Positions 1 to 64,000 of a stretch of DNA of 64,000 bases are shown piece after piece. The DNA lies in contig NZ_CP066370.1 in assembly GCF_016406325.1 (NCBI RefSeq), forward strand, positions 3,410,001 through 3,474,000, given 5' to 3'. Each line of letters starts with the position of its first letter. Position 1 is the stretch's first letter. The notes beneath the pieces are model-generated. The model made no database searches. It had not been told where the DNA came from and saw only the letters and a program-made list of their open reading frames with translations. The stretch comes from Shewanella putrefaciens. Lineage in GTDB: Bacteria > Pseudomonadota > Gammaproteobacteria > Enterobacterales > Shewanellaceae. The position numbers and the translations under genes are program-made.

Positions 1-741
1 ACCGCGACCAGTAATTTTCTGGCTCACAAGCACTTCGGCGCTATAGGGGTTTTGCTTAGTAAATTCACTTTCGCCAATCGCTTTGGCCGTGCCGATGGAT
101 ACCACACTGGCGGACGAGGTTTCGATCAGCGGCTTAACGGCCTCTAATACATCGGCGTGCCACTGACCCGCGGCAGCTTCATAATCCATATCGCATTCAA
201 TCAAAGGTAACAGTGACTTAGCACCCAGTGCTGCTAAGCGGGCATCGAAGTCTTTACCTGTTTGGCAGAAGAACTCATAGCTAGAATCCCCCAACGCGAG
301 CACTGAGTAATGTAGATTGTCTAACTTAGGGGCACGTTTCGATGCTAAAAACTTGTGTAATTCAATCGCATCATCCGGCGCTTCACCTTCACCATGGGTG
401 CTGACCACCAGCAAAAGCACAGCTTCTTGCTTTAATTGGCGAACATTGTATTCGCCCATAGAAGCCAGATTGACCACATAGCCTTGGGATTGTGCCTTCT
501 CGGCAAGCGCCTTAGCCACACCCCGGCCATTACCCGTTTGGCTGCCATAGAGAATCGTCACAGTTTGAGCCGTTTGCGCCTGCGCAACAGGCGCTAATTG
601 ACCCGCATTGGCAGTTGCAGCAAGATAGCCACTCACCCAAGCCAGTTGCACTGCACTTAACTCAGAAGTGAGTTGTTTTAGCTTCTCGACTTGTCCTTGA
701 GACAATGGCGAAGCTAGCGATGAAAGTTCTTTTAACAACAT
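1..741 (-). CDS. cysJ: Sulfite reductase (NADPH) flavoprotein alpha subunit, N-terminal part (cut by window edge)
   Basis: The 247 visible codons run off the left edge, so this is the N-terminal part of a protein normally near 600 residues. After about 60 variable residues comes a flavodoxin-like FMN domain with the loop ILYGSQTGNGRGVAKAL, then STHGEGEAPDDA and LALGDSSYEFFCQTGKDFD, all typical of CysJ. The FAD/NADPH reductase half lies outside the window. In this family CysJ passes electrons from NADPH to the CysI hemoprotein, which reduces sulfite to sulfide for cysteine synthesis. cysI and cysH would be expected further left, downstream on this strand. The ATG at 741 (MLLKELSSLA) is the only sensible start. 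The gene is divergent from pntA across about 420 bp. Confidence 0.93.
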   Translation of the reverse strand, partial: MLLKELSSLASPLSQGQVEKLKQLTSELSAVQLAWVSGYLAATANAGQLAPVAQAQTAQTVTILYGSQTGNGRGVAKALAEKAQSQGYVVNLASMGEYNVRQLKQEAVLLLVVSTHGEGEAPDDAIELHKFLASKRAPKLDNLHYSVLALGDSSYEFFCQTGKDFDARLAALGAKSLLPLIECDMDYEAAAGQWHADVLEAVKPLIETSSASVVSIGTAKAIGESEFTKQNPYSAEVLVSQKITGRG

Positions 742-1161
742 GAGACGGCCCTATGACAGTGTAATGTCCACCAGCTTATCGTGGTTTAAGAAAAGCAAAA
801 AAGAATAAAATTTGATTTTTAATTCCATTTTGGAATATACAAAGGGCAAAATTTAAGCTACAAAAGTGTGCGCTGGTTAAAAGTTTTTGATACGACCAGT
901 ACAGAAACGACTCGCTTGAGAAATATGCGCTTGTGTCAAACCAAAGTCTTGCCACAATGGTATGAGCCTGCTGTACAGTGACCTCTGTTGCTCGCTGAGA
1001 AGTTTGTTTTGAAAGCACAAATTTCACACTCAAGATTTAATGCACTAACTTGCCGCAATCAAATAGACGAGTTAACTCTTGTTGCTGCCTAGCCCTACCT
1101 AGGTTTAGCGCAGGGGAAAGTACTCAGGCAGAACGATTATATAAACCACCAGGGAGTAGTC
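742..1161. other. Intergenic region between cysJ and pntA
   Basis: About 420 bp separate two divergent genes and must hold both promoters. I see no convincing RNA gene or coding sequence. An 85-codon open frame on the minus strand (776-1033) has no recognisable domain and no good ribosome site. A 5-6-5 inverted repeat, CCTAG-N6-CTAGG, lies around 1088-1103, upstream of pntA; its role is unknown. Confidence 0.4.
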
Positions 1162-2688
1162 ATGCAGATTGGAATACCGAGAGAGAGTCTCGCCGGTGAA
1201 ACTCGGGTCGCCGCGACCCCTGCCACCGTTGAGCAGCTTAAAAAGCTCGGCTTTGAGGTTGTTATTGAGGCCAATGCGGGTCAACTGTCAAGCTTCGATG
1301 ATGCGGCCTTTGAAGCTGCGGGCGCGAGTGTAACTAAGGATGTCTGGCAAGCGGATCTCATTTTTAAGGTCAATGCACCAAGCGATGTTGAAATTGAACA
1401 AATTAAAGATGGTGCGACGTTAATCAGTTTTATTTGGCCCGCTCAAAATCCTGAGTTGGTTGAGAAGCTATCTAAACGTAACATCAATGTCATGGCAATG
1501 GACATGGTGCCACGCATCTCCCGTGCCCAGTCACTGGATGCCCTCTCCTCGATGGCAAATATCGGTGGCTATCGCGCCGTTGTTGAGGCCGCGCATCAAT
1601 TTGGCCGTTTCTTTACTGGTCAAATTACTGCTGCTGGTAAAGTGCCTCCCGCCAAAGTATTAGTGATTGGTGCTGGTGTAGCTGGCCTTGCCGCCATTGG
1701 TACAGCGGGCTCACTAGGTGCTATAGTGCGCGCCTTCGATACCCGCTTAGAAGTGGCCGAGCAAATCGAATCCATGGGTGGCCAGTTCCTTAAACTGGAT
1801 TTTGGTAACGAAGAAGGCGGTTCATCGGACGGTTATGCTAAAACCATGTCGGACGAATTTATCGCCGCCGAAATGGCGCTGTTTGCCGAGCAAGCCAAAG
1901 AAGTCGATATCATCATCACTACTGCGCTGATCCCTGGCCGTCCTGCACCTAAGCTCATCACCAAAGCCATGGTCGATAGCATGAAGAGCGGCTCTGTAAT
2001 CGTCGATTTAGCCGCTGCGACGGGCGGTAACTGTGAATACACCCAATCGGGCGAGCTATTTATTACCGCTAACGGTGTAAAAGTCATTGGTTATACTGAC
2101 CTTCCCGGTCGTCTACCGGCGCAATCATCACAACTTTACGGCACTAACTTAGTCAACTTGATGAAGTTAATGTGCAAAGAAAAGGATGGCACAGCCAGCA
2201 TCAACTTCGATGATGTGGTCATGCGCAATATGACGGTGATAAAAGAAGGTGAAGTGACCTTCCCACCACCGCCGATTTCAGTCTCTGCTGCGCCAGCAAA
2301 ACCTGTCGCAAAAATCGAACCTAAGAGCACAACGCCAAAAGCTCCCTCAAAACTGAAATATGTGCTCGCCGCCTTAGGTGCGCTAGGATTCGCCGCTGTA
2401 GCATCGGTTGCACCGCCAGAGTTCCTCTCTCACTTCACCGTTTTTGTGTTGTCCTGCGTGGTTGGCTATTACGTAGTGTGGAACGTATCCCACTCTCTGC
2501 ATACGCCTTTAATGTCAGTGACTAATGCTATTTCAGGCATTATCGTGGTCGGCGCCCTACTGCAAATCGGTCAGGGTTCAACTTTGGTCACTGTACTGGC
2601 ATTTATCGCCGTGCTGATCGCCAGTATTAACATCTTCGGTGGCTTTACTGTCACTCAGCGTATGCTGAAGATGTTCCGTAAGGGTTAA
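1162..2688 (+). CDS. pntA: NAD(P) transhydrogenase subunit alpha
   Basis: PntA, with PntB, forms the proton-translocating transhydrogenase of the inner membrane, which uses the proton gradient to make NADPH from NADH. The 508 residues match the E. coli-type split alpha subunit (about 510). The start [20 protein letters not shown] is the family signature. The NAD(H)-binding domain carries [22 protein letters not shown] near residues 170-190 and the loop [14 protein letters not shown] proline- and alanine-rich linker follows near residue 370-395, then three or four hydrophobic helices to the end. The ATG at 1162 follows CAGGGAG. pntB follows after 11 bp, so the two form an operon. Confidence 0.97.
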
Positions 2689-2699
2689 GGGGGTATAAC

Positions 2700-4184
2700 G
2701 TGTCTCAAGGACTGGTAACAGCAGCTTATATCGTTGCCGCCATTCTCTTCATCTTCAGTCTCGCAGGACTGTCGAAGCAAGAAACGGCAAAAAATGGCAA
2801 CTTGTTCGGTATATTAGGTATGGCAATCGCCCTATTGGCGACCATTTTCAATCCTGATACTAATGGTATCGCATGGATCTTAATTGCCATGGTAATCGGC
2901 GGTGCCATTGGTATCCGTCTCGCATTAAAAGTTGAAATGACTGAAATGCCAGAGTTGGTGGCCGTACTTCACAGTTTTGTGGGCATGGCCGCGGTATTAG
3001 TGGGTTTTAATAGTTTTATCGACTTACATCCACAGGACGTTTCACAGGTCGTGGTTGCCGTAGGTGGTGATATTAATACCACGCTAGCGGCAGTGCAGGA
3101 TGCCCTTACTAAAGCAGCCGACACCGCCAGCAAAGCGCATCTCACAGGCGCTATGCTTAATATTCACTTGGTCGAAGTCTTCCTCGGGATCTTTATCGGT
3201 GCGGTCACCTTTACAGGTTCTATCGTGGCCTTTTGTAAGTTGCGCGGACTGATTTCTTCTAAACCGTTAATGCTGCCACATCGCCACAAACTCAACTTAG
3301 TCGCCGTGCTAGTGTCTTTCGCACTCATGGTGTACTTCGTTCAGACAGGCGGCACTATGCCTGCACTGCTACTGATGAGTCTAATTGCCTTCGCCTTTGG
3401 CTGGCATTTAGTGGCATCGATTGGCGGCGCGGATATGCCAGTGGTTGTGTCTATGCTGAACTCCTACTCTGGTTGGGCAGCGGCAGCGGCGGGCTTTATG
3501 CTATCGAACGACCTCTTAATCGTAGTCGGCGCCTTAGTGGGTTCATCGGGTGCTATTCTGTCTTACATCATGTGTAAGGCGATGAATCGCTCGTTCATTT
3601 CTGTTATCGCGGGCGGCTTTGGCACTGATGGTGTAGCCTCATCTGGTGATGAAGAAATGGGCGAATACCGCGAAACCAACGCCGAAGATGTGGCGGAAAT
3701 GCTGAAAAATGCAACCTCGGTCATCATCACTCCAGGTTACGGAATGGCAGTGGCACAGGCACAATATCCTGTTGCGGAAATCACTCAAAAACTACGTGAT
3801 CGCGGCGTGAAAGTGCGTTTTGGTATCCATCCTGTGGCTGGCCGTTTACCCGGTCATATGAACGTACTGCTCGCGGAAGCGAAAGTCCCCTACGATATCG
3901 TGCTCGAAATGGACGAAATCAACGAAGACTTTAAAGACACAGATGTCGTGCTCGTTATCGGCGCAAACGATACGGTTAACCCCGCAGCGATGGAAGATCC
4001 TGGTAGTCCCATCGCAGGTATGCCAGTACTCGAAGTGTGGAAAGCGCAAAATGTGATTGGCTTTAAGCGTTCGATGAACACAGGTTATGCCGGCGTGCAA
4101 AACCCACTGTTCTTCAAAGAAAATACCCAAATGCTATTTGGAGATGCTAAAGCCAGTGTTGAGGCGATTCTAAAAGCCCTGTAA
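2700..4184 (+). CDS. pntB: NAD(P) transhydrogenase subunit beta
   Basis: This is the beta subunit: about nine transmembrane helices that form the proton channel, followed by the NADP(H)-binding domain. The membrane part carries [17 protein letters not shown] and [17 protein letters not shown]. The C-terminal domain has the family motifs [40 protein letters not shown] and [16 protein letters not shown], which bind NADP(H). The start is GTG at 2700, preceded by AAGGGGG; there is no better ATG. Length (494 residues) is near the E. coli 462 plus a small insertion around residues 110-145. The gene is co-transcribed with pntA and ends at a strong hairpin terminator. Confidence 0.97.
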
Positions 4185-4204
4185 CAAGTGTTTTTCAATC
4201 CAGT

Positions 4205-4235
4205 AAGGGGAGCTATATCGCTCCCCTTATTTTTT
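4205..4235 (+). terminator. Rho-independent terminator after pntAB
   Basis: AAGGGGAGC (4205-4213) pairs perfectly with GCTCCCCTT (4220-4228) across a 6-nt loop and is followed by ATTTTTT. It lies 20 bp after the pntB stop. Confidence 0.9.
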
Positions 4236-4291
4236 AATCTCAAGCGTAAAAAAGGAGCCATTCGGCCCCTGTTTTACACCAATCAGATGAT

Positions 4292-4771
4292 TTATGCCGC
4301 TTTAGCGATATCAAAGTTTGATAACAACATCATAGCAGTACGGCCCAATAAATGATTGATTGTACGATCGCCCGCTAAGCCTAGCTCTGAAATCGCTTGC
4401 TGACGAGCGGAACTCACCGCTCTAAAGAGGGTGATTTCATTATTTGCACCACCACAAAGACTAAAAAACAGTCTCAATACCGCACGATAATGTTCTTCCT
4501 GCATTGCCTGCATCCATGATGTTTCCAATGCCTCTTGGCTAGAAAAATCCAGAGCCGCAACAAATAGATTGCCAATACGACTATCTAAACGAACCAGAAA
4601 ATCGCTTTTGCGCGGAAAATGATGACTAATGCCTGTACGGCTAATACCCGTAGCTTCAGATAACGTAGTATAAGACATTGTCTCAAAGCCAATAGTCAAA
4701 ATCTGCTTTAACGCTTCATCCATAATTTGATTAATGGTTTGCTCAGTTTGTACCCGCGAGCGTTTAGCCAT
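4292..4771 (-). CDS. TetR-family transcriptional regulator, LuxT-like
   Basis: This is a short TetR-type DNA-binding regulator of 159 residues. The N-terminal helix-turn-helix is clear: a basic start (MAKRSRVQTEQTINQIMDEA), then MSYTTLSEATGISRTGISHHFPRKSDF near residues 32-58. The exact pattern YTTLS..TGISRTGISHHFP recalls Vibrio LuxT, a regulator in the quorum-sensing and virulence circuit, but I rely on memory for this and the ligand domain is too diverged to assign an effector. The gene is alone, convergent with pntAB. Its ATG at 4771 is preceded by AAGGGGACTTTACT, a good ribosome site. Target genes cannot be seen here. Confidence 0.8.
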   Translation of the reverse strand: MAKRSRVQTEQTINQIMDEALKQILTIGFETMSYTTLSEATGISRTGISHHFPRKSDFLVRLDSRIGNLFVAALDFSSQEALETSWMQAMQEEHYRAVLRLFFSLCGGANNEITLFRAVSSARQQAISELGLAGDRTINHLLGRTAMMLLSNFDIAKAA

Positions 4772-4890
4772 AGTAAAGTCCCCTTCTTCTTTTTCTGGGC
4801 GCAGAGCTTACCAAAGCATCTCAGGGATTACTGCTATCTAAAGGACTAAAACGAGTGTATTTCACTTTTGTTCAGCTAGGGTTCAGTTTT

Positions 4891-4912
4891 AAACAGGGGG
4901 TTTGGCCTGTTT
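4891..4912. terminator. Possible weak bidirectional terminator
   Basis: AAACAGG (4891-4897) can pair with CCTGTTT (4906-4912). It lies just past the stop of the minus-strand gene at 4924. T runs on both sides are short, so function is uncertain. Confidence 0.35.
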
Positions 4913-4923
4913 TATTTACATAT

Positions 4924-5751
4924 TCACAACATTGAATTTTGTACCAACCAGTCATGGGCTTTTTCTTCTCCCATAAGCAAAATGAAGGTAGGTTTTAAGT
5001 AAAGGCCAAGTTCGGATTTACGCCAAAACAGGTATTCAGGAAGGGATTGCAGAACACTCCCCCCAAACGTTCGTTGGATTAAACTCGAATACTCATTCAA
5101 CGTTCGAGGTTCTAATTGGTCAATTTTAGGATAAAAGTCTGCCAAAAAATCTCGATAACGAGCATATTGTCCAACCTGTGCCGGGCTGTATTTATTTAAC
5201 ACTTGTATCATCATTGGCGCACTCCAATGGGACATATTATGCGCATTTGTTAATGCGGCAAGATTACGCCTATGGTATTGCTGCCATGCAAGGGCAAAGT
5301 TATTATTTTCCCTCGCTATGCGCCAAATTAAATAAATATCAGCTAAGGATTCATGCTGATAAGTACTTAAATCATTTGGTAATATGCTTCCTTGCAGAGC
5401 AATGTTCTCAAGGTGCCCTAACTCGTGCCATAGCGTTAGCAGCGACTGTTCTCTCAGATCTAACTGGTAGGTCACACCGTCAATATTGACCACTTCTATT
5501 TGGGGTGTTTCTTGCTTATTTACGAGGATTAATCCAGAGAAATGACTATCATCAACAGGTATCACCATAGCACTTCTAAAACCGATATCACGCTTGAATT
5601 GCTCAAGCGTATCGGGTAACTGTGTTCGCACAGATGCCGGAAGTGTATCGAGACATTTGTTTAACGCCGACAAAGGACAAATTAAAGCCTGCTTATCCGC
5701 GATAGGCACCCAAGACAGGCTTGAAACCAATGTCAGAACAATTAAACTCAC
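4924..5751 (-). CDS. Secreted zinc metalloprotease-like protein of unknown role, coupled to hldE
   Basis: I do not recognise a named family. The 275 residues begin with a short hydrophobic segment ([18 protein letters not shown]) that looks like a signal peptide. HELGH at about residues 109-113 fits the HExxH zinc motif. Some 20 residues on, the segment HESLADIY gives an E-x3-D pattern (E134, D138) like the third ligand of gluzincin peptidases. The ATG at 5751 overlaps the hldE stop in an ATGA, so translation is probably coupled to hldE, an LPS core gene. That suggests, but does not show, an envelope role. The second cysteine-containing segment near residues 25-35 could form a disulfide in the periplasm. 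Confidence 0.7.
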
Positions 5752-7178
5752 TGATTAGCCATAATATTTTGGATAATGGCCGTTGTTGAAATACCATCTT
5801 CAAACCCAAGTACTTGTACTTGACCACCAGCGGCAATCACTTCAGCGCCACCCGCAATATCTTCAATTTTATAATCGCCACCTTTGACCAAGAGATCCGG
5901 CAGCAATCTGGCGATGATCCGCTGCGGCGTATCTTCACTAAAAGGCACCACCCAATCGACAGAAGCTAAGCCTGCGAGCACTGCCATACGACGATCAACC
6001 TGATTAACTGGACGGCCTTCACCCTTGAGGCGTTTAACCGAGGCATCATCGTTTACTGCGACAATTAAACGATCACCCAAGGCTTTAGCCTGCTTTAAGT
6101 AGCTCACGTGACCCGCATGCAAAATATCGAAACAACCATTGGTCATCACCACACGTTCACCGCGCAGTTTGGCTTGCTCTAAGGCGTAGGCAAGCTGATC
6201 TTCACTCACCACACCAAAACCCGATTCTCCATGGTGCAAAGCTAAGGCTTCGATAAGCTCGATACGACTCACGGTTGAAGTGCCAAGTTTTCCGACCACC
6301 ACACCCGCAGCCGTATTTGCAATAGCACAAGCTTGGGGTAAATCGGCCCCTGCGGCTAATGAGGTTGCTAAGGCCGAAATCACAGTGTCGCCAGCCCCCG
6401 TCACATCATAGACTTCGCGGGCAACGGTTGGGATGTGTAATTCAGGCGCATTAGCAGTCACTAAGGTCATGCCCTTTTCAGAGCGGGTCACTAAAATGGC
6501 ATCGAAATGATGTTCTTTGAGTAAACCACGGGCTTTTTCTAGTAGATCGGCTTCAGAGGTCACCGTACCCACAACAGCTTCAAACTCGCTCATATTTGGG
6601 GTAATTAGTGACGCGCCATGATAACGACCAAAGTCACTGCCCTTAGGATCGACTAATACCATCACACCTTTCGAACGCGCTAAGGCAATAAAATCTCGCG
6701 GCTGATCGATAGCGCCCTTGGCATAGTCGGACAACACCACCACATCGACAGAGTCGAGTAAGGCTTCGGATTGCTTAAGTAAACGCACGCTGTCAGCCTT
6801 GTCGAAGGCTTCTTCGAAATCGAGGCGAATAAGCTGCTGATTACGTGATAATACCCGCAACTTAGTGATAGTTGGTTTATCCGCAATACTTAACCATTGG
6901 GGTTCAACCCCTAAGGTTTGCACACCGAGTGTTAAGGCTACGGCGGTATCATCTTGGCCAACGAGCCCTGCAAGCTGGACTTGGCCACCTAAGGTTGCGA
7001 TATTGAGGGCCACGTTGGCCGCGCCACCCGGTCTGTCTTCAACCTGATTAATCTTCACTACAGGTACGGGTGCCTCAGGGGAGATACGTCCCGTAGGGCC
7101 AACCCAATAACGGTCTAACATCACATCGCCGACGACTAACACTCTGGCTTTTTCAAATGCTGGCAGAGAAACCTTCAT
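5748..7178 (-). CDS. hldE: Bifunctional heptose 7-phosphate kinase / heptose 1-phosphate adenylyltransferase
   Basis: HldE makes ADP-heptose for the inner core of lipopolysaccharide. The 476 residues match the usual bifunctional length (E. coli 477). The N-terminal ribokinase-like half (about 1-320) shows [30 protein letters not shown] and the catalytic-anion-hole stretch [13 protein letters not shown]. The C-terminal nucleotidyltransferase half (about 340-476) shows [18 protein letters not shown] with the HxGH motif and later VKGGDY. ATG at 7178. It is divergent from the lipid A acyltransferase at 7270, so two LPS genes share a roughly 90-bp promoter region. A metalloprotease-like gene overlaps its stop by 4 bp. 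Confidence 0.97.
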
Positions 7179-7269
7179 AGCGCTCTTATCTTCATGCAGA
7201 AATTTAACCGTGATTGTACCTAATTTTCAGTAAAAATTGAGTTAGAATAAGCAGTAATTTTCAAAACGA

Positions 7270-8208
7270 GTGAGTATTTTTGTGGTCGAGAAAGCCGAAT
7301 TTTCATCTTCTTTATATCATCCCAAGCATTGGCCCATGTGGTTTGGCGTATTTTTGATGCGTTTAACTCAGTTTCTACCACTGTCTTGGCAGATGAAACT
7401 GGGCAAGGGGTTAGGTCGCTTAGTGATGAAATTTGCCGCTGGCCGCACCCATACCGCACGCCGCAATTTAACCCTTTGCTTCCCAGATATGTCTGAAACT
7501 GAAAGGGAAAATCTGCTCAAACGTAACTTTGAAGAAACGGGTAAAGCCATTTTTGATACGATTAATGCGTGGTGGTGGTCCGATGAAAAAGTGCAACAAC
7601 ACATGAGTATTAAAGGCAAAGAATACGTACAAGACACACTCGATGCCGGCCACGGAGTCATCCTTTTTGCCGTGCATTGTTTACCGCTAGAAATGGGGGC
7701 ACGTATCTTTGGCCAATTTCAACCCGGTGTTGGCGTTTATCGCCCACACAATAACCCAGTCATGGAATATCTGCAGGTCGAGGGGCGTTTACGTTCCAAC
7801 AAAGGTTTGGTCTCTAAACGGGATTTACGCCAAATGGTGCGCTGCCTACGTAATCCAGATGTAATTTGGTACACAGCCGATCAGGACTTTGGCCGTTCAA
7901 GTGCCGTATTTATTCCCTTTTATGCCATGCCTGATGCGGCAACGATTACGGGCGCGACGACCTTAGCCAAACTCGGTAAAGCTAAAGTGCTCCCCTTTTT
8001 TGTAGAGCGTACTGAAGGTGATGAAGGTTATCGAATTGAAATCATGCCACCGCTGGATAATTTCCCCGGCGAAGATGAATTAGCTGATGCCATTCGCGGT
8101 AACAAGATTATCGAGTCCATCATAGATAAAAACCGCGCCCAATATATGTGGTTGCATCGCCGCTTTAAGACTCGTCCTGATCCCTCTGATAAATCTGTAT
8201 ATCAGTAA
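7270..8208 (+). CDS. lpxL: Lipid A biosynthesis (Kdo)2-lipid IVA acyltransferase
   Basis: This is a late acyltransferase of the LpxL/LpxM family, an inner-membrane enzyme that adds a secondary acyl chain to lipid A. The 312 residues align by eye with E. coli LpxL from LYHPKHWPMWFG to MWLHRRFKTRPDP. The HX4(D/E) catalytic motif is seen as HCLPLE near residue 137. Other family blocks are GVGVYRPHNNPVMEYLQ, GRLRSNKGLVSKRDLR and WYTADQDFGRSSAVFIPF. LpxL, LpxP and LpxM are hard to separate by eye, so the acyl chain is not assigned. The start is taken as GTG 7270; GTG 7282 is an alternative. A terminator follows at 8229. Confidence 0.92.
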   Translation: MSIFVVEKAEFSSSLYHPKHWPMWFGVFLMRLTQFLPLSWQMKLGKGLGRLVMKFAAGRTHTARRNLTLCFPDMSETERENLLKRNFEETGKAIFDTINAWWWSDEKVQQHMSIKGKEYVQDTLDAGHGVILFAVHCLPLEMGARIFGQFQPGVGVYRPHNNPVMEYLQVEGRLRSNKGLVSKRDLRQMVRCLRNPDVIWYTADQDFGRSSAVFIPFYAMPDAATITGATTLAKLGKAKVLPFFVERTEGDEGYRIEIMPPLDNFPGEDELADAIRGNKIIESIIDKNRAQYMWLHRRFKTRPDPSDKSVYQ

Positions 8209-8228
8209 CCTAACACACTTTTTAACAC

Positions 8229-8260
8229 AAAAATGCCAGCAATTAAGCTGGCATTTTTTA
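8229..8260. terminator. Bidirectional terminator between lpxL and the antiporter gene
   Basis: AAATGCCAGC (8231-8240) pairs perfectly with GCTGGCATTT (8247-8256) across AATTAA. A-rich and T-rich flanks on the two sides suit both converging genes. Confidence 0.88.
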
Positions 8261-8274
8261 TAGGCCCTAGAATG

Positions 8275-9999
8275 CTAGGTTTCTGGCGGTAAGCGAATCC
8301 CGATATTCGTCACTTTGCCTTCATGCAATCCTGCAACAACCCAGTGTAAAGATTGCCATTGGAAATGATCCCCTATGACCGGATGTGCACCAAGCTCAGA
8401 TGCCACAAGATCAGCCACTGTCATCTCACTCGCCTCCTCATCTAAGTCCAAACCATAGATAGGGGCCAGATCAGCTAACTTGACATCAGTCTCAATAAAG
8501 AAATCACCGAAGAAACGTGGAACTTCCTTAATTTCAGGTGCTTGGCTAAAAAGATGACTTAATGCATCTAAACTTCGCTCCTGACCGAGAACACAGAGTA
8601 TATCTCCAGCCTCTAAGCAAGTACTACCAGAGGGATGCAATAGTTTGTCTCCCCTAAAAACAGCCGCAATACGCGTACCATCAGGCATAGATAACCGTTT
8701 TAAGGGCTCACCAACACACCATTTATTTTCGCTCAAACAGTAAACAAAGACCTCCCATTCACTACTCGGATAAATTTCAACACCCGAGCGTGAAATGGGG
8801 AGCGGCTTTGGGGGCAGTTCCACCTTTGCCAAGCGCGCTGCCGTGGTTAACGAAGCTCCTTGGATCAGCAGCGAGACTAGCACGACGAAGAAAGCTAAGT
8901 TGAAATATAACTGAGCCCCTGGCAGGCCCGCCATCATAGGAAATACTGCTAAGATGATCGGTACAGCGCCGCGTAACCCCACCCAAGAAATAAACCAACG
9001 ATCCCGGCTACTAAAGCTTTTAAAGGGCAATAAGCTCAGCCACACAGCCAGAGGACGGGCGAATAAGATCATCCCAAATGCCAAGGCAAAACCAGGCAGC
9101 AAAATATCAAATAAATCAGAAGGGGTAAGTAGCAAGCCTAAGACAAGGAACATACCGATTTGGCTGACCCAAGTCATACCATCGAGTACGTTTAAAATAG
9201 AATGACGACCACGAGTGGGTTTATTACCGAGGAATAATCCGACTAAGTAAATGGATAAAATGCCACTTCCACCCAACTTGTTAGATACAGCATAAATAAT
9301 CAGTCCGCCACTTAAGACTAAAATTGAGTAAAGCCCCTCTGCAAGCTTACTTAAATTAACCAGTTTCCATAGCAGCCAACCACCGCCTAAACCTAAACAA
9401 ATTCCCAAACCAAACTGTTTAATAAAGCTTACCAGCATAAAACTAACCGAAAGCTCAGTATCAACATTAGCCAAAATAGCAATTAATGTGACGGTTAAAA
9501 ATACCGCCATAGGATCGTTACTACCGGACTCAATTTCCAAGGTTGCCCCAACCCGCTCATTAAGACTTCGTCCTTTAAGTAAGGAAAATACCGCAGCCGC
9601 ATCGGTCGAGCCCACAATAGCCCCAACCAGTAACCCCTGCAGCCAATGCAAATCAAACAACCATGCGGCCATCAAACCAGTAATACTGGTGGTAATCGCA
9701 ACGCCAAAAGTCGCCAAGGATAATGCAGGCCATAGCGCCACCCTAAAACTGGCTACGCGCGTGCGCATACCGCCGTCGAGCAAAATAATCGCTAAGGCTA
9801 AGTTACTGACTAAATAAGCTGTGGAGTAATCATCAAATTGGATACCACCAAGACCATCTTCACCAGCCAAAATACCTACAGCAAGGAAAATCAATAAAAT
9901 TGGAATGCCTAAACGGGAAGACATAGGACTAAGCAAAACACTCACTGCTGCAAGCAAGGCACCGATCAGAAAAAAACTATTGATGGAATCTGCATCCAC
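8275..9999 (-). CDS. nhaP2: Potassium/proton antiporter (CvrA/NhaP2 type)
   Basis: This is a CPA1-family cation/proton antiporter with a cytoplasmic regulatory tail. About twelve membrane helices fill residues 1-390, with [41 protein letters not shown] (the ND pair of this family) and [16 protein letters not shown]. The tail contains a TrkA_C-like block ([24 protein letters not shown]...GDILCVLG) and a further C-terminal domain, as in E. coli CvrA (about 578 residues). The family exports K+ for H+ and helps set cell volume and pH. The start is GTG at 9999 with an excellent AAGGAGG five bases upstream, which decides against other starts. With kdp and the K+ channel, it makes three potassium systems in the window. 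Confidence 0.92.
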
Positions 10000-10424
10000 A
10001 CATGCCTCCTTAAATACAGGTTGTTTAGTTAAACGATAGACAAATCACCGAGGTTAAAAATGACTCAACTTACAATTTTTATGATTTTATATTAGCACAA
10101 AAATAGCGAATTATTGGAGCGTTAAATATTAAATTTCAATCATCTACAGACAAATAGCTTCAACAGTAACTTTGTATTAGCTTTGATGTAAAAACCAGTA
10201 AAAAATTCTAAATTCACGATAACACCAACAACCCAATAAATTGCAATTAAAATAGCTAAATATCAATATATTAAGAAAATAACCATTCAATTAAAACCCA
10301 CCTAATTGACGTTAAAACCAAGCAATAACGCAATAGAAACCCCGATATACTATGAAAATTAGCACAAACAATAAAAATACCAATAAAAATAGTAAGTTCT
10401 AGGATAAGAAGCCTAAATACGATT
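10000..10424. other. AT-rich intergenic DNA upstream of the NO reductase regulatory region
   Basis: This stretch is visibly richer in A and T than its neighbours and holds no open frame I can support. It must include the antiporter promoter near its left end. The right-hand end leads into the NorR sites. Confidence 0.5.
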
Positions 10425-10435
10425 GTTTTAAAGAC
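10425..10435 (+). promoter_or_regulatory. Predicted NorR binding site 1
   Basis: GTTTTAAAGAC fits GT-N7-AC, the core of the known NorR enhancer consensus. It is the most upstream of three such sites before norB; NorR of E. coli also needs three sites. Confidence 0.55.
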
Positions 10436-10452
10436 ACAACTCAATAAATAGT

Positions 10453-10463
10453 GTCATAAAAAC
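10453..10463 (+). promoter_or_regulatory. Predicted NorR binding site 2
   Basis: GTCATAAAAAC fits GT-N7-AC. It is 28 bp from the centre of site 1 and 18 bp from the centre of site 3. Confidence 0.6.
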
Positions 10464-10470
10464 AATAGAT

Positions 10471-10481
10471 GTCATTATGAC
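10471..10481 (+). promoter_or_regulatory. Predicted NorR binding site 3
   Basis: GTCATTATGAC is a perfect palindromic match to GT-N7-AC, the best of the three. It lies about 70 bp upstream of the sigma-54 promoter, a normal enhancer distance. Confidence 0.75.
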
Positions 10482-10547
10482 ACTTTAAAAGCGTATCAAA
10501 AAGACACCCATACAATAAATATTCATTTAATTTCAATAAGATAAATG

Positions 10548-10563
10548 TTGGCACATTTCCAGC
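10548..10563 (+). promoter_or_regulatory. Predicted sigma-54 (-24/-12) promoter of norB
   Basis: TTGGCACATTTCCAGC has GG and GC separated by exactly 10 bp and the preferred TTGGCAC block at -24; the -12 part (CAGC) is weaker than the ideal TTGC. It lies 48 bp before the norB start and fits activation by the NorR encoded downstream. Confidence 0.72.
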
Positions 10564-10610
10564 TATAGATAACACAAAGGTATCAAAATGACGTTGTATT
10601 AAGGGGATTT

Positions 10611-12896
10611 ATGAGCAAACAAAAACTCACAGTAATTGCACTATTATTAGTGTTAATTGCTTCATTTACGGTACTGCTTAGTATTGGCAGTGAAATTTAT
10701 CGAGAAAAACCACCCATACCAACAGCCTTTACCGATGCCAGTGGACACACAGTGTTTAGTGGACAAGATATAGAACAAGGCCAATTAGTATGGCGATCTA
10801 TGGGAGGTCATCAACTGGGTTCCATTTGGGGACATGGTTCTTATGTTGCCCCTGATTGGACCGCCGACTGGTTACACAAAGAAGCGGAGGCTTGGCTCAA
10901 CATACGCGCAATGGAACAATATCAACAACCCTTTGAACAACTGACTAATCCTGCAAAGGCTGGTTTAGAACAAGCACTAAGGGATGATTTGCGTCGTAAT
11001 ACTGTAGAACAACATGCTGATGGCACAAGTATTATCAGATTATCTACAACACGAGTTGAAGCCATTAATAAGGTCAGCCAGCACTACCTCTCATTGTTTG
11101 GTAGCGATCCTGAGCTAAAAAACTTACGCGAGCAATATGCAATGAAAGAAGGCACTGTGCCCGATCTTGCCCGCCGTGAGCAACTCAATGCTTTTCTCTT
11201 CTGGGGGGCGTGGGCCGCAATCACTGAACGTCCAGATGCTTCATATACTTATACAAATAACTGGCCCTTCGATCCGCAGCTAGGCAATACCCCAACCTCG
11301 GATAATATTGTTTGGTCAATCCTCAGTATTGTCACTTTAATCGCAGGAATTGGTGGCTTAATCTGGCATCACGCCAGTGGTAAACACGAAAGCCTACCTA
11401 AACCTGCTGAGCAAGATCCACTATTCTTGGCTAAACCAACCGCCTCACAAAAAGCGGTTGGTAAATACTTTATTACCGCGATTGGCCTCTTTCTACTACA
11501 AATTTTACTCGGTGGTATTACCGCCCACTATGCGGTGGAAGGCCAAGAATTCTACGGTTTCCCCCTTGCAGAAATCCTACCCTACTCTGTCACTCGTACT
11601 TGGCATACTCAATTAGCAGTATTCTGGATTGCCACTGCTTGGCTAGGCACAGGATTATATATTGCCCCAGCATTATCAGGTCATGAGCCTAAATATCAAC
11701 GCCTCGGTGTTAACGTGCTATGGGTCGCCTTAGTCATAATTGTAGTTGGTTCAATGGCAGGTGAGTGGATGGGAGTACAGCAGTACTTTGATCTTGATAT
11801 GAATTTCCTTTTCGGCCATCAAGGTTATGAATACATAGATTTAGGCCGCGTATGGCAAATACTGTTGTTAATTGGATTATTAATTTGGTTGGCTCTAGTC
11901 ACTGCGGCAATGAAACCCGCGCTCAAAGTCCAAAGTGAAATGCGCCCCGTTATATGGGTACTTTACGCCTCCTGTGTTGCTATTGGATTATTCTATGGCG
12001 CAGGTCTTTTTATGGGGAAACACTCTAACCTCGCGATTGCCGAATATTGGCGTTGGTGGGTGGTGCATTTGTGGGTCGAAGGCTTCTTTGAGACCTTCGC
12101 CACCGCCGTTATCGCCCTGATGTTAGTGCGTCTTGGTTTAATACGTGGTCGCAGCGCCAACAGCGCCGTACTTTTTACCACTATGATCTTTTTAACTGGC
12201 GGGCTCATTGGCACCTTACACCACCTCTATTTTACCGGAACACCCACATCCGTTATTGCTTGGGGTGCGATTTTCTCCGCATTAGAAGTAGTCCCATTAG
12301 CCATTATTGGTTTTGAAGCGATGGAAACGTATCGCCTACGCAAAGCCAGTCACTGGATGCAAAGATATCATTGGGCCATTATGTTCTTTGTCGCTACTGC
12401 GTTTTGGAATTTAGTTGGGGCAGGCATACTTGGGTTCCTAATCAACCCACCTATCGCCCTTTATTACATACAAGGCTTAAACACAACGGCAACCCATGCT
12501 CATGCGGCATTTATGGGAGTATACGGTATGTTAGGCATGGGCTTGATGCTCTTCTGTCTACGCGGATTAACAGGCAAGATGCAATGGAATGAAAAAATGC
12601 TAAAAGGAGCCTTCTGGAGCCTCAATATCGGTCTTGCAGCTATGGTCTTTATGTCACTGCTACCTGTGGGCATTACACAATTCTTTGCCGTCATCGACCA
12701 TGGATATTGGTATGCTCGCTCGCCTGAGGTTATCCACAGCCCATTAGTCGAACGGCTCGTCTGGATGCGCATGTTTGGGGACGTTATTTTTAGTGTCGGC
12801 GGTTTGTTGATGGGAGCATTCCTATTCGATCTGATTAAAAAAGCACTGAATAAAACACCGCAAGTTCAGCATGAATTACTCGAACCCAATCGCTAA
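10611..12896 (+). CDS. norB: Quinol-dependent nitric oxide reductase (single-subunit qNOR)
   Basis: This inner-membrane enzyme reduces two NO to N2O with electrons from quinol. The 761 residues match the fused qNOR form, not the shorter cytochrome-c-dependent NorB. The N-terminal extension (about 1-260) has one membrane helix, then a NorC-like periplasmic domain without a heme-binding CxxCH (for example GQLVWRSMGGHQLGSIWGHG). The rest is the heme-copper-oxidase-like core with about a dozen helices and His-containing segments such as RTWHTQLAVFWIATAWLGTG, WVVHLWVEGFFE, LHHLYFTGTP and THAHAAFMGVYG. A sigma-54 promoter and NorR sites stand upstream and norR follows, so the gene probably responds to NO. 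No other denitrification genes are visible, which suggests detoxification. Confidence 0.95.
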   Translation: MSKQKLTVIALLLVLIASFTVLLSIGSEIYREKPPIPTAFTDASGHTVFSGQDIEQGQLVWRSMGGHQLGSIWGHGSYVAPDWTADWLHKEAEAWLNIRAMEQYQQPFEQLTNPAKAGLEQALRDDLRRNTVEQHADGTSIIRLSTTRVEAINKVSQHYLSLFGSDPELKNLREQYAMKEGTVPDLARREQLNAFLFWGAWAAITERPDASYTYTNNWPFDPQLGNTPTSDNIVWSILSIVTLIAGIGGLIWHHASGKHESLPKPAEQDPLFLAKPTASQKAVGKYFITAIGLFLLQILLGGITAHYAVEGQEFYGFPLAEILPYSVTRTWHTQLAVFWIATAWLGTGLYIAPALSGHEPKYQRLGVNVLWVALVIIVVGSMAGEWMGVQQYFDLDMNFLFGHQGYEYIDLGRVWQILLLIGLLIWLALVTAAMKPALKVQSEMRPVIWVLYASCVAIGLFYGAGLFMGKHSNLAIAEYWRWWVVHLWVEGFFETFATAVIALMLVRLGLIRGRSANSAVLFTTMIFLTGGLIGTLHHLYFTGTPTSVIAWGAIFSALEVVPLAIIGFEAMETYRLRKASHWMQRYHWAIMFFVATAFWNLVGAGILGFLINPPIALYYIQGLNTTATHAHAAFMGVYGMLGMGLMLFCLRGLTGKMQWNEKMLKGAFWSLNIGLAAMVFMSLLPVGITQFFAVIDHGYWYARSPEVIHSPLVERLVWMRMFGDVIFSVGGLLMGAFLFDLIKKALNKTPQVQHELLEPNR

Positions 12897-12913
12897 CGCC
12901 CTCTTTTAAACTT

Positions 12914-12943
12914 GTCCAAGGCATCATTTACGATGCCTTGGAC
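12914..12943. terminator. Strong hairpin after norB
   Basis: GTCCAAGGCATC (12914-12925) pairs perfectly over 12 bp with GATGCCTTGGAC (12932-12943), with a 6-nt loop. No long T run follows, so it may slow or protect the transcript instead of ending it fully. Confidence 0.65.
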
Positions 12944-13122
12944 TTATAGTTTAACAGCGGTGAGTCTAGCCATAGTCAGTCTAGCCACCATGCATCAAAC
13001 TGGATTTTATTGCGTCGGTTACATAATAACTCAACTTACCAGTTCAAAGCAGACTGGCATTGTTTAAACTACCTGTGTCAATATCACAATTATTTATACC
13101 CACTGGATACACTGGAGTTTGT

Positions 13123-14676
13123 ATGGCATTAAGTCAAACCGAACTGACCCGTATTGCCCTTGATATCACTTCAGGTTTAGGTCATAGGGATCGTTTCTCA
13201 CGTTTACTGGATACCGTAAGACAAAATCTCCACTGTAATGCCGCGGCACTGCTCACTTTCCATGGACAATACTTTACGCCACTGGCGATCAATGGCTTAA
13301 ATGACGATGTGCTTGGTAGACGATTTATCCTCAGTGAACACCCTAGGCTTGAAGCCATCGCAAGGGCGGGGGATATAGTGCGTTTTCCCGCTGATAGTGA
13401 ATTGCCCGATCCCTACGATGGTTTAATTCCGAATCAAGCTGACCAACTAAAAGTACACGCCTGCATTGGTCTGCCACTCTTTTCCAATGAACGTCTTATC
13501 GGGGCTGTCACTATTGATGCGTTTGATCCCCTTCAATTTGATCAATTTAGCAATACCGAGCTACGCAGTTTAAGTGCTATCGCAGCCGCCTCATTAAGCA
13601 ATGCATTATTGGTAGAAAAACTTGAGCGTTTGGCCCTTAATAGCCACGCCAGCCATACAGAAGAAAATGCCCCAAACTTGAATACGGATGGCGAACTCAT
13701 TGGTCATTCTCCCATCATACAAAGTCTAAATCGAGAAATCGAAGTCGTTGCCCACAGTGATCTCAATGTATTAATCCTAGGCGAAACGGGTACAGGAAAA
13801 GAATTAGTCGCTCAAGCCATACATCAAAAATCAGCAAGAGCGACTAAAGCCTTAGTCTACCTAAATTGTGCAGCGCTCCCCGAGTCGGTCGCAGAAAGTG
13901 AACTCTTTGGGCATGTTAAGGGCGCCTTTACTGGTGCAATAAGCCATCGTAGTGGCAAATTCGAAATGGCGGATAAAGGCACTTTATTTTTAGATGAAAT
14001 AGGTGAGTTGTCACTCACACTACAAGCAAAATTACTGCGGGTACTGCAATACGGTGATCTACAAAGAGTAGGAGACGATCGCAGCCTAAAAGTCGATGTG
14101 CGGATTATTGCTGCTACCAACAAAGTGCTTAAAACTGAAGTGCTAGAAGGACGCTTTAGAGCCGATCTTTACCATAGATTAAGCGTATTTCCCCTATTAG
14201 TGCCCCCACTACGGGAGCGTGGACAGGATATCACGCTATTAAGTGGTTTCTTTGCCGAGCGTTACAAGCAAAAGCTTGGGATAAAACAACTCAATTTTAG
14301 TCCCACTAGCTTATTACTACTCAACCAATACACTTGGCCTGGTAACGTACGAGAGCTAGAACATGCAATCCATAGGGCAACGGTTCTAGCTCGCGTATCC
14401 GCCGAAAATGGCTGCTGCACCATTGAGCCACAGCATTTTGACTTACCACTGAAACTCAATCCCCTCGAAACGAGCCAATCAATAGCGACTAGCGATGTGT
14501 CCGCACGAGAAACGAGGGAATTTTTAAACTTAACGCTTGCGACTGAGTCATTTCAGAGCGATTACATTAAACGCGTCTTTGCTACGCAAGATAACAATTG
14601 GGCCGCTACAGCAAGGATATTGGGCGTCGATCCTGGCAATCTACATCGCTTGGCTAAGCGTCTAAAGTTAAAATAA
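13123..14676 (+). CDS. norR: NO-responsive sigma-54 activator NorR
   Basis: NorR senses NO through a non-heme iron in its N-terminal GAF domain and then activates sigma-54 promoters. The 517-residue protein follows E. coli NorR almost block by block: [17 protein letters not shown] and [18 protein letters not shown] in the GAF domain, the AAA+ domain with GETGTGKE (Walker A), GAFTGA (sigma-54 contact loop) and FLDEIGELS (Walker B), and a Fis-type HTH at the end ([25 protein letters not shown]). I chose ATG 13123, with GGAG five bases upstream, over an upstream TTG at 13060; it gives [10 protein letters not shown], matching family starts. It lies downstream of norB in the same direction, not upstream as in E. 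coli norVW. Confidence 0.96.
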
Positions 14677-14847
14677 GTGATAAATACGCTGTACGGATCA
14701 TATTTCAGTTGAAATAATGTTCAAAATAAGGAAGGATGCGAGCTTCGCGCGCCAGAGCATGTTGCCCGTCAATTTGCCGCGCTATTTTAGGTAGAGAAAG
14801 CAGCGTTCAACACGCTTTTTTATTAACAGGAATCGTAGTATCCGCTT

Positions 14848-15762
14848 ATGAGTATGCTTCGCACCACAGCTTTATTATTGACTTTAGCGTTCCCAAGTCT
14901 CTCCGCTTTAGCAACGGAATACCCTTTACCGCCGCCTTCAAGTCGGTTAGTTGGCGAAAACCATTATTACACTGTGCCAGAGGGTAAACACACCCTAGAA
15001 GATATCGCGGCTCAATTCCAGCTGGGTCTAAGTAACTTGATGGAAGCCAATCCTGGTGTCGATCCATTCTTACCCAAACCTGGCAGCCAGTTATTAATTC
15101 CACACCAGTTAATTCTGCCAAACGCCCCGCGTGAAGGCATTGTGATCAACGTTGCGGAAATGCGTTTGTACTACTACCCGAAGGGCAAAAAGACCGTTGA
15201 AGTCCTGCCTATTGGTATTGGACAAATTGGCAAAGATACGCCAGAAAACTGGGTGACTAGCGTTCAACGTAAGCGTGCCAATCCTACGTGGACACCAACA
15301 CCACGTATCCGCAAAGAATACGCGGCAAAAGGCGAAATTCTCCCCGCGGTATGGCCAGCAGGCCCTGATAACCCAATGGGCTTATATGCGCTCTATATTG
15401 GCAACTTGTATGCTATCCATGGTACTAACGCCAGCTTTGGTATTGGTTTACGCGTCAGTCAAGGATGCGTGCGCTTACGCCACGAAGATATCGAGCATTT
15501 ATTTAAAACAGTGCCTGTCGGCACTCGTGTGCAATTTGTTAATCAACCGATTAAAGCGACAGAAGAGCCTGATGGAAAACGCTATTTAGCGGTACATCAA
15601 CCGCTATCGCGTACTATTGCAGAGTTTGAATCAAATGAACCTGTTGCTATCTCCTTACCCAAGGATATCGTTAAGTTTATCGCGAAGGCGGATACCGATT
15701 CTTCTGTGATTAAAAAACTGCTTGATGAACGTACTGGCGTGCCCACCGTTATCAATCAGTAA
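14848..15762 (+). CDS. Periplasmic L,D-transpeptidase (YkuD domain) with LysM
   Basis: The enzyme probably cross-links peptidoglycan or attaches lipoprotein to it, as ErfK/YbiS/YcfS-type proteins do. The 304 residues start with a signal peptide ([22 protein letters not shown]). A LysM-like segment follows ([20 protein letters not shown] to GSQLLIP, about 42-90). The YkuD catalytic domain covers about 95-225, with the active-site pattern AIHGTN...[16 protein letters not shown], where the Cys and upstream His are present. A C-terminal tail of about 80 residues has no motif I know. ATG 14848; the upstream AACAGGAA is a usable ribosome site. It stands alone and ends in a strong terminator. Confidence 0.93.
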
Positions 15763-15774
15763 TACTGCACAGCT

Positions 15775-15809
15775 AAAAAAATACCCGCTTATTCGCGGGT
15801 ATTTTTTTA
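15775..15809 (+). terminator. Rho-independent terminator after the L,D-transpeptidase gene
   Basis: ATACCCGC (15781-15788) pairs with GCGGGTAT (15795-15802), flanked by six A on the left and a run of T on the right. It can serve the convergent gene at 15826 too. Confidence 0.9.
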
Positions 15810-15825
15810 TCTATAAATAGGTTTT

Positions 15826-16653
15826 TCAATCACATAATGGTGCACAAAGTGCTAAAAAGTGCGTCATCGCCGCACTATTGGCCAAGATCCGTTGATCAAA
15901 ATTGTGCAGTGCAGGGGTTTCGGTACAAGCCCCGACTCTTGCACCACTGCGGACCAAGCAAGCCTCAAATGAAGTATCGAAGTGGTTGAAGATCAAACCA
16001 TCCTTTACAGGACAACCGTCTATCTCACCATCGGGTGCAATAGGGAAATATCCCCCTAAAGTGTCGCGTAAATCGAGGCTAAAACGCCCAGGTACTTGGC
16101 TTGGTTCAAACGAATACACATAGGCTTCATGGCTTAACACATCTTCATGGCAAGTTAAAATCCCTTCTCGGCTCGCAGCAATCAGTAACTGTGCATGTTC
16201 GAGTAATAATTTACCTTCTATTGATGTGGTTTCATTCGCCTTTGGTTTACCATTTTCAAACACAAATCCACGGTTAGGGTTTTCACCGAATTTGTTGAAT
16301 CTATGGCCGCGATTAAATCCTGTTGGATTAACGAGGGGCAGTAAACTTAGGTTAACGCGCTCAAATAACTCGGAGGAAGCCTCACTTAAGAAGTGCAATA
16401 ACCCCCATGGCCCAGCGGATTCTTCACCGTGAAAACCAGCACTGATTAATAAAGACGGTAAGCTCGATTTAGCGGCAGGAGATTGATACAAGCTAACCTT
16501 ATATTTACCTACTTCACCCAATACCTTCTCAACCATGCCCAAACGGGACATTTCTTGCTCAAGCAGTAGATAAAAATTATCAATATCAGTGCTTTCACAG
16601 TTAAAAATATCGCTTTTCCACTGAAAGGATTCGAACGGAGATCTGCTTACCAT
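15826..16653 (-). CDS. M14-family zinc carboxypeptidase / aspartoacylase-like protein
   Basis: The 275 residues carry the zinc-peptidase M14 signature: HGEESAG (HxxE ligands) near residue 75, LVNPTGFNRGHRFN and ENPNRGF near 107-130, a later His (CHED) and a C-terminal Glu in GACTETPALH. Similar proteins include succinylglutamate desuccinylase, aspartoacylase and the murein peptide amidase MpaA. I cannot choose among these by eye, so the substrate is open. No signal peptide is seen, so it is probably cytoplasmic. The gene is monocistronic and convergent with the L,D-transpeptidase gene, which makes a role in peptidoglycan peptide recycling possible but unproven. Confidence 0.82.
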   Translation of the reverse strand: MVSRSPFESFQWKSDIFNCESTDIDNFYLLLEQEMSRLGMVEKVLGEVGKYKVSLYQSPAAKSSLPSLLISAGFHGEESAGPWGLLHFLSEASSELFERVNLSLLPLVNPTGFNRGHRFNKFGENPNRGFVFENGKPKANETTSIEGKLLLEHAQLLIAASREGILTCHEDVLSHEAYVYSFEPSQVPGRFSLDLRDTLGGYFPIAPDGEIDGCPVKDGLIFNHFDTSFEACLVRSGARVGACTETPALHNFDQRILANSAAMTHFLALCAPLCD

Positions 16654-16902
16654 ATCTTGTACTTATGCCAGAAAAAGAACTGTGCCATCATAGTAGTTCT
16701 TTTAGAAAACTGAATGATATTCAACTGAATTCGATGAAATCCGACGAGTCTCTGACTTTACCCTACGCCTTACCAATACTCACAAAGTAAAGTGCGACAT
16801 TTTTAACCAGAGCAGGCAGAATAATCCCCCGACTTAGCAGCTAAGCTGCCTGCGTGGCGACGACTTGGAGTGGCGGCTTGAAAGGTGAGAGTAAACTAGA
16901 TT

Positions 16903-18126
16903 GTGAATATGGCTAATACTATGCTTTTAAATCAAAAAATCACTAAAAATACCAACATATCTCCACTGGCCATTTACCAAGCTCAAGTTGGCGTAAATTT
17001 GGTTGTAGATCCTGCCCAACAACAGGCCGTTTTCGCCCTAGAAGATTTATTCCATCAATTGACTTCACCTACTAAAAATAGCTGCCAGCAACAGTACTCG
17101 CAGATTAAAGGTCTGTACTTGTGGGGCGATGTCGGTCGGGGCAAAACATTTTTGATGGATTTATTTTTCGACTGTTTACCAACAGAAGGAAAGTTAAGAC
17201 TGCATTTTCACCGATTTATGGCTATGATCCACCAAGCATTACGCGAACATTCGGGTAAACGAGATCCCTTAACTGTGATTGCCAAAAATCTAGCGAAAGA
17301 GTGCAAGGTGCTCTGTTTTGATGAGTTTTTTGTCTCAGATATTGGCGATGCCATGATACTCGCAGGGCTGTTTGAGTGCCTATTCAAACAAGGTGTGGTC
17401 TTGGTAGCCACATCAAATATCCCCATAGAGCGCTTATATGAAAACGGCTTAGCCAGACACAGATTTTTGCCCTGTATCCAACTGTTGCAAACACATACGC
17501 AAATGCTGCACCTTGCAGGCAATCAAGACCATAGGATACATACTGATTCGATAGCTGATATCAGCGCCTCAACGTCCCTAAATATAGGTATTAGTGGAAC
17601 GCTTAATTTCGAGCAGATATTTGACAATATTGTGAATAAATTAGCCCCAAATGCTCCCTACTTAAGCAATACTAGCCTTACCATCTGCAACCGTGAAATC
17701 CCAGTTATCCGCGCTACATTAGCCCACACAGACAACTCAATTGCTTGGTTCGACTTTCATGCTCTCTGTGACGGCCCAAGATCCCAGCTCGATTACATCG
17801 AAATCGCAAGTCGATTTAAAATCGTAATGGTAAGCGGTGTCCCTAAACTAGGCGGTGAAGTCAAAGGTTGGATCCGCGCCCGCGGTACCGAGGATGGCAC
17901 AGGAGAAAACCAAGCCGCCGCGACAGGCGAGCGTAAACTCTCCTATGCAGTCAACGACGACCCAGCACGGCGCTTTATCAGTTTAATTGATGAACTGTAC
18001 GATCAACATGTCCGTTTATATCTGAGTTGCGATGTACCACTCAATGAACTCTACCAAGGTGGCGCGCTCAGTTTCGAATTTCGCAGAACCTACAGTCGAT
18101 TAATCGAAATGAGCCGCAGCACTTAA
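16903..18126 (+). CDS. AFG1/ZapE-family ATPase
   Basis: This is a P-loop ATPase of the AFG1/ZapE family (E. coli ZapE 375 residues; here 407). Walker A GDVGRGKT is at about 75-82 and Walker B VLCFDEFF at about 136-143. Other family blocks are LRLHFHRFMAMIHQALR, VVLVATSNIPIERLYENGL, WFDFHALCDGPRSQLDYIEIA and DDPARRFISLIDELYDQHVRLY. A low-similarity insert lies around 200-250, and a charged stretch near 335-350 (WIRARGTEDGTGENQAAATG) is unusual. In Shewanella the standard zapE usually sits near ribosomal protein genes, so this may be a diverged second copy; that is inference. GTG 16903, ATG 16909 and ATG 16921 are all possible starts. Confidence 0.87.
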   Translation: MNMANTMLLNQKITKNTNISPLAIYQAQVGVNLVVDPAQQQAVFALEDLFHQLTSPTKNSCQQQYSQIKGLYLWGDVGRGKTFLMDLFFDCLPTEGKLRLHFHRFMAMIHQALREHSGKRDPLTVIAKNLAKECKVLCFDEFFVSDIGDAMILAGLFECLFKQGVVLVATSNIPIERLYENGLARHRFLPCIQLLQTHTQMLHLAGNQDHRIHTDSIADISASTSLNIGISGTLNFEQIFDNIVNKLAPNAPYLSNTSLTICNREIPVIRATLAHTDNSIAWFDFHALCDGPRSQLDYIEIASRFKIVMVSGVPKLGGEVKGWIRARGTEDGTGENQAAATGERKLSYAVNDDPARRFISLIDELYDQHVRLYLSCDVPLNELYQGGALSFEFRRTYSRLIEMSRST

Positions 18127-18153
18127 GGTTCAAAGTAAAAATATATCTATAAC

Positions 18154-18837
18154 CTATAGCTCAAAATATAAACGATAACCGACACCAGGTTCAGTCCGCA
18201 TATACTGAGGCTCACTCGGGGAATCGCCTAATTTTTGCCTTAAGTGACTGACCACAATTCGTAGATAATGTGTGTCTTCTGTGTGGGCTGGCCCCCAAAT
18301 TTCCTTTAGTAGCTGAGTCTGAGTGACAACGCAGTTAGGTGACGACGCCAATTTAGACAATACCGCGTATTCCTTGGGTGTGAGTTCGATAACTTGGTTA
18401 TCCACTTTCACTAACCTACGACTTAAATCAATCTGCAACTTACCATCATCTAATATGGGTAATTTTTCAGGTTTGATATGGTCCCTTAAAATTGCCCGCA
18501 CCCTTGCCAGTAACTCTTCCACACTAAAGGGTTTAGTTACATAATCCTGCGCGCCTGCATCTAATGCTGCGACTTTTTCCTTATCTTGATTGCGAACCGA
18601 CAATACAATCACAGCAACATCGGACCATCCCCGTAACTCCTGTAGCACTTGATGGCCTTCCATATCCGGCAAGCCTAAATCCAAAATCACTAATTCAGGT
18701 TGCTGGCGAGCGACAGCTGAGAGTCCTTGCTGACCATTTTCTGCCTCAGTAACATCATAACCTTCACTGGCGAGTGCAATCCGCAACATGCGGCGTATTT
18801 GGGTCTCATCATCGATAACCACGATTTTTATTGCCAC
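18154..18837 (-). CDS. kdpE: Response regulator of the Kdp potassium system
   Basis: KdpE is the OmpR-type regulator that turns on kdpFABC when K+ is low or osmotic stress is high. The 227 residues have a receiver domain with the phosphorylation Asp in VILDLGLPDMEG (about 52) and the conserved Lys in YVTKPFSVEEL. A winged-helix DNA-binding domain follows (LTPKEYAVLSKLA...HYLRIVVSHLRQKL). It is the last gene of the operon, 49 bp after kdpD, and is convergent with the ATPase gene at 16903. A tandem TTTACG-N5-TTTACG site at 26882-26898 is its likely operator. Confidence 0.96.
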   Translation of the reverse strand: MAIKIVVIDDETQIRRMLRIALASEGYDVTEAENGQQGLSAVARQQPELVILDLGLPDMEGHQVLQELRGWSDVAVIVLSVRNQDKEKVAALDAGAQDYVTKPFSVEELLARVRAILRDHIKPEKLPILDDGKLQIDLSRRLVKVDNQVIELTPKEYAVLSKLASSPNCVVTQTQLLKEIWGPAHTEDTHYLRIVVSHLRQKLGDSPSEPQYMRTEPGVGYRLYFEL

Positions 18838-18886
18838 GTCTCTAGTCCATTCTGTGGTTTAGTAAGGATATTTTGACTAAAAATGA

Positions 18887-21547
18887 TTAGCCAGGAACAG
18901 GGTAGTCTAACGGCAATTCAACTTCAAAACGAGTGCCTTGCCCCTGTAGGCAATCGGTAACGCGAACACTCCCCCCGTGTGCAGCTATCATGCCTTTACA
19001 AATAGCCAGCCCCATACCTGTGTTCTGTTTTTTCTGATCGCCATCGGCAACCACATAAAACATATCGAAAATTTGATCCCTATGGCTGACGGGGATCCCC
19101 GGCCCTCTGTCTTCAATGGCAATACAGCAACGGTGATTGGAAATGGTTAATTCAATACAAATAGGCTCTTCTGGTGGTGAAAATCGAACGGCATTCTCTA
19201 GAATGTTAAATAATCCTTGTTCGATCAGCGCCGCATGCACAAAGAGGAGTGGGGGTTCTTTTTCTCTGTGATATTCAACGATTGCGTTAGGGAAATAGCG
19301 TTTAAGCCTACCAAGTACGCTGCCAATAATGTCATCTGCCGAAACCCAATCACGCTCTATGCTCAAAGTGCCATGACCTAGGCGTGTCATGTCGAGTAAA
19401 TTTTGGATATAGCTGTCCAAGCGACGGCTTTCTTGCAAAATAGTATCGAGTAGCTCGTTTCGGTCGGCCTCTAGCAATTGCTTATTCAATAGTTTTAAGC
19501 TCTCCGCCGCCCCCATCATAGCTGAGAGTGGTGATTTTAGATCGTGAGATACTGATGATAATAATGCCGAACGTAACTGCTCAATTTCTGTTTTCACCCG
19601 TGCCGATTCAAGATCTGACACTAACTGAATACGCCGCCAAGTATTAGCGCCTTGCTGTAACATGGCAAGAATAAGCTCTCTATCAAACGGACTGAGTTCG
19701 TTGACTGTGGGTTGCCAATCTAAAATCGCCGCGCCAATCGTCGTACCTTCAAGTTCAATGGGGAACACACTGACACCCGATGCACTCAAGGTATCGCTCA
19801 AACGCCCCGCAGCTTGCCCATGGCGCAGGGTCCAATCGATTGCCGCCAAATCGAGGTCGTTAAATGGCGTATTCAGCAGCGGTAAATAGGATCGCTGACC
19901 GTCTTTACGCTGCAAAACAATATAACAATCGGCATTCACTGAACCTGTAATCTTGCGTCCTATCGTTTGCCAAAGGGCTTTTTCATCATCGGCGACCGAT
20001 AATTCTTGGGCGACATCCTTTAACGTTTCTGCATAACGATTTGACTCGCGCAGTAAAATAAACTGGTTCCTGATCCGAGAAGCGGCCGGGCCGCTGATAA
20101 GCCCGATAAAAACCAAAAAGATTAAGGTGGCAATGTCATCCTGGCTATTCACATTCATAGTGAATTTAGGCTCAGTGAGAAAGAAGTTAAAACTAAAAAA
20201 TGACCATACCGCCGTCGCCATCGCAGGCCGAGCGCCATAGGTTAAGCCAATGCTGACAATCAAGAAAACATATAACAACACCAGATTGCCATTACTGAGC
20301 CAAGTATCTAAAAATGCCACCAGCGGGAAAATAACCACCACACCAATCAGCCCAAGAATATGGCCTCGAAGATCACCAAAACTGACTTTAGGCTTGATAG
20401 GGTCTCGTACTTGTACTTGACTGTCGGGGGCGTGATATACGCTGACTTCAACGGGTAAACCAGATTCAATCAAGCGTTGGTAGAGCCTTTTACGCCACCA
20501 AGGATAGGTGCGTTTCACACCCGCGCCGACTAACACTGTATTAATTCGATGTAGGGCTATGTAGGGTAAAATGGCCTGATAACTGCTCGTGCCACGTAAT
20601 ACTTCGGTCTGCGCACCGAGTTCTTTGGCTAAGGCAAAGGCCTCATTTAGTCTTTTTCGCTGATAAAGGCCCAGCGCTTTACCTGTATCGACCCAAAGCA
20701 CTAACCAAGGAATTTGCCGCCGCTCAGCAATCTGCCGACCTATGCGGATCAAATATTGATGATCACTGCTGTTACTGACTAAAACCAACAATCTATCTTT
20801 GAGAACAAAATCTGTTCCCTGTGCTTTGGCATCGAGTTCACAAATCAGTTTTGCATCGACTCTCTCTATGACTTTTTTCATTGCCAATTCGCGCAGAGCC
20901 GTCAAATTCGAGACCGAAAAAAAAGCATCTAAGGCTGAGCGAGCATACTCCGGCAGATAAACTTTGCCTTGCTGTAAGCGTTCGATAAGTGTTGATGGCG
21001 GTAAATCGACAAATATAATTTCATGGGCTTCATCAAGGAAGCGATCAGGTACGGTTTCCCGTACCCGCACTTGAGTAATTTGCAAAACCAGATCATTCAA
21101 ACTGACCAAATGTTGAATGTTAACTGTGGTATAGACATCGATACCCGCAGCCAATAATTCTGCAACGTCTTGATAGCGCCGTTTATGGCGACTACCGGGA
21201 ACATTCGTGTGGGCCAGTTCATCGACGAGGATCAGCTTAGGCCGACGAAGCAGCGCCGCATCTAAGTCAAATTCTGTTAAACGATTATTGTGATAATCAA
21301 TGGGTTTACGCGCCAATACCTCAAAACCTGCTAGCATGGCCTCGGTATCGGCACGCCCATGGGTTTCCACCAGTCCAACCAGCAAATCGACACCTTGGTG
21401 GGCTATTTCCCTTGCCGCACTGAGCATTCCATAAGTCTTGCCCACGCCAGGTGCCGCCCCAAGAAAAACCGTCAGTTTACCTTTATCATTTTGCTGTATC
21501 TGACTTAAAAGCGCATTGGCTTGCTGTGTTTGACTGATTGGAACCAC
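18887..21547 (-). CDS. kdpD: Osmosensitive K+ channel sensor histidine kinase
   Basis: KdpD senses low K+ and osmotic stress and phosphorylates KdpE. The 886 residues have the normal order: an N-terminal cytoplasmic KdpD domain with Walker A GAAPGVGKT (about 30-38) and the block DELAHTNVPGSRHKRRYQDV, a USP-like domain (about 250-370), four membrane helices (about 400-500), a GAF-like segment, then the kinase core with the phospho-His in SSVSHDLKSPLSAMM and ATP-binding motifs near IEDRGPGIP and GMGLAICKGMI. The start is GTG 21547, two bases past the porin stop, with GGAGTTTC upstream. It is probably translated with the porin gene. Confidence 0.96.
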   Translation of the reverse strand: MVPISQTQQANALLSQIQQNDKGKLTVFLGAAPGVGKTYGMLSAAREIAHQGVDLLVGLVETHGRADTEAMLAGFEVLARKPIDYHNNRLTEFDLDAALLRRPKLILVDELAHTNVPGSRHKRRYQDVAELLAAGIDVYTTVNIQHLVSLNDLVLQITQVRVRETVPDRFLDEAHEIIFVDLPPSTLIERLQQGKVYLPEYARSALDAFFSVSNLTALRELAMKKVIERVDAKLICELDAKAQGTDFVLKDRLLVLVSNSSDHQYLIRIGRQIAERRQIPWLVLWVDTGKALGLYQRKRLNEAFALAKELGAQTEVLRGTSSYQAILPYIALHRINTVLVGAGVKRTYPWWRKRLYQRLIESGLPVEVSVYHAPDSQVQVRDPIKPKVSFGDLRGHILGLIGVVVIFPLVAFLDTWLSNGNLVLLYVFLIVSIGLTYGARPAMATAVWSFFSFNFFLTEPKFTMNVNSQDDIATLIFLVFIGLISGPAASRIRNQFILLRESNRYAETLKDVAQELSVADDEKALWQTIGRKITGSVNADCYIVLQRKDGQRSYLPLLNTPFNDLDLAAIDWTLRHGQAAGRLSDTLSASGVSVFPIELEGTTIGAAILDWQPTVNELSPFDRELILAMLQQGANTWRRIQLVSDLESARVKTEIEQLRSALLSSVSHDLKSPLSAMMGAAESLKLLNKQLLEADRNELLDTILQESRRLDSYIQNLLDMTRLGHGTLSIERDWVSADDIIGSVLGRLKRYFPNAIVEYHREKEPPLLFVHAALIEQGLFNILENAVRFSPPEEPICIELTISNHRCCIAIEDRGPGIPVSHRDQIFDMFYVVADGDQKKQNTGMGLAICKGMIAAHGGSVRVTDCLQGQGTRFEVELPLDYPVPG

Positions 21548-21549
21548 GA

Positions 21550-22320
21550 TTAGAAACTCCTTGAAAGACTCACTAGCCAGCGCGCATCACACAGGGACTG
21601 GCACTGACTCTGCGATAAATCCGTATCGACATAACCGACACTCAACACATCCTGCTCAGTCATATTGAGGTTCAGCCCCACTCGCCAATCCCAATAGTGG
21701 TTATTGTCTGCGACCATAGAGCCTAAGAACTGCGCCATATCTTGCTGGGACGCAAAAAAATTACTCCCAAGATGCAGAGCGAGGCTTACATTAGAGAATA
21801 GTTGCGGCTCATAGCTTACGTAGACATACTGAAAATCGTCCACATTCTCGCCGAAATAATCAGGAGAATAAACCAACCCTAACTTAGCATCGGCGTAGCT
21901 TACCACAGCATAAATTTCGTTATAACTCAGGTCTGTATCGTCCTGCGAGTATTGATAACGTATCACGCCTAGGTCCGTTGTTAAGCCATTATCCCAATCC
22001 TTGGCCCAGCCAGCAGACAAGTCGAGTTCTAAACTTCCATCCCCAAATTCGATGTTACTGCCCCAAAGCGAGCCATACCAGCCAGAATCATGGCTTAAGG
22101 TATACCCTGCTTGAACTGCTGGTCCTTCATCGGTTTGAGAAATACCGCGAAACGCATAATCACTGATGAGCATCACACTCCCTTGGCTCTGCCAAGAGGC
22201 ATTGCCCCCTTGAGCCTCAGTGCTGGCAAGCGCGCCCATAGAGAGTGAAGATAACGCCATCATCACACCCGCGCAAAGGCGCGAGCAACGCGAACAAAGA
22301 GCCGACTTAATCGGTAACAT
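21550..22320 (-). CDS. TorF-type outer-membrane porin-like protein inside the kdp operon
   Basis: The 256 residues start with a signal peptide (about 1-32, ending ALA-STE). A beta-rich barrel-like sequence follows with the family hallmark VMLISDYAFRGISQTDEGPAVQAGYTLSHDSGWYGSLWGSNI and a C-terminal aromatic ending (WLVSLSRSF), the usual outer-membrane insertion signal. It resembles the TIGR02001 / TorF putative porin family. It sits between kdpC and kdpD, in the same direction, 34 bp after kdpC and 2 bp before kdpD. E. coli kdp has no such gene. Co-regulation with KdpFABC is implied, so a role in K+ or small-solute entry across the outer membrane is a reasonable guess, not shown. Confidence 0.85.
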   Translation of the reverse strand: MLPIKSALCSRCSRLCAGVMMALSSLSMGALASTEAQGGNASWQSQGSVMLISDYAFRGISQTDEGPAVQAGYTLSHDSGWYGSLWGSNIEFGDGSLELDLSAGWAKDWDNGLTTDLGVIRYQYSQDDTDLSYNEIYAVVSYADAKLGLVYSPDYFGENVDDFQYVYVSYEPQLFSNVSLALHLGSNFFASQQDMAQFLGSMVADNNHYWDWRVGLNLNMTEQDVLSVGYVDTDLSQSQCQSLCDARWLVSLSRSF

Positions 22321-22354
22321 AAAAATGTATCCTTAAATTCAGTAGAATATTGTT

Positions 22355-22954
22355 TTATTGAGCGTGTTTAGCAATCTGGTCGAGAGCGAGGTTGAGCTTG
22401 AGCACATTGACGCGCGCTTGCCCAAAAATGCCCCACTGCGGTGGTTCGATAAATTGCGCCACTAAGGTCAACACTTGTGGTTCAGCTAACTGTCGAGCCT
22501 GAGCCACACGTGCGACTTGCAGTTTGGCTGCTGCGGGAGAAATATGAGGATCCAACCCCGCCCCCGATGTGGCAAGTAAATCCACAGGGATATCAGCGGC
22601 CTGAACGGATTCTCTGGCTTGGATTTCTTGGCTCGTTGCCATCACACGTTCACGTAACGCTGGGTTACTCGGCGCAAGGTTACTACCACCTGTCGCCATA
22701 GGATCGTAATCAACAGCGCTCGGCCGACTATAAAAATAGGCAGGATTAACAAAGGGCTGAGCGATGAACTCAGAACCCATAGCAACATTATCCCTGTGGA
22801 TCACACTGCCCTTAGCTTGTACGGGAAATAAAGCGCCACCGAGCTGAGTCACAGTGCCGGTATAGACAACGCCACACACAAATAACAGGGCGAGACTGGC
22901 TCTCAATCCCATAACGGCATGCTGGGTTTTAGTGGTGTATACGATTGAATTCAT
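22355..22954 (-). CDS. kdpC: Potassium-transporting ATPase subunit KdpC
   Basis: KdpC is the small single-helix subunit of the Kdp K+ pump. The 199 residues have one N-terminal membrane helix (MGLRASLALLFVCGVVYTG), then the family features YFYSRPSAVDYDPMATGGSNLAPSNP split over two blocks and DLLATSGAGLDPHISPAAA near residue 125. ATG 22954 follows TAGGAGACAGTA. It lies 10 bp after kdpB. Confidence 0.96.
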   Translation of the reverse strand: MNSIVYTTKTQHAVMGLRASLALLFVCGVVYTGTVTQLGGALFPVQAKGSVIHRDNVAMGSEFIAQPFVNPAYFYSRPSAVDYDPMATGGSNLAPSNPALRERVMATSQEIQARESVQAADIPVDLLATSGAGLDPHISPAAAKLQVARVAQARQLAEPQVLTLVAQFIEPPQWGIFGQARVNVLKLNLALDQIAKHAQ

Positions 22955-22963
22955 TACTGTCTC

Positions 22964-24982
22964 CTAGAGCATAAGGGCAATGATTGAGTCGAGCGCTTTA
23001 ATGCCGACAAAGGGTAAAATCACCCCACCTAAGCCATAAATCAGCATGTTATTTCGCAGTAATTTTTCTGCACTTATGGGTCTGAGCTTGATGCCTTTTA
23101 ATGCCAATGGAATTAAGGCGGGAATGATAAGAGCATTAAATACGAGCGCTGCGAGTATGGCTGAGGTTGGGCTGTGAAGCTGCATCAGATCCAGTGCACC
23201 AATCGCAGGCAAAGCCCCCGCAAATACCGCTGGAATAATGGCAAAATACTTAGCCACATCATTGGAGAGGGAAAATGTAGTCAAGGCGCCACGGGTGATC
23301 AGCAATTGTTTTCCGACTTCAACGATAGCCAGTAATTTAGTGGGATCAGAATCCAAATCCACCATATTGCCAGCTTCTTTAGCGGCTTGGGTACCTGAGT
23401 TCATTGCAAGACCTACATCGGCCTGCGCTAATGCCGGCGCATCGTTAGTGCCATCCCCCACCATAGCCACTAATCGACCTTTGGCCTGCTCAGCACGAAT
23501 AAGGGCAAGTTTATCCTCAGGTTTAGCTTCAGCGACAAAATCATCAACCCCAGCTTCGGCGGCAATCACGCCAGCCGTTAGCGGATTATCCCCTGTCACC
23601 ATGATGGTCCGTACACCGAGCGCCCTTAAACGGGCAAACCGCTCCGCAACGCCTGGCTTAATCACGTCACTTAAGGCTATAACCCCTAAAATGTGCGTGC
23701 CACTGGCAACGACTAAAGGAGTACCCCCTTGCAAAGCCACTTTACGGATAAGCGCGTTAACAGATTCAGGCCAGTGAATTTGATGCTGCTGCGCCCAAAA
23801 CTGCATCGCATCGCCCGCGCCTTTTATGCCTTGAATACCATCGGTTAAAATCACCCCAGAAACCCGAGTCTCCGGCGTAAAAGGGATAAAAGTTGCATCC
23901 GTAGGTTTGACGGGCAATACCGCCCCAAAATCTATGGCCAATTTGAGTACAGATTTCCCTTCAGGGGTGGGGTCATCGAGGGAGGAAAGTACCGCCGCAT
24001 CACGCAACATCTCAGCTGCAATGCCTTTCACGGGTAGAAACGCGGTCGCTTGGCGATCACCGAAAGTGATAGTGCCAGTTTTATCCAGCAGTAACGTATC
24101 GATATCCCCCGCAACTTCCACGGCTTTACCCGATTTAGCGACCACATTGGCGGCTAAGGCACGGTTCATGCCGGCAATACCAATGGCAGGTAACAAGCCA
24201 CCAATCGTCGTTGGGATCAAACACACTAACAGCGCAATTAACATAGTGTAATCAAGGCTTGCACCGACGAAACCCGCCATGGGTGGCAAAGTCATCACCA
24301 CGATAAGGAAAACCGCAGTCAATGATGCAAGTAGCACAGTCAACGCCGTTTCGTTCGGTGTCTTCTGACGCTTCGCCCCTTCGACCAGCCCTATCATACG
24401 ATCTAAAAAGCTATTCCCAGGATCATTGGCAACCAGCACGGTAATTTCACCCGTAAGTACCTTAGTGCCGCCAATCACACCGGAATGATCTGTGCCTGCT
24501 TCACGCAGCACAGCCGCAGATTCACCGGTAATAGCAGATTCATTGATAGTGGCTATCCCTTCGATGATCTCACCATCGGCAGGAATATAATCCCCCTGTA
24601 AAACCTTCACCTTATCGCCTTTGACAAGCAAAGTTGCGGATACTGATTCCAACTCACCGTGGCGTATGCGCCGAGCCTGCAAGGCCTCTTTCGCCGACTT
24701 TAAGCTAGCCGCTTGTCCGCGCCCCCTGGCCTCTGCCACGGATTCCGCAAAGTTAGAAAACCACACGGTAAGCAAAAGAATAAGGGTCGTGGCTAACTCA
24801 AAAGCAACAGCCTCGCCATTGAAGAACTTTTGTCCTGTGATCAATGCGGCGAGTAAAGCGCCCACCAGCACCACGAACATCACAGGATTGCCAGCCATAC
24901 TCACTAAGGACATTTTCTTTACAGCACCAAAGGCAGCTTGCTTCACGCCAGCGCTATCTAATATTTGAGCAGGTTTATGCAT
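22964..24982 (-). CDS. kdpB: Potassium-transporting ATPase ATP-binding subunit KdpB
   Basis: KdpB is the P-type ATPase subunit that drives K+ uptake. The 672 residues carry the phosphorylation motif LLLDKTGTITFG near residue 300, INESAITGESAAV in the actuator domain, TGDNPLTAGVIAAEAGVDDFVAEA, and MVGDGTNDAPALAQADVG in the hinge. Seven membrane segments are as expected. ATG 24982 sits 2 bp after the kdpA stop. Confidence 0.97.
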   Translation of the reverse strand: MHKPAQILDSAGVKQAAFGAVKKMSLVSMAGNPVMFVVLVGALLAALITGQKFFNGEAVAFELATTLILLLTVWFSNFAESVAEARGRGQAASLKSAKEALQARRIRHGELESVSATLLVKGDKVKVLQGDYIPADGEIIEGIATINESAITGESAAVLREAGTDHSGVIGGTKVLTGEITVLVANDPGNSFLDRMIGLVEGAKRQKTPNETALTVLLASLTAVFLIVVMTLPPMAGFVGASLDYTMLIALLVCLIPTTIGGLLPAIGIAGMNRALAANVVAKSGKAVEVAGDIDTLLLDKTGTITFGDRQATAFLPVKGIAAEMLRDAAVLSSLDDPTPEGKSVLKLAIDFGAVLPVKPTDATFIPFTPETRVSGVILTDGIQGIKGAGDAMQFWAQQHQIHWPESVNALIRKVALQGGTPLVVASGTHILGVIALSDVIKPGVAERFARLRALGVRTIMVTGDNPLTAGVIAAEAGVDDFVAEAKPEDKLALIRAEQAKGRLVAMVGDGTNDAPALAQADVGLAMNSGTQAAKEAGNMVDLDSDPTKLLAIVEVGKQLLITRGALTTFSLSNDVAKYFAIIPAVFAGALPAIGALDLMQLHSPTSAILAALVFNALIIPALIPLALKGIKLRPISAEKLLRNNMLIYGLGGVILPFVGIKALDSIIALML

Positions 24983-24984
24983 GA

Positions 24985-26709
24985 CTATTTCTCCAGACTC
25001 ATAGTGGCAAGTTCTAAAGCTTCGCCAATAGGCCCTAATACCGCCGCTGGTAAGAAAGACAGGAAGTTAATGATTAAAATCACGGCAATAAGGGTGAAAC
25101 AAAAGGTGGGACTCTCGAGCTTCAGGCTCGCGTTACTGTCAGGGCTCACTCTTTTACTCGACATCATCCCCGCAATCGCCAGCGGTAAAAACAGTGGCAG
25201 GTATCGACCAAGCAGTAAGGCGATAACGCAGCTGATATTCCACCAAGGTGTGTTATCACCTAAACCTTCAAAACCCGAACCGTTATTAGCAAAAGCGGAG
25301 GTATATTCGTAAAAGACTTGCGAAATTCCATGAAAGCCGGGGTTGCTGTTGCCCGTAATACTCGGGATCGCCACACTGATCGCCGTCAAACCTAAGACGC
25401 ATAAGGTAGGTAAAACTAATAGACTTCCCAAAAGGGTGATTTCACGGGTTTCGAGCTTACGACCAAATATCTCTGGCGTACGGCCAATCATCAATCCCGA
25501 TAAGAAAACAGCAATCCACACATAAACGATAAAGTTAACAAAACCGCAGCCAATACCGCCCCATATCGCATTGAGCAACATGCCTGATCGCGTCATCAAT
25601 CCCCCTATTGGATTGAAGGAATCGTGCATGGCATTGACCGAACCGTTAGAGGTTTGTGTGGTAAAAGAAGCCCATAGCGCCGATAGCTCAGGTCCAAAGC
25701 GAACTTCTTTACCCTCCATATTAGGCCCTTGGGCGCTTAATCCCGCAAAGGCGGCGTTGGGTTGCAACTCGCTGTACACAGTTGCCCCAAGAAAACTGAC
25801 GCTCAATAGACCCATTGCCACCAGAGCCATCAAGGTAAATTTTTTGCGTCTTAGCATGCCGCCCGCCATAAAAACGACGGACATAGGGATCAACACTAAG
25901 GCAATGGTCTCGATTGCATTACTGACTGGCGTTGGGTTTTCCAGCGGGTTACTGCTGTTGGGACCATACCAGCCCCCGCCATTAGTGCCTAACTGCTTGA
26001 TGGCCACCATAGAAGCAACGGGGCCAATCGGAACGACCTGCTCAGAGATAGGTGATACTGAATCTAAGGTGTTCACTTTTTGCGCACCGTCAAAACTACT
26101 CGGTACGCCTTGCCAAGTCAGTAATAGCGCCACAATAGCCGCTAATGGCAGCATAAGTCTGAGCACACCGCGCACTAGGTCAACATAATAGTTACCCAGA
26201 TTTCGAGCCTCGCCCTCTTTGGCGCTGTCATTATTCAACCCGCCTAACATTCCCCGCAAAATCGCCACACAAACCGCCAGCGCCATGGCTGGAGTGACAA
26301 ATTGCAGCGTGACAATGACAAATCCTTGGGACAGATAACTGAGCTGAGCCTGCCCAGAATAGTGCTGTTGATTGGTATTGGTGAGGAATGACACCGCAGT
26401 GTGCAACGCCAGATCCCAAGATAATGGTCCTATGCCATCGGGGTTAAGCGGTAACACATGTTGGAATTTAAGGATAAGAAACGCCAAAATGCCAAGTACT
26501 AAGTTGCTGATAAGAAACGCCGCACCATAGGATTTCCATGTCATCCCCGAATGGGCATTTACGCCGATAGCCCGATAAATCCACTTTTCAATAGGATTAA
26601 ATAAACGATCTGAAAAATGGGACTGACCAGAGAAAACCCCTGTCATATAGGATCCCAACAGCCATGCGAGCCCAAGCGCAGTAGTAAAAATAAGGGTAAT
26701 TTCAAACAT
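24985..26709 (-). CDS. kdpA: Potassium-transporting ATPase K+-binding subunit KdpA
   Basis: KdpA is the channel-like subunit that holds the K+ selectivity filter. The 574 residues (E. coli 557) contain the four filter-like loops, for example TNTNQQHYSG, QLGTNGGGWYGPNSSNPLENP, NAMHDSFNPIGG and AFANNGSGFEGLGDNTPWWN. About ten membrane helices are seen. ATG 26709, preceded by AGGAGTCGTT. It follows kdpF after 8 bp. Confidence 0.97.
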   Translation of the reverse strand: MFEITLIFTTALGLAWLLGSYMTGVFSGQSHFSDRLFNPIEKWIYRAIGVNAHSGMTWKSYGAAFLISNLVLGILAFLILKFQHVLPLNPDGIGPLSWDLALHTAVSFLTNTNQQHYSGQAQLSYLSQGFVIVTLQFVTPAMALAVCVAILRGMLGGLNNDSAKEGEARNLGNYYVDLVRGVLRLMLPLAAIVALLLTWQGVPSSFDGAQKVNTLDSVSPISEQVVPIGPVASMVAIKQLGTNGGGWYGPNSSNPLENPTPVSNAIETIALVLIPMSVVFMAGGMLRRKKFTLMALVAMGLLSVSFLGATVYSELQPNAAFAGLSAQGPNMEGKEVRFGPELSALWASFTTQTSNGSVNAMHDSFNPIGGLMTRSGMLLNAIWGGIGCGFVNFIVYVWIAVFLSGLMIGRTPEIFGRKLETREITLLGSLLVLPTLCVLGLTAISVAIPSITGNSNPGFHGISQVFYEYTSAFANNGSGFEGLGDNTPWWNISCVIALLLGRYLPLFLPLAIAGMMSSKRVSPDSNASLKLESPTFCFTLIAVILIINFLSFLPAAVLGPIGEALELATMSLEK

Positions 26710-26717
26710 AACGACTC

Positions 26718-26798
26718 CTAAAACTTATCAGGGGCAAACATTGCCACTGCTAAGTAAATGAAAAGTGCTATGGAAAGTATTAGAAATATCCAGTCCAT
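26718..26798 (-). CDS. kdpF: Small K+-ATPase stabilising subunit KdpF
   Basis: A 26-residue membrane peptide, MDWIFLILSIALFIYLAVAM followed by FAPDKF, is encoded just before kdpA. The single helix and the FxPDKF-like end are typical of KdpF, which stabilises the KdpABC complex. AAGGAC lies seven bases before its ATG. Confidence 0.92.
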   Translation of the reverse strand: MDWIFLILSIALFIYLAVAMFAPDKF

Positions 26799-26881
26799 AT
26801 AATTTGTCCTTAAGAAATTGAGTAACGGGACAAATATATGAATTAACGGTGTAAAGTCTCTAGAGTTCAAATGACTAATCC

Positions 26882-26898
26882 CGTAAAGAATACGTAAA
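26882..26898 (-). promoter_or_regulatory. Predicted KdpE operator upstream of kdpF
   Basis: Read on the minus strand, TTTACG-TATTC-TTTACG is a tandem 6-5-6 repeat inside a T-rich tract. The E. coli KdpE site has the same layout (TTTATA-N5-TTTACA). It lies 84 bp before the kdpF start. Confidence 0.65.
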
Positions 26899-27092
26899 AA
26901 TCATCAACTATCAGAGAATAAACATGATGAGGAACATGTAAAATTAGTGTGTTTTTGCGGATGATAAAGTCACTCAAACAGCAGAATATCAATTAGGATT
27001 CTATTGCCAATTAACAATAAGTTATCATTCCAAGCCAAAGCTGATTGAATCATCATAATCAGTGGTAATTAAGGCCGCAAAAAGCCATAGAA

Positions 27093-27292
27093 TTAGCTGT
27101 AAAAGTAAAATAAAAAAGCCATCATTCTTTTGCCGAGTTTATTTTTATCACGATGACTCATATCGATAATAGGCGGCAAATGAATCAGGCGTTTATACCG
27201 ATGATATAAATCAATTAAGTTTTTTGTAATCTGCTGAGCTGATTGCCAGCTAATAGCGCATCGCCAAGATTCAGTAAAACCCAATTATTCAT
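27093..27292 (-). pseudogene. Possible frameshifted small DUF1127-like ORF
   Basis: Starting at ATG 27292, with AGGA nine bases upstream, 25 codons (MNNWVLLNLGDALLAGNQLS...) run to a TAA just after a run of six A. In the next frame the reading continues as LIDLYHRYKRLIHLPPIIDM, then SHRDKNKLGKRMM, to a stop near 27093. The second part resembles the short arginine-rich DUF1127 pattern (x-M-S-x-R-D-x3-L-G). One extra A in the run would join both parts. Otherwise the 470 bp between the KdpE site and the LysR gene hold nothing I can support. Confidence 0.35.
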
Positions 27293-27365
27293 ATTTCATC
27301 ATCCTATCAAGATGAAAGTCCTATTAAATCTTGCTATCACTAAAAAAAGTTCAGCTAGATTCCCC

Positions 27366-28361
27366 TTACCTAGATAGACTTGCAGGATTAAAATGCATGC
27401 TAAGCTGCTGGATATCCGTAGCCACCCACTCTGGTTCAATACATTCGGCCAAGTGCGCTGCCATAAAATCCACTAACTGCATGGCCGCATAGGGTAAGCG
27501 GCGATCTTTACGACCAACCAGATACCAATTACTTTCAAGAGGAAAACCAATAACAGGCAAAACCGCTGGTTTTTCACGCCCTTCTTGCAGTGTGTGTGCT
27601 GATATGACGGATAATCCTAAACCCGACGCAACGCTCAAACGGATGGCTTCATTGCTCTCAATTTGCATCGTATCGCTTAGGGTTATGCCTTGAGCACTAC
27701 ACCAAGACTCAAACATCAAGCGCGTGGCTGAGCCTGGTTCGCGCACGATAAAACGCTCATGTTTAAGCTCATTAAAATTCACTTGCTCGCGGCCCACCGC
27801 CCAGTGATCTTTAGGCACAATCAATTGCAGTGGGTTTTTAATGATGCGCGCGGATAACACATTATCACCACTTGGTGGATGGCTAAACAGATATAAATCA
27901 TCTTCTTGGCGTTCAAATCGGCCTAACACATGGGCACGATTACCAATATTTAAGGTCACTTTAACCTGTGGAAATTGCCGATAAAATGCACCTAAAATCC
28001 GTGGTAATACGTATTTTGCAGTGGTGACTATGCCAATATTGATATGACCAACGCTGCCACCTTTAGCCTGCTGCATAAAAGCTTCAACATCCTCAAAACG
28101 ACTTAAGGTATCGCAGGCGGCGCGGTAAAGTTCATTACCTATCAAAGTAGGCAACATGCGGCCATCACGGCTCTCCAGTAATGGCTCGCCCAACACATCG
28201 GCCAGTTTCTTAAGTTGCAATGACACTGTCGGCTGAGTTAAATGTAAAACCCTTGCTGCTGCGGAAATATTGCCAAGCCGAACAACCTGCACATAGACCT
28301 GCAATAAACGAAAACTTAAGTGCCGCAATTTAAATGGGGTCAATGACGAATGCTTTTCCAT
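27366..28361 (-). CDS. LysR-family transcriptional regulator (CbbR/CmpR-like)
   Basis: The 331 residues have the LysR winged helix at the N-terminus (FRLLQVYVQVVRLGNISAAA then RVLHLTQPTVSLQLKKLADV, about 14-55) followed by a two-lobed effector domain (GIVTTAKYVLPRILGAFYRQ...). I chose ATG 28361 (MEKHSSLTPF) over a longer frame starting at 28457, since the extra 32 residues have no family match and run into the divergent promoter. It is divergent from an SbtA-type bicarbonate transporter gene 138 bp away. CbbR/CmpR-type LysR proteins often control carbon-uptake genes, so it is the likely regulator of that neighbour. Confidence 0.88.
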   Translation of the reverse strand: MEKHSSLTPFKLRHLSFRLLQVYVQVVRLGNISAAARVLHLTQPTVSLQLKKLADVLGEPLLESRDGRMLPTLIGNELYRAACDTLSRFEDVEAFMQQAKGGSVGHINIGIVTTAKYVLPRILGAFYRQFPQVKVTLNIGNRAHVLGRFERQEDDLYLFSHPPSGDNVLSARIIKNPLQLIVPKDHWAVGREQVNFNELKHERFIVREPGSATRLMFESWCSAQGITLSDTMQIESNEAIRLSVASGLGLSVISAHTLQEGREKPAVLPVIGFPLESNWYLVGRKDRRLPYAAMQLVDFMAAHLAECIEPEWVATDIQQLSMHFNPASLSR

Positions 28362-28499
28362 AGATAATGATCTATACCTAAGTGGTAAACAATTTATTTT
28401 CCAATATAACCAATTAGGTTCAAAATCACCAGCCATCAGGATTACTCGACCACTCACCCGGTATGACAGGGTGTAAGAGTCAAAACTAATGAGATACTT

Positions 28500-29459
28500 A
28501 TGCCCGATATTGTGATTGCCTTCTTCGCTTTAGGTTTATTAGCTGGCCTCGTAAAATCAGATCTTAAAGTCCCCCCAGCTATTTACGAAACCTTATCCAT
28601 TCTGTTGATGCTGACTTTGGGATTAAAGGGAGGGATGTCACTCCATGGGCACACCCAAAACTTAGTGCTTAGTGAACTCTTAGCCGTCATTGCGCTAGGT
28701 TTAATCATTCCATTAGTCCTATATCCAGTATTAACCCAACTGGTACGCATAGGCCGCACCGATGCCATTAGCATTGCCGCCCATTATGGCTCTGTGAGTG
28801 CGGGGACTTTTGCGGTAGTCATGGCGATCGTGGAAAATACCGGACTCACCTTAAGACCCGAAACAACACTGTATTTAGTGTTACTCGAACTGCCTGCAAT
28901 TATTGTGATGCTCTGGCTACATCGATATTTAAGTGCTAAAAATGCTACAGAAACAATGCCTAAAGTGGAGGCACAATCCAATGTATTGCACGAGGCTTTA
29001 ACCAGCCGTGGTGTTGCCCTTCTGCTCGGTGGTGTCGCTATTGGTTGGCTCTATGGCCCAAATGGGCTGGCACCAATAACGCCCGTGCTACTCGGTGGCT
29101 TTAAAACCTTATTGGCCTTATTTTTACTCGAGATGGGTTTAGTCACGGCCAAGGTATGCTTACCTCTGCCCCTCAAACAATGGCGCCTACTCGTATTTGC
29201 GGCGGTGGTTCCTTTCGTTTTAGCCTGGTTCGGCATTGGTGTGGGTGTATGGCTAGATCTACCCGCTGGCAGTATTTTAGTATTAGCGGGCTTAAGTGCT
29301 AGCGCATCCTATATCGCGGCACCTGCAGCCATACGTGCCGCAATCCCTGAAGCCAATATAGGCTTAGCAATGCTAGCTTCTCTTGGGATCACGTTTCCAG
29401 TTAACGTATTAATTGGCTTACCTTTATATCAACATTGGGTCATGCTCATTACGGCTTAA
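28500..29459 (+). CDS. SbtA-type sodium-dependent bicarbonate transporter family permease
   Basis: The 319 residues are almost all membrane helices (about ten) in two inverted halves, as in the SbtA/DUF897 family of cyanobacterial Na+/bicarbonate symporters. Family landmarks are FALGLLAGLVKSDLKVPPAI, LTLGLKGGMSLHG, AAHYGSVSAGTFAVV, LFLLEMGLVTAKV and LSASASYIAAPAAIRAAIPEA. The middle loop (about 150-170) is short. Most likely it brings bicarbonate into the cell to feed carboxylases in a heterotroph; no carbon-fixation genes are near. ATG 28500. The 138-bp region shared with the LysR gene holds AT-rich T-N11-A-like sequence (for example TTATTTTCCAATATAA near 28391) suitable for LysR binding. 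Confidence 0.87.
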   Translation: MPDIVIAFFALGLLAGLVKSDLKVPPAIYETLSILLMLTLGLKGGMSLHGHTQNLVLSELLAVIALGLIIPLVLYPVLTQLVRIGRTDAISIAAHYGSVSAGTFAVVMAIVENTGLTLRPETTLYLVLLELPAIIVMLWLHRYLSAKNATETMPKVEAQSNVLHEALTSRGVALLLGGVAIGWLYGPNGLAPITPVLLGGFKTLLALFLLEMGLVTAKVCLPLPLKQWRLLVFAAVVPFVLAWFGIGVGVWLDLPAGSILVLAGLSASASYIAAPAAIRAAIPEANIGLAMLASLGITFPVNVLIGLPLYQHWVMLITA

Positions 29460-29493
29460 CGCCGGTATTTAGTTTTTCGCCTAATCAGATCCA

Positions 29494-29527
29494 ATGAAAA
29501 GGGAGACATTATTGTCTCCCTTTTCAT
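29494..29527. terminator. Strong terminator between sbtA-like and GGDEF genes
   Basis: A perfect 15-bp stem, ATGAAAAGGGAGACA (29494-29508) with its complement at 29513-29527, closes a 4-nt loop. A/T-rich outer stem on both sides suits termination for both converging genes. Confidence 0.85.
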
Positions 29528-29541
29528 CTGGCATAAGCAAT

Positions 29542-30513
29542 TTAAGATGCATCACTGTGATGTGCGGCTTTATTCTGATACATGGCTTTATCGGCGGAAT
29601 CTAACAGATCCTCTAAGCCCATATCTGAATCCGGCGTCCAATGGGCTATACCTATGCTGGTCGCCAATCGATGTTGCTTAGGATGCTGTTGATTATATTG
29701 CTCAAGTAACTGCGTAAAGCGCTCGATGACTCGATTAACTGTATCTCTATGCACAAAACTTAACAGCACCACAAACTCATCGCCGCCAAGCCTTGCGATC
29801 ACATCCGACTCCCTAAAAGCAGTCATTAAGATATGGGCAAAATCATATAACACCTGATCGCCCTTACGATGACCAAAGCTATCATTCACTTCTTTAAAAA
29901 AATCGAGATCGAAGAACACTAAAGCCGCCTCCGATTCAGTGCGTCGACAACTCGCTATGGCCTGATGTGCTAATAACTCAAATCCTCGACGATTTGAAAT
30001 GCCCGTTAAAGGATCTAAGGTATTCTGCGCGATAGATAATAACTCGGCCTCAACCATTTGGCCGAGATCTGTCAAGGTTTCAATATCTTCTTGGCTAAAC
30101 TCCCGAGGTTCAGTGTCATTTACACATAGTGTTCCTACTCGGTAATGATGATTTATCGTGAGTGGGTAACCTGCATAAAAACGAATAAAGGGTTCTTGTG
30201 CCACAAAAGGATTATCACAAAACCGCGGATCGAGGAGAGTATCGTTAATAATAAAAATACCCTCATAGTTTATTGCGTGGGCGCAAAGGGAAATATCCCG
30301 TGATGTTTCAGTTATTTCAAGTCCTTGGCGAGATTTAAACCACTGGCGCTGAGCATCTACAAGGGTAATGACACAAATTGGCAACGAAAAAATTCGCCGA
30401 GTCAGGCGAGTGATACGGTCGAAGCGCTCCTCTGCATCGGTATCTAACACATTGAGAGCTCGCAACGTGGCTAAACGTTGCAGCTCATTTTCTGGGATGG
30501 GAGGTAATTCCAT
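29542..30513 (-). CDS. GAF-domain diguanylate cyclase
   Basis: The 323 residues have an N-terminal GAF domain (about 20-155; VITLVDAQRQWFKSRQGLE, SLCAHAI, FYAGYPL, GTLCVNDTEPREFS) and a C-terminal GGDEF domain. The catalytic motif RLGGDEFVVLL is intact, and an RxxD allosteric site (RESD) stands five residues before it, so the enzyme should make cyclic-di-GMP and be feedback-inhibited. No membrane segment is seen, so it is cytoplasmic; the GAF ligand is unknown. ATG 30513 follows AGAGAGTGCC. It lies 76 bp after glnE in the same direction. Confidence 0.93.
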   Translation of the reverse strand: MELPPIPENELQRLATLRALNVLDTDAEERFDRITRLTRRIFSLPICVITLVDAQRQWFKSRQGLEITETSRDISLCAHAINYEGIFIINDTLLDPRFCDNPFVAQEPFIRFYAGYPLTINHHYRVGTLCVNDTEPREFSQEDIETLTDLGQMVEAELLSIAQNTLDPLTGISNRRGFELLAHQAIASCRRTESEAALVFFDLDFFKEVNDSFGHRKGDQVLYDFAHILMTAFRESDVIARLGGDEFVVLLSFVHRDTVNRVIERFTQLLEQYNQQHPKQHRLATSIGIAHWTPDSDMGLEDLLDSADKAMYQNKAAHHSDAS

Positions 30514-30589
30514 GGCACTCTCTAATAGCTGCTCTGCATTAAACTTTAGACCAAATCCCCCGACCTAGAGAATTTGAATAGACAAAAGT

Positions 30590-33454
30590 TTACGATTCAA
30601 GCACGGCTCGATAGATGTTCAGTACCCGCTCTGCATGTTCTGCAACCTCAATGTAAGGCAACTGCCCCGACTTTTGCTGTAGTGTAAGTCGGTGATTCTC
30701 ATCCCTTAGCCAACAATAGGATTGAGTTAAATGTTGCGCACTCATAATAGGTAAAAGCGCAAGTTCGGCTAACACAGCAAAAATTCGCACATTATCAGAC
30801 CAAATCGATAGTTCTGGATACTCATGGGCATTAGCAAGCACAAGATACTGAGCAATAAATTCAATATCGGCGATTCCACCAATGCTTTGTTTTAAATCGA
30901 ATTGGCCTTCGGTCACTTTTAACAAATGATCACGCATCTTCTGGCGCATCTCACGCACGGCTTTTTTAAGCTCCGCTTTATCCCTCGACTGTTCTAACAC
31001 TGAGGCTCGGATATGACTAAACTTAACCGCTAAACTATTGTCACCAAAAACAAAACGTGAGCGAACTAAGGCTTGATGCTCCCAAGTCCAAGCCTCATTA
31101 GCTTGATATTCCCCGAAGCGTTCAATCTCACTGACCATCAACCCCGAGGCGCCAGAGGGGCGCAGACGCATATCGACCTCATACAATTCTCCTGATGTGG
31201 TGCGAGTGGAGAATAAATGCAAAATGCGTTGGGCAAGTTTAAGGTAAAAATGTCCTACTTCTATCGGTCTATCGCCATTAGTTAGGCTGTTTTCCATATT
31301 TTTATGGGCTTCGTATAGGAATACCAAATCCAGATCCGATCCATACCCAAGTTCAATACCGCCTAACTTACCGTAGCCAATAACGGCAAAACCAGTATCA
31401 CTGCCCTCAAGATACCCTGGCACACCATGACGTTGCGCCACCTGTTGCCATGCTTGCATCACAACCTGCTCAATAATGGCTTCAGCTAAAAAGGTTAAAT
31501 GATCACTGACTTGCATCACAGGTAATACGCCTGTGACATCGGCTGCGGCAATCTTAAGTTGTTGTGAAAGTTTAAATTGTCGCAGCGCCTCCATTTGCTG
31601 CTCCATATCATCTTCCGGCACCCTAAGCAGATATTGGCGTAACTCGCTGGGATAATCGTCCAATGAAGTGGTGTCGTACAAATGCGCGGGATCGATAAGC
31701 TCATCCAATAACATAGGAAATTTAGCTAACTGAGTCGCAATCCAAGGACTTGCACAACACAAGCTCACTAATTGTTGACGCGCACCAGGGTTTTCGCATA
31801 AAAGCTCGAGGTAAGTGGTGCGCGTTAAAATCTGTTCAAGTACCTTAGAAACGGGTTCGAAGGCCGCCGACGGACTGTGTTGATTGAGAAGCTCCTCCAA
31901 TAATCTTGGCATTAATTTATCTAAAGTTTCCCGGCCTCGAGGTCCAATAGATCGCTTTATCACCGTTTCACGCCAACAGCTAAGCATAGGCCATAGCTTG
32001 TCATCTTCGATCTGTTGCTCGGCAAACAATGCAAGTGCATGATCATCCTGCTGTACATTCCACAATTGCACAGTCCAATGCTCTGTTTTTTCTTCCCCTT
32101 CTTCACCCCCAACGGTCGCTTTAAAATGACGGTGTATTTTCGCCATTGCCGCTTCAATATGACTGCGTAACTCAACCTCATTTGCCATATCGAGTACATG
32201 ACATAATCTTGCCCAATCGAGGGGATTATTCGGTAAGGTTTGAGTCTGTTTATCATCAATCGCTTGTAGTAGATTTTCGACTCGGCGCAGCAGCAAGTAA
32301 CTGTGTTTTAATTCGTCCACCGCCAGGTATTCAAACTGCCCAAGACTATAAAGCGTGTCCATAGCGCCAAATAAACTCTGTTGGCGAAGTGCTGGCTCTC
32401 TTCCACCGCGAATAAGTTGAAAACTTTGCACCACGAATTCCACTTCTCGAATACCGCCAGCACCGAGTTTGATATTGTCAGTTAGCTGACGACGACGTAC
32501 CTCTTGAGCGATAAGCTGCTTCATTTTTCGTAGGGAGTCGATAGCCGAAAAATCAATATAACGGCGGTACACAAAGGGGCGAAGTAAACTGTGTAGTTCA
32601 TCGGAAAAATGATTCCACGGACCAAGTGCACGGGCTTTAACCATGGCATAGCGTTCCCAATCACGCCCCTGCTCTTGGTAATAATCCTCAAGTGCACTAA
32701 AACTCACCACCAGTGGACCACTCTCACCATAAGGACGCAAACGCATATCGACTCTGAAAACAAAACCATCGACCGTTATTTGATCGAGTAGATTGACAAG
32801 CCTTTGCCCCATACGAATAAAAAATTGTTGGTTATCTAAACTCCGACGGCCACCAAGGGTTTCGCCATGCTCGGGAAAAGTGAAAATCAGATCGATATCC
32901 GAGGAAAAGTTAAGCTCACGACCACCGAGTTTCCCCATACCTAAAATCAGCAGCGGTTGCGGATTACCAGCTTTATCCATTGGTGTGCCATATTGCGCGC
33001 ACATCTCTTTGTAAAGCCAATCGCGGGCACAGATCACTAACGCTTCAGCCAGTGCAGATAAATCTAGAAGGGAGGTTTCTAAACTGGTGTAATCTAAAAA
33101 ATCACGCCAAGCTAAGCGTACCATTTGATAATTACGAAAACGACGTAATACGGATTTAGCCATATCCTCGCTAGTCGCATTACTTAGCAACTCATGTAAT
33201 TCAACATCATAATGTTTACGATTAACATCCGTTAAGTCTCCCATGAATAGTCGATTAATCCATTCGGGATGTCTACTTAACTGCGCGGCCACATAATCAC
33301 TTAACCCCAGTACCGTTTTTAATTCTTGTTTAGCTGTTGGTGTCAAATGTGACAGCCCATCGGACCATACATCCTCTAGCCGCTGCCAATGGCGCTCTGC
33401 GGTTTGTGTGATGAGTGTAGACAATGACTTCTTACTGTCTTTTTGCATGGTCAT
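30590..33454 (-). CDS. glnE: Bifunctional glutamine synthetase adenylyltransferase / deadenylase
   Basis: GlnE adds and removes AMP on glutamine synthetase, tuning nitrogen assimilation under control of PII. The 954 residues (E. coli 946) show two nucleotidyltransferase domains: one with [21 protein letters not shown] (about 175-195), the other with [23 protein letters not shown] (about 700-720). Each has its G-S-D-x-D metal motif. [17 protein letters not shown] and [17 protein letters not shown] are the linked PII-UTase-like segments. I chose ATG 33454 (MTMQKDSKK), with AGGG seven bases upstream, over a TTG at 33469. A 15-bp palindrome lies just upstream at 33480 and could affect its promoter. 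Confidence 0.96.
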
Positions 33455-33479
33455 AATAATCCCTAACAAATTAAACTAT

Positions 33480-33494
33480 CGACATATTATGTCG
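33480..33494. promoter_or_regulatory. Palindromic operator shared with the yjfI promoter
   Basis: CGACATATTATGTCG contains the 13-bp palindrome GACATATTATGTC. The same 13-mer (centre base T or A) occurs twice at 37324-37336 and 37358-37370 around the yjfI promoter. A looser relative, TTGACATGTTCAA, lies at 33508-33520. This copy stands between glnE and the lipoprotein gene, so it could act on either. Confidence 0.65.
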
Positions 33495-33679
33495 TAAATG
33501 ATATAGATTGACATGTTCAACGAGACTTGCAGCTACCTGATGTAACACACAAATAAAGGAATGCCCTTTTATCAGTGCTGTTTAAGGGTACTATAACCTG
33601 TGCAACAGGCATATTGGGCAAGAGGATTATTATTTGCCCGCAAGTATTTGAGTTTTATTTCAACCCTTTTGGAGACAAC

Positions 33680-34663
33680 ATGGCAGGAATGCTAAGGCAT
33701 GTTCTCATATCGATACTCTTGATTACGGTGACTTTATCCTTGACGGGATGTGGTGATGATAGACCGGATAAAATAGCTAAGTATCAACAACTCACTGAGC
33801 AGCGTCTCGCGTCGCTCGGCACTATGCTCGATGACGGGCAATTGCGTAACGCCAATCTGCTAAAACAATACAGCACACTGTTAAAACAGCAAAAACCCGA
33901 TTTAGCACCACTGCTTGATGAACTAGCGAAGGATTCAGGCCCCAAAGGGCCTATGTATACATCACTAAAACGTCGCTTAGAAGAGTCTAAAAATGCGGCA
34001 AATTTTGCCGATCTCGATCAGCAATTAGCCGAAGCTGAAAACCTCTATCAAGCGGCAGATCCGAGCCTGTTTAACGATATGCTGTCCGATCCCGTTAACG
34101 TGGTTGCCGATATGTCCGAGGGTAAGCTCGCCCGCGTAAATGCGATTAGCCGTGAAGCCGCAGCATTAGCCAATGGCGCAGAAGACTTTGGCCCTGGTAG
34201 CCAACTTGTTGGTAACCCTGCCTACGGCAGTTGGCAAACCGATTCCAGTGGTACGTCATTTTGGGCTTGGTACGGCATGTATTCCATGTTCTCAAATATT
34301 TTTAATCGTCCCATTGCCTATGACCGCTGGTCAGGTAATCGTGGCTATAGTTATTACAATGACGTAGGCCGTTATCGCTATACCTCACCAAAGCAAGCCG
34401 ATGCCCAAGCGAAAACATTTGAACAAACTAAAAAACGATTTGACTCTCAAGGTAAGCGTTTTGATAGTCCCTATGCGAAACCACGTACAGGAGCCACGGC
34501 ATTATCCCGTGAAAGCACGAGTACACCCAAAGCCAATACAACGAGCGCGAGTAAAAGTTCTGCGAATAATTCAAGCAGTAAGTTCCGTTCAAACTATTCT
34601 AAAGACAGTAGTTTCCGTAATTCCAGCAATCGTACGACCCGCAGTGTGCGCCGGGGCAAGTAA
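33680..34663 (+). CDS. Lipoprotein heading the DUF350 / PspA-like cluster
   Basis: I do not recognise a named family. The 327 residues begin with a lipoprotein signal, MAGMLRHVLISILLITVTLS then LTGC, with the lipidated Cys at residue 24. A helical region follows (about 30-150), then a tyrosine/tryptophan-rich part (YGSWQTDSSGTSFWAWYGMY...). The last 90 residues are rich in Ser, Thr, Lys and Arg (SSANNSSSKFRSNYS...RTTRSVRRGK) and are probably disordered. The general layout recalls YjfM/YgiB (DUF1190) lipoproteins, but I cannot claim homology. ATG 33680 is chosen for its GGAG six bases upstream; a longer frame from 33575 has no ribosome site. It is followed after 13 bp by the DUF350 gene. Confidence 0.75.
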   Translation: MAGMLRHVLISILLITVTLSLTGCGDDRPDKIAKYQQLTEQRLASLGTMLDDGQLRNANLLKQYSTLLKQQKPDLAPLLDELAKDSGPKGPMYTSLKRRLEESKNAANFADLDQQLAEAENLYQAADPSLFNDMLSDPVNVVADMSEGKLARVNAISREAAALANGAEDFGPGSQLVGNPAYGSWQTDSSGTSFWAWYGMYSMFSNIFNRPIAYDRWSGNRGYSYYNDVGRYRYTSPKQADAQAKTFEQTKKRFDSQGKRFDSPYAKPRTGATALSRESTSTPKANTTSASKSSANNSSSKFRSNYSKDSSFRNSSNRTTRSVRRGK

Positions 34664-34676
34664 CTAAGGATTTCCA

Positions 34677-35576
34677 ATGACACTATTTCAGGATTTCGGT
34701 ATCACATCAGAGCTAGTCACGATACTCGCTATCGATCTTACTATTGCAGTTATCTTGCTAACCTTAATGCGTTATTTACAAGGCTGGAGTGTAAAAGTTA
34801 ATAGCAGTAAAGAACTCGCCGAGCGAGATAATTTTGCCTTTGGTATCAGTACCGCTGGCGCAGTTGCTGCTCTCGGCATTGTATTAACTGGGGCAATAAC
34901 AGGGGCTGCAGCTCACTCCTATATGACCGAGGCGATAGGCATGAGCGCCTATGGACTGTTTGGTTTAGTACTAATCAAGCTCGGACGTTTTTTGCACGAT
35001 AAAATCGCCTTAAATGAACTGGATAAAAATCAGCAAATCATTAAAGGAAATATTTCTGTTGCCATCGTTGATGCAAGCGCCGCCATTGCGACCGCCATTA
35101 TTATCCGCGCTGTTTTGCTCTGGGCTGAGGATTTAACGGTCGATACTTTCATCGCAATTTTCAGTGCATTTGCGATTTCGCAATTAATGCTAGTATTACT
35201 GACTCGCTGGCGTGAAAACCGTTTTGCAAGCCGCAACCAAGACTCTTCTATGCAACATGCGCTCGAACAAGGGCACACTGCGCTGGCGATTCGCCACGCG
35301 GGCTACATGATTGCAATGGCATTGAGCTTTAATGCCGCAAGTCATTTTATTATTTTTAATCCAACAGCATACGTAACAAATGTGATTGGCTGGTTGGTAT
35401 TTTCAATCATTATGCTGATTGTGCTTTCACTACTGATATTTGTGGTGAAAAAATTAGTCTTGGCTCGCATCGATTTGGCTAATGAAGTGGAAAGACAGCA
35501 CAATATTGGTATTGCTGCAGTAGAAATGGCGATCAGTATCGCTATCGCGCTTATTCTTACGGCACTGATGGCCTAA
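34677..35576 (+). CDS. Double DUF350-domain membrane protein (YjfL-like)
   Basis: The 299 residues form about eight membrane helices made of two repeats of the DUF350 unit. The first repeat is marked by ELAERDNFAFGISTAGAVAA followed by LGIVLTGAITG; the second by ARIDLANEVERQHNIGIAAV and a run of small residues to the end. E. coli YjfL has only one such unit and sits next to yjfI-yjfJ-yjfK, the same partners seen here. Function is unknown. It begins 13 bp after the lipoprotein stop and ends 4 bp before the aminopropyltransferase gene, so these three are one transcript. Confidence 0.85.
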   Translation: MTLFQDFGITSELVTILAIDLTIAVILLTLMRYLQGWSVKVNSSKELAERDNFAFGISTAGAVAALGIVLTGAITGAAAHSYMTEAIGMSAYGLFGLVLIKLGRFLHDKIALNELDKNQQIIKGNISVAIVDASAAIATAIIIRAVLLWAEDLTVDTFIAIFSAFAISQLMLVLLTRWRENRFASRNQDSSMQHALEQGHTALAIRHAGYMIAMALSFNAASHFIIFNPTAYVTNVIGWLVFSIIMLIVLSLLIFVVKKLVLARIDLANEVERQHNIGIAAVEMAISIAIALILTALMA

Positions 35577-35580
35577 TCGA

Positions 35581-37305
35581 ATGCAAGAAAACAGTTTAGC
35601 TCCCTTAGCGGCTAAACCTAGCCGCTTAGGTTGGTTTGACGATGTCCTATTATTGGGCATTATGGCCGTATTAGCAGGCTGCGGCCTGATTTACGAATAT
35701 CTACTGTCACATTATGCGGGGCGTATTTTAGGTGCATTAGAAGCGGCCATCTACACTATGATTGGCTTGATGATCGTTTCTATGGGATTGGGGGCCTTTG
35801 CTGCACGTAAAATCCGAGATGCCTTTACCGGTTTTGTCATATTAGAACTCACAGTCGCACTTTGTGGCTCACTCGCCATTTTAATCACCGCGGCGGTGAT
35901 TGGTTTTGGTCAACAACTGCCTTTAATCATTGCAAGTACATTAGGGTTACCACCGGATCAATTACCGGATGGCGGTGTGATAGGTACGCTGCAAAAACTC
36001 AGTGAATACTTACCCTATATGTGGGGTGTGTTGCTAGGCTTGATGATTGGTATGGAAATCCCCCTTATCGCAAGGGTACGCCAATCCCTTTCTGATGAAC
36101 ATTTGCTCCATAATGCTGGCACTATTTATGGTGCTGATTACATAGGTGCAGGCATAGGTGCCGCCATTTGGGTGGGTTTTATGCTTGCCATTGATATTCA
36201 GCTCGCCGCCGCCTTAACCGCCAGTTTTAACCTATTAGCGGGTTTTGTGTTTATCTGGCGATTCTGGCCGAAAATCCGCCAAGCTAAACTGCTGTTAATC
36301 GGGCATCTTGTTGTCACCGGCGTCTTGTTGGTGTTAGCGATACACGGCCCACGCTGGGAGCAAGAATTTAACAATCTGCTTTATAAAGATAAAGTGGTTT
36401 ATAGCAAGGCAACTCGATTCCAACAACTGACGTTTACTGAACGCCTACGGGGTAATGGATTAGCACCTGTATATGCTTTATATATCAATGGCCGTTTACA
36501 ATTTTCGAGCATAGATGAGCACATCTACCATACATTTCTCGTGCATCCCACACTCGCCGCCAGTGCCCGCCATAACAAAGTACTCATTATTGGCGGTGGT
36601 GACGGGCTTGGATTAAAACAGGTACTGCGTTGGCAACCGGAACAGGTTACCCTACTCGATCTTGATGCTGATCTGGTTAAGTTATTTAAGTCACCCGATA
36701 CAGATATGCCTGAAAATTTAACTCAAGCTATGCTGGCATTAAATGGCGACGCACTGAATGATCCCCGTGTCACAATCATCAATGATGATGCCTTTAACGG
36801 CGTCGATAAACTAATTGCCACAGGCGTTAAATACGATGCCATTATTGTGGACTTACCCGACCCGAGCCACCCCGATCTCAATAAGCTGTACTCAGATTAT
36901 TTCTACCGTAAATTAAAGGAACTAATGAGCAGTGATGGCGCACTGACTGTACAGTCAACCTCGCCTTATCATGCTCCTAAGGCCTTTATTTCAGTGGCAA
37001 AAACCTTAGTTGTAGCAGGATTTGACGTTAAGCAATATCACCATAATGTCCCCAGCTTTGGCGAATGGGGATGGAGCATTGCTACCGCTGGTGGACGGGA
37101 TGCACAGTACAGGCTTGCGCAGTTAACGGAATTCCCTATCAAAGATGATTGGCTCACATTAGGACTTGTGAAGGGCGCATTTGAGTTTCCAGCTAACTTT
37201 TATCTGGATGCTGTCAATATAAAACCCAATGAATTAGGCTCATTACAGTTGTACCACTACCATTTACAGGCTTGGTCTGAAAACCAAGGAATCGATCTTT
37301 TTTAA
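35581..37305 (+). CDS. Membrane-fused spermidine-synthase-like aminopropyltransferase
   Basis: The 574 residues join about seven N-terminal membrane helices (about 22-260) to a C-terminal spermidine-synthase-like domain (about 270-560). In that domain the substrate-binding block is SIDEHIYHTFLVHPTL, the nucleotide loop IIGGGDGLGLKQVLRW, and the catalytic-type segment VDLPDPSHPDLNKLYS. Enzymes of this fold move an aminopropyl group from decarboxylated S-adenosylmethionine to a polyamine; the membrane half suggests action at or across the inner membrane. The actual acceptor is unknown. The start ATG 35581 follows the DUF350 stop by 4 bp. No partner such as speD is visible. Confidence 0.9.
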   Translation: MQENSLAPLAAKPSRLGWFDDVLLLGIMAVLAGCGLIYEYLLSHYAGRILGALEAAIYTMIGLMIVSMGLGAFAARKIRDAFTGFVILELTVALCGSLAILITAAVIGFGQQLPLIIASTLGLPPDQLPDGGVIGTLQKLSEYLPYMWGVLLGLMIGMEIPLIARVRQSLSDEHLLHNAGTIYGADYIGAGIGAAIWVGFMLAIDIQLAAALTASFNLLAGFVFIWRFWPKIRQAKLLLIGHLVVTGVLLVLAIHGPRWEQEFNNLLYKDKVVYSKATRFQQLTFTERLRGNGLAPVYALYINGRLQFSSIDEHIYHTFLVHPTLAASARHNKVLIIGGGDGLGLKQVLRWQPEQVTLLDLDADLVKLFKSPDTDMPENLTQAMLALNGDALNDPRVTIINDDAFNGVDKLIATGVKYDAIIVDLPDPSHPDLNKLYSDYFYRKLKELMSSDGALTVQSTSPYHAPKAFISVAKTLVVAGFDVKQYHHNVPSFGEWGWSIATAGGRDAQYRLAQLTEFPIKDDWLTLGLVKGAFEFPANFYLDAVNIKPNELGSLQLYHYHLQAWSENQGIDLF

Positions 37306-37321
37306 CGGAGAAAGATAGTGC

Positions 37322-37372
37322 TTGACATATTATGTCTCGGTGCTATCTTTGAACACAGACATAATATGTCAA
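37322..37372 (+). promoter_or_regulatory. yjfI promoter framed by two palindromic operators
   Basis: TTGACATATTATGTC (37322-37336) is exactly repeated as its inverted complement GACATAATATGTCAA (37358-37372). The left copy holds a perfect -35 box TTGACA (37322-37327); TATCTT at 37344-37349 is a fair -10 box, 16 bp away. The right copy would cover the start of transcription. This is the classic layout for repression. The same 13-mer lies at 33480. Confidence 0.72.
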
Positions 37373-37383
37373 TAAGGACAAAT

Positions 37384-37797
37384 ATGAATATCCATACCCT
37401 TGCCAATCACCTCAACAGTCTTGGCAATAACAGCCAAACAGGCTTTCAATTTGATTGTTATCCGATTGATGGCGAAGTAGAAGTGTTGCAAGTGAATGTG
37501 GTCGGCCGTGAAGAAATCCCGGTATTCGTATCGGTAACGGATAACCAAATTCTCTGCATCAGTTACCTGTGGGGCGAGAATGAAGTAAACCAAGAACGTC
37601 GCAGTGAAATGTTTGAAACTATGCTAGAGCTCAACATTCCAATGCCTTTGTCAGCCTTTGCAAAAATCGATGACAAATACGTAGTTTACGGCGCGCTATC
37701 ACTACAATCTAGCATGCTTGAAATAGAGCAAGAATTAGCAGTTTTATCTGATAACTGTTTAGAAGTTATTGATGAATTGGTCGACTATCTGAAATAA
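37384..37797 (+). CDS. yjfI: YjfI-family protein (DUF2170)
   Basis: The 137-residue protein matches the YjfI/DUF2170 type: short, soluble, acidic, with FVSVTDNQILCISYLWGENE in the middle and KIDDKYVVYGALSLQSSM near the end. Function is unknown; in E. coli it is always next to the PspA-like YjfJ. I chose ATG 37384, with AAGGAC before it, over an upstream GTG at 37318 that would start before the promoter. It is 11 bp from yjfJ. Confidence 0.85.
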   Translation: MNIHTLANHLNSLGNNSQTGFQFDCYPIDGEVEVLQVNVVGREEIPVFVSVTDNQILCISYLWGENEVNQERRSEMFETMLELNIPMPLSAFAKIDDKYVVYGALSLQSSMLEIEQELAVLSDNCLEVIDELVDYLK

Positions 37798-37808
37798 GGA
37801 GCCACAAA

Positions 37809-38498
37809 ATGGGCATTCTGAATAAAATTTTAACAGCGTTTCGCGGTGGTGCCACCGAAGTTGGCCAAAGCATCGTTGACGCAAACTCAACCCGTATTTT
37901 CGAGCAGGAAATCCGTGACGCCGAAAAACACTTAACCAACGCTAAACGCGAACTGACCGATGTGATGGCAAAAGAAATGCAGGCCAGTCGTGAAATCGAT
38001 CGTTTGAAGCGTTCTATTGCTGAACACGAAGGCTATGCAACTCAAGCGCTGGATAAAGGTAATGAACCTCTCGCGATTGAAATTGCAGAGAAGATTGCAC
38101 AGTTGGATCAAGAGTTATCCGAGCAACAAAGTGCAAACGATAGCTTTAGTGCCCATGCTGCACGCTTGAAAGACTTAGTGAAGAAAACCGAACGCCAACT
38201 GTCTGATTATCAACGTCAGTTGAGCATGGTTAAAACCACTGAAAGCGTTCAAAAAGCCACGGCAACGATTACCGACTCTTTTGCTTCAAGCAACTCTAAA
38301 CTGCTGAATGCAAAAGATTCATTAGAGCGTATCAAAGCACGTCAACAACAGTTTGATGACAGGCTAAAAGCCGCAGAAACTTTAGCTGAAGAAAGCAGCG
38401 ATAAATCACTGCAAGCTAAGTTAGCTGAAGCTGGCATCGGTGAGCAAAAATCCAATGCAAATGCAGTACTTGACAGGATCAAGGCTCGCAAAAGCTAA
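37809..38498 (+). CDS. yjfJ: PspA/IM30-family membrane-associated protein YjfJ
   Basis: The 229 residues form the long coiled-coil hairpin typical of PspA/IM30/Vipp1 proteins, which assemble on the inner face of the membrane and protect it under stress. The start MGILNKILTAFRGGATEVGQ looks like the amphipathic helix that binds lipid. EQEIRDAEKHLTNAKREL and KTERQLSDYQRQLSMVK are parts of the coiled coil. The protein lacks the psp operon neighbours pspBC; its partners here are yjfI and the DUF350/aminopropyltransferase genes. A terminator follows, so yjfK may be transcribed less. Confidence 0.9.
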   Translation: MGILNKILTAFRGGATEVGQSIVDANSTRIFEQEIRDAEKHLTNAKRELTDVMAKEMQASREIDRLKRSIAEHEGYATQALDKGNEPLAIEIAEKIAQLDQELSEQQSANDSFSAHAARLKDLVKKTERQLSDYQRQLSMVKTTESVQKATATITDSFASSNSKLLNAKDSLERIKARQQQFDDRLKAAETLAEESSDKSLQAKLAEAGIGEQKSNANAVLDRIKARKS

Positions 38499-38512
38499 GT
38501 AAAGAGTGACCG

Positions 38513-38564
38513 AATGCCGAGTATCGATGGGATCATCACCCCCTATTGAACTCGGCATTTTTTG
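38513..38564 (+). terminator. Terminator after yjfJ
   Basis: AATGCCGAG (38513-38521) pairs with CTCGGCATT (38551-38559), followed by TTTTTG. The loop is long (29 nt) and may hold a smaller inner hairpin. It could lower expression of the genes downstream. Confidence 0.7.
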
Positions 38565-38656
38565 TTTCAACCATTAAATAAGCTCACCTTCGTCAGTGAT
38601 TATCCGCAGCTATTCGCTTATCACGCAGCACACAGGCAAAGTCAGCAGGAGTGAAT

Positions 38657-39310
38657 ATGGGATTTTTTAACAGTATTTTTGGTACAAAAACGCCACCACA
38701 ACGTGAGCTCAATCATCCATCCCAGCTTAATGTGGGCGATATGATCTCAATAGATGATAGTTTTGCCCTACCAACACAATTACGAGGTCAACAGCTTAAA
38801 GTCGAAGCTGTTAACACCTATGAGTTCGAGCGTAACCAACAAGCCGAATGGGTGCTTAAGGGGCATGGTAGCGATACCATTTATTTAAGTATTGAAGAAG
38901 ACGATGAAACCTACCTCGCATTGTCCATTAAGATCACCCGTAACCAAGTTGAACAGATCTTTGATTTAGAACAATTTAGTACTCTATTTGATGAGCCTGG
39001 ACACGCCGAATTAACAACTCAGGCGTTATCCACTGATAACGCTGCTCAACTTGAGCAATGGCTTGGAAAGCAATACCATCAAGTGACTTTTGCCGCCTTT
39101 GGTTATTTCCACCGCGAAGATTACCGAGGCCTAAAGCCACCCCAAGATGCTAATGGCAATACGGGCGAACCTTTTGAATATTACTTGCTACTCAATGATG
39201 ATGAGAGCCGTGCAATCGAAATTGAAGTTTATGAAGGTGGCGATACCGATGTGGTATTGACCCTATACCGCCCTCTTACTGATATTAGGGAATACTGGCC
39301 TAGTAAGTAG
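38657..39310 (+). CDS. yjfK: YjfK-like protein (DUF2491 type)
   Basis: The 217-residue protein is similar in length and place to E. coli YjfK (219 residues). It starts MGFFNSIFGTKTPPQ, a short hydrophobic tip like other members, then has a beta-rich body with RGQQLKVEAVNTYEF, DETYLALSIKITRNQV and a YLLLNDDESRAIEIEVYEGG block. It is acidic and soluble, and its function is unknown. ATG 38657 is chosen over GTG 38651 because AGGAG stands five bases before it. Confidence 0.8.
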   Translation: MGFFNSIFGTKTPPQRELNHPSQLNVGDMISIDDSFALPTQLRGQQLKVEAVNTYEFERNQQAEWVLKGHGSDTIYLSIEEDDETYLALSIKITRNQVEQIFDLEQFSTLFDEPGHAELTTQALSTDNAAQLEQWLGKQYHQVTFAAFGYFHREDYRGLKPPQDANGNTGEPFEYYLLLNDDESRAIEIEVYEGGDTDVVLTLYRPLTDIREYWPSK

Positions 39311-39322
39311 CGGCTAGAATAA

Positions 39323-39349
39323 GATAAAGTGCGTGGCACGCACTTTATC
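39323..39349. terminator. Perfect hairpin between yjfK and the small RHH-like gene
   Basis: GATAAAGTGCGT (39323-39334) and ACGCACTTTATC (39338-39349) form a perfect 12-bp stem around GGC. No T run follows, so it may be a processing or stability element, or an operator, not a terminator. Confidence 0.5.
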
Positions 39350-39431
39350 GCTAATCTCAATACACTCCCTGTATAATTAACGCCAGCGTGAAAGCGTGAT
39401 GCAACCAGTTGATAGCAATAGGTAATACGCA

Positions 39432-39761
39432 ATGAGTAAAACAAAAAATCCACTTCCCGAACAATGGCTAAAAAATCAACAGGCGGCAAAAGCAACTCAA
39501 GTCGCTTTTGATCTTGATGAAAAATTTCAATACTCCATCCGTAAAGCGGCACTCGATGCAGGTGTGAGTCCTTCTGACCAAATCCGTACCATTTTAGGTT
39601 TAAGTGTATCCAAACGCCCGACCCGACCACGCCTCACCGTATCACTCAATGCCGATGACTATGTTCAACTCGCCAAAAAATATGGGCTAAGTGCTGAGGC
39701 GCAACTTGAGATAAAACGTCGTGTACTCGATGATCTAGTGCATTTTGTGGATAAGACCTAG
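39432..39761 (+). CDS. Small double ribbon-helix-helix-like protein
   Basis: The 109 residues read as two tandem ribbon-helix-helix units. Unit one is the strand QVAFDLDEKF, helix QYSIRKAALDAG, turn and helix SPSDQIRTILGL (about 22-56). Unit two is the strand RLTVSLN, helix ADDYVQLAKKYGL, helix SAEAQLEIKRRVLDDLV (about 66-105). RHH proteins such as Arc and CopG bind short palindromes as dimers, so a single chain with two units could bind one site. It is encoded next to yjfK and before the K+ channel, making it the best candidate to read the GACATATTATGTC palindromes. That link is inferred. ATG 39432 follows a weak ribosome site. Confidence 0.65.
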   Translation: MSKTKNPLPEQWLKNQQAAKATQVAFDLDEKFQYSIRKAALDAGVSPSDQIRTILGLSVSKRPTRPRLTVSLNADDYVQLAKKYGLSAEAQLEIKRRVLDDLVHFVDKT

Positions 39762-39882
39762 CACATCCTACCTTGACAATGATTTGATGACAGGCACAGT
39801 AAAGACGCCATTTATCACAAACACAATTTACTCGTAGCATAAAGTCTTTTACTTTAGAGATTTATCGCACTTTAAAGGGATC

Positions 39883-40713
39883 ATGTTTACCATGACAGAT
39901 AAAACACCATGGTCGCTCCGTTCGCTTAATGGCCCATCACCTATTGAGCTGGCGATGATGTTGTTATCCCTACTGTCGGTGATCATCGTCCTCGTCATGA
40001 CCTTTGTCCGACTCGACACTGAAACCTATCGTTTACTCTTTTTTATTGATACCAGTGTCTGTCTGATTTTTATGGCCAACTTTTTTGTGGGTTTATTCCG
40101 TGCTCGCAATAAGACGTTTTATCTACGCCATCACTGGATTGACTTTATTGCAAGCATTCCAGCAATAGAAGCACTACGTATCGCGCGTGTTTTCCAGATC
40201 CTACGAGTGATCCGTTTGATCCGCATGAGTAGCTCACTGCTATTACCGCTGATAAAACAACGAAAACAAGCCACCTTAGCCAGTCTATTAGTTGCCATGG
40301 TAACAATACTTACCTTCGCTTCCATCATTATTTTAATTGTTGAAAGTGGCACTGAAGGTGCCAATATTCAAACGGCTGAACAGGCGATTTGGTGGGCTCT
40401 AGTGACTATTTCTACCGTAGGTTACGGAGATTATTATCCGGTAAGTACAGTCGGGCATATTGTTGGTGGTCTGGTTATTGTTAGCGGCGTCAGTTTCTTC
40501 GGGGTTATTTCAGGTTATATGGCATCCGTATTTGTCGCACCCGATGAAACAGAGCAGCAAGAACGTCAGGATGCCCATAAGGCCGAAATTAAGTCTGAGC
40601 TTGAACTCGCACTCCTTAGGATGGAAGAGAACCAAAAGCAAATTGAAGAAAATCAGACTAAAATGTTGCAGCAAATTACAGAGTTAAGACAAGCCTTAGA
40701 AAATAAAAAATGA
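39883..40713 (+). CDS. Voltage-gated-type potassium channel
   Basis: The 276 residues form a six-helix ion channel. S4 is unusually clear, with regularly spaced Arg (ARVFQILRVIRLIRMSSSLL, about 100-120). The pore filter TVGYGDYYP near residue 185 is a standard K+ filter. A long charged coiled coil fills the last 50 residues (ALLRMEENQKQIEENQTK), probably a tetramerisation tail. No RCK/TrkA domain is present. ATG 39883 has AAAGGGA just before it; ATG 39892 is also possible. It is the last gene of the cluster and is followed by a terminator. Confidence 0.92.
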   Translation: MFTMTDKTPWSLRSLNGPSPIELAMMLLSLLSVIIVLVMTFVRLDTETYRLLFFIDTSVCLIFMANFFVGLFRARNKTFYLRHHWIDFIASIPAIEALRIARVFQILRVIRLIRMSSSLLLPLIKQRKQATLASLLVAMVTILTFASIIILIVESGTEGANIQTAEQAIWWALVTISTVGYGDYYPVSTVGHIVGGLVIVSGVSFFGVISGYMASVFVAPDETEQQERQDAHKAEIKSELELALLRMEENQKQIEENQTKMLQQITELRQALENKK

Positions 40714-40741
40714 TAATTTTCTGTTTGAAAACATCTCAATA

Positions 40742-40767
40742 AAAAGGGCTCAATTTTAAGCCCTTTT
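40742..40767. terminator. Terminator after the K+ channel gene
   Basis: AAAAGGGCT (40742-40750) pairs with AGCCCTTTT (40759-40767) around an 8-nt loop. A and T flanks serve both converging genes. Confidence 0.82.
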
Positions 40768-40788
40768 ACCCACCTAAACTGCGCTCTG

Positions 40789-42300
40789 CTACCAATATGT
40801 TTTTTGCTGCATAGCATTACGTCTTGATGATTCCATCGCAAATAATAAGCTTTGCTGTTTATCTTCAAGCCACTCACTTAAATCAATACCTAGCTGCTGT
40901 GCGGTCAAATTTAAGACGCGATAGTTAGCTAATGTTTTAACTCCAAGTACAAGATCCTGCCAAGGGGCCCGAAAAGCGTCGCGAGATTCAGCCTCGTACA
41001 AACTGCCATATACCTGCCCAACAAGTAGCCCTTCATCCAAAACAGGAGATACCCGCAAATAGTCATCACAATCCATCGACTTATCAGGCGACATAATATC
41101 GAGTATCGCCTGCCAGGAGGCTTGCTGAACACAGTCAGCGTGCTGCCGCAAATCTAACCTACCCATTAATGGAATACGCCCAGCACTGATACCAAGTAAA
41201 ATATCAACAATAGCTAACTGCAATTGACCATATTCAACTTGCTGCCATAACAAGGGCAACTGTTCAGCCAACTTAAGCGCGGCTAATCGTATCTGTAGTT
41301 GCCGCGTCAGCGCCATATTGTCCGTCAGCTTTGTCATTAAACATTTTTGACTGCCGAGCAATGCCGTCAGGGATTGCGCTTCTTCAATAAAAGCTAATTG
41401 CTTTTCTATATGGGTAAACAGATGTGACAATCTGACATCAAGTAACCCAAACTGATTTAAGGTCATTCGTAGCAAGCGAATACAAGCTCTCATCCGCCAC
41501 CAAAGCGCCACACAGGCTTCGTTATCTTGCTCTTCTGCAATCATGCCTTCTAGGAGTTGCCAACGCTCGAGTGCTGTCTCAAGTAAAACCTGACAAGTAG
41601 TCATTAATGCTTGCTGATGGGATTGATGAAGATTCACCTCCTCCGGGGTTGGCAGAGGCAAAAATGCTAACGCACTTAAAGCCAATGGCGTAGATTTGCC
41701 CGCAAGATGATATCCCCGCTGCGCTTTACTCGCTTTGCCCAAACGAACAGGAACAACATTGGCGACTTCAGAAGCAAGAGTAAGTAAAGCCTGTGTTTCA
41801 CCACTGAGTAGCTCAAACTCTAATTCACACAAAGCCTCCTGCTTACCATTCGCTGTAATTTCTCCGGTGTCCAACGCCACTTCAACTAAGCTACCACCAA
41901 CCTGAATATGCCAAGCTCGGCGATAAAAATCGGTGTGAAATACACAGGAAAGTTGGGCCTGAGTTGTGAGCAAATCCGCATCTACAGGCCAAATTTCAGC
42001 AGGGAATAGACTTAAATCAGGGCCATCCCCCTCAATAGTGACATTATACTCTGGGCGGGAATGGATCCCGCCCACCACTTGCCCTGCAGTTTTGATGGTT
42101 TGTTCTTTATGCGCATCGTAGCCTCGCACTCTTAATCCCATGTGCCATTTTCGCAACTGTAAATCAGGAGTATCAAAGTAGCCATTGACCAAACGGCGTT
42201 GGCCCTGAGGGATAGCGTTATCGAGGCTATCTAATTTATTTATCAGGAAATCTTGATATTTAGGCAGGAAAAACAGTTTTAATTCTATCTCAGCACTCAT
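40789..42300 (-). CDS. ygiF: CYTH-CHAD domain protein (YgiF-type inorganic triphosphatase)
   Basis: The 503 residues have an N-terminal CYTH domain (about 1-200), marked by EIELKLFF at the start, YFDTPDLQLRKWHMGLRVRG and GKASKAQRGYHLAGK. E. coli YgiF is a CYTH enzyme that hydrolyses inorganic triphosphate. The C-terminal half (about 225-490) is a CHAD domain, an alpha-helical bundle with conserved His and basic residues that binds polyphosphate in other proteins; WWRMRACIRLLRMTLNQFGLL is one such helix. I chose ATG 42300 (MSAEIELKLF), matching the family; ATG 42315 is five codons upstream. It is divergent from a phosphate-uptake operon and starts right beside a Pho-box array. Confidence 0.9.
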   Translation of the reverse strand: MSAEIELKLFFLPKYQDFLINKLDSLDNAIPQGQRRLVNGYFDTPDLQLRKWHMGLRVRGYDAHKEQTIKTAGQVVGGIHSRPEYNVTIEGDGPDLSLFPAEIWPVDADLLTTQAQLSCVFHTDFYRRAWHIQVGGSLVEVALDTGEITANGKQEALCELEFELLSGETQALLTLASEVANVVPVRLGKASKAQRGYHLAGKSTPLALSALAFLPLPTPEEVNLHQSHQQALMTTCQVLLETALERWQLLEGMIAEEQDNEACVALWWRMRACIRLLRMTLNQFGLLDVRLSHLFTHIEKQLAFIEEAQSLTALLGSQKCLMTKLTDNMALTRQLQIRLAALKLAEQLPLLWQQVEYGQLQLAIVDILLGISAGRIPLMGRLDLRQHADCVQQASWQAILDIMSPDKSMDCDDYLRVSPVLDEGLLVGQVYGSLYEAESRDAFRAPWQDLVLGVKTLANYRVLNLTAQQLGIDLSEWLEDKQQSLLFAMESSRRNAMQQKTYW

Positions 42301-42315
42301 TGCGTAACCGCTCAT

Positions 42316-42375
42316 TTTGTCATCAAATATTCATCAATGCGTCATTTTTGGTTCATAATGTCACAAATGTGTCAT
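42316..42375. promoter_or_regulatory. Array of Pho-box-like repeats between ygiF and the Pit operon
   Basis: Units ending in (G/T)TCA stand at 42319-42322, 42330-42333, 42341-42344 and 42352-42355 (11-bp steps), then at 42360-42363 and 42371-42374 (again 11 bp). The last pair, ATGTCAC-AAAT-GTGTCAT (42358-42375), is a close match to the PhoB box (CTGTCAT-N4-CTGTCAT). Eleven-base spacing is the PhoB rule. Confidence 0.72.
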
Positions 42376-42465
42376 AAAAAACCCGTAGGATTTGGTTTTG
42401 CAGTTGGTATATAACCCGTTAGAATAAAGCTGTGGTTTTTTCTTCAAAAAACACAGTTTCAATAC

Positions 42466-42498
42466 GCGGACGCATAGGTTAACATGCGCCCGCTTTTT
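42466..42498 (+). promoter_or_regulatory. Leader hairpin with T tract before the DUF47-pit operon
   Basis: GCGGACGCAT (42466-42475) pairs with ATGCGCCCGC (42484-42493), nine of ten pairs, followed by TTTTT. It is in the 5' leader of the operon, about 35 bp before the start codon, and looks like an intrinsic terminator or attenuator. A second hairpin (CTGTG...CACAG, about 42430-42455) precedes it. Confidence 0.45.
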
Positions 42499-42532
42499 CC
42501 AATCATGGAACAATCTAAATAGGTAAACGGCA

Positions 42533-43213
42533 ATGCCAGTAAACTCTATTTTGGGCGTGTTTGCAAAATCGCCAATTAAGCCTCTTCAAGAGCACATGGA
42601 CAAAGTCTACGATTGCGCATCGTTACTGGTCCCCTTTTTCGAAGCCACTATCACAGGTAACTGGGATAGTGCAGTTCAACTACGCAAGCAAATTAGTTTA
42701 GCAGAAAAGCAAGGTGACTCGCTGAAACGTGAAATTCGCCTCACTCTGCCAAGCGGTTTGTTTATGCCGGTAGAACGCACTGATTTATTGGAACTTTTAA
42801 CTCAACAAGACAAAATCGCTAATAAAGCAAAAGATATCTCTGGTCGTGTAATCGGCCGTCAACTGTTAATCCCTCAGGTCATGCAAGTCCCTTTTATTGC
42901 TTATCTACAACGTTGTATCGATGCAGTAGGTTTAGCAAAAGAAGTCATTAACGAACTCGAAGATCTATTAGAAACAGGTTTCCGCGGTCGTGAAGTGGAT
43001 TTAGTGGCAAAAATGATCAACGAACTCGATATCATCGAAGAAGACACTGATGATCTACAAATTCAGTTACGCCGTCAGTTATTTACCTTGGAATCTGAAT
43101 TGAATCCTGTCGATGTGATGTTCCTCTACAAAACGATTGAATGGGTCGGTGGTCTTGCAGATCTCGCCGAACGCGTCGGTTCGCGTCTTGAGCTTATGCT
43201 GGCTCGCGTTTAA
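42533..43213 (+). CDS. DUF47/PhoU-like protein paired with a Pit permease
   Basis: The 226 residues fit the TIGR00153/DUF47 family of PhoU-like helical proteins, which sit next to Pit permeases and probably regulate them. Key parts are the start VNSILGVFAKSPIKPLQEHM, the central LTLPSGLFMPVERTDLLELLTQQDKIANKA, seen across about 75-105, and ELDIIEEDTDDLQIQLRRQLF. It is all helical with many acidic residues that could bind metal ions. It lies 25 bp before the pit gene. A Pho-box array lies upstream, so phosphate starvation probably controls both. Confidence 0.9.
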   Translation: MPVNSILGVFAKSPIKPLQEHMDKVYDCASLLVPFFEATITGNWDSAVQLRKQISLAEKQGDSLKREIRLTLPSGLFMPVERTDLLELLTQQDKIANKAKDISGRVIGRQLLIPQVMQVPFIAYLQRCIDAVGLAKEVINELEDLLETGFRGREVDLVAKMINELDIIEEDTDDLQIQLRRQLFTLESELNPVDVMFLYKTIEWVGGLADLAERVGSRLELMLARV

Positions 43214-43238
43214 CAAATAAGGTTATCAAGGTATCAAT

Positions 43239-44528
43239 ATGGTTGATGCAGGTATTGAGGTGGCTAACGTTTTAGTCACCAATGGCCCGTGGCTTATTGC
43301 CGTTGCGGCTGCATTTGGTTTTCTCATGGCGTGGGGTATTGGCGCGAATGACGTTGCTAATGCGATGGGAACCTCCGTCGGTTCAAATGCAATCACGATA
43401 AAACAAGCGATTATTATCGCGATGATTTTCGAATTCGCGGGTGCTTATTTAGCCGGTGGCGAAGTCACCAGTACGATACGTAACGGAATTATCGATCCCA
43501 ATTACTTCACGGACACGCCTGAATTACTGGTTTACGGTATGATAGGTTCGCTGCTTGCTGCAGGTATTTGGCTAGTCGTGGCTTCAGCCCTAGGCTGGCC
43601 AGTATCAACAACTCACTCTATCGTTGGCGCCATTATCGGCTTTGCTGCGGTAGGTGTCGGGAGTGATTCGGTCTCTTGGGATAAAGTAGGCGGAATTGTT
43701 GGCTCATGGGTCGTTACCCCTGCAATTTCTGGTTTTATCGCATTTATCCTCTTCCAAAGTACCCAAAAGCTAATTTTTAACACTGATGACCCACTAAGTA
43801 ATGCAAAACGCTATGTGCCTTTCTATATGGCATTTGCAGGCTTTATCATGGCATTAGTGACTATTTTGAAGGGATTAAGCCATGTAGGTATCAACCTAAA
43901 AGGTGCTGATGCCTATTTGTTAGCCGGCGCAGTAGCGATAGCTGTGGGTCTTTTCGGTAAGGTAGCAATTTCTCGTTTAAAAATGAGTGATAAAACCAGC
44001 CGTCAAACAATGTACGCTAACGTTGAGAAAGTGTTTGCTATTCTTATGGTCGTTACCGCTTGTTGTATGGCTTTTGCCCATGGTTCGAACGATGTCGCAA
44101 ATGCCATTGGCCCATTAGCGGCTGTCGTTTCTGTTGTGAATAGTGGCGGTGAGATTGCTGCTAAATCTGCTTTAGTCTGGTGGATTTTACCCCTTGGTGC
44201 TGTGGGTATTGTGATGGGCTTAGCGATCTTCGGTAAGCGTGTAATGCAAACTATCGGTAAAAACATTACTCACTTAACACCAAGCCGTGGTTTTGCTGCA
44301 GAGTTAGCAGCCGCCTCAACAGTCGTTATTGCATCCGGTACTGGTTTACCTATTTCAACTACGCAAACCTTAGTGGGCGCAGTTTTAGGCGTAGGCATGG
44401 CACGTGGTATTGCGGCGATTAATCTCGGTGTAGTACGCAATATTGTTGTATCTTGGGTTGTAACTTTACCTGCTGGTGCGGGTCTATCAATTGTCTTCTT
44501 CTTTATTATTAAAGGTATCTTTAATTAA
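43239..44528 (+). CDS. pit: Pit-family inorganic phosphate permease
   Basis: The 429 residues form about ten to twelve membrane helices of the PHO-4/PiT family, low-affinity phosphate transporters driven by H+ or Na+. The two family signatures are WGIGANDVANAMGTSVGS near residue 35 and AFAHGSNDVANAIGPLAAVV near residue 275. VSTTHSIVGAIIGF and ISTTQTLVGAVLGVG are the paired inverted-repeat loops. ATG 43239. It is the second gene of the operon, with an imperfect hairpin element downstream. Confidence 0.95.
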   Translation: MVDAGIEVANVLVTNGPWLIAVAAAFGFLMAWGIGANDVANAMGTSVGSNAITIKQAIIIAMIFEFAGAYLAGGEVTSTIRNGIIDPNYFTDTPELLVYGMIGSLLAAGIWLVVASALGWPVSTTHSIVGAIIGFAAVGVGSDSVSWDKVGGIVGSWVVTPAISGFIAFILFQSTQKLIFNTDDPLSNAKRYVPFYMAFAGFIMALVTILKGLSHVGINLKGADAYLLAGAVAIAVGLFGKVAISRLKMSDKTSRQTMYANVEKVFAILMVVTACCMAFAHGSNDVANAIGPLAAVVSVVNSGGEIAAKSALVWWILPLGAVGIVMGLAIFGKRVMQTIGKNITHLTPSRGFAAELAAASTVVIASGTGLPISTTQTLVGAVLGVGMARGIAAINLGVVRNIVVSWVVTLPAGAGLSIVFFFIIKGIFN

Positions 44529-44590
44529 GAAGATGTAAAGCGTCTACAACTTTCAAATTGTAGAAAAGCATAAAACAAACAGGAATAGCT

Positions 44591-44664
44591 AGCATGGATG
44601 CCGCAAAGTTGAGGGAAGTCTATGACTTCCCTCTTGCATTGCAGGCATCAAATCCATAGCATGT
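44591..44664. repeat. Long nested hairpin after the pit gene
   Basis: The centre is a perfect 10-bp stem, GAGGGAAGTC-TAT-GACTTCCCTC (44611-44633). Around it, GCAA (44603-44606) can pair with TTGC (44634-44637) and GATGCC (44597-44602) with GGCATC (44644-44649). Further out, ATGGAT and ATCCAT also match imperfectly. The fold could be a terminator for pit without a T run, or a structured RNA. Confidence 0.5.
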
Positions 44665-44694
44665 GTTCACTATTTCGTTGATGAGAATACAAAA

Positions 44695-45273
44695 GTGTTA
44701 AGACTCCTGACTCTGGTGGGAATGATGTTGCTATCTCCCAACCTGCTGGCCGAAGGCCAATCCCGCTACATCTCGGATAACGTGTTTCTTTATCTTTTAA
44801 ATGGTCCAAGTACAGATTATCGTATTTTAGGTTCCATTGAAGCGGGTCAACCTGTTACCTTTTTAAATGAAACCCAAGGTGATTATTCAAAAATAATTGA
44901 TCACAAAGGCCGAGAAGGTTGGGTACTTACCAATTTAATTAGCTCGACTCAAAGTTTCCGTGAGCAAGTACCAGTCTTAAAAGATGAATTAGCTAAAGCA
45001 AAGGCGGAATTAGCAGAGGTGTTTAATTCAAAAGATAACCATGCTGGTGAGGTTATCGAATTAAAAGCCAAGCTGAGTGAGCTGGAAAATACCTTGGAAC
45101 AAACAATTAAAGAACGGGATAATTTAAAAGTCGCTGTTGATTGAAGCGCCCAAGATGAGCGCTTCGAATTGTGGCGTCAGGGTGGATTGATTGCAGGTGC
45201 GGGGTTAATTGCGGGTATGATCTTAGTCTATCTCCCCAGACCACAACGTCGTAATAAAAAGCGTTGGATGTAA
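44695..45273 (+). pseudogene. ygiM: ygiM-like SH3-domain membrane protein interrupted by an in-frame TGA
   Basis: The first 149 codons encode a signal peptide (LLTLVGMMLLSPNLLA), an SH3b domain (RYISDNVFLYLLNGPSTDYR to GREGWVLTNL) and a coiled coil, then stop at TGA 45142-45144. In the same frame the reading continues for 42 codons (SAQDERFELWRQGGLIAGAG, LIAGMILVYL...) and ends RRNKKRWM-stop. That tail has the membrane helix and basic RxxKxRWM end found in YgiM (E. coli ends RKRKDRWMN). So the intact protein would be 192 residues, and the stop removes its membrane anchor. In E. coli ygiM is next to ygiF; here the Pit operon lies between them. Start GTG 44695. Confidence 0.72.
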
Positions 45274-45298
45274 TTCTGGACCTAATCAATATCGAGCA

Positions 45299-45330
45299 AA
45301 AAGCCAGTGTTTTAAACCACTGGCTTTTTG
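45299..45330 (+). terminator. Terminator after the ygiM-like gene
   Basis: AAAAGCCAGTG (45299-45309) pairs with CACTGGCTTTT (45318-45328), followed by more T. It lies past the second stop at 45273, not past the internal TGA, as expected if the full frame is the true gene. Confidence 0.88.
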
Positions 45331-45536
45331 TCAATTAAGCGTTACATCAATTCATTTACGCCTCAGTTAAACATTCTTCACATTCTTCCACTCGATAGTG
45401 TTGTCCGTCACATTTTGCTTGTATAATCTGCGCGCGCAAACCTTCATATTGTATACAAAATATCAAATGCGTTTCGCGTCTCCCTATTTGTTTCAACAAT
45501 AGCGCCCCAATAACGGCCAAGATGGAAGCGATAACT

Positions 45537-48500
45537 ATGTTCAAAGCGAGTGAAGTGCTGGCAGGCCGCTACGATTCTGCCAATCTCGACGAACTGTTCA
45601 AAGCTATCAGCGACAACTACATTGTCGATGAAGAACAATACTTGTCAGAGCTAATCAAACTAGTGCCCTCCAGTGATGAAGCCATAGAGCGTGTCACTCG
45701 TCGAGCCCATGAACTGGTCAACAAGGTTCGTCAATTTGAGAAAAAAGGCTTAATGGTTGGCATTGATGCCTTCCTGCAGCAATACAGCCTAGAAACACAG
45801 GAAGGCATTATCCTGATGTGCTTAGCCGAAGCGCTGTTACGTATTCCCGATGCCGCCACCGCAGATGCGCTAATTGAAGATAAGCTTTCAGGCGCTAAGT
45901 GGGATGAGCATATGAGTAAAAGTGACTCAGTGCTGGTTAACGCATCGACCTGGGGCCTAATGCTCACGGGTAAAATTGTTAGTTTAGATAAAAAACTCGA
46001 TGGCACCCCAAGCAGCCTACTCAGCCGTTTAGTGAATCGCTTGGGTGAACCCGTGATCCGTCAGGCCATGATGGCGGCGATGAAGATCATGGGTAAACAG
46101 TTTGTCCTTGGCCGCACGATGAAAGAAGCGCTCAAAAACAGCGAAGACAAGCGCAAATTAGGCTATACCCATTCCTACGATATGCTGGGCGAAGCGGCGT
46201 TAACTCGCAAAGATGCCGATAAATACTATACCGATTACGCCAATGCGATAACCGAACTCGGTGCTCAAAGCTATAACGAAAATGAATCACCGCGCCCAAC
46301 TATCTCCATCAAACTATCGGCACTGCACCCACGTTACGAAGTGGCCAATGAAGATCGTGTTTTAACTGAGCTGTACGATACAGTGATTCGCCTGATTAAG
46401 CTGGCACGTGGCTTAAATATCGGTATATCTATCGATGCTGAAGAAGTCGATCGCCTCGAGTTATCACTGAAACTGTTCCAAAAACTGTTTAATTCTGAAG
46501 CGACAAAAGGCTGGGGATTACTGGGTATTGTGGTTCAAGCTTACTCTAAGCGTGCCCTGCCCGTGCTAGTTTGGTTAACGCGTCTGGCGAAAGAGCAAGG
46601 GGATGAAATCCCCGTCCGCTTAGTAAAAGGCGCCTATTGGGATAGCGAACTAAAATGGGCGCAGCAAGCGGGTGAAGCCGCCTATCCTCTCTACACTCGT
46701 AAAGCCGGTACCGACGTATCTTACCTAGCCTGTGCACGTTACCTGTTATCGGATGCGACTCGTGGTGCTATCTACCCACAATTTGCTAGCCACAATGCGC
46801 AAACCGTGGCGGCCATTTCCGATATGGCGGGCGATCGTAACCATGAGTTCCAACGCTTACACGGCATGGGACAAGAACTGTACGACACTATTTTATCGGA
46901 AGCTGGCGCGAAAGCGGTACGTATCTATGCGCCTATCGGTGCCCATAAAGATCTGCTGCCCTACTTAGTCCGTCGCCTGCTGGAAAACGGCGCGAATACT
47001 TCGTTCGTCCACAAACTAGTCGATCCTAAAACGCCAATCGAATCATTAGTGGTACATCCGTTAAAGACATTGACGGGCTATAAAACCCTGGCTAACAACA
47101 GAATCGTTTTACCTACCGACATTTTCGGTAGTGATCGCAAAAATTCCAAGGGACTCAATATGAACATCATTTCCGAATCTGAGCCATTCTTCGCAGCCTT
47201 AGACAAATTTAAAAATACCCAATGGCAAGCGGGCCCTCTGGTTAACGGTAAAACCTTAACTGGTGAACATAAAACGGTTGTTAGCCCATACGATACCACT
47301 CAAACCGTGGGTCAAGTGGCCTTTGCAGATAAAGCTGCTATCGAACAAGCACTGGCATCCGCCGAAGCGGCATTTACCTCTTGGGCACGTACGCCAGTAG
47401 AAACCCGTGCATCTGCACTGCAAAAGTTAGCGGATTTATTAGAAGAAAACCGTGAAGAATTGATCGCGCTTTGTACCCGTGAAGCGGGCAAGAGCATTCA
47501 AGACGGTATCGACGAAGTGCGTGAAGCCGTTGATTTCTGTCGTTACTACGCAGTGCAAGCCAAGAAAATGATGGCAAAACCTGAACTGCTTCCTGGCCCA
47601 ACGGGTGAACTGAACGAACTGTTCCTCCAAGGCCGCGGTGTGTTCGTCTGTATCAGCCCATGGAACTTCCCATTGGCTATCTTCTTAGGCCAAGTGTCTG
47701 CGGCATTAGCGGCGGGTAACACAGTCATCGCAAAACCTGCGGAGCAAACCTCGATTATTGGTTACCGTGCGGTGCAACTCGCACACCAAGCAGGTATTCC
47801 TGTCGAGGTGCTGCAATTCCTACCGGGTACTGGTGCGACTGTGGGTAGCGCAATTACGGCCGATGAACGTATCGGTGGTGTATGCTTTACTGGTTCAACT
47901 GGCACAGCAAAACTGATTAACCGCACACTCGCCAACCGCGAAGGCGCGATTATTCCATTAATCGCCGAAACTGGCGGTCAAAATGCCATGGTGGTGGACT
48001 CAACCTCTCAACCTGAGCAAGTAGTGAACGATGTGGTTTCATCGTCATTCACCAGTGCGGGCCAACGCTGCTCGGCGCTGCGCGTACTCTTCCTCCAAGA
48101 AGATATCGCTGATCGCGTGATCGACGTGCTGCAAGGTGCTATGGATGAATTAGTGATTGGCAACCCAAGTTCAGTGAAAACCGACGTAGGCCCAGTGATT
48201 GACGCCACAGCCAAAGCTAACTTAGATGCCCACATCGACCATATCAAACAAGTCGGTAAGCTTATCAAGCAAATGCCACTGCCTGCGGGCACTGAGAACG
48301 GTCACTTCGTGTCGCCAACCGCGGTTGAAATCGATTCAATTAAAGTGCTTGAGAAAGAACACTTTGGCCCAATCCTGCATGTGATCCGTTATAAAGCGGC
48401 AGATCTTGGCAAAGTGATCGATGAAATCAACAGCACGGGCTTTGGCTTAACCTTAGGCATCCACAGCCGTAACGAAGGCCATGCCCTCGAAGTAGCTGAC

Positions 48501-48716
48501 AAGGTTAACGTGGGTAACGTGTATATCAACCGTAACCAAATCGGCGCTGTGGTTGGCGTACAGCCTTTCGGTGGTCAAGGCCTGTCAGGCACAGGCCCGA
48601 AAGCCGGTGGCCCACACTACCTAACCCGTTTTGTGACTGAAAAGACCCGCACCAATAACATCACCGCCATCGGTGGTAATGCGACATTGCTGTCACTGGG
48701 TGATAGTGAAGAATAA
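45537..48716 (+). CDS. putA: Bifunctional proline dehydrogenase / L-glutamate gamma-semialdehyde dehydrogenase
   Basis: PutA oxidises proline to glutamate in two steps: an FAD proline dehydrogenase, then an NAD aldehyde dehydrogenase. The 1059 residues give about 500 for the first half (PTISIKLSALHPRYE, ISIDAEEVDRLELSLKLF, VRLVKGAYWDSE, ASHNAQTVAAI) and about 500 for the second (ISPWNFPLAIFLGQVSAALAAG, CFTGSTGTAKLINR, the catalytic Cys in SFTSAGQRCSALRVLFL, EHFGPILHVIR). There is no N-terminal ribbon-helix-helix domain, so this PutA is enzymatic only and does not repress its own gene as E. coli PutA does. I chose ATG 45537 (MFKASEVLAGRYD), with GGAAG eight bases upstream, over ATG 45522. Confidence 0.97.
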   Translation: MFKASEVLAGRYDSANLDELFKAISDNYIVDEEQYLSELIKLVPSSDEAIERVTRRAHELVNKVRQFEKKGLMVGIDAFLQQYSLETQEGIILMCLAEALLRIPDAATADALIEDKLSGAKWDEHMSKSDSVLVNASTWGLMLTGKIVSLDKKLDGTPSSLLSRLVNRLGEPVIRQAMMAAMKIMGKQFVLGRTMKEALKNSEDKRKLGYTHSYDMLGEAALTRKDADKYYTDYANAITELGAQSYNENESPRPTISIKLSALHPRYEVANEDRVLTELYDTVIRLIKLARGLNIGISIDAEEVDRLELSLKLFQKLFNSEATKGWGLLGIVVQAYSKRALPVLVWLTRLAKEQGDEIPVRLVKGAYWDSELKWAQQAGEAAYPLYTRKAGTDVSYLACARYLLSDATRGAIYPQFASHNAQTVAAISDMAGDRNHEFQRLHGMGQELYDTILSEAGAKAVRIYAPIGAHKDLLPYLVRRLLENGANTSFVHKLVDPKTPIESLVVHPLKTLTGYKTLANNRIVLPTDIFGSDRKNSKGLNMNIISESEPFFAALDKFKNTQWQAGPLVNGKTLTGEHKTVVSPYDTTQTVGQVAFADKAAIEQALASAEAAFTSWARTPVETRASALQKLADLLEENREELIALCTREAGKSIQDGIDEVREAVDFCRYYAVQAKKMMAKPELLPGPTGELNELFLQGRGVFVCISPWNFPLAIFLGQVSAALAAGNTVIAKPAEQTSIIGYRAVQLAHQAGIPVEVLQFLPGTGATVGSAITADERIGGVCFTGSTGTAKLINRTLANREGAIIPLIAETGGQNAMVVDSTSQPEQVVNDVVSSSFTSAGQRCSALRVLFLQEDIADRVIDVLQGAMDELVIGNPSSVKTDVGPVIDATAKANLDAHIDHIKQVGKLIKQMPLPAGTENGHFVSPTAVEIDSIKVLEKEHFGPILHVIRYKAADLGKVIDEINSTGFGLTLGIHSRNEGHALEVADKVNVGNVYINRNQIGAVVGVQPFGGQGLSGTGPKAGGPHYLTRFVTEKTRTNNITAIGGNATLLSLGDSEE

Positions 48717-48741
48717 TATCTTTCACCAGTGAGAGTTGAAC

Positions 48742-48768
48742 AAAAGCCAGACCGTGTCTGGCTTTTTT
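48742..48768. terminator. Terminator after putA
   Basis: AAAAGCCAGAC (48742-48752) pairs with GTCTGGCTTTT (48756-48766) across CGT, with extra T after. A near copy lies at 49609-49635 downstream of the next cluster gene. Confidence 0.9.
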
Positions 48769-48769
48769 A

Positions 48770-49495
48770 TTAGGCTTCTTTCTCTGCTGCGGCTGATTCC
48801 TTTTTTTCTATCTTTGTTTTAGCAGCTTCAACTACCTTAGTAATGGCTATATCACCTTGATCAACAACTGACTTAAACGTTTCCGATTGTTTAGCATTCT
48901 CTATATGCGTGGTCGCAGAGGCTTTGAGGTATTTTGCAGAGGACTTCAAGGTTTGTGACGAGGTGTTGATCAAATTTTTCACTGCTTCCGAATCATCACG
49001 ATTGAAAATCGCTAGAGAGCTCAAGGTATCCTCGTTATCAGCATTGTAATAAGGTGCGGAATCAAAACTCAGCTTATTTGCCACTAACATAGTGGGAAAG
49101 CTAGAGCGGTAACTATTGTAAATATTCACATGCTTATTATAAGTCTCACGTTTCGCCGCAATGTTATCTTCTAAGTCTTCCAACTGCTTCATAAGCTTGG
49201 AATAGGTTTCATTTGCTTTCAACTCAGGGAAGCTTTGTGACAACGCAGCCAAAGACTGGGTACTGGCCTGTTGATCTGCTGATATTTTAAGATGTGTTAA
49301 CTTTTCATGATCGCCGAAACCTTGTGCAATATCGATCACTCTTGATGCCAAATCTCTTCGCTTTTGCAAAGAAACCTGAATATTGGAGGCTTGTTCAACC
49401 AGAGATTGCTTTTTAGATTGCAACGAGTTGTAGGTAAAAATTGACCAAATAGCAAATGCACAAAACAGCACAAATAAGATCAAGATAATGTCCAT
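48770..49495 (-). CDS. LemA-like membrane-anchored coiled-coil protein
   Basis: The 241 residues have one N-terminal helix (MDIILILFVLFCAFAIWSIF) and a long helical bundle with LQSKKQSLVEQASNIQVSLQKRRDLASRVIDIA, read over about 25-60, and YNKHVNIYNSYRSSFPTML near 125, both LemA-type landmarks (LemA has YN...YN.....FP). The C-terminal 60 residues are Lys/Glu/Ala-rich and extra. Function of LemA proteins is unknown. It is last of four co-oriented genes, 142 bp after the VWA-like gene, with a perfect hairpin in the gap, so its own promoter is possible. Confidence 0.78.
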   Translation of the reverse strand: MDIILILFVLFCAFAIWSIFTYNSLQSKKQSLVEQASNIQVSLQKRRDLASRVIDIAQGFGDHEKLTHLKISADQQASTQSLAALSQSFPELKANETYSKLMKQLEDLEDNIAAKRETYNKHVNIYNSYRSSFPTMLVANKLSFDSAPYYNADNEDTLSSLAIFNRDDSEAVKNLINTSSQTLKSSAKYLKASATTHIENAKQSETFKSVVDQGDIAITKVVEAAKTKIEKKESAAAEKEA

Positions 49496-49521
49496 TAAAT
49501 ATCCTTAAAATAAAATCAACT

Positions 49522-49547
49522 ATGAGGCTATGAAGTCATAGCCTCAT
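49522..49547. terminator. Perfect hairpin upstream of the LemA-like gene
   Basis: ATGAGGCTATG (49522-49532) and CATAGCCTCAT (49537-49547) form a perfect 11-bp stem with a 4-nt loop. It sits between the LemA-like gene start (49495) and the VWA gene end (49637). Confidence 0.55.
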
Positions 49548-49608
49548 CTTAATAGATTAAATAAGCCATTTTTTGAAATAACAATATAGCTCTACAATTA
49601 CACATACT

Positions 49609-49635
49609 AAAAGCCAGACCGAATCTGGCTTTTTT
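49609..49635 (-). terminator. Terminator after the VWA-like gene, near copy of the putA terminator
   Basis: AAAAGCCAGA (49609-49618) pairs with TCTGGCTTTT (49624-49633) over a 5-nt loop. The stem differs little from 48742-48768, suggesting a local duplication. Confidence 0.75.
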
Positions 49636-49636
49636 A

Positions 49637-50491
49637 TTACATATCACTCATTAATACTGGTTGTCCAAATTCCTTTAACTGAGCATTGGATGCCTCAAAG
49701 TACTGCTGCCAAAACTGTTTCAGCGGGAGCATGACTTGACCACCTCTAAATCCTTTCGATGTCGCTGGCACCCAACCCGCGCCCAATACGTAGATGTCCG
49801 CTTGCTTAAAATCACTTAACATATTGGCTTTTTGGACTTTCTGCATCTCTTGCTCGGGCGCAATCACTTTCAAGGTGTTTTTACTGTAAAAACTGGTGAC
49901 ATCGGAATTTTCAACCATATCAGAAACCAGTAACAGCACACGTCGTTCTGCCTGATTGACCGCTACTTGTGGGGCAATCACCTGAGATAAATTGGTAATT
50001 ATCTCAGTTTTAGGTACATCCGCATCATGAGGTTTAAAAGCATTTTTGATATGGGCGTCGACTTTAGTTTTTACAAATTGAGTCTGTTTCGCCATGCAGT
50101 TATCGAAGGTCATTAAACTCTTTTTGGAAACATCATCTCTATCTGCAATATCTGTGTCTAATCTTCCACTGAATAACACATCAGTATAAAAATCCTTCAC
50201 ATAAGCACTAAAGCTGATAATGGTGATTTTATCCCCAGGTTGCAAAAAGAGGTGCACTTTTTCATGGACTAACTTCTTAATATTAATGTCCGGTGAAAAC
50301 GTACCATCAACGGCAACAAATAAATGGCGGCCAGAAACAACCTTAGCCGTCGACGGTTCGATTTTTGCGAAGTCGTAGCAGCTCTTAATGTCATTTCTTT
50401 CGGCTGCCACTGCTGGCACACACACCGCTAAGACAAATGCGCTAAATAAACCACCCCGCATAAACCGAGCGAGTTTTGTCATTCGAGCCAT
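49637..50491 (-). CDS. Exported von Willebrand A-like protein of the envelope cluster
   Basis: The 284 residues start with a signal peptide (about 1-30, ending VPAVAAE). The next block HLFVAVDGTFSP has a DxTxS metal-site pattern like a VWA domain, followed by KITIISFSAYVKDF and RRVLLLVSDMVENSDVTSFY, the usual VWA strands. The C-terminal part (ADIYVLGAGWVP...LKQFWQQYFEASNAQLKEFG) completes the fold. Two Cys near residues 38 and 131 could form a disulfide in the periplasm. The ATG overlaps the stop of the upstream gene in TAATG, so translation is coupled. VWA domains usually bind protein partners; none is known here. Confidence 0.75.
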   Translation of the reverse strand: MARMTKLARFMRGGLFSAFVLAVCVPAVAAERNDIKSCYDFAKIEPSTAKVVSGRHLFVAVDGTFSPDINIKKLVHEKVHLFLQPGDKITIISFSAYVKDFYTDVLFSGRLDTDIADRDDVSKKSLMTFDNCMAKQTQFVKTKVDAHIKNAFKPHDADVPKTEIITNLSQVIAPQVAVNQAERRVLLLVSDMVENSDVTSFYSKNTLKVIAPEQEMQKVQKANMLSDFKQADIYVLGAGWVPATSKGFRGGQVMLPLKQFWQQYFEASNAQLKEFGQPVLMSDM

Positions 50492-52089
50492 TAGCTTAAT
50501 TCTCCAAGCAACTCTTTGCGTAAACGCTCCCGCATTTGCTCTTCTGTTTCGACAACCTTTTTCTGCTGTGCCATCTCTGCCAGTAACTCCTGACGAATGC
50601 GTTGCTCTGCCTGTTCTGGAGTTTCGGCTTCCGCGGCTTTTTTAGCTTTCGCATCAGCAATCATTTCAGCTTTTAATCTGGCCTCCATCGCCTCAGGGGT
50701 TTCAATATCCGTCACTGTATTTGATGTCGCAACGGTGGCACTTTTCATCGTTTGGTGGTTAGTGATAGTTTGATGCTCACGTAAACGTACCGATTGATTA
50801 TATCGATTTTCAGCATTGCCTAAATCTTCCATATAGGTAAGGAATGAACGACTTCCACAACCTTCAAGCATCTCTAACACCTTAGGATCTTGGCAATTGA
50901 CTTCGGCCTTTTGATTCATTCTTTGCTGTAAGTTAGTGAGGCGTTTTTGGGCTACTCGCGCAACTTGCTGCTTTAAACGAGAATAGTGAGTCTTAAATTC
51001 ACGTTCACTCTTAAAGTTACCGATTTCCTTACGTGCATCTTTAGAATGCTTACCCGCAAACCCAGTTTTAAAGCCAATTAAAATGCCAAAAATCTGTAGT
51101 AAAACAAATAGGAAAGCTAAGAAGATAAATGTTCCCCATCCTCCCTTTTGTTCACGCTCCCATAAATCATTACCCGCTTTATCATCCGCGTTTTTAGCCT
51201 CTTGTACTAACATAGCAGGAGCGGCTTCCGCATATGGATCTTGCTCTTGATAAAGTCCACTTGACTGTTTGAGGTTTACCTCATCAATGTGCATTTTTTC
51301 TAATACTTGACCACGAACATAGGTTGCAAGTACTGCAATCACAATAATCGCCACCGCGGTAATGGTCGTGATTAAATAACGCGGCTTTACCTCTGCATTA
51401 GTTGAAATTCGGTTAATCAGCTGTTTGTATTGAGGCTCGTCGTCATCCTCGAAGGTTTTATCTAAATTAATCCGAGTATTAGGTGCGAGTTCTGGGGTTG
51501 ACTTATCGCGGTTTTTAGCATTTTTCCACCATACTTTGGCTTTTTTAATTAATGAGTTAGCGTGTAACTCATGTCCAGTAAAATGTGTTAAACCAACCAA
51601 TAAAACTGAGATGATAAAAGCGATACCGACAGCACCTTGCTGTTGCAGTTTTTCAGAAGCACCGGGGATCGTAAAACCAGAAAGTACATAACTGAACCCC
51701 ATCGCTTCAACAAACACTAAAGCGGCAATGAGTATCCAACCAAAAATATGTAAATTATTGCGCCCATTTTCAGTCACTTTACCTAAGTAATCCTGACTCT
51801 TACTAAAGAGCTCCTCGTCTTTATTGACTTTTTCATAGTGGGCAGCGAAATCGGCACATAATGCGACCTCACTATTGAGCCACTCTTTATCGTAATTTTT
51901 AACTTGGGTTTCATAATCTTTTGCCAAGCGACTTTCCTTACCTATTAACGGAAAGGCATACCAAGTATTAAGCCACCAAAAACTCACTTGATCCCACCAA
52001 ATCGTAATCGTCACGATTAACGCCATCATAGAGAGCAGTAACACAACAAGTGCACGGTACTCGTTAAACAGAATAGATATAAAATCCAT
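50491..52089 (-). CDS. Coiled-coil multi-helix membrane protein of the envelope cluster
   Basis: I recognise no family. The 532 residues have about five membrane helices (about 8-30, 120-140, 155-175, 235-255, 320-345). A cytoplasmic or periplasmic loop with acidic stretches lies between. Helix and coiled-coil sequence fills the last 180 residues. The tail holds three degenerate repeats of about 20-25 residues beginning TPEAMEARLKAEM, TPEQAEQRIRQELLAEM and TEEQMRERLRKELLGEL. The start ATG 52089 has AGGAG before it. It begins 22 bp after the OmpA-type gene and overlaps the VWA-like gene, so the three are one transcript. Confidence 0.7.
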   Translation of the reverse strand: MDFISILFNEYRALVVLLLSMMALIVTITIWWDQVSFWWLNTWYAFPLIGKESRLAKDYETQVKNYDKEWLNSEVALCADFAAHYEKVNKDEELFSKSQDYLGKVTENGRNNLHIFGWILIAALVFVEAMGFSYVLSGFTIPGASEKLQQQGAVGIAFIISVLLVGLTHFTGHELHANSLIKKAKVWWKNAKNRDKSTPELAPNTRINLDKTFEDDDEPQYKQLINRISTNAEVKPRYLITTITAVAIIVIAVLATYVRGQVLEKMHIDEVNLKQSSGLYQEQDPYAEAAPAMLVQEAKNADDKAGNDLWEREQKGGWGTFIFLAFLFVLLQIFGILIGFKTGFAGKHSKDARKEIGNFKSEREFKTHYSRLKQQVARVAQKRLTNLQQRMNQKAEVNCQDPKVLEMLEGCGSRSFLTYMEDLGNAENRYNQSVRLREHQTITNHQTMKSATVATSNTVTDIETPEAMEARLKAEMIADAKAKKAAEAETPEQAEQRIRQELLAEMAQQKKVVETEEQMRERLRKELLGELS

Positions 52090-52111
52090 TTCCCACTCCT
52101 AAGCGTATTGC

Positions 52112-53650
52112 TTATAACAATTTAGGTTCAAAACCTGCTTCATAAACGGTCTTATTTTTTTCGTAATACAACTTACCCGCTATCGCTGTGGTCGATCTGT
52201 CAATCGGCATCACCACATCCATGCAACGTACTGGAGAATCTTTATCTGTGGTAAAAATCCGATATAACAACCCCCTATCGCCATAATAGGTTTCAACATG
52301 GCTTGATAGCTCATAACTAGGCGCTTCTTGACTTGCCCCCTTATAGTTTTTCCAAATATTCACTTTAGGCGCCGCAACGGCCGTACCGCTATCTTTAATC
52401 ACAGCAACTGGGGACAAACCAATGTAGTGACCATTCACTTTATTGACCCAAACCGTACCATTCATCCCTGGTAAGTAATCGGCAGTATTGTAATCTTGGC
52501 GATTATAACTCTCACCCGTCGCTAAACTTTTCACGTCTCCAGCCACTCTTGGCCCTTCGACGGCACAGTTAAGGCTCGATATTTCAGATGCATAGGCATT
52601 ACTAAATAAGGCAAATCCACTTTCTTTTTTCGTTCCGACCAATTGAGCAAAGTTAGTCGATGGATCCGTCATTTTTTGGCCACCAAAATCCACTAAAGCC
52701 TTTTGCTGCTTTACAGGCTCAATTAATTGCACCATCTCAGATTGCGTCATGGTGATTTGTGCATCTTTACTTGCAACATCAACAGATTTTGCGGTGGTTT
52801 CACTCGGCTTGACCGTGGCAACCTTATCCTGGGAGCGACGAGATAAATAACTGAGATTAGTTTTTTGTTTGTTAGAATAAGCCAGAAGCTGATCTGGCTT
52901 ACCCTCAATTTCAACAATTTCCACCCGACGATTTTTAGCCTTACCAGCTTCATCGGTATTGGCCGCAACAGGTTGTGATTCACCTGCACCTTGGAAAAAT
53001 AATCTTTCTGTCGGAACGCCAGCCTGATTAAAGAGCGTGGCAACATAACGCGCACGCGCTTCGCTTAACGTCTGATTCAACGATTCACTGCCACTGGCAT
53101 CGGTGTGACCTGTAATAAGGGTATTCTGTTTAGAATCTTTATAGATAGCGGCTAATTTTTGAAATTTCTTTTTTGCCTGTGCTGTCGCTTCCGCTGAGCC
53201 TGAGCCAAACATCATTTCATCGGTGCTAGAAATTGTCGCGGCCATACCTACGACTTGATAATCAGCATATTTTTCCTGTTCTTCCTTTGACATAGCTTGA
53301 TTATTAGCACTGATCAATAAGCTATTTTGTTGGTTATCTGCATTGGTTGATGTGCTGATTGAAGTGAATTGAATATCGAGATTTTCAGTTTTCGCTAATG
53401 CTTCAAGTGCTTCACGCTTCTTTTGAAAATCGTAGCCCACAGTACAACCAATCGCAGCACCAGCAGCACCGCCATAAGCCATCCCCTTTTTTCCACCCAA
53501 ATAATTACCGATGAGTACCCCTAAACCAGTACCGATGGCACAGCCTATAACCGTCTCTTTATTCTCCTCTACAGATTGCGTAATTGCACAACTACTTAAT
53601 GATAATGCGGTAACGACTGCTACTGCTATGGGCTTGAAATTAGACGTCAT
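52112..53650 (-). CDS. OmpA-family lipoprotein with glycine zipper, first gene of the envelope cluster
   Basis: The 512 residues begin with a lipoprotein signal (AVAVVTALSLSSCAITQS, Cys near 21). A glycine-zipper segment follows (GCAIGTGLGVLIGNYLGGKK, GMAYGGAAGAAIGCTVGYDF, about 36-75). The OmpA C-terminal peptidoglycan-binding domain (about 150-255) carries LITGHTDASGSESLNQTLSE and GESQPVAANTDEAGKAKNRR. The last 250 residues are a unique domain with Cys near 360 and 475. It should anchor in the outer membrane and bind peptidoglycan. I chose ATG 53650 (MTSNFKP), with AGGG six bases before it, over ATG 53656. Confidence 0.82.
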   Translation of the reverse strand: MTSNFKPIAVAVVTALSLSSCAITQSVEENKETVIGCAIGTGLGVLIGNYLGGKKGMAYGGAAGAAIGCTVGYDFQKKREALEALAKTENLDIQFTSISTSTNADNQQNSLLISANNQAMSKEEQEKYADYQVVGMAATISSTDEMMFGSGSAEATAQAKKKFQKLAAIYKDSKQNTLITGHTDASGSESLNQTLSEARARYVATLFNQAGVPTERLFFQGAGESQPVAANTDEAGKAKNRRVEIVEIEGKPDQLLAYSNKQKTNLSYLSRRSQDKVATVKPSETTAKSVDVASKDAQITMTQSEMVQLIEPVKQQKALVDFGGQKMTDPSTNFAQLVGTKKESGFALFSNAYASEISSLNCAVEGPRVAGDVKSLATGESYNRQDYNTADYLPGMNGTVWVNKVNGHYIGLSPVAVIKDSGTAVAAPKVNIWKNYKGASQEAPSYELSSHVETYYGDRGLLYRIFTTDKDSPVRCMDVVMPIDRSTTAIAGKLYYEKNKTVYEAGFEPKLL

Positions 53651-54000
53651 AGTCATCCCTAACGTTAAAATTTAAGAATTTGATTTGGTATGTGAAAATT
53701 AACTTAAGAATTAGAAGAAATTACCTTTTGAATGTCAATCTAAAGTTGATACTCATGTAACCAAAATATTAATTCAGCGAAGATAATGTAAACCCTTACA
53801 GGCAATAGCTCATCTAAGCCATTTACGATAACCAATAACAAAGTTCATTTTTCCGATTGTGAACAAACAATCACTATTCATAAAAATTATCATTAAAGTG
53901 TTTTTCTAAGTTGCGCCCAGTATTTCTCTCCCCGCATAATCTGCTAATTGAAATCCACACATACGCATTACTACACATCTAACCTAACTCTAAGGTAGCT
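53651..54000. other. Intergenic region between the envelope cluster and the DUF599 gene
   Basis: About 350 bp of AT-rich DNA must hold both divergent promoters. The only structure I see is the inverted repeat GATTGT-N6-ACAATC at 53855-53872. No open frame or RNA gene is supported. Confidence 0.45.
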
Positions 54001-54735
54001 ATGACATTCTCGTTATTGGATATTTCTGCATTGATATGGTTTATCGTTTCTTGGGCTGGCTATACCGCTTTTGCGCGGCGTAAAGCAAGGGATACTAACT
54101 GCATCGCCCGTGGATTACACAAGCACAGGATTTATTGGATGCTTGAAGTGATGACCCGTGGTGTACGTGTAGGTGATGCTGCGCTACTGGCGAACCTTGA
54201 GCGCAATATTGCATTTTTTGCGTCAACGACGCTGTTTGTACTCGCGGGTGTACTGACCTTATTTGCGCAAGTAGAGCGTCTTGAAAGTGTTATTGCGACC
54301 ATCCCTTTTGCCGCGCCACCCAATCATGCACTGGTGCAAGTTAAGCTAGCTCTACTTGTTGGGATCTTTGTGATGGCCTTTTTCCAATTCACTTGGTCAA
54401 TGCGCCAATATGGCTTTGTAAACGTCATGATTGGTGCGGGCCCATTAGATGCTGATGGTTCAAACGAAAATCTTAGGGGCTATGCAAGGCAGATGGCCAC
54501 AGTGCAAGATCAGGCCGCCCATTCCTATAACTATGGTCTACGGGCCTATTACTTCTCCATGGCTGTGCTTTGCTGGTTTGTTCACCCTACCCTCTTTATT
54601 TCAGCTAGCTTATTTGTGGTTATTACTTTATATCGCCGCGAATTTAAGTCTCGCGCAGTGATGGCAATTACCGCAGCAAAGGGGCATTTAGGTGAGGAGT
54701 ATGAAACTCGCGAGGCCAAACGCCAACAAAGCTGA
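54001..54735 (+). CDS. DUF599-family membrane protein
   Basis: The 244 residues fit the DUF599 family: four or so membrane helices, with ALIWFIVSWAGYTAFARRKA at the start, DAALLANLERNIAFFASTTL, LALLVGIFVMAFFQFTWSMR and QYGFVNVMIGAGP, then LRAYYFSMAVLCWFVHPTLF near the end. Function is unknown. ATG 54001 has TAAGGTAGCT before it. The gene stands alone and ends at a clear terminator. Confidence 0.85.
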   Translation: MTFSLLDISALIWFIVSWAGYTAFARRKARDTNCIARGLHKHRIYWMLEVMTRGVRVGDAALLANLERNIAFFASTTLFVLAGVLTLFAQVERLESVIATIPFAAPPNHALVQVKLALLVGIFVMAFFQFTWSMRQYGFVNVMIGAGPLDADGSNENLRGYARQMATVQDQAAHSYNYGLRAYYFSMAVLCWFVHPTLFISASLFVVITLYRREFKSRAVMAITAAKGHLGEEYETREAKRQQS

Positions 54736-54746
54736 ACCCATGAACA

Positions 54747-54782
54747 CCACAGTGCGAGCAGTTAAGCACTGTGGTTTTATTC
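54747..54782 (+). terminator. Terminator after the DUF599 gene
   Basis: CCACAGTGC (54747-54755) pairs with GCACTGTGG (54766-54774), followed by TTTTATTCTT. Confidence 0.87.
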
Positions 54783-54832
54783 TTGTCCTATACTCTTGTA
54801 GTTATATTTCAACCAACATATGAGAGTACGCC

Positions 54833-55009
54833 ATGAGTGAGCAATTATTAACCTTAGATGAAGTTTGCAAAATGCTAGATAAAACCCCAACGACCATTAA
54901 ACGCTATGCACGGGAAAATTTGCTTTCCAGTGTTCAAGAAAATGGTGAATTGAAATTTCCTGAAGCAGAAGTAAAACGTTATTTGGCTTTTTCTCAACGC
55001 TTAGGTTAG
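54833..55009 (+). CDS. Small MerR/excisionase-type helix-turn-helix protein
   Basis: The 58-codon gene encodes MSEQLLTLDEVCKMLDKTPT followed by TIKRYARENLLSSVQENG and ending RYLAFSQRLG. LTLDEVCKMLDKTPTTIKRY is the usual first half of a MerR-like winged helix (HTH_17), as in excisionases and small DNA-binding adaptors. Nothing phage-like is nearby, so a host regulator is more likely. It lies 97 bp after DUF599, past a terminator, with GAGAGTACGCC before its ATG. Confidence 0.75.
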   Translation: MSEQLLTLDEVCKMLDKTPTTIKRYARENLLSSVQENGELKFPEAEVKRYLAFSQRLG

Positions 55010-55118
55010 CTTTCACGCTTTCCTTAATTTGAATAGCCACTGTTACGCAATACACAGCAACACGGAGTATAAATCCAAAAGGATTTGATTTTATCCTCGC
55101 AAGCATCCTTAACTTAAC

Positions 55119-55712
55119 TCAAAATGTCCTTAGGTTCAGTGCTTGCTTTAGTTCACGGTAAGATAAAAACTCTCGCTGTGTTTCACTCAGTCCTAAATCT
55201 TCAGCAAGTTGCAATAACTTAACTTCATACATGGCTAATAAGGATTCATCATTAGTCATTATTGCCAACTCTGCAAAATCCCCCAGACCTTCAAGATGAT
55301 CGACTGTCAGGTGAAACTCACCGAGAAAATAAATACTGCGGCGCTTTTTCATTTCGAGCACACACTCATAGCCTAAGGTATGCAACATACTCTTGGCTTT
55401 AGTCGCATCAGTAATATTCACGGCTTCGCAGCGGTCCTTTTCTGGGCCTTTAACTATCCACAGCATAATGCCAGAAGGCTGCATCTCACGGATGCATAAG
55501 CTCTTATGTTCAGATTTTAAAGACGCTGAAGGCGAGTCAAAGTAACAATCATGCTCAAGGTTATCCTCAAGCATCACCTCGGGGGATTTAGCGTGTAACC
55601 GCGCCCAAAACATTTCGCGATCGGTCAATCGATACTTAAGTTCTACCTCAAACTTGCCATTAAAATGGGCATCGATTTGTGGTGCAAGACTTTCAGGTAT
55701 CACACTATTCAT
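55119..55712 (-). CDS. cyaB: Class IV adenylate cyclase (CYTH fold)
   Basis: The 197 residues match the CyaB-type CYTH family: FEVELKYRLTDREMFWARL (the ExExK motif), LEHDCYFDSPSASL, SLCIREM, MLWIVKGPE, EMKKRRSIYFLGEFHLTVDHLEGLGDFAELA. In other gammaproteobacteria such proteins make cyclic AMP from ATP, but some CYTH proteins act only on triphosphates, so activity is not certain. It is the last gene downstream of cydDC on this strand, 47 bp past cydC, and may be co-transcribed. Confidence 0.85.
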   Translation of the reverse strand: MNSVIPESLAPQIDAHFNGKFEVELKYRLTDREMFWARLHAKSPEVMLEDNLEHDCYFDSPSASLKSEHKSLCIREMQPSGIMLWIVKGPEKDRCEAVNITDATKAKSMLHTLGYECVLEMKKRRSIYFLGEFHLTVDHLEGLGDFAELAIMTNDESLLAMYEVKLLQLAEDLGLSETQREFLSYRELKQALNLRTF

Positions 55713-55759
55713 AAAATTTGCCTCAGTGTTTAACGCAAATAACGGCCGACTAAAGGTGA

Positions 55760-57511
55760 TTAACCAAGACGCTTGTAAAGGGCCTGATAGGCAGGGCAGT
55801 TTTGCATCAAACTTTGGTGGCTACCTGAGGCAATAATCTTGCCCCCATCCAGCAGATGAATTTGATCCATCTTAGCCATCGCGGTCAAACGATGGCTAAT
55901 CATTAATAAGGTTTTATCCTTAGCAAATTCAAATAGTAAACTTAAAATTTCCCGTTCAGTGCGTTTATCCAGTCCTTCTGTCGGCTCATCTAACAATAAC
56001 AGTGGTGCATCACGCAACAGCGCCCTTGCGACACCAATACGGCGCTGCTCGCCCCCAGAAAGTTGGCGCCCACCTTCACCAATCCACATATCCAGCGGCT
56101 TATCACCCGTAAGCAACGCACCTAGCCCTACACGTTGCAATACCTCAACCAAACGCGCGTCGTGGGCGGTGCGTTTTTCACCATCAATAACAGGTAAGGC
56201 GAGCACGAGGTTTTCCCTCAGCGTACCCGCAAACAGATAGATCCGCTGACTGACGACGGTTATCGCATCCCTAAGACCACGCTCGCTATAGTCTGACAGT
56301 AGATGACCATCAAGCTTAATATCCCCTTGCTGCGCTTGCCATTCACGGGTAATCAACGCTAATAGACTCGATTTACCACACCCCGTAGCCCCCAATAGCG
56401 CCACTTTTTGTCCGGCTTTTATCTCAAGGGACAAACCTTGTAGCACGCTTTGGCCTTCCCTATAACCAAAGTGAATATCTTCAATCTGTAATGCGCCTGA
56501 ATGTGCCCGAAGGCCATTATCGGCAACAAATTGAATATCAGCCTCTTGTTCGGTGATTTCATTAATCCGCGTTGCGGCAAGTACACAGCCCGAAAGATGC
56601 TGAAATGCGCCAGCAATTAGCATCATCATTTCAATACACGCCATGGTCGCAAACACCATCAGTGCGAACATGGGCCCCGGCGGCACGGCATCACCCACCC
56701 CATTGGCAGCTAAATACAGCATCATAATAAGGGCCGAACCCGTGGAGAGGATCAACATGGCTTGGCTGAGTGCCGTAATATTGGCCATCGCGCTCTGGCT
56801 TTTAAACAGACTTTCCTCTGCTTGATTGAGCCTCTGCCGATATCTGTCGTTCGCACCAAATAGGCTGAGTTCGGCTTGGCCTTGTAACATATCCAGTAAC
56901 TGCACCCGATAATGACGCTTAGTCTCAAGCATAGTTCTGCTCGGTTGATGTCCCAGTCGGTAAAACAGCAAGGGCATTACCAACCAAACGACAACCAAGA
57001 ATAAACATAAACTCAGCGCAAGTTTAGCGTCGAACCAAGCTAAGAATAGATACAAAAGCCCCGTCATCATCAATGACGCCGCCATGGGCGTGAGGAGCCG
57101 TAGATATAAATGATCGAGGGTATCGATATCGGCAACTAAGCGGTTAAGCATGTCACCACGGCGAAGCCCTTGTAAATTCTTAGCGCTTAGGGGCAAAAGT
57201 TTGCGCCACGCCCAAACCCGAAGCTCAGTTAGTAACTTAAAGGTTGCCTCATGGGTCGCTAAACGCTCACCATAGCGACTCGCTGTGCGAGCAATGAAGA
57301 GGAAACGCACTCCACCAGCAGGGGTAAAAAAGTTGAATGCTTGGGAGGTGACTATGGTTAAACCTGCTACTGCGGTGGCCGAAAGAAACCAACCTGACAG
57401 TGACAGTAACCCTATGCCAGCCATTAAGGTGATCAGCGTTAGCAGCAAACCTACGGACATCATCAACCATTGACGCGAGAACAGACGAATAAAAGGGATC
57501 AGCACTTTCAT
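55760..57511 (-). CDS. cydC: Heterodimeric ABC exporter subunit CydC
   Basis: CydDC exports glutathione and cysteine to the periplasm and is needed to assemble cytochrome bd oxidase. The 583 residues have a six-helix membrane domain (about 1-320) and an ATPase domain with Walker A LLGATGCGKSSLLAL, signature QLSGGEQRRIGVARALL and Walker B PLLLLDEPTEGLD. ATG 57511 overlaps the cydD stop as ATGA. The cydAB oxidase genes are not in the window. Confidence 0.95.
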   Translation of the reverse strand: MKVLIPFIRLFSRQWLMMSVGLLLTLITLMAGIGLLSLSGWFLSATAVAGLTIVTSQAFNFFTPAGGVRFLFIARTASRYGERLATHEATFKLLTELRVWAWRKLLPLSAKNLQGLRRGDMLNRLVADIDTLDHLYLRLLTPMAASLMMTGLLYLFLAWFDAKLALSLCLFLVVVWLVMPLLFYRLGHQPSRTMLETKRHYRVQLLDMLQGQAELSLFGANDRYRQRLNQAEESLFKSQSAMANITALSQAMLILSTGSALIMMLYLAANGVGDAVPPGPMFALMVFATMACIEMMMLIAGAFQHLSGCVLAATRINEITEQEADIQFVADNGLRAHSGALQIEDIHFGYREGQSVLQGLSLEIKAGQKVALLGATGCGKSSLLALITREWQAQQGDIKLDGHLLSDYSERGLRDAITVVSQRIYLFAGTLRENLVLALPVIDGEKRTAHDARLVEVLQRVGLGALLTGDKPLDMWIGEGGRQLSGGEQRRIGVARALLRDAPLLLLDEPTEGLDKRTEREILSLLFEFAKDKTLLMISHRLTAMAKMDQIHLLDGGKIIASGSHQSLMQNCPAYQALYKRLG

Positions 57512-59439
57512 TGGTCATCTCCTTCGGCCGTATCTAGAACACCATCGAATGAAGCTCCCTCTTGGGTGATCGTATCTAAAGGCACAAGCTCGATATCCGC
57601 AATAGACTCTACATTCTCACGCAACATAGTTCGAAATAACCCATCACTTGTAGATAAGGATGCAAAATTACCCTGTTGTACGATTAAGCCCTTATCGAGC
57701 ACAAGAATAGTATCCATTTGATCTAGTTGATCTAACCTGTGGGTCACCATAATACACATCTTACCTAGCATCGCCTGATTAAGGGTTGAACTCACTAGCT
57801 GCTCACTCTGGCTATCTAAACTTGCGGTAGGTTCATCAAGTACAAATAGACTTGCTTTTTGCCCTAACGCTCTGGCGAGGGCGAGCCTCTGAGCTTGACC
57901 AACGGATAAACCCGAAGATTGCTCACCGATAGGCGAATCTAAACCTAAGGGTTGTGCCTTAACATATTCAGCAATATTGGCCTTAGTTAACAAATCCCAA
58001 ATCTGCTCATCCGTCATTGAAGTATCAGCCAATGCGACGTTGTCACGCACTGTACCGTGAAATAACTGCGGCTCCTGCCCAAGCCAAGCTAAATGCTGTC
58101 GCAGACTGGCAAGATCGATTGCAGATAACTCATATCCATTGATCAGTAAATGCCCTTTGTAGGGTAAAAATCCCAGTAAGGCATTGAGTAAACTGGTTTT
58201 ACCCGCTCCGCTTGGTCCCACTAATGCTAAGCGGTCATTAGCTTTTAGCTCAAAACTCACAGGGCCTAATAATCGCGTACCATCAATACTAAAGACTTCA
58301 AGATTGTCCCCTTTAACAGTATCGATACCCTTTAGACTCATCTTGCCTGTGGTCTCAGATTCTGGATGTTCAAGTAAGGTGATTAAGGCTTCCGCCGCAC
58401 CAATGGCCTGCGCCTTAGCATGATAATGGGTGCCCATATCCCGCAGCGGTTGATAAAACTCAGGGGCTAAGATCAGAATAAACAAACCCGTAAATAAGCT
58501 AAACGGAATACCACCTAGCTCAGAACTCGTATCGGTAGTGATATTGGCGTGCGCACCGTAATAGCCAAAATCTAAGTGACCCAAATAACTAAAACCAAAG
58601 TAAACCGCTAATACCGCAATCGATACCGCTGCAAAAAACTCTAATACCGCCGAGCTTAAAAAAGCCATGCGCAGTACCGACATAGTGCGACTGCGAAACT
58701 CCTCTGACGCTTTAGCGATCACCTTAAGTTCTGCATCACCACGGTGGAATAGTTTCAAGGTGCTTAAACCTTTTAATCTATCCATAAAATGTCCACTTAG
58801 TCTGGCCAATGCATTGAAGTTCTTGCGATTAGCATCGGCGGCGCCCATACCGACCAAAATCATAAATAATGGAATTAAAGGAGCGGTTAACAATAGGATT
58901 AAACCTGCGGCCCAGTTAATAGGGAAAACGGCTGCAAGGATCAGAATAGGGATAAATCCTGCTAAGGTAATTTGTGGTAAATATCTGGCATAAAAGTCTT
59001 GTAAATCTTCAACTTGCTCTAAGACTATACTGGCCCAACTCCCCGCAGGTTTACCTTTAATGAATGCAGGGCCAAGTTTAGTGAGTTTATCTAAAACTTG
59101 CGTACGTATATGGCTGCGTAAACGCTTGCCCGCCTCAAAACTTGCCCGCTCACGACCATAGGCAAGCAATGATCGCAGCAAGATTAAGCCAATCAAGGCT
59201 ATAAAATGGGGGATGTAACTGCTGGCATTAATGGCAACGGACGATGCTGTATCCGCAAGGGGGAGAAGCTTATTACCGATAATCACGCCATCGAGAATAG
59301 TGGCAATAATAAACGCCTGAGCCACCATAGCAATTGCACTTAGCATCCCAAGCCATACTGATAATTTAAGAAACAAGCCACAGGCTTTTTTTTGCGACTT
59401 AAGCCAGACAATAAGGGATTTTTCTAAGGACTTATCCAT
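57508..59439 (-). CDS. cydD: Heterodimeric ABC exporter subunit CydD
   Basis: This is the partner subunit, 643 residues (E. coli 588). Six membrane helices (about 20-340) precede an ATPase domain with Walker A VGPSGAGKTSLLNALLG, signature GLSVGQAQRLALARALG and Walker B LFVLDEPTASLD. The extra length is mainly at the end, after the last ATPase motifs, as an acidic tail (DIELVPLDTITQEGASFDGV...). I chose ATG 59439 (MDKSLEKSLI) with GGAG five bases before it over a TTG at 59457. It is first of the cydDC pair. Confidence 0.95.
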   Translation of the reverse strand: MDKSLEKSLIVWLKSQKKACGLFLKLSVWLGMLSAIAMVAQAFIIATILDGVIIGNKLLPLADTASSVAINASSYIPHFIALIGLILLRSLLAYGRERASFEAGKRLRSHIRTQVLDKLTKLGPAFIKGKPAGSWASIVLEQVEDLQDFYARYLPQITLAGFIPILILAAVFPINWAAGLILLLTAPLIPLFMILVGMGAADANRKNFNALARLSGHFMDRLKGLSTLKLFHRGDAELKVIAKASEEFRSRTMSVLRMAFLSSAVLEFFAAVSIAVLAVYFGFSYLGHLDFGYYGAHANITTDTSSELGGIPFSLFTGLFILILAPEFYQPLRDMGTHYHAKAQAIGAAEALITLLEHPESETTGKMSLKGIDTVKGDNLEVFSIDGTRLLGPVSFELKANDRLALVGPSGAGKTSLLNALLGFLPYKGHLLINGYELSAIDLASLRQHLAWLGQEPQLFHGTVRDNVALADTSMTDEQIWDLLTKANIAEYVKAQPLGLDSPIGEQSSGLSVGQAQRLALARALGQKASLFVLDEPTASLDSQSEQLVSSTLNQAMLGKMCIMVTHRLDQLDQMDTILVLDKGLIVQQGNFASLSTSDGLFRTMLRENVESIADIELVPLDTITQEGASFDGVLDTAEGDDQ

Positions 59440-59633
59440 GGTGCTCCAACAAGACAACGATTAAGCGATTTGCATTGGACATTCGCTAGGTTAACAACTC
59501 AGTTTAAGACACTTGCAAGACAGAAAAAGTTGCGATAGGAACGCAGTATCGCAGGCATCCGCAATAGATGAAACCCTGTAGGAGGCTTTTGTTAACCGAT
59601 TCACAAAAACGAGATAATTTAACAATTTACAAA

Positions 59634-60674
59634 TTAAGCACCGTATTTTACTAACACATGCCAAAGCAATTTGAGTTCATGGGCGACCAGAGCGCGATTT
59701 CCGCGTTCACGCCAATGTTGGGGGAAATGATATAAATCCCTCGCAGCAACACCAATAGCATAGGCATTAACCCTATCTTCTATCGCAATACACTGAGCGA
59801 GTGATGGCATAGTAGGGCCACGAAAATCACTTGGGATTTGTTCCGTATGTAAGCTAAAACCTTGGTGATATTGCAGTTCAATATCATACCTATCACACAT
59901 TTTACTCAAAGTGTCGCCAATATCCGTCCCCTTAAAACTCGGATCAGCCACCAGCATGGCGATATCCTCATCGAGTGATACATCACCGTGGATCTGCGCT
60001 TCAATATAATGATCGAGGTTACTTGATAGTGGCCGCTCAAACCGTGACATCAAAGAAGCATTGAGTTGATGCCCCAAATAATGGATCACATTCAGCGGCT
60101 TGAAGTCAGTTTTGCCTAAGGCATAGTGACGCTCAAAGCTTTCCGTTAACAGCGCTGCTAAAATATCCTCAAAACAACCTAAAGTTCCCTTCTCCTTTGG
60201 ATTGCGATATGAGTCAAGGTAGGAAAAGGTAGCCCGAGACATCACTTCTGTATGAGTCAAGAAATAACAACTGCCAAAGCGAGGAGCTGGGCCATCCTGC
60301 CACATGCTCAAATCTAAGGCGCCATATTTAGGTCGGGATTTTGTTCCTTTATACACATTGCCAAAGAGTTGGTTTTCCCAATGATCCCTTGGGCCACCTA
60401 ATTCAGGGGATAACTGACCATTAGAAATATGGGTTTCAAACTGGCTGCGATATTGACCATCTCGGAGCAAACCTTCTGCTACCGTCATGCCGCGACTATC
60501 AATTCTATCGGGATGAAAATGTAACGCGACACGGCCACAGCTTACTAATTGCTTAAGTGCTAACTGCATTTCATGCGTAGGAATATTGGACATCTGTTGC
60601 ACGTTTTTAATGACGGCAACGGCCTGCTCACTTCGCCCTCGTGCAAGGCGTTCAATATGCTGTATCGCTGTCAT
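59634..60674 (-). CDS. DUF3626-family protein
   Basis: The 346 residues match the DUF3626 pattern: ALHFHPDRIDSRGMTVAEGL, LRDGQYRSQFETHISNGQLS, GGPRDHWENQLFGNVYKG, RPKYGALDLSMWQDGPAPRFGSC and SRATFSYLDSY. Conserved His and Glu in HFHPDR and QFETHISNG look like an active site, but no reaction is known. The C-terminal part is helical with a His/Trp-rich end. ATG 60674 follows a moderate AGGTGAACT. It stands alone between cydD and rhlE. Confidence 0.8.
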   Translation of the reverse strand: MTAIQHIERLARGRSEQAVAVIKNVQQMSNIPTHEMQLALKQLVSCGRVALHFHPDRIDSRGMTVAEGLLRDGQYRSQFETHISNGQLSPELGGPRDHWENQLFGNVYKGTKSRPKYGALDLSMWQDGPAPRFGSCYFLTHTEVMSRATFSYLDSYRNPKEKGTLGCFEDILAALLTESFERHYALGKTDFKPLNVIHYLGHQLNASLMSRFERPLSSNLDHYIEAQIHGDVSLDEDIAMLVADPSFKGTDIGDTLSKMCDRYDIELQYHQGFSLHTEQIPSDFRGPTMPSLAQCIAIEDRVNAYAIGVAARDLYHFPQHWRERGNRALVAHELKLLWHVLVKYGA

Positions 60675-61140
60675 AGTTCACCTGTAATGAGGCGTATAAT
60701 CAACTCAAGAAAATCCCATCCTAAAAGTAAAATGGCTTGGCAATCAAGGAACACAACCTCAAGCCCTGTCTCACCTTAGGAAATATCCACTTATTTCAAC
60801 CTAGGTATAAAATCGCTGCAACCTATTGTGGGCATTTGTTAATTCTACTCCAAGACAAACCACTTAAAAGCAATCAAATTAACATAATCGTGATCTTTCA
60901 CTAAATACTGAACAACACCCTAACTGGTATAAATTCGCTAAATATCAATAAATGGGAATAAAGCGTGGCAAGTGGCCACACGCTTTAACAGCTATCTTTT
61001 ATATATCTAAGCCATATTACAGGGGGACTTGGCTTTATTCGATGGCACTTAAGGGCCTGATCCTGTAAGCTGCACGCCCGCCAGCGAACCCTGGCCATTG
61101 ACCACAAATGCAGCAAAGTGTTGCCACAAGAGACCTATCT
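60675..61140. other. Long leader/intergenic region before rhlE
   Basis: About 466 bp hold no supported ORF. A hairpin TAAAGCGT...ACGCTTTA (60959-60966 with 60980-60987) has an inner GGC/GCC stem. A long structured leader would fit a cold-induced helicase gene, but no cold-shock box is proven. Confidence 0.45.
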
Positions 61141-62760
61141 ATGAGTTTTACCTCCCTGGGCTTATCGGCCCCGATACTTAAAGCCGTTGCCGAACAAGGC
61201 TACGACACACCTTCGCCAATCCAAGCGCAAGCAATTCCCGCTGTGCTTCAAGGCAAAGATGTGATGGCGGCAGCCCAAACTGGAACAGGTAAAACAGCAG
61301 GCTTCACCCTTCCTTTGTTAGAGTTACTCAGTAAAGGTCAAAAAGCCCAAGCGGGACAAGTTCGCACCTTAGTATTAACACCCACACGTGAACTTGCGGC
61401 ACAGGTTGCTGAAAGTGTCGAAACCTACGGCAAATACTTACCCTTACGCTCTGCGGTCGTCTTTGGTGGCGTCCCGATCAATCCGCAAATCGCAAAATTA
61501 CGCCACGGTGTCGATGTATTAGTCGCGACACCCGGTCGATTAATGGATCTGTATAATCAAAAAGCGGTGAAATTTAATCAACTTGAAATACTCGTATTAG
61601 ATGAAGCCGATCGCATGCTCGATATGGGCTTTATCCGAGATATCCGAAAAATTCTCGCCATATTACCTAAGCAACGCCAAAACCTGATGTTCTCAGCCAC
61701 CTTCTCCGATGAAATTCGCGAGTTAGCTAAAGGCTTAGTGAACAATCCGGTAGAAATTTCGGTGACACCGCGCAATGCCGCAGCCACCACAGTCAAACAG
61801 TGGGTTTGCCCTGTTGATAAAGGTCAAAAGTCGGCACTACTCACCCAACTTATTAAGCAACACGACTGGCAACAAGTATTAGTGTTTTCACGCACTAAAC
61901 ACGGTGCCAACCGTTTAGCTAAAAATCTGGAAGAAGCAGGGATTAAAGCTGCGGCAATTCACGGTAATAAAAGTCAAACTGCTCGTACTAAAGCTTTGGC
62001 CGATTTTAAAAATGGTCAAGTGCGTGTATTAGTCGCAACCGATATTGCGGCCCGCGGCTTAGATATTGACCAGCTGCCACAGGTCGTTAACTTCGACTTA
62101 CCCAACGTGCCTGAAGATTATGTCCATCGTATTGGTCGCACTGGTCGTGCGGGCGCTTCGGGCCAAGCGGTATCATTGGTCAGCAGTGAAGAAATCAAAT
62201 TACTTAATGATATTGAACGCCTTATCAACCGTATCCTCGACCGTGAGGTCGTTGAAGGCTTTAATCCAGTACATCCACTGCCTGAGTCACGCTTAAATTC
62301 GAGCAGTAAAAATAACACAGTAAAAACCATTCCAAGTCGTCGCAATCACCGAAGTGCAGGTCAGGCTGCACCGAGAGCGGGTTCAGGACGTGATGGCTAT
62401 AAAGCTGAGGACAAAAAAGAAGGTGCGCAGCGCCAACAACATACACCATCGCCCAAAAGTAACGAGCATAAAGATGGTCAACGCAGCGGTGATGTCGCTC
62501 GTGGTCACAAGCCAAACGACAAGAATCCCAGACACAGCGGTGAAGTCAGTGGCGCTCCTCGCGGCGATGCTAAACCTCGTACACCACGTTCAAACGACGG
62601 TCGTGCGAATAGCACTGGCGCCAATCGCCCAAGTGAAGGCCGTTCAGGCTCTGGCGAAAATCGTAGTCCATCAAGTGACAATCCTTACGCCAATGGCCCA
62701 AAGAAAAACACCCGTCGCCCAAATAACGGTGCAAGTCGCCCAAGAAACACCCAAGATTAG
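61141..62760 (+). CDS. rhlE: DEAD-box ATP-dependent RNA helicase RhlE
   Basis: The 539 residues have a standard DEAD-box core: Q motif ([14 protein letters not shown]), motif [10 protein letters not shown], motif Ia PTRELAAQV, motif [14 protein letters not shown], motif III SATFS, motif [11 protein letters not shown] and motif [12 protein letters not shown]. After residue 370 comes a long low-complexity tail rich in Ser, Asn, Gly, Arg and Pro (about 160 residues), probably disordered and RNA-binding. RhlE helps ribosome maturation and mRNA decay. I chose ATG 61141 ([13 protein letters not shown]), as in other RhlE; an upstream ATG at 61108 has no family match. Confidence 0.95.
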
Positions 62761-62801
62761 TCCGTCTTTAACAAGAAAAACGACTTAGTATCAAGCTCAA
62801 T

Positions 62802-62840
62802 CAAACGCCCAAATCCACATAAATTTGGGCGTTTGTATTT
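62802..62840. terminator. Terminator between rhlE and the chemotaxis gene
   Basis: CAAACGCCCAAAT (62802-62814) pairs perfectly with ATTTGGGCGTTTG (62823-62835), followed by TATTTTT. Confidence 0.9.
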
Positions 62841-62862
62841 TTACAATCCTTGCTTATTTATG

Positions 62863-63993
62863 TCATACCTTACGGAAGCGCTCTACCAGCTCGTGCAATT
62901 GTTCTGATGTCATTTGTAGATTTTTGCCACTTTCACTGACCTCTGTGCCTTGCTCTAATGAAGTACTGGCAAGCTCAGAAATAATCACAATTTGTTGATT
63001 AATATCTTCAGCAACATGGGCTTGTTCTTCCACCGCAGCAGCCATTTGCACCGCCATAGTGGCGATACTCGTCACTGCAACACTAATGCCTTCTAATGCC
63101 TTTTCAGCTAATCCGACTTGAGCAACCCCCTGTTCAGTATCTTTACATCCATTTTGAGCAATCAATACTGAGGCTTTAGCTTTGGTCGAAAGTAGTTGAA
63201 TAATATCGTAAATTTCTTTAGTTGATGCGGTAGTTCGCGACGCGAGCAGCCTCACTTCATCGGCGACCACAGCAAAGCCTCGGCCTTGATCACCTGCTCT
63301 TGCAGCCTCAATTGCAGCATTAAGGGCAAGTAAGTTGGTTTGTTCGGCGATCTGTTCAATTAATTGTGCCGCGCCCACAATTTTATCAGTCTGATCAGCA
63401 AGATCCGCCACCGACTGGCTAATATCATTGACGGTTTTTTGTAGCTGCTGCATTGCACTACGTGTTTGTCCTGCCACCGCAGAACCTGAACAGGCTAACG
63501 CATCAACATCGCTGGCTTTGGTTGCGGTATCTTGCACATGTGACGATATTTCAGCAATCGTTGTCGTCATCTGATTCATGGCTGTCGCAACTTGTTCTGT
63601 TTGCACTTGCTGCTTACGGATACAGTCCGTTGATTCTACAGATAAATGCATCACTTGATCCGATTGTGAGGCCACTTTAGTCGAGGCATCTTCGATCCGA
63701 GTTAACACTGTATTTAAATGGGCTGATTCCGCTAATACCGCAACCTCCAATTGCCCCAATATTCCACGATGTTTTGCATAGGAAGCAACTGCAAGTGGAT
63801 CGGTAAAAGGGGTTGGCAGCAATTCCACAAGGTGAGTAAGTGTGCTGTTTAAACGGTATACTCCCAAACCATAGCTAAGTAACGCTGTGATAAGAAAAGC
63901 AATAGACGCTTCTGTTGGGCCTAATCGCCACCATAACAGTAATGAAATAATCATAGCGATCGCAGGTAGGCTTACCCAACGAAGATTAGCCAT
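62863..63993 (-). CDS. Methyl-accepting chemotaxis protein
   Basis: The 376 visible residues have two N-terminal membrane helices (about 8-45) with almost no periplasmic domain between them, then a coiled cytoplasmic signalling domain. The hairpin tip [32 protein letters not shown], read over about 220-250, is fully standard. A HAMP domain is not evident, so it senses through the membrane or the cytoplasm. The ATG at 63993 lacks a good ribosome site and the window ends 7 bp away, so the true start may lie beyond the edge. Confidence 0.9.
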
Positions 63994-64000
63994 CAGGGTT

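Follow-up and report, generated by a model that had tools for sequence, protein, structure and literature searches.

Eight open reading frames (ORFs) lie in one orientation between positions 33680 and 40713 of the 64,000-nucleotide stretch of Shewanella putrefaciens DNA that was analyzed (the window), as an earlier note on this DNA had described. The first (33680..34663, forward strand, as for all genes below) encodes a lipoprotein with a lipobox (LTGC) recognized by eye and with no Pfam or NCBIfam family above the cut-off, and it is followed by genes for a DUF350 protein with two DUF350 units per chain (34677..35576; PF03994, 129 bits, two matches) and for a membrane-fused spermidine-synthase-like protein, here called APT (35581..37305; PF01564, and NF002956 with 674 bits against a cut-off of 472). 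Downstream, yjfI (37384..37797; DUF2170, PF09938, 127 bits, with the solved relative 8q8o) adjoins, by profile match, the PspA/IM30 family gene yjfJ, here pspA (37809..38498; PF04012, 139 bits), the product of which scored 14.9 bits with NCBIfam PspA (TIGR02977 type), below the cut-off of 242.95. The next gene (38657..39310) had been called YjfK in the earlier note, a label that gave way to DUF4178 (PF13785, 28 bits, cut-off 25); DUF2491 is the family of E. coli YjfK, and the E. coli operon has YjfK where the locus has DUF4178. The last two genes encode a candidate repressor of 109 residues with two ribbon-helix-helix (RHH)-like units (39432..39761), assigned by pattern, structure matches, and co-occurrence with an operator, and a K+ channel-like protein (39892..40713; PF00520 and PF07885, and potassium channels of known structure).

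These families recur together in other genomes, as emerged from the neighborhood comparison that the earlier note had proposed. Where a double-operator locus contained YjfI and its downstream side could be seen for 3.3 kb or more, PspA and RHH genes both followed in 42/42, and the K+ channel gene was found in 15/42; the channel, previously counted as a member, is thus present here but an optional neighbor. In the 26 loci with an upstream view of 4.3 kb or more, APT was seen in 21, and DUF350 and the lipoprotein in 23 each; minimal loci consisted of operator, YjfI, PspA, and RHH. A locus scan covered 80 of at least 117 loci. Alignment A1 comprised 17 of 18 representatives and the window, with L061 omitted for ambiguous bases. 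The gene content of the cluster is already known and in print: the parts of Ravi et al. 2024 (PMC11237479) drawn on here describe a lipoprotein/DUF350/membrane-fused spermidine-synthase-like/YjfI/PspA/DUF4178 operon, sometimes with a final RHH gene, so that the candidate system of the earlier note is not new in gene content. In the same parts, SpeE-like and YjfC-like versions form separate operon groups. Their second group, the PspA-CesT/Tir operon (S. oneidensis AAN56744-AAN56747), has the same families as the locus, including YjfI next to PspA, DUF350, the lipoprotein, and DUF4178, but there the RHH protein figures only as a "transcription factor," and neither an operator nor a regulon beyond the operon is given; the K+ channel is placed in the third of their groups (PMC11237479).

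A 13-bp palindrome, GACATAWTATGTC, was exact at the three positions at which it had been noticed before, once before the first gene and twice at the yjfI promoter, although the single operator of that description is in fact a set of three, spread over two promoters. O0 (GACATATTATGTC, 33481..33493) lies between the lipoprotein gene and the divergent glnE, O1 (GACATATTATGTC, 37324..37336) overlaps the −35 box of yjfI, and O2 (GACATAATATGTC, 37358..37370) lies directly 3′ of the −10 box. The yjfI promoter (37322..37349, forward strand) reads TTGACA, a 16-bp spacer, and TATCTT, a layout common to 85/91 promoters in a comparison that took in only loci with two sites under a relaxed pattern and in which a few genomes were possibly counted twice (L032 and L179). 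O1 overlapped TTGACA in these 85/91, and O2 followed the −10 box in most. Since a simple promoter scan performed at chance level (17 promoter-like sites versus 15.9), the yjfI promoter, which looks sigma-70-like, rests on this 91-promoter comparison. A terminator-like hairpin followed by a U tract (38512..38560, forward strand; z = −5.5, with 0/200 shuffles as stable), missed by a simple terminator scan, separates pspA from the DUF4178-RHH-channel genes, and one operon for all eight genes appears doubtful for this reason. The earlier note had named independent expression of the two halves as a refutation, and the hairpin after pspA makes this partly relevant.

Within the window, the number of sites with up to 2 mismatches was not unusual (4 versus 1.58 expected, with 11/100 shuffles reaching 4). 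In the 4.39-Mb genome, exact GACATAWTATGTC occurred in 6 copies versus 0.2 expected from base composition, and the reversed-pattern control gave 0 copies in the same whole genome. All 60 of 60 genomes in a sample of the genus carried 4 to 9 copies, in total 363 versus 2 for the reversed control, and the general form of the operator was GACAT-N3-ATGTC, mostly GACATAWTATGTC. Only 3/69 operator sites fell inside an ORF of at least 100 aa (1/65 without loci L218, L219, and L242, and 3/69 once these were restored), versus 64% of random positions. The three exact sites outside the cluster lie 34 to 61 bp upstream of genes unlinked to it: htpX, a gene for a bPH_5 membrane protein, and a unit that encodes NfeD and two band-7 proteins. 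Operator versions with another center precede AIM24 and Tim44-like genes, and the genes behind the operators are membrane genes; this survey comprised 60 loci and part of the sites of each genome, so that target counts are lower bounds. Because the same operator precedes unlinked membrane genes, the cluster is, as read from the sequence, part of a regulon, with a candidate for the regulator encoded inside it, and the operator looks like a widespread switch that ties the cluster to scattered membrane-maintenance genes. The earlier note had passed over these distant copies. No report of the operator was found in titles and abstract starts of the CC-licensed PMC literature, in which the motif letters returned only papers with nonbacterial titles.

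The presence of the operator followed that of the RHH gene. Across 247 genomes of the order, at least 2 copies were found in 56/77 RHH-positive versus 2/170 RHH-negative genomes; in the class, at least 2 sites were found in 7/13 versus 0/356 (G000 and G064 are counted in both sets). By genus, the corresponding counts were 14/16 RHH-positive versus 1/71 RHH-negative. Fisher tests on this co-occurrence treat genomes as independent. All 16 RHH-positive genomes of the order that lack an exact site belong to one family (f11), in which 17/17 RHH-positive genomes carry a changed operator, GACATTWAATGTC, at the yjfI promoter (compared with 20 RHH-negative genomes picked by hand). An altered RHH specificity in this family is not claimed, as the presumed strand residues are identical to those elsewhere. 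YjfI was ruled out as the reader of the operator because 26 of 29 YjfI-positive, RHH-negative genomes have no site; of the others, 2 have one site and 1 has at least 2.

The RHH label was based on a sequence pattern and helix predictions, together with structural matches that were weak but agreed with one another. The protein had no Pfam family above the cut-off, and in 18 members, matches were to RHH_1 in 1/18 (E = 0.037), FitA-like_RHH in 1/18, and NikA-like in 3/18; as a curated RHH family match was not obtained, only "RHH-like" is claimed. With 18 sequences as input, structure modeling gave a poor result (pTM, 0.37), and a second model used 54 sequences. The structural neighbors of residues 20 to 58 in the predicted structure were RHH repressors and antitoxins. 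Searches of the sequence gave nothing credible against solved structures and weak matches only against PHROGs. RHH repressors use short palindromic sites, and the predicted fold of residues 20 to 58 resembles that of Arc/CopG/PutA/NikA-type proteins, from which the locus protein differs in that its single chain of 109 residues carries two RHH-like units. It is the probable reader of the operator.

We consider it likely that the locus is the center of a membrane-maintenance regulon repressed by the double-RHH protein through this operator. The protein, encoded two genes after pspA, would bind the operator and repress; at yjfI, bound O1 would cover the −35 box and bound O2 the start region, and RNA polymerase would be shut out. 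More speculatively, membrane damage might release the repressor, perhaps via PspA or its chaperone-like partner YjfI, and PspA, DUF350, the lipoprotein, band-7/NfeD, and HtpX protease might then be coproduced and the inner membrane mended. Another transcription factor, encoded elsewhere and coinherited with yjfI-pspA-RHH, could instead read the operator while the RHH protein does something else. We think this unlikely: the operator-RHH co-occurrence is indirect, RHH lies beyond the terminator-like hairpin in this genome, and three genomes (G139, G527, and G577) break the rule, but this DNA-binding-like gene is kept in minimal loci and follows in all 42, and the operator switches with RHH within groups, as in genus g8, in which only G177 has the operator, together with RHH. 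Still less probable is a role of the operator-bound RHH protein as an activator, or a role chiefly at the scattered targets, in which case the main control of the cluster would come from YjfI or sigma factors. RHH proteins can activate. The Pseudomonas DUF2170 protein BacA exerts negative control over its own operon, for which a sigma-54 site is proposed (PMC10948618). Yet the placement of O1 and O2 in most yjfI promoters is an occlusion layout, and YjfI occurs without the operator in 26/29 RHH-negative genomes. That the palindromes are RNA hairpins or repeat elements rather than protein-binding sites is hardly credible and was rejected on position and distribution. A read-through transcript would allow pairing of O1 with O2 (z = −4.9), but the copies are few per genome and nearly all outside ORFs, depend on RHH, keep a fixed spacing to the −35 and −10 boxes, and include O1 upstream of the expected transcript start.

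Canonical Psp (PspF/sigma-54, PspABC) likewise places a PspA-family protein under dedicated control, but the locus PspA is far under the NCBIfam PspA cut-off, and here a sigma-70-like promoter bears the operators. PspA-family proteins are bacterial ESCRT-III-like membrane menders. We tentatively entertain a further PspA control logic, in addition to PspF/sigma-54 and two-component systems, in which a dedicated double-RHH repressor over PspA, DUF350, the lipoprotein, band-7/NfeD, HtpX, and ion carriers would be released once PspA and YjfI are engaged by membrane damage; the repair machine would in this way report its own occupancy to the genome. The bac operon of Pseudomonas aeruginosa has DUF2170 (BacA) and PspA (BacB) as its first two genes, as in yjfI-pspA, and BacA has a negative influence on its partners; neither "ribbon-helix" nor "palindrom" occurs in the text of that paper, which proposes a sigma-54 site (PMC10948618). 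E. coli yjfIJKL, raised in heat-evolved strains through a promoter deletion, shares the YjfI-PspA pair and DUF350 with the locus but, as described in the part of the paper drawn on, is without a SpeE-like or RHH gene (PMC12492005).

PF01564 spans APT residues 313 to 504 and NF002956 the full length, with N-terminal membrane helices seen by eye. Alignment to solved aminopropyltransferases showed a catalytic domain with its GGGDG and D-x-x-D/E-P motifs. The polyamine modification suggested in the earlier note, and a SpeE-for-YjfC swap as a polyamine step, may hold but have a gap: a profile search found no AdoMet decarboxylase of family PF02675 in this genome, although decarboxylated AdoMet might come from a eukaryote-type enzyme or by uptake. 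In 20 other APT-bearing genomes, of our choice and with APT seen in the loci of 19 (G064 equated with L107), PF02675 was absent from 10 and present in 10.

For the YjfI/YjfJ branch that has the SpeE-like enzyme, no description of its induction came to light. The gene cluster itself is known; the operator, the regulon, and the candidate repressor are proposed here from the sequence. The operator points to a switch, to its candidate repressor, and to a set of genes that go together (band-7, NfeD, HtpX, DUF350, bPH_5, AIM24, and Tim44-like), and the regulator, signal, and membership of an uncharacterized membrane-maintenance response become directly testable, e.g., in S. oneidensis MR-1. Beyond the genus, the operator was also found in many other gammaproteobacteria.

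The locus comprised eight genes, all in one orientation (window positions 33680-40713; the window spans 3410001-3474000 of the 4.39-Mb Shewanella putrefaciens genome), as the earlier note had described, and the palindrome that it placed at three positions was indeed present there in 3 exact copies, O0 before the lipoprotein gene and O1 and O2 at the yjfI promoter. In Pfam and NCBIfam searches, no family was assigned to the lipoprotein gene, DUF350 was matched twice in the next protein, and the membrane-fused aminopropyltransferase-like protein (APT) had a spermidine-synthase domain within a PRK03612-type protein. YjfI (DUF2170) was followed by PspA/IM30 and by a gene formerly labelled YjfK, which matched DUF4178 instead; the ribbon-helix-helix (RHH) candidate had no family assigned, and the last gene encoded an ion channel. 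Over 33469-33493, O0 and the mechanically assigned start of the divergently oriented glnE ORF are 12 bp apart, and expression of glnE could therefore be touched too.

The available text of Ravi et al. 2024 (PMC11237479) describes a six- to seven-gene operon that contains DUF4178 and a novel lipoprotein and ends, "in some cases," with an RHH gene; the authors propose that it monitors polyamine levels or aminopropylation. By that description, as far as its text extends, the cluster belongs to the described group; the operon is known, and its gene content does not constitute a new system as had been suggested. Judging by accession style, the accession numbers given by those authors are presumably from S. 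oneidensis. In excerpts of further reports, BacA (DUF2170) adopts the fold of type III chaperones, with its operon partners accumulating in a BacA mutant (PMC10948618), and E. coli yjfIJKL is raised in heat-evolved strains via a promoter deletion (PMC12492005). No published report of the operator and its regulon was found.

Genome-wide, GACATAWTATGTC occurred at 6 exact sites versus 0.2 expected from base composition; those outside the window were located 34 bp upstream of a bPH_5 membrane protein gene, 46 bp upstream of htpX, and 61 bp upstream of NfeD and two band-7 genes. With any three-base centre allowed, 10 sites were found versus 3 in the control with the pattern reversed. Of the four extra sites, one each preceded AIM24, a Tim44-like protein, and a TonB-receptor-like ORF (named by eye), and the fourth (GACATTGTATGTC, G000:C1:1142855) fell within a 167-aa ORF and 212 bp upstream of a UppP-like gene (named by eye). 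A site with one mismatch (GACATATTCTGTC, G000:C1:3978167) was seen upstream of a Na+/Ca2+ exchanger gene.

All 60 sampled genus members carried 4 to 9 exact sites (363 in total; reversed control, 2). The htpX and nfeD sites recurred in 6/6 further members of the genus for which several sites were fetched, and the bPH site recurred in 4/7 from which any locus was fetched; in genus g13, the htpX site was present in 4/4 and the nfeD site in 3/4. Targets in family f6 included an NhaA-like gene divergent from an AsnC-like gene (4/5; by eye, with Pfam on one), band-7 (3), nfeD (3), and a second PspA (1). Less expected targets included a sulfate permease, M16-like peptidases, an esterase, and a TraB protein. 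Sites lay within ORFs ≥100 aa long in 3/69 cases, versus 64% of random positions. On this sequence evidence, the operator marks a predicted regulon.

Among 247 order genomes, RHH was found in 77, the exact operator in 74, and YjfI in 106, including all 77 RHH-positive genomes. At least one site was present in 61/77 RHH-positive versus 13/170 RHH-negative genomes, and at least two in 56/77 versus 2/170; collapsed to genera, the operator was present in 14/16 versus 1/71 (P = 3e-13). Operator presence also switched with RHH within groups, e.g., in genus g8, where sites occurred only in the sole RHH-positive genome (G177). Of 29 YjfI-positive, RHH-negative genomes, 3 had a site and G166 alone had at least two; its contig stops inside DUF4178, and the RHH position is therefore beyond view. 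Eleven RHH-negative genomes carried one site, exceeding the reversed control (3/247), so some of these may be real. In the class set (369 genomes), at least one site was found in 9/13 RHH-positive versus 4/356 RHH-negative genomes (reversed control, 9/369), and at least two in 7/13 versus 0/356. The RHH protein is a strong candidate repressor.

The 16 RHH-positive order genomes without an exact site were all in family f11, where the layout of the yjfI promoter was kept around a different centre: GACATATAATG(A/C/G)C at -35 and GACATTWAATGTC after -10 (10 loci read). GACATTWAATGTC was found at yjfI in 17/17 f11 genomes, 15 of them without a second copy, and in 2/20 hand-picked RHH-negative genomes; control in f11 may thus be local. 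In the class set, the operator pair was CCCATAATATGTC and CCCATATTATGTC in G370 and G497, and the exact operator was not found in RHH-positive G527 and G577. G139 had two exact operators and no RHH match.

In a set of 91 two-site yjfI promoters, O1 overlapped TTGACA in 85, a -10 element with at least 4/6 matches followed 16 to 18 bp further on in 67, and O2 came after, 34 to 39 bp from O1 in 76. Such placement around -35 and -10 suits repression by occlusion. Outside the order, yjfI operators were 15 to 18 bp apart instead (L264, L265, L266, L268, and L269). A hairpin with a U tract located 3' of pspA points to an at least partly separate transcript for DUF4178, RHH, and the channel in the host; negative autoregulation is therefore likely only at loci in which RHH comes immediately after pspA.

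Scanning contigs for two operators 8 to 36 bp apart gave at least 117 stretches (80 readable), spanning Shewanella, Colwellia, Pseudoalteromonas, Kangiella, Aliikangiella, Moritella, Motilimonas, Thalassotalea, and others. YjfI was present in 69/80 readable loci; of the other 11, L069 stops at the operators. The grouping put forward in the earlier note held for PspA and RHH, both in 42/42 YjfI loci whose visible sequence extended 3.3 kb past the YjfI start, and not for the channel (15/42); DUF4178 was present in 38. Seven minimal loci (L028, L032, L051, L072, L076, L083, and L092) consisted of operator, YjfI, PspA, and RHH, with DUF4178 absent and neither APT nor DUF350 in view.

Double operators were also seen upstream of carbonic-anhydrase-like genes in Colwellia MAGs (L081 and L089; named by eye), with 24-bp spacing before a YidC-like gene in an uncultured Shewanella (L105; named by eye), and before a small cysteine-bearing membrane protein of ~98 to 116 aa in Motilimonas and relatives (L041, L223, L228, and L236). 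In family f6, operators lay 115 to 158 bp before short secreted proteins of ~93 to 112 aa (L200, L205, L207, L211, and L214), with no Pfam family in the one scanned.

APT aligned to solved aminopropyltransferases and retained the GGGDG stretch. AdoMet decarboxylase (PF02675) was absent from the host genome, with the control positive in 8/14 genomes. Ten of 20 other APT-bearing genomes had PF02675 and 10, including all 6 genus members, did not; thus, a donor is often available outside the genus, and in Shewanella either another source must supply it or APT has a different function. In G491 (L268), an AdoMet decarboxylase gene (G491:C69:11045-11359) lies directly upstream of the membrane-fused SpeE-like APT gene.
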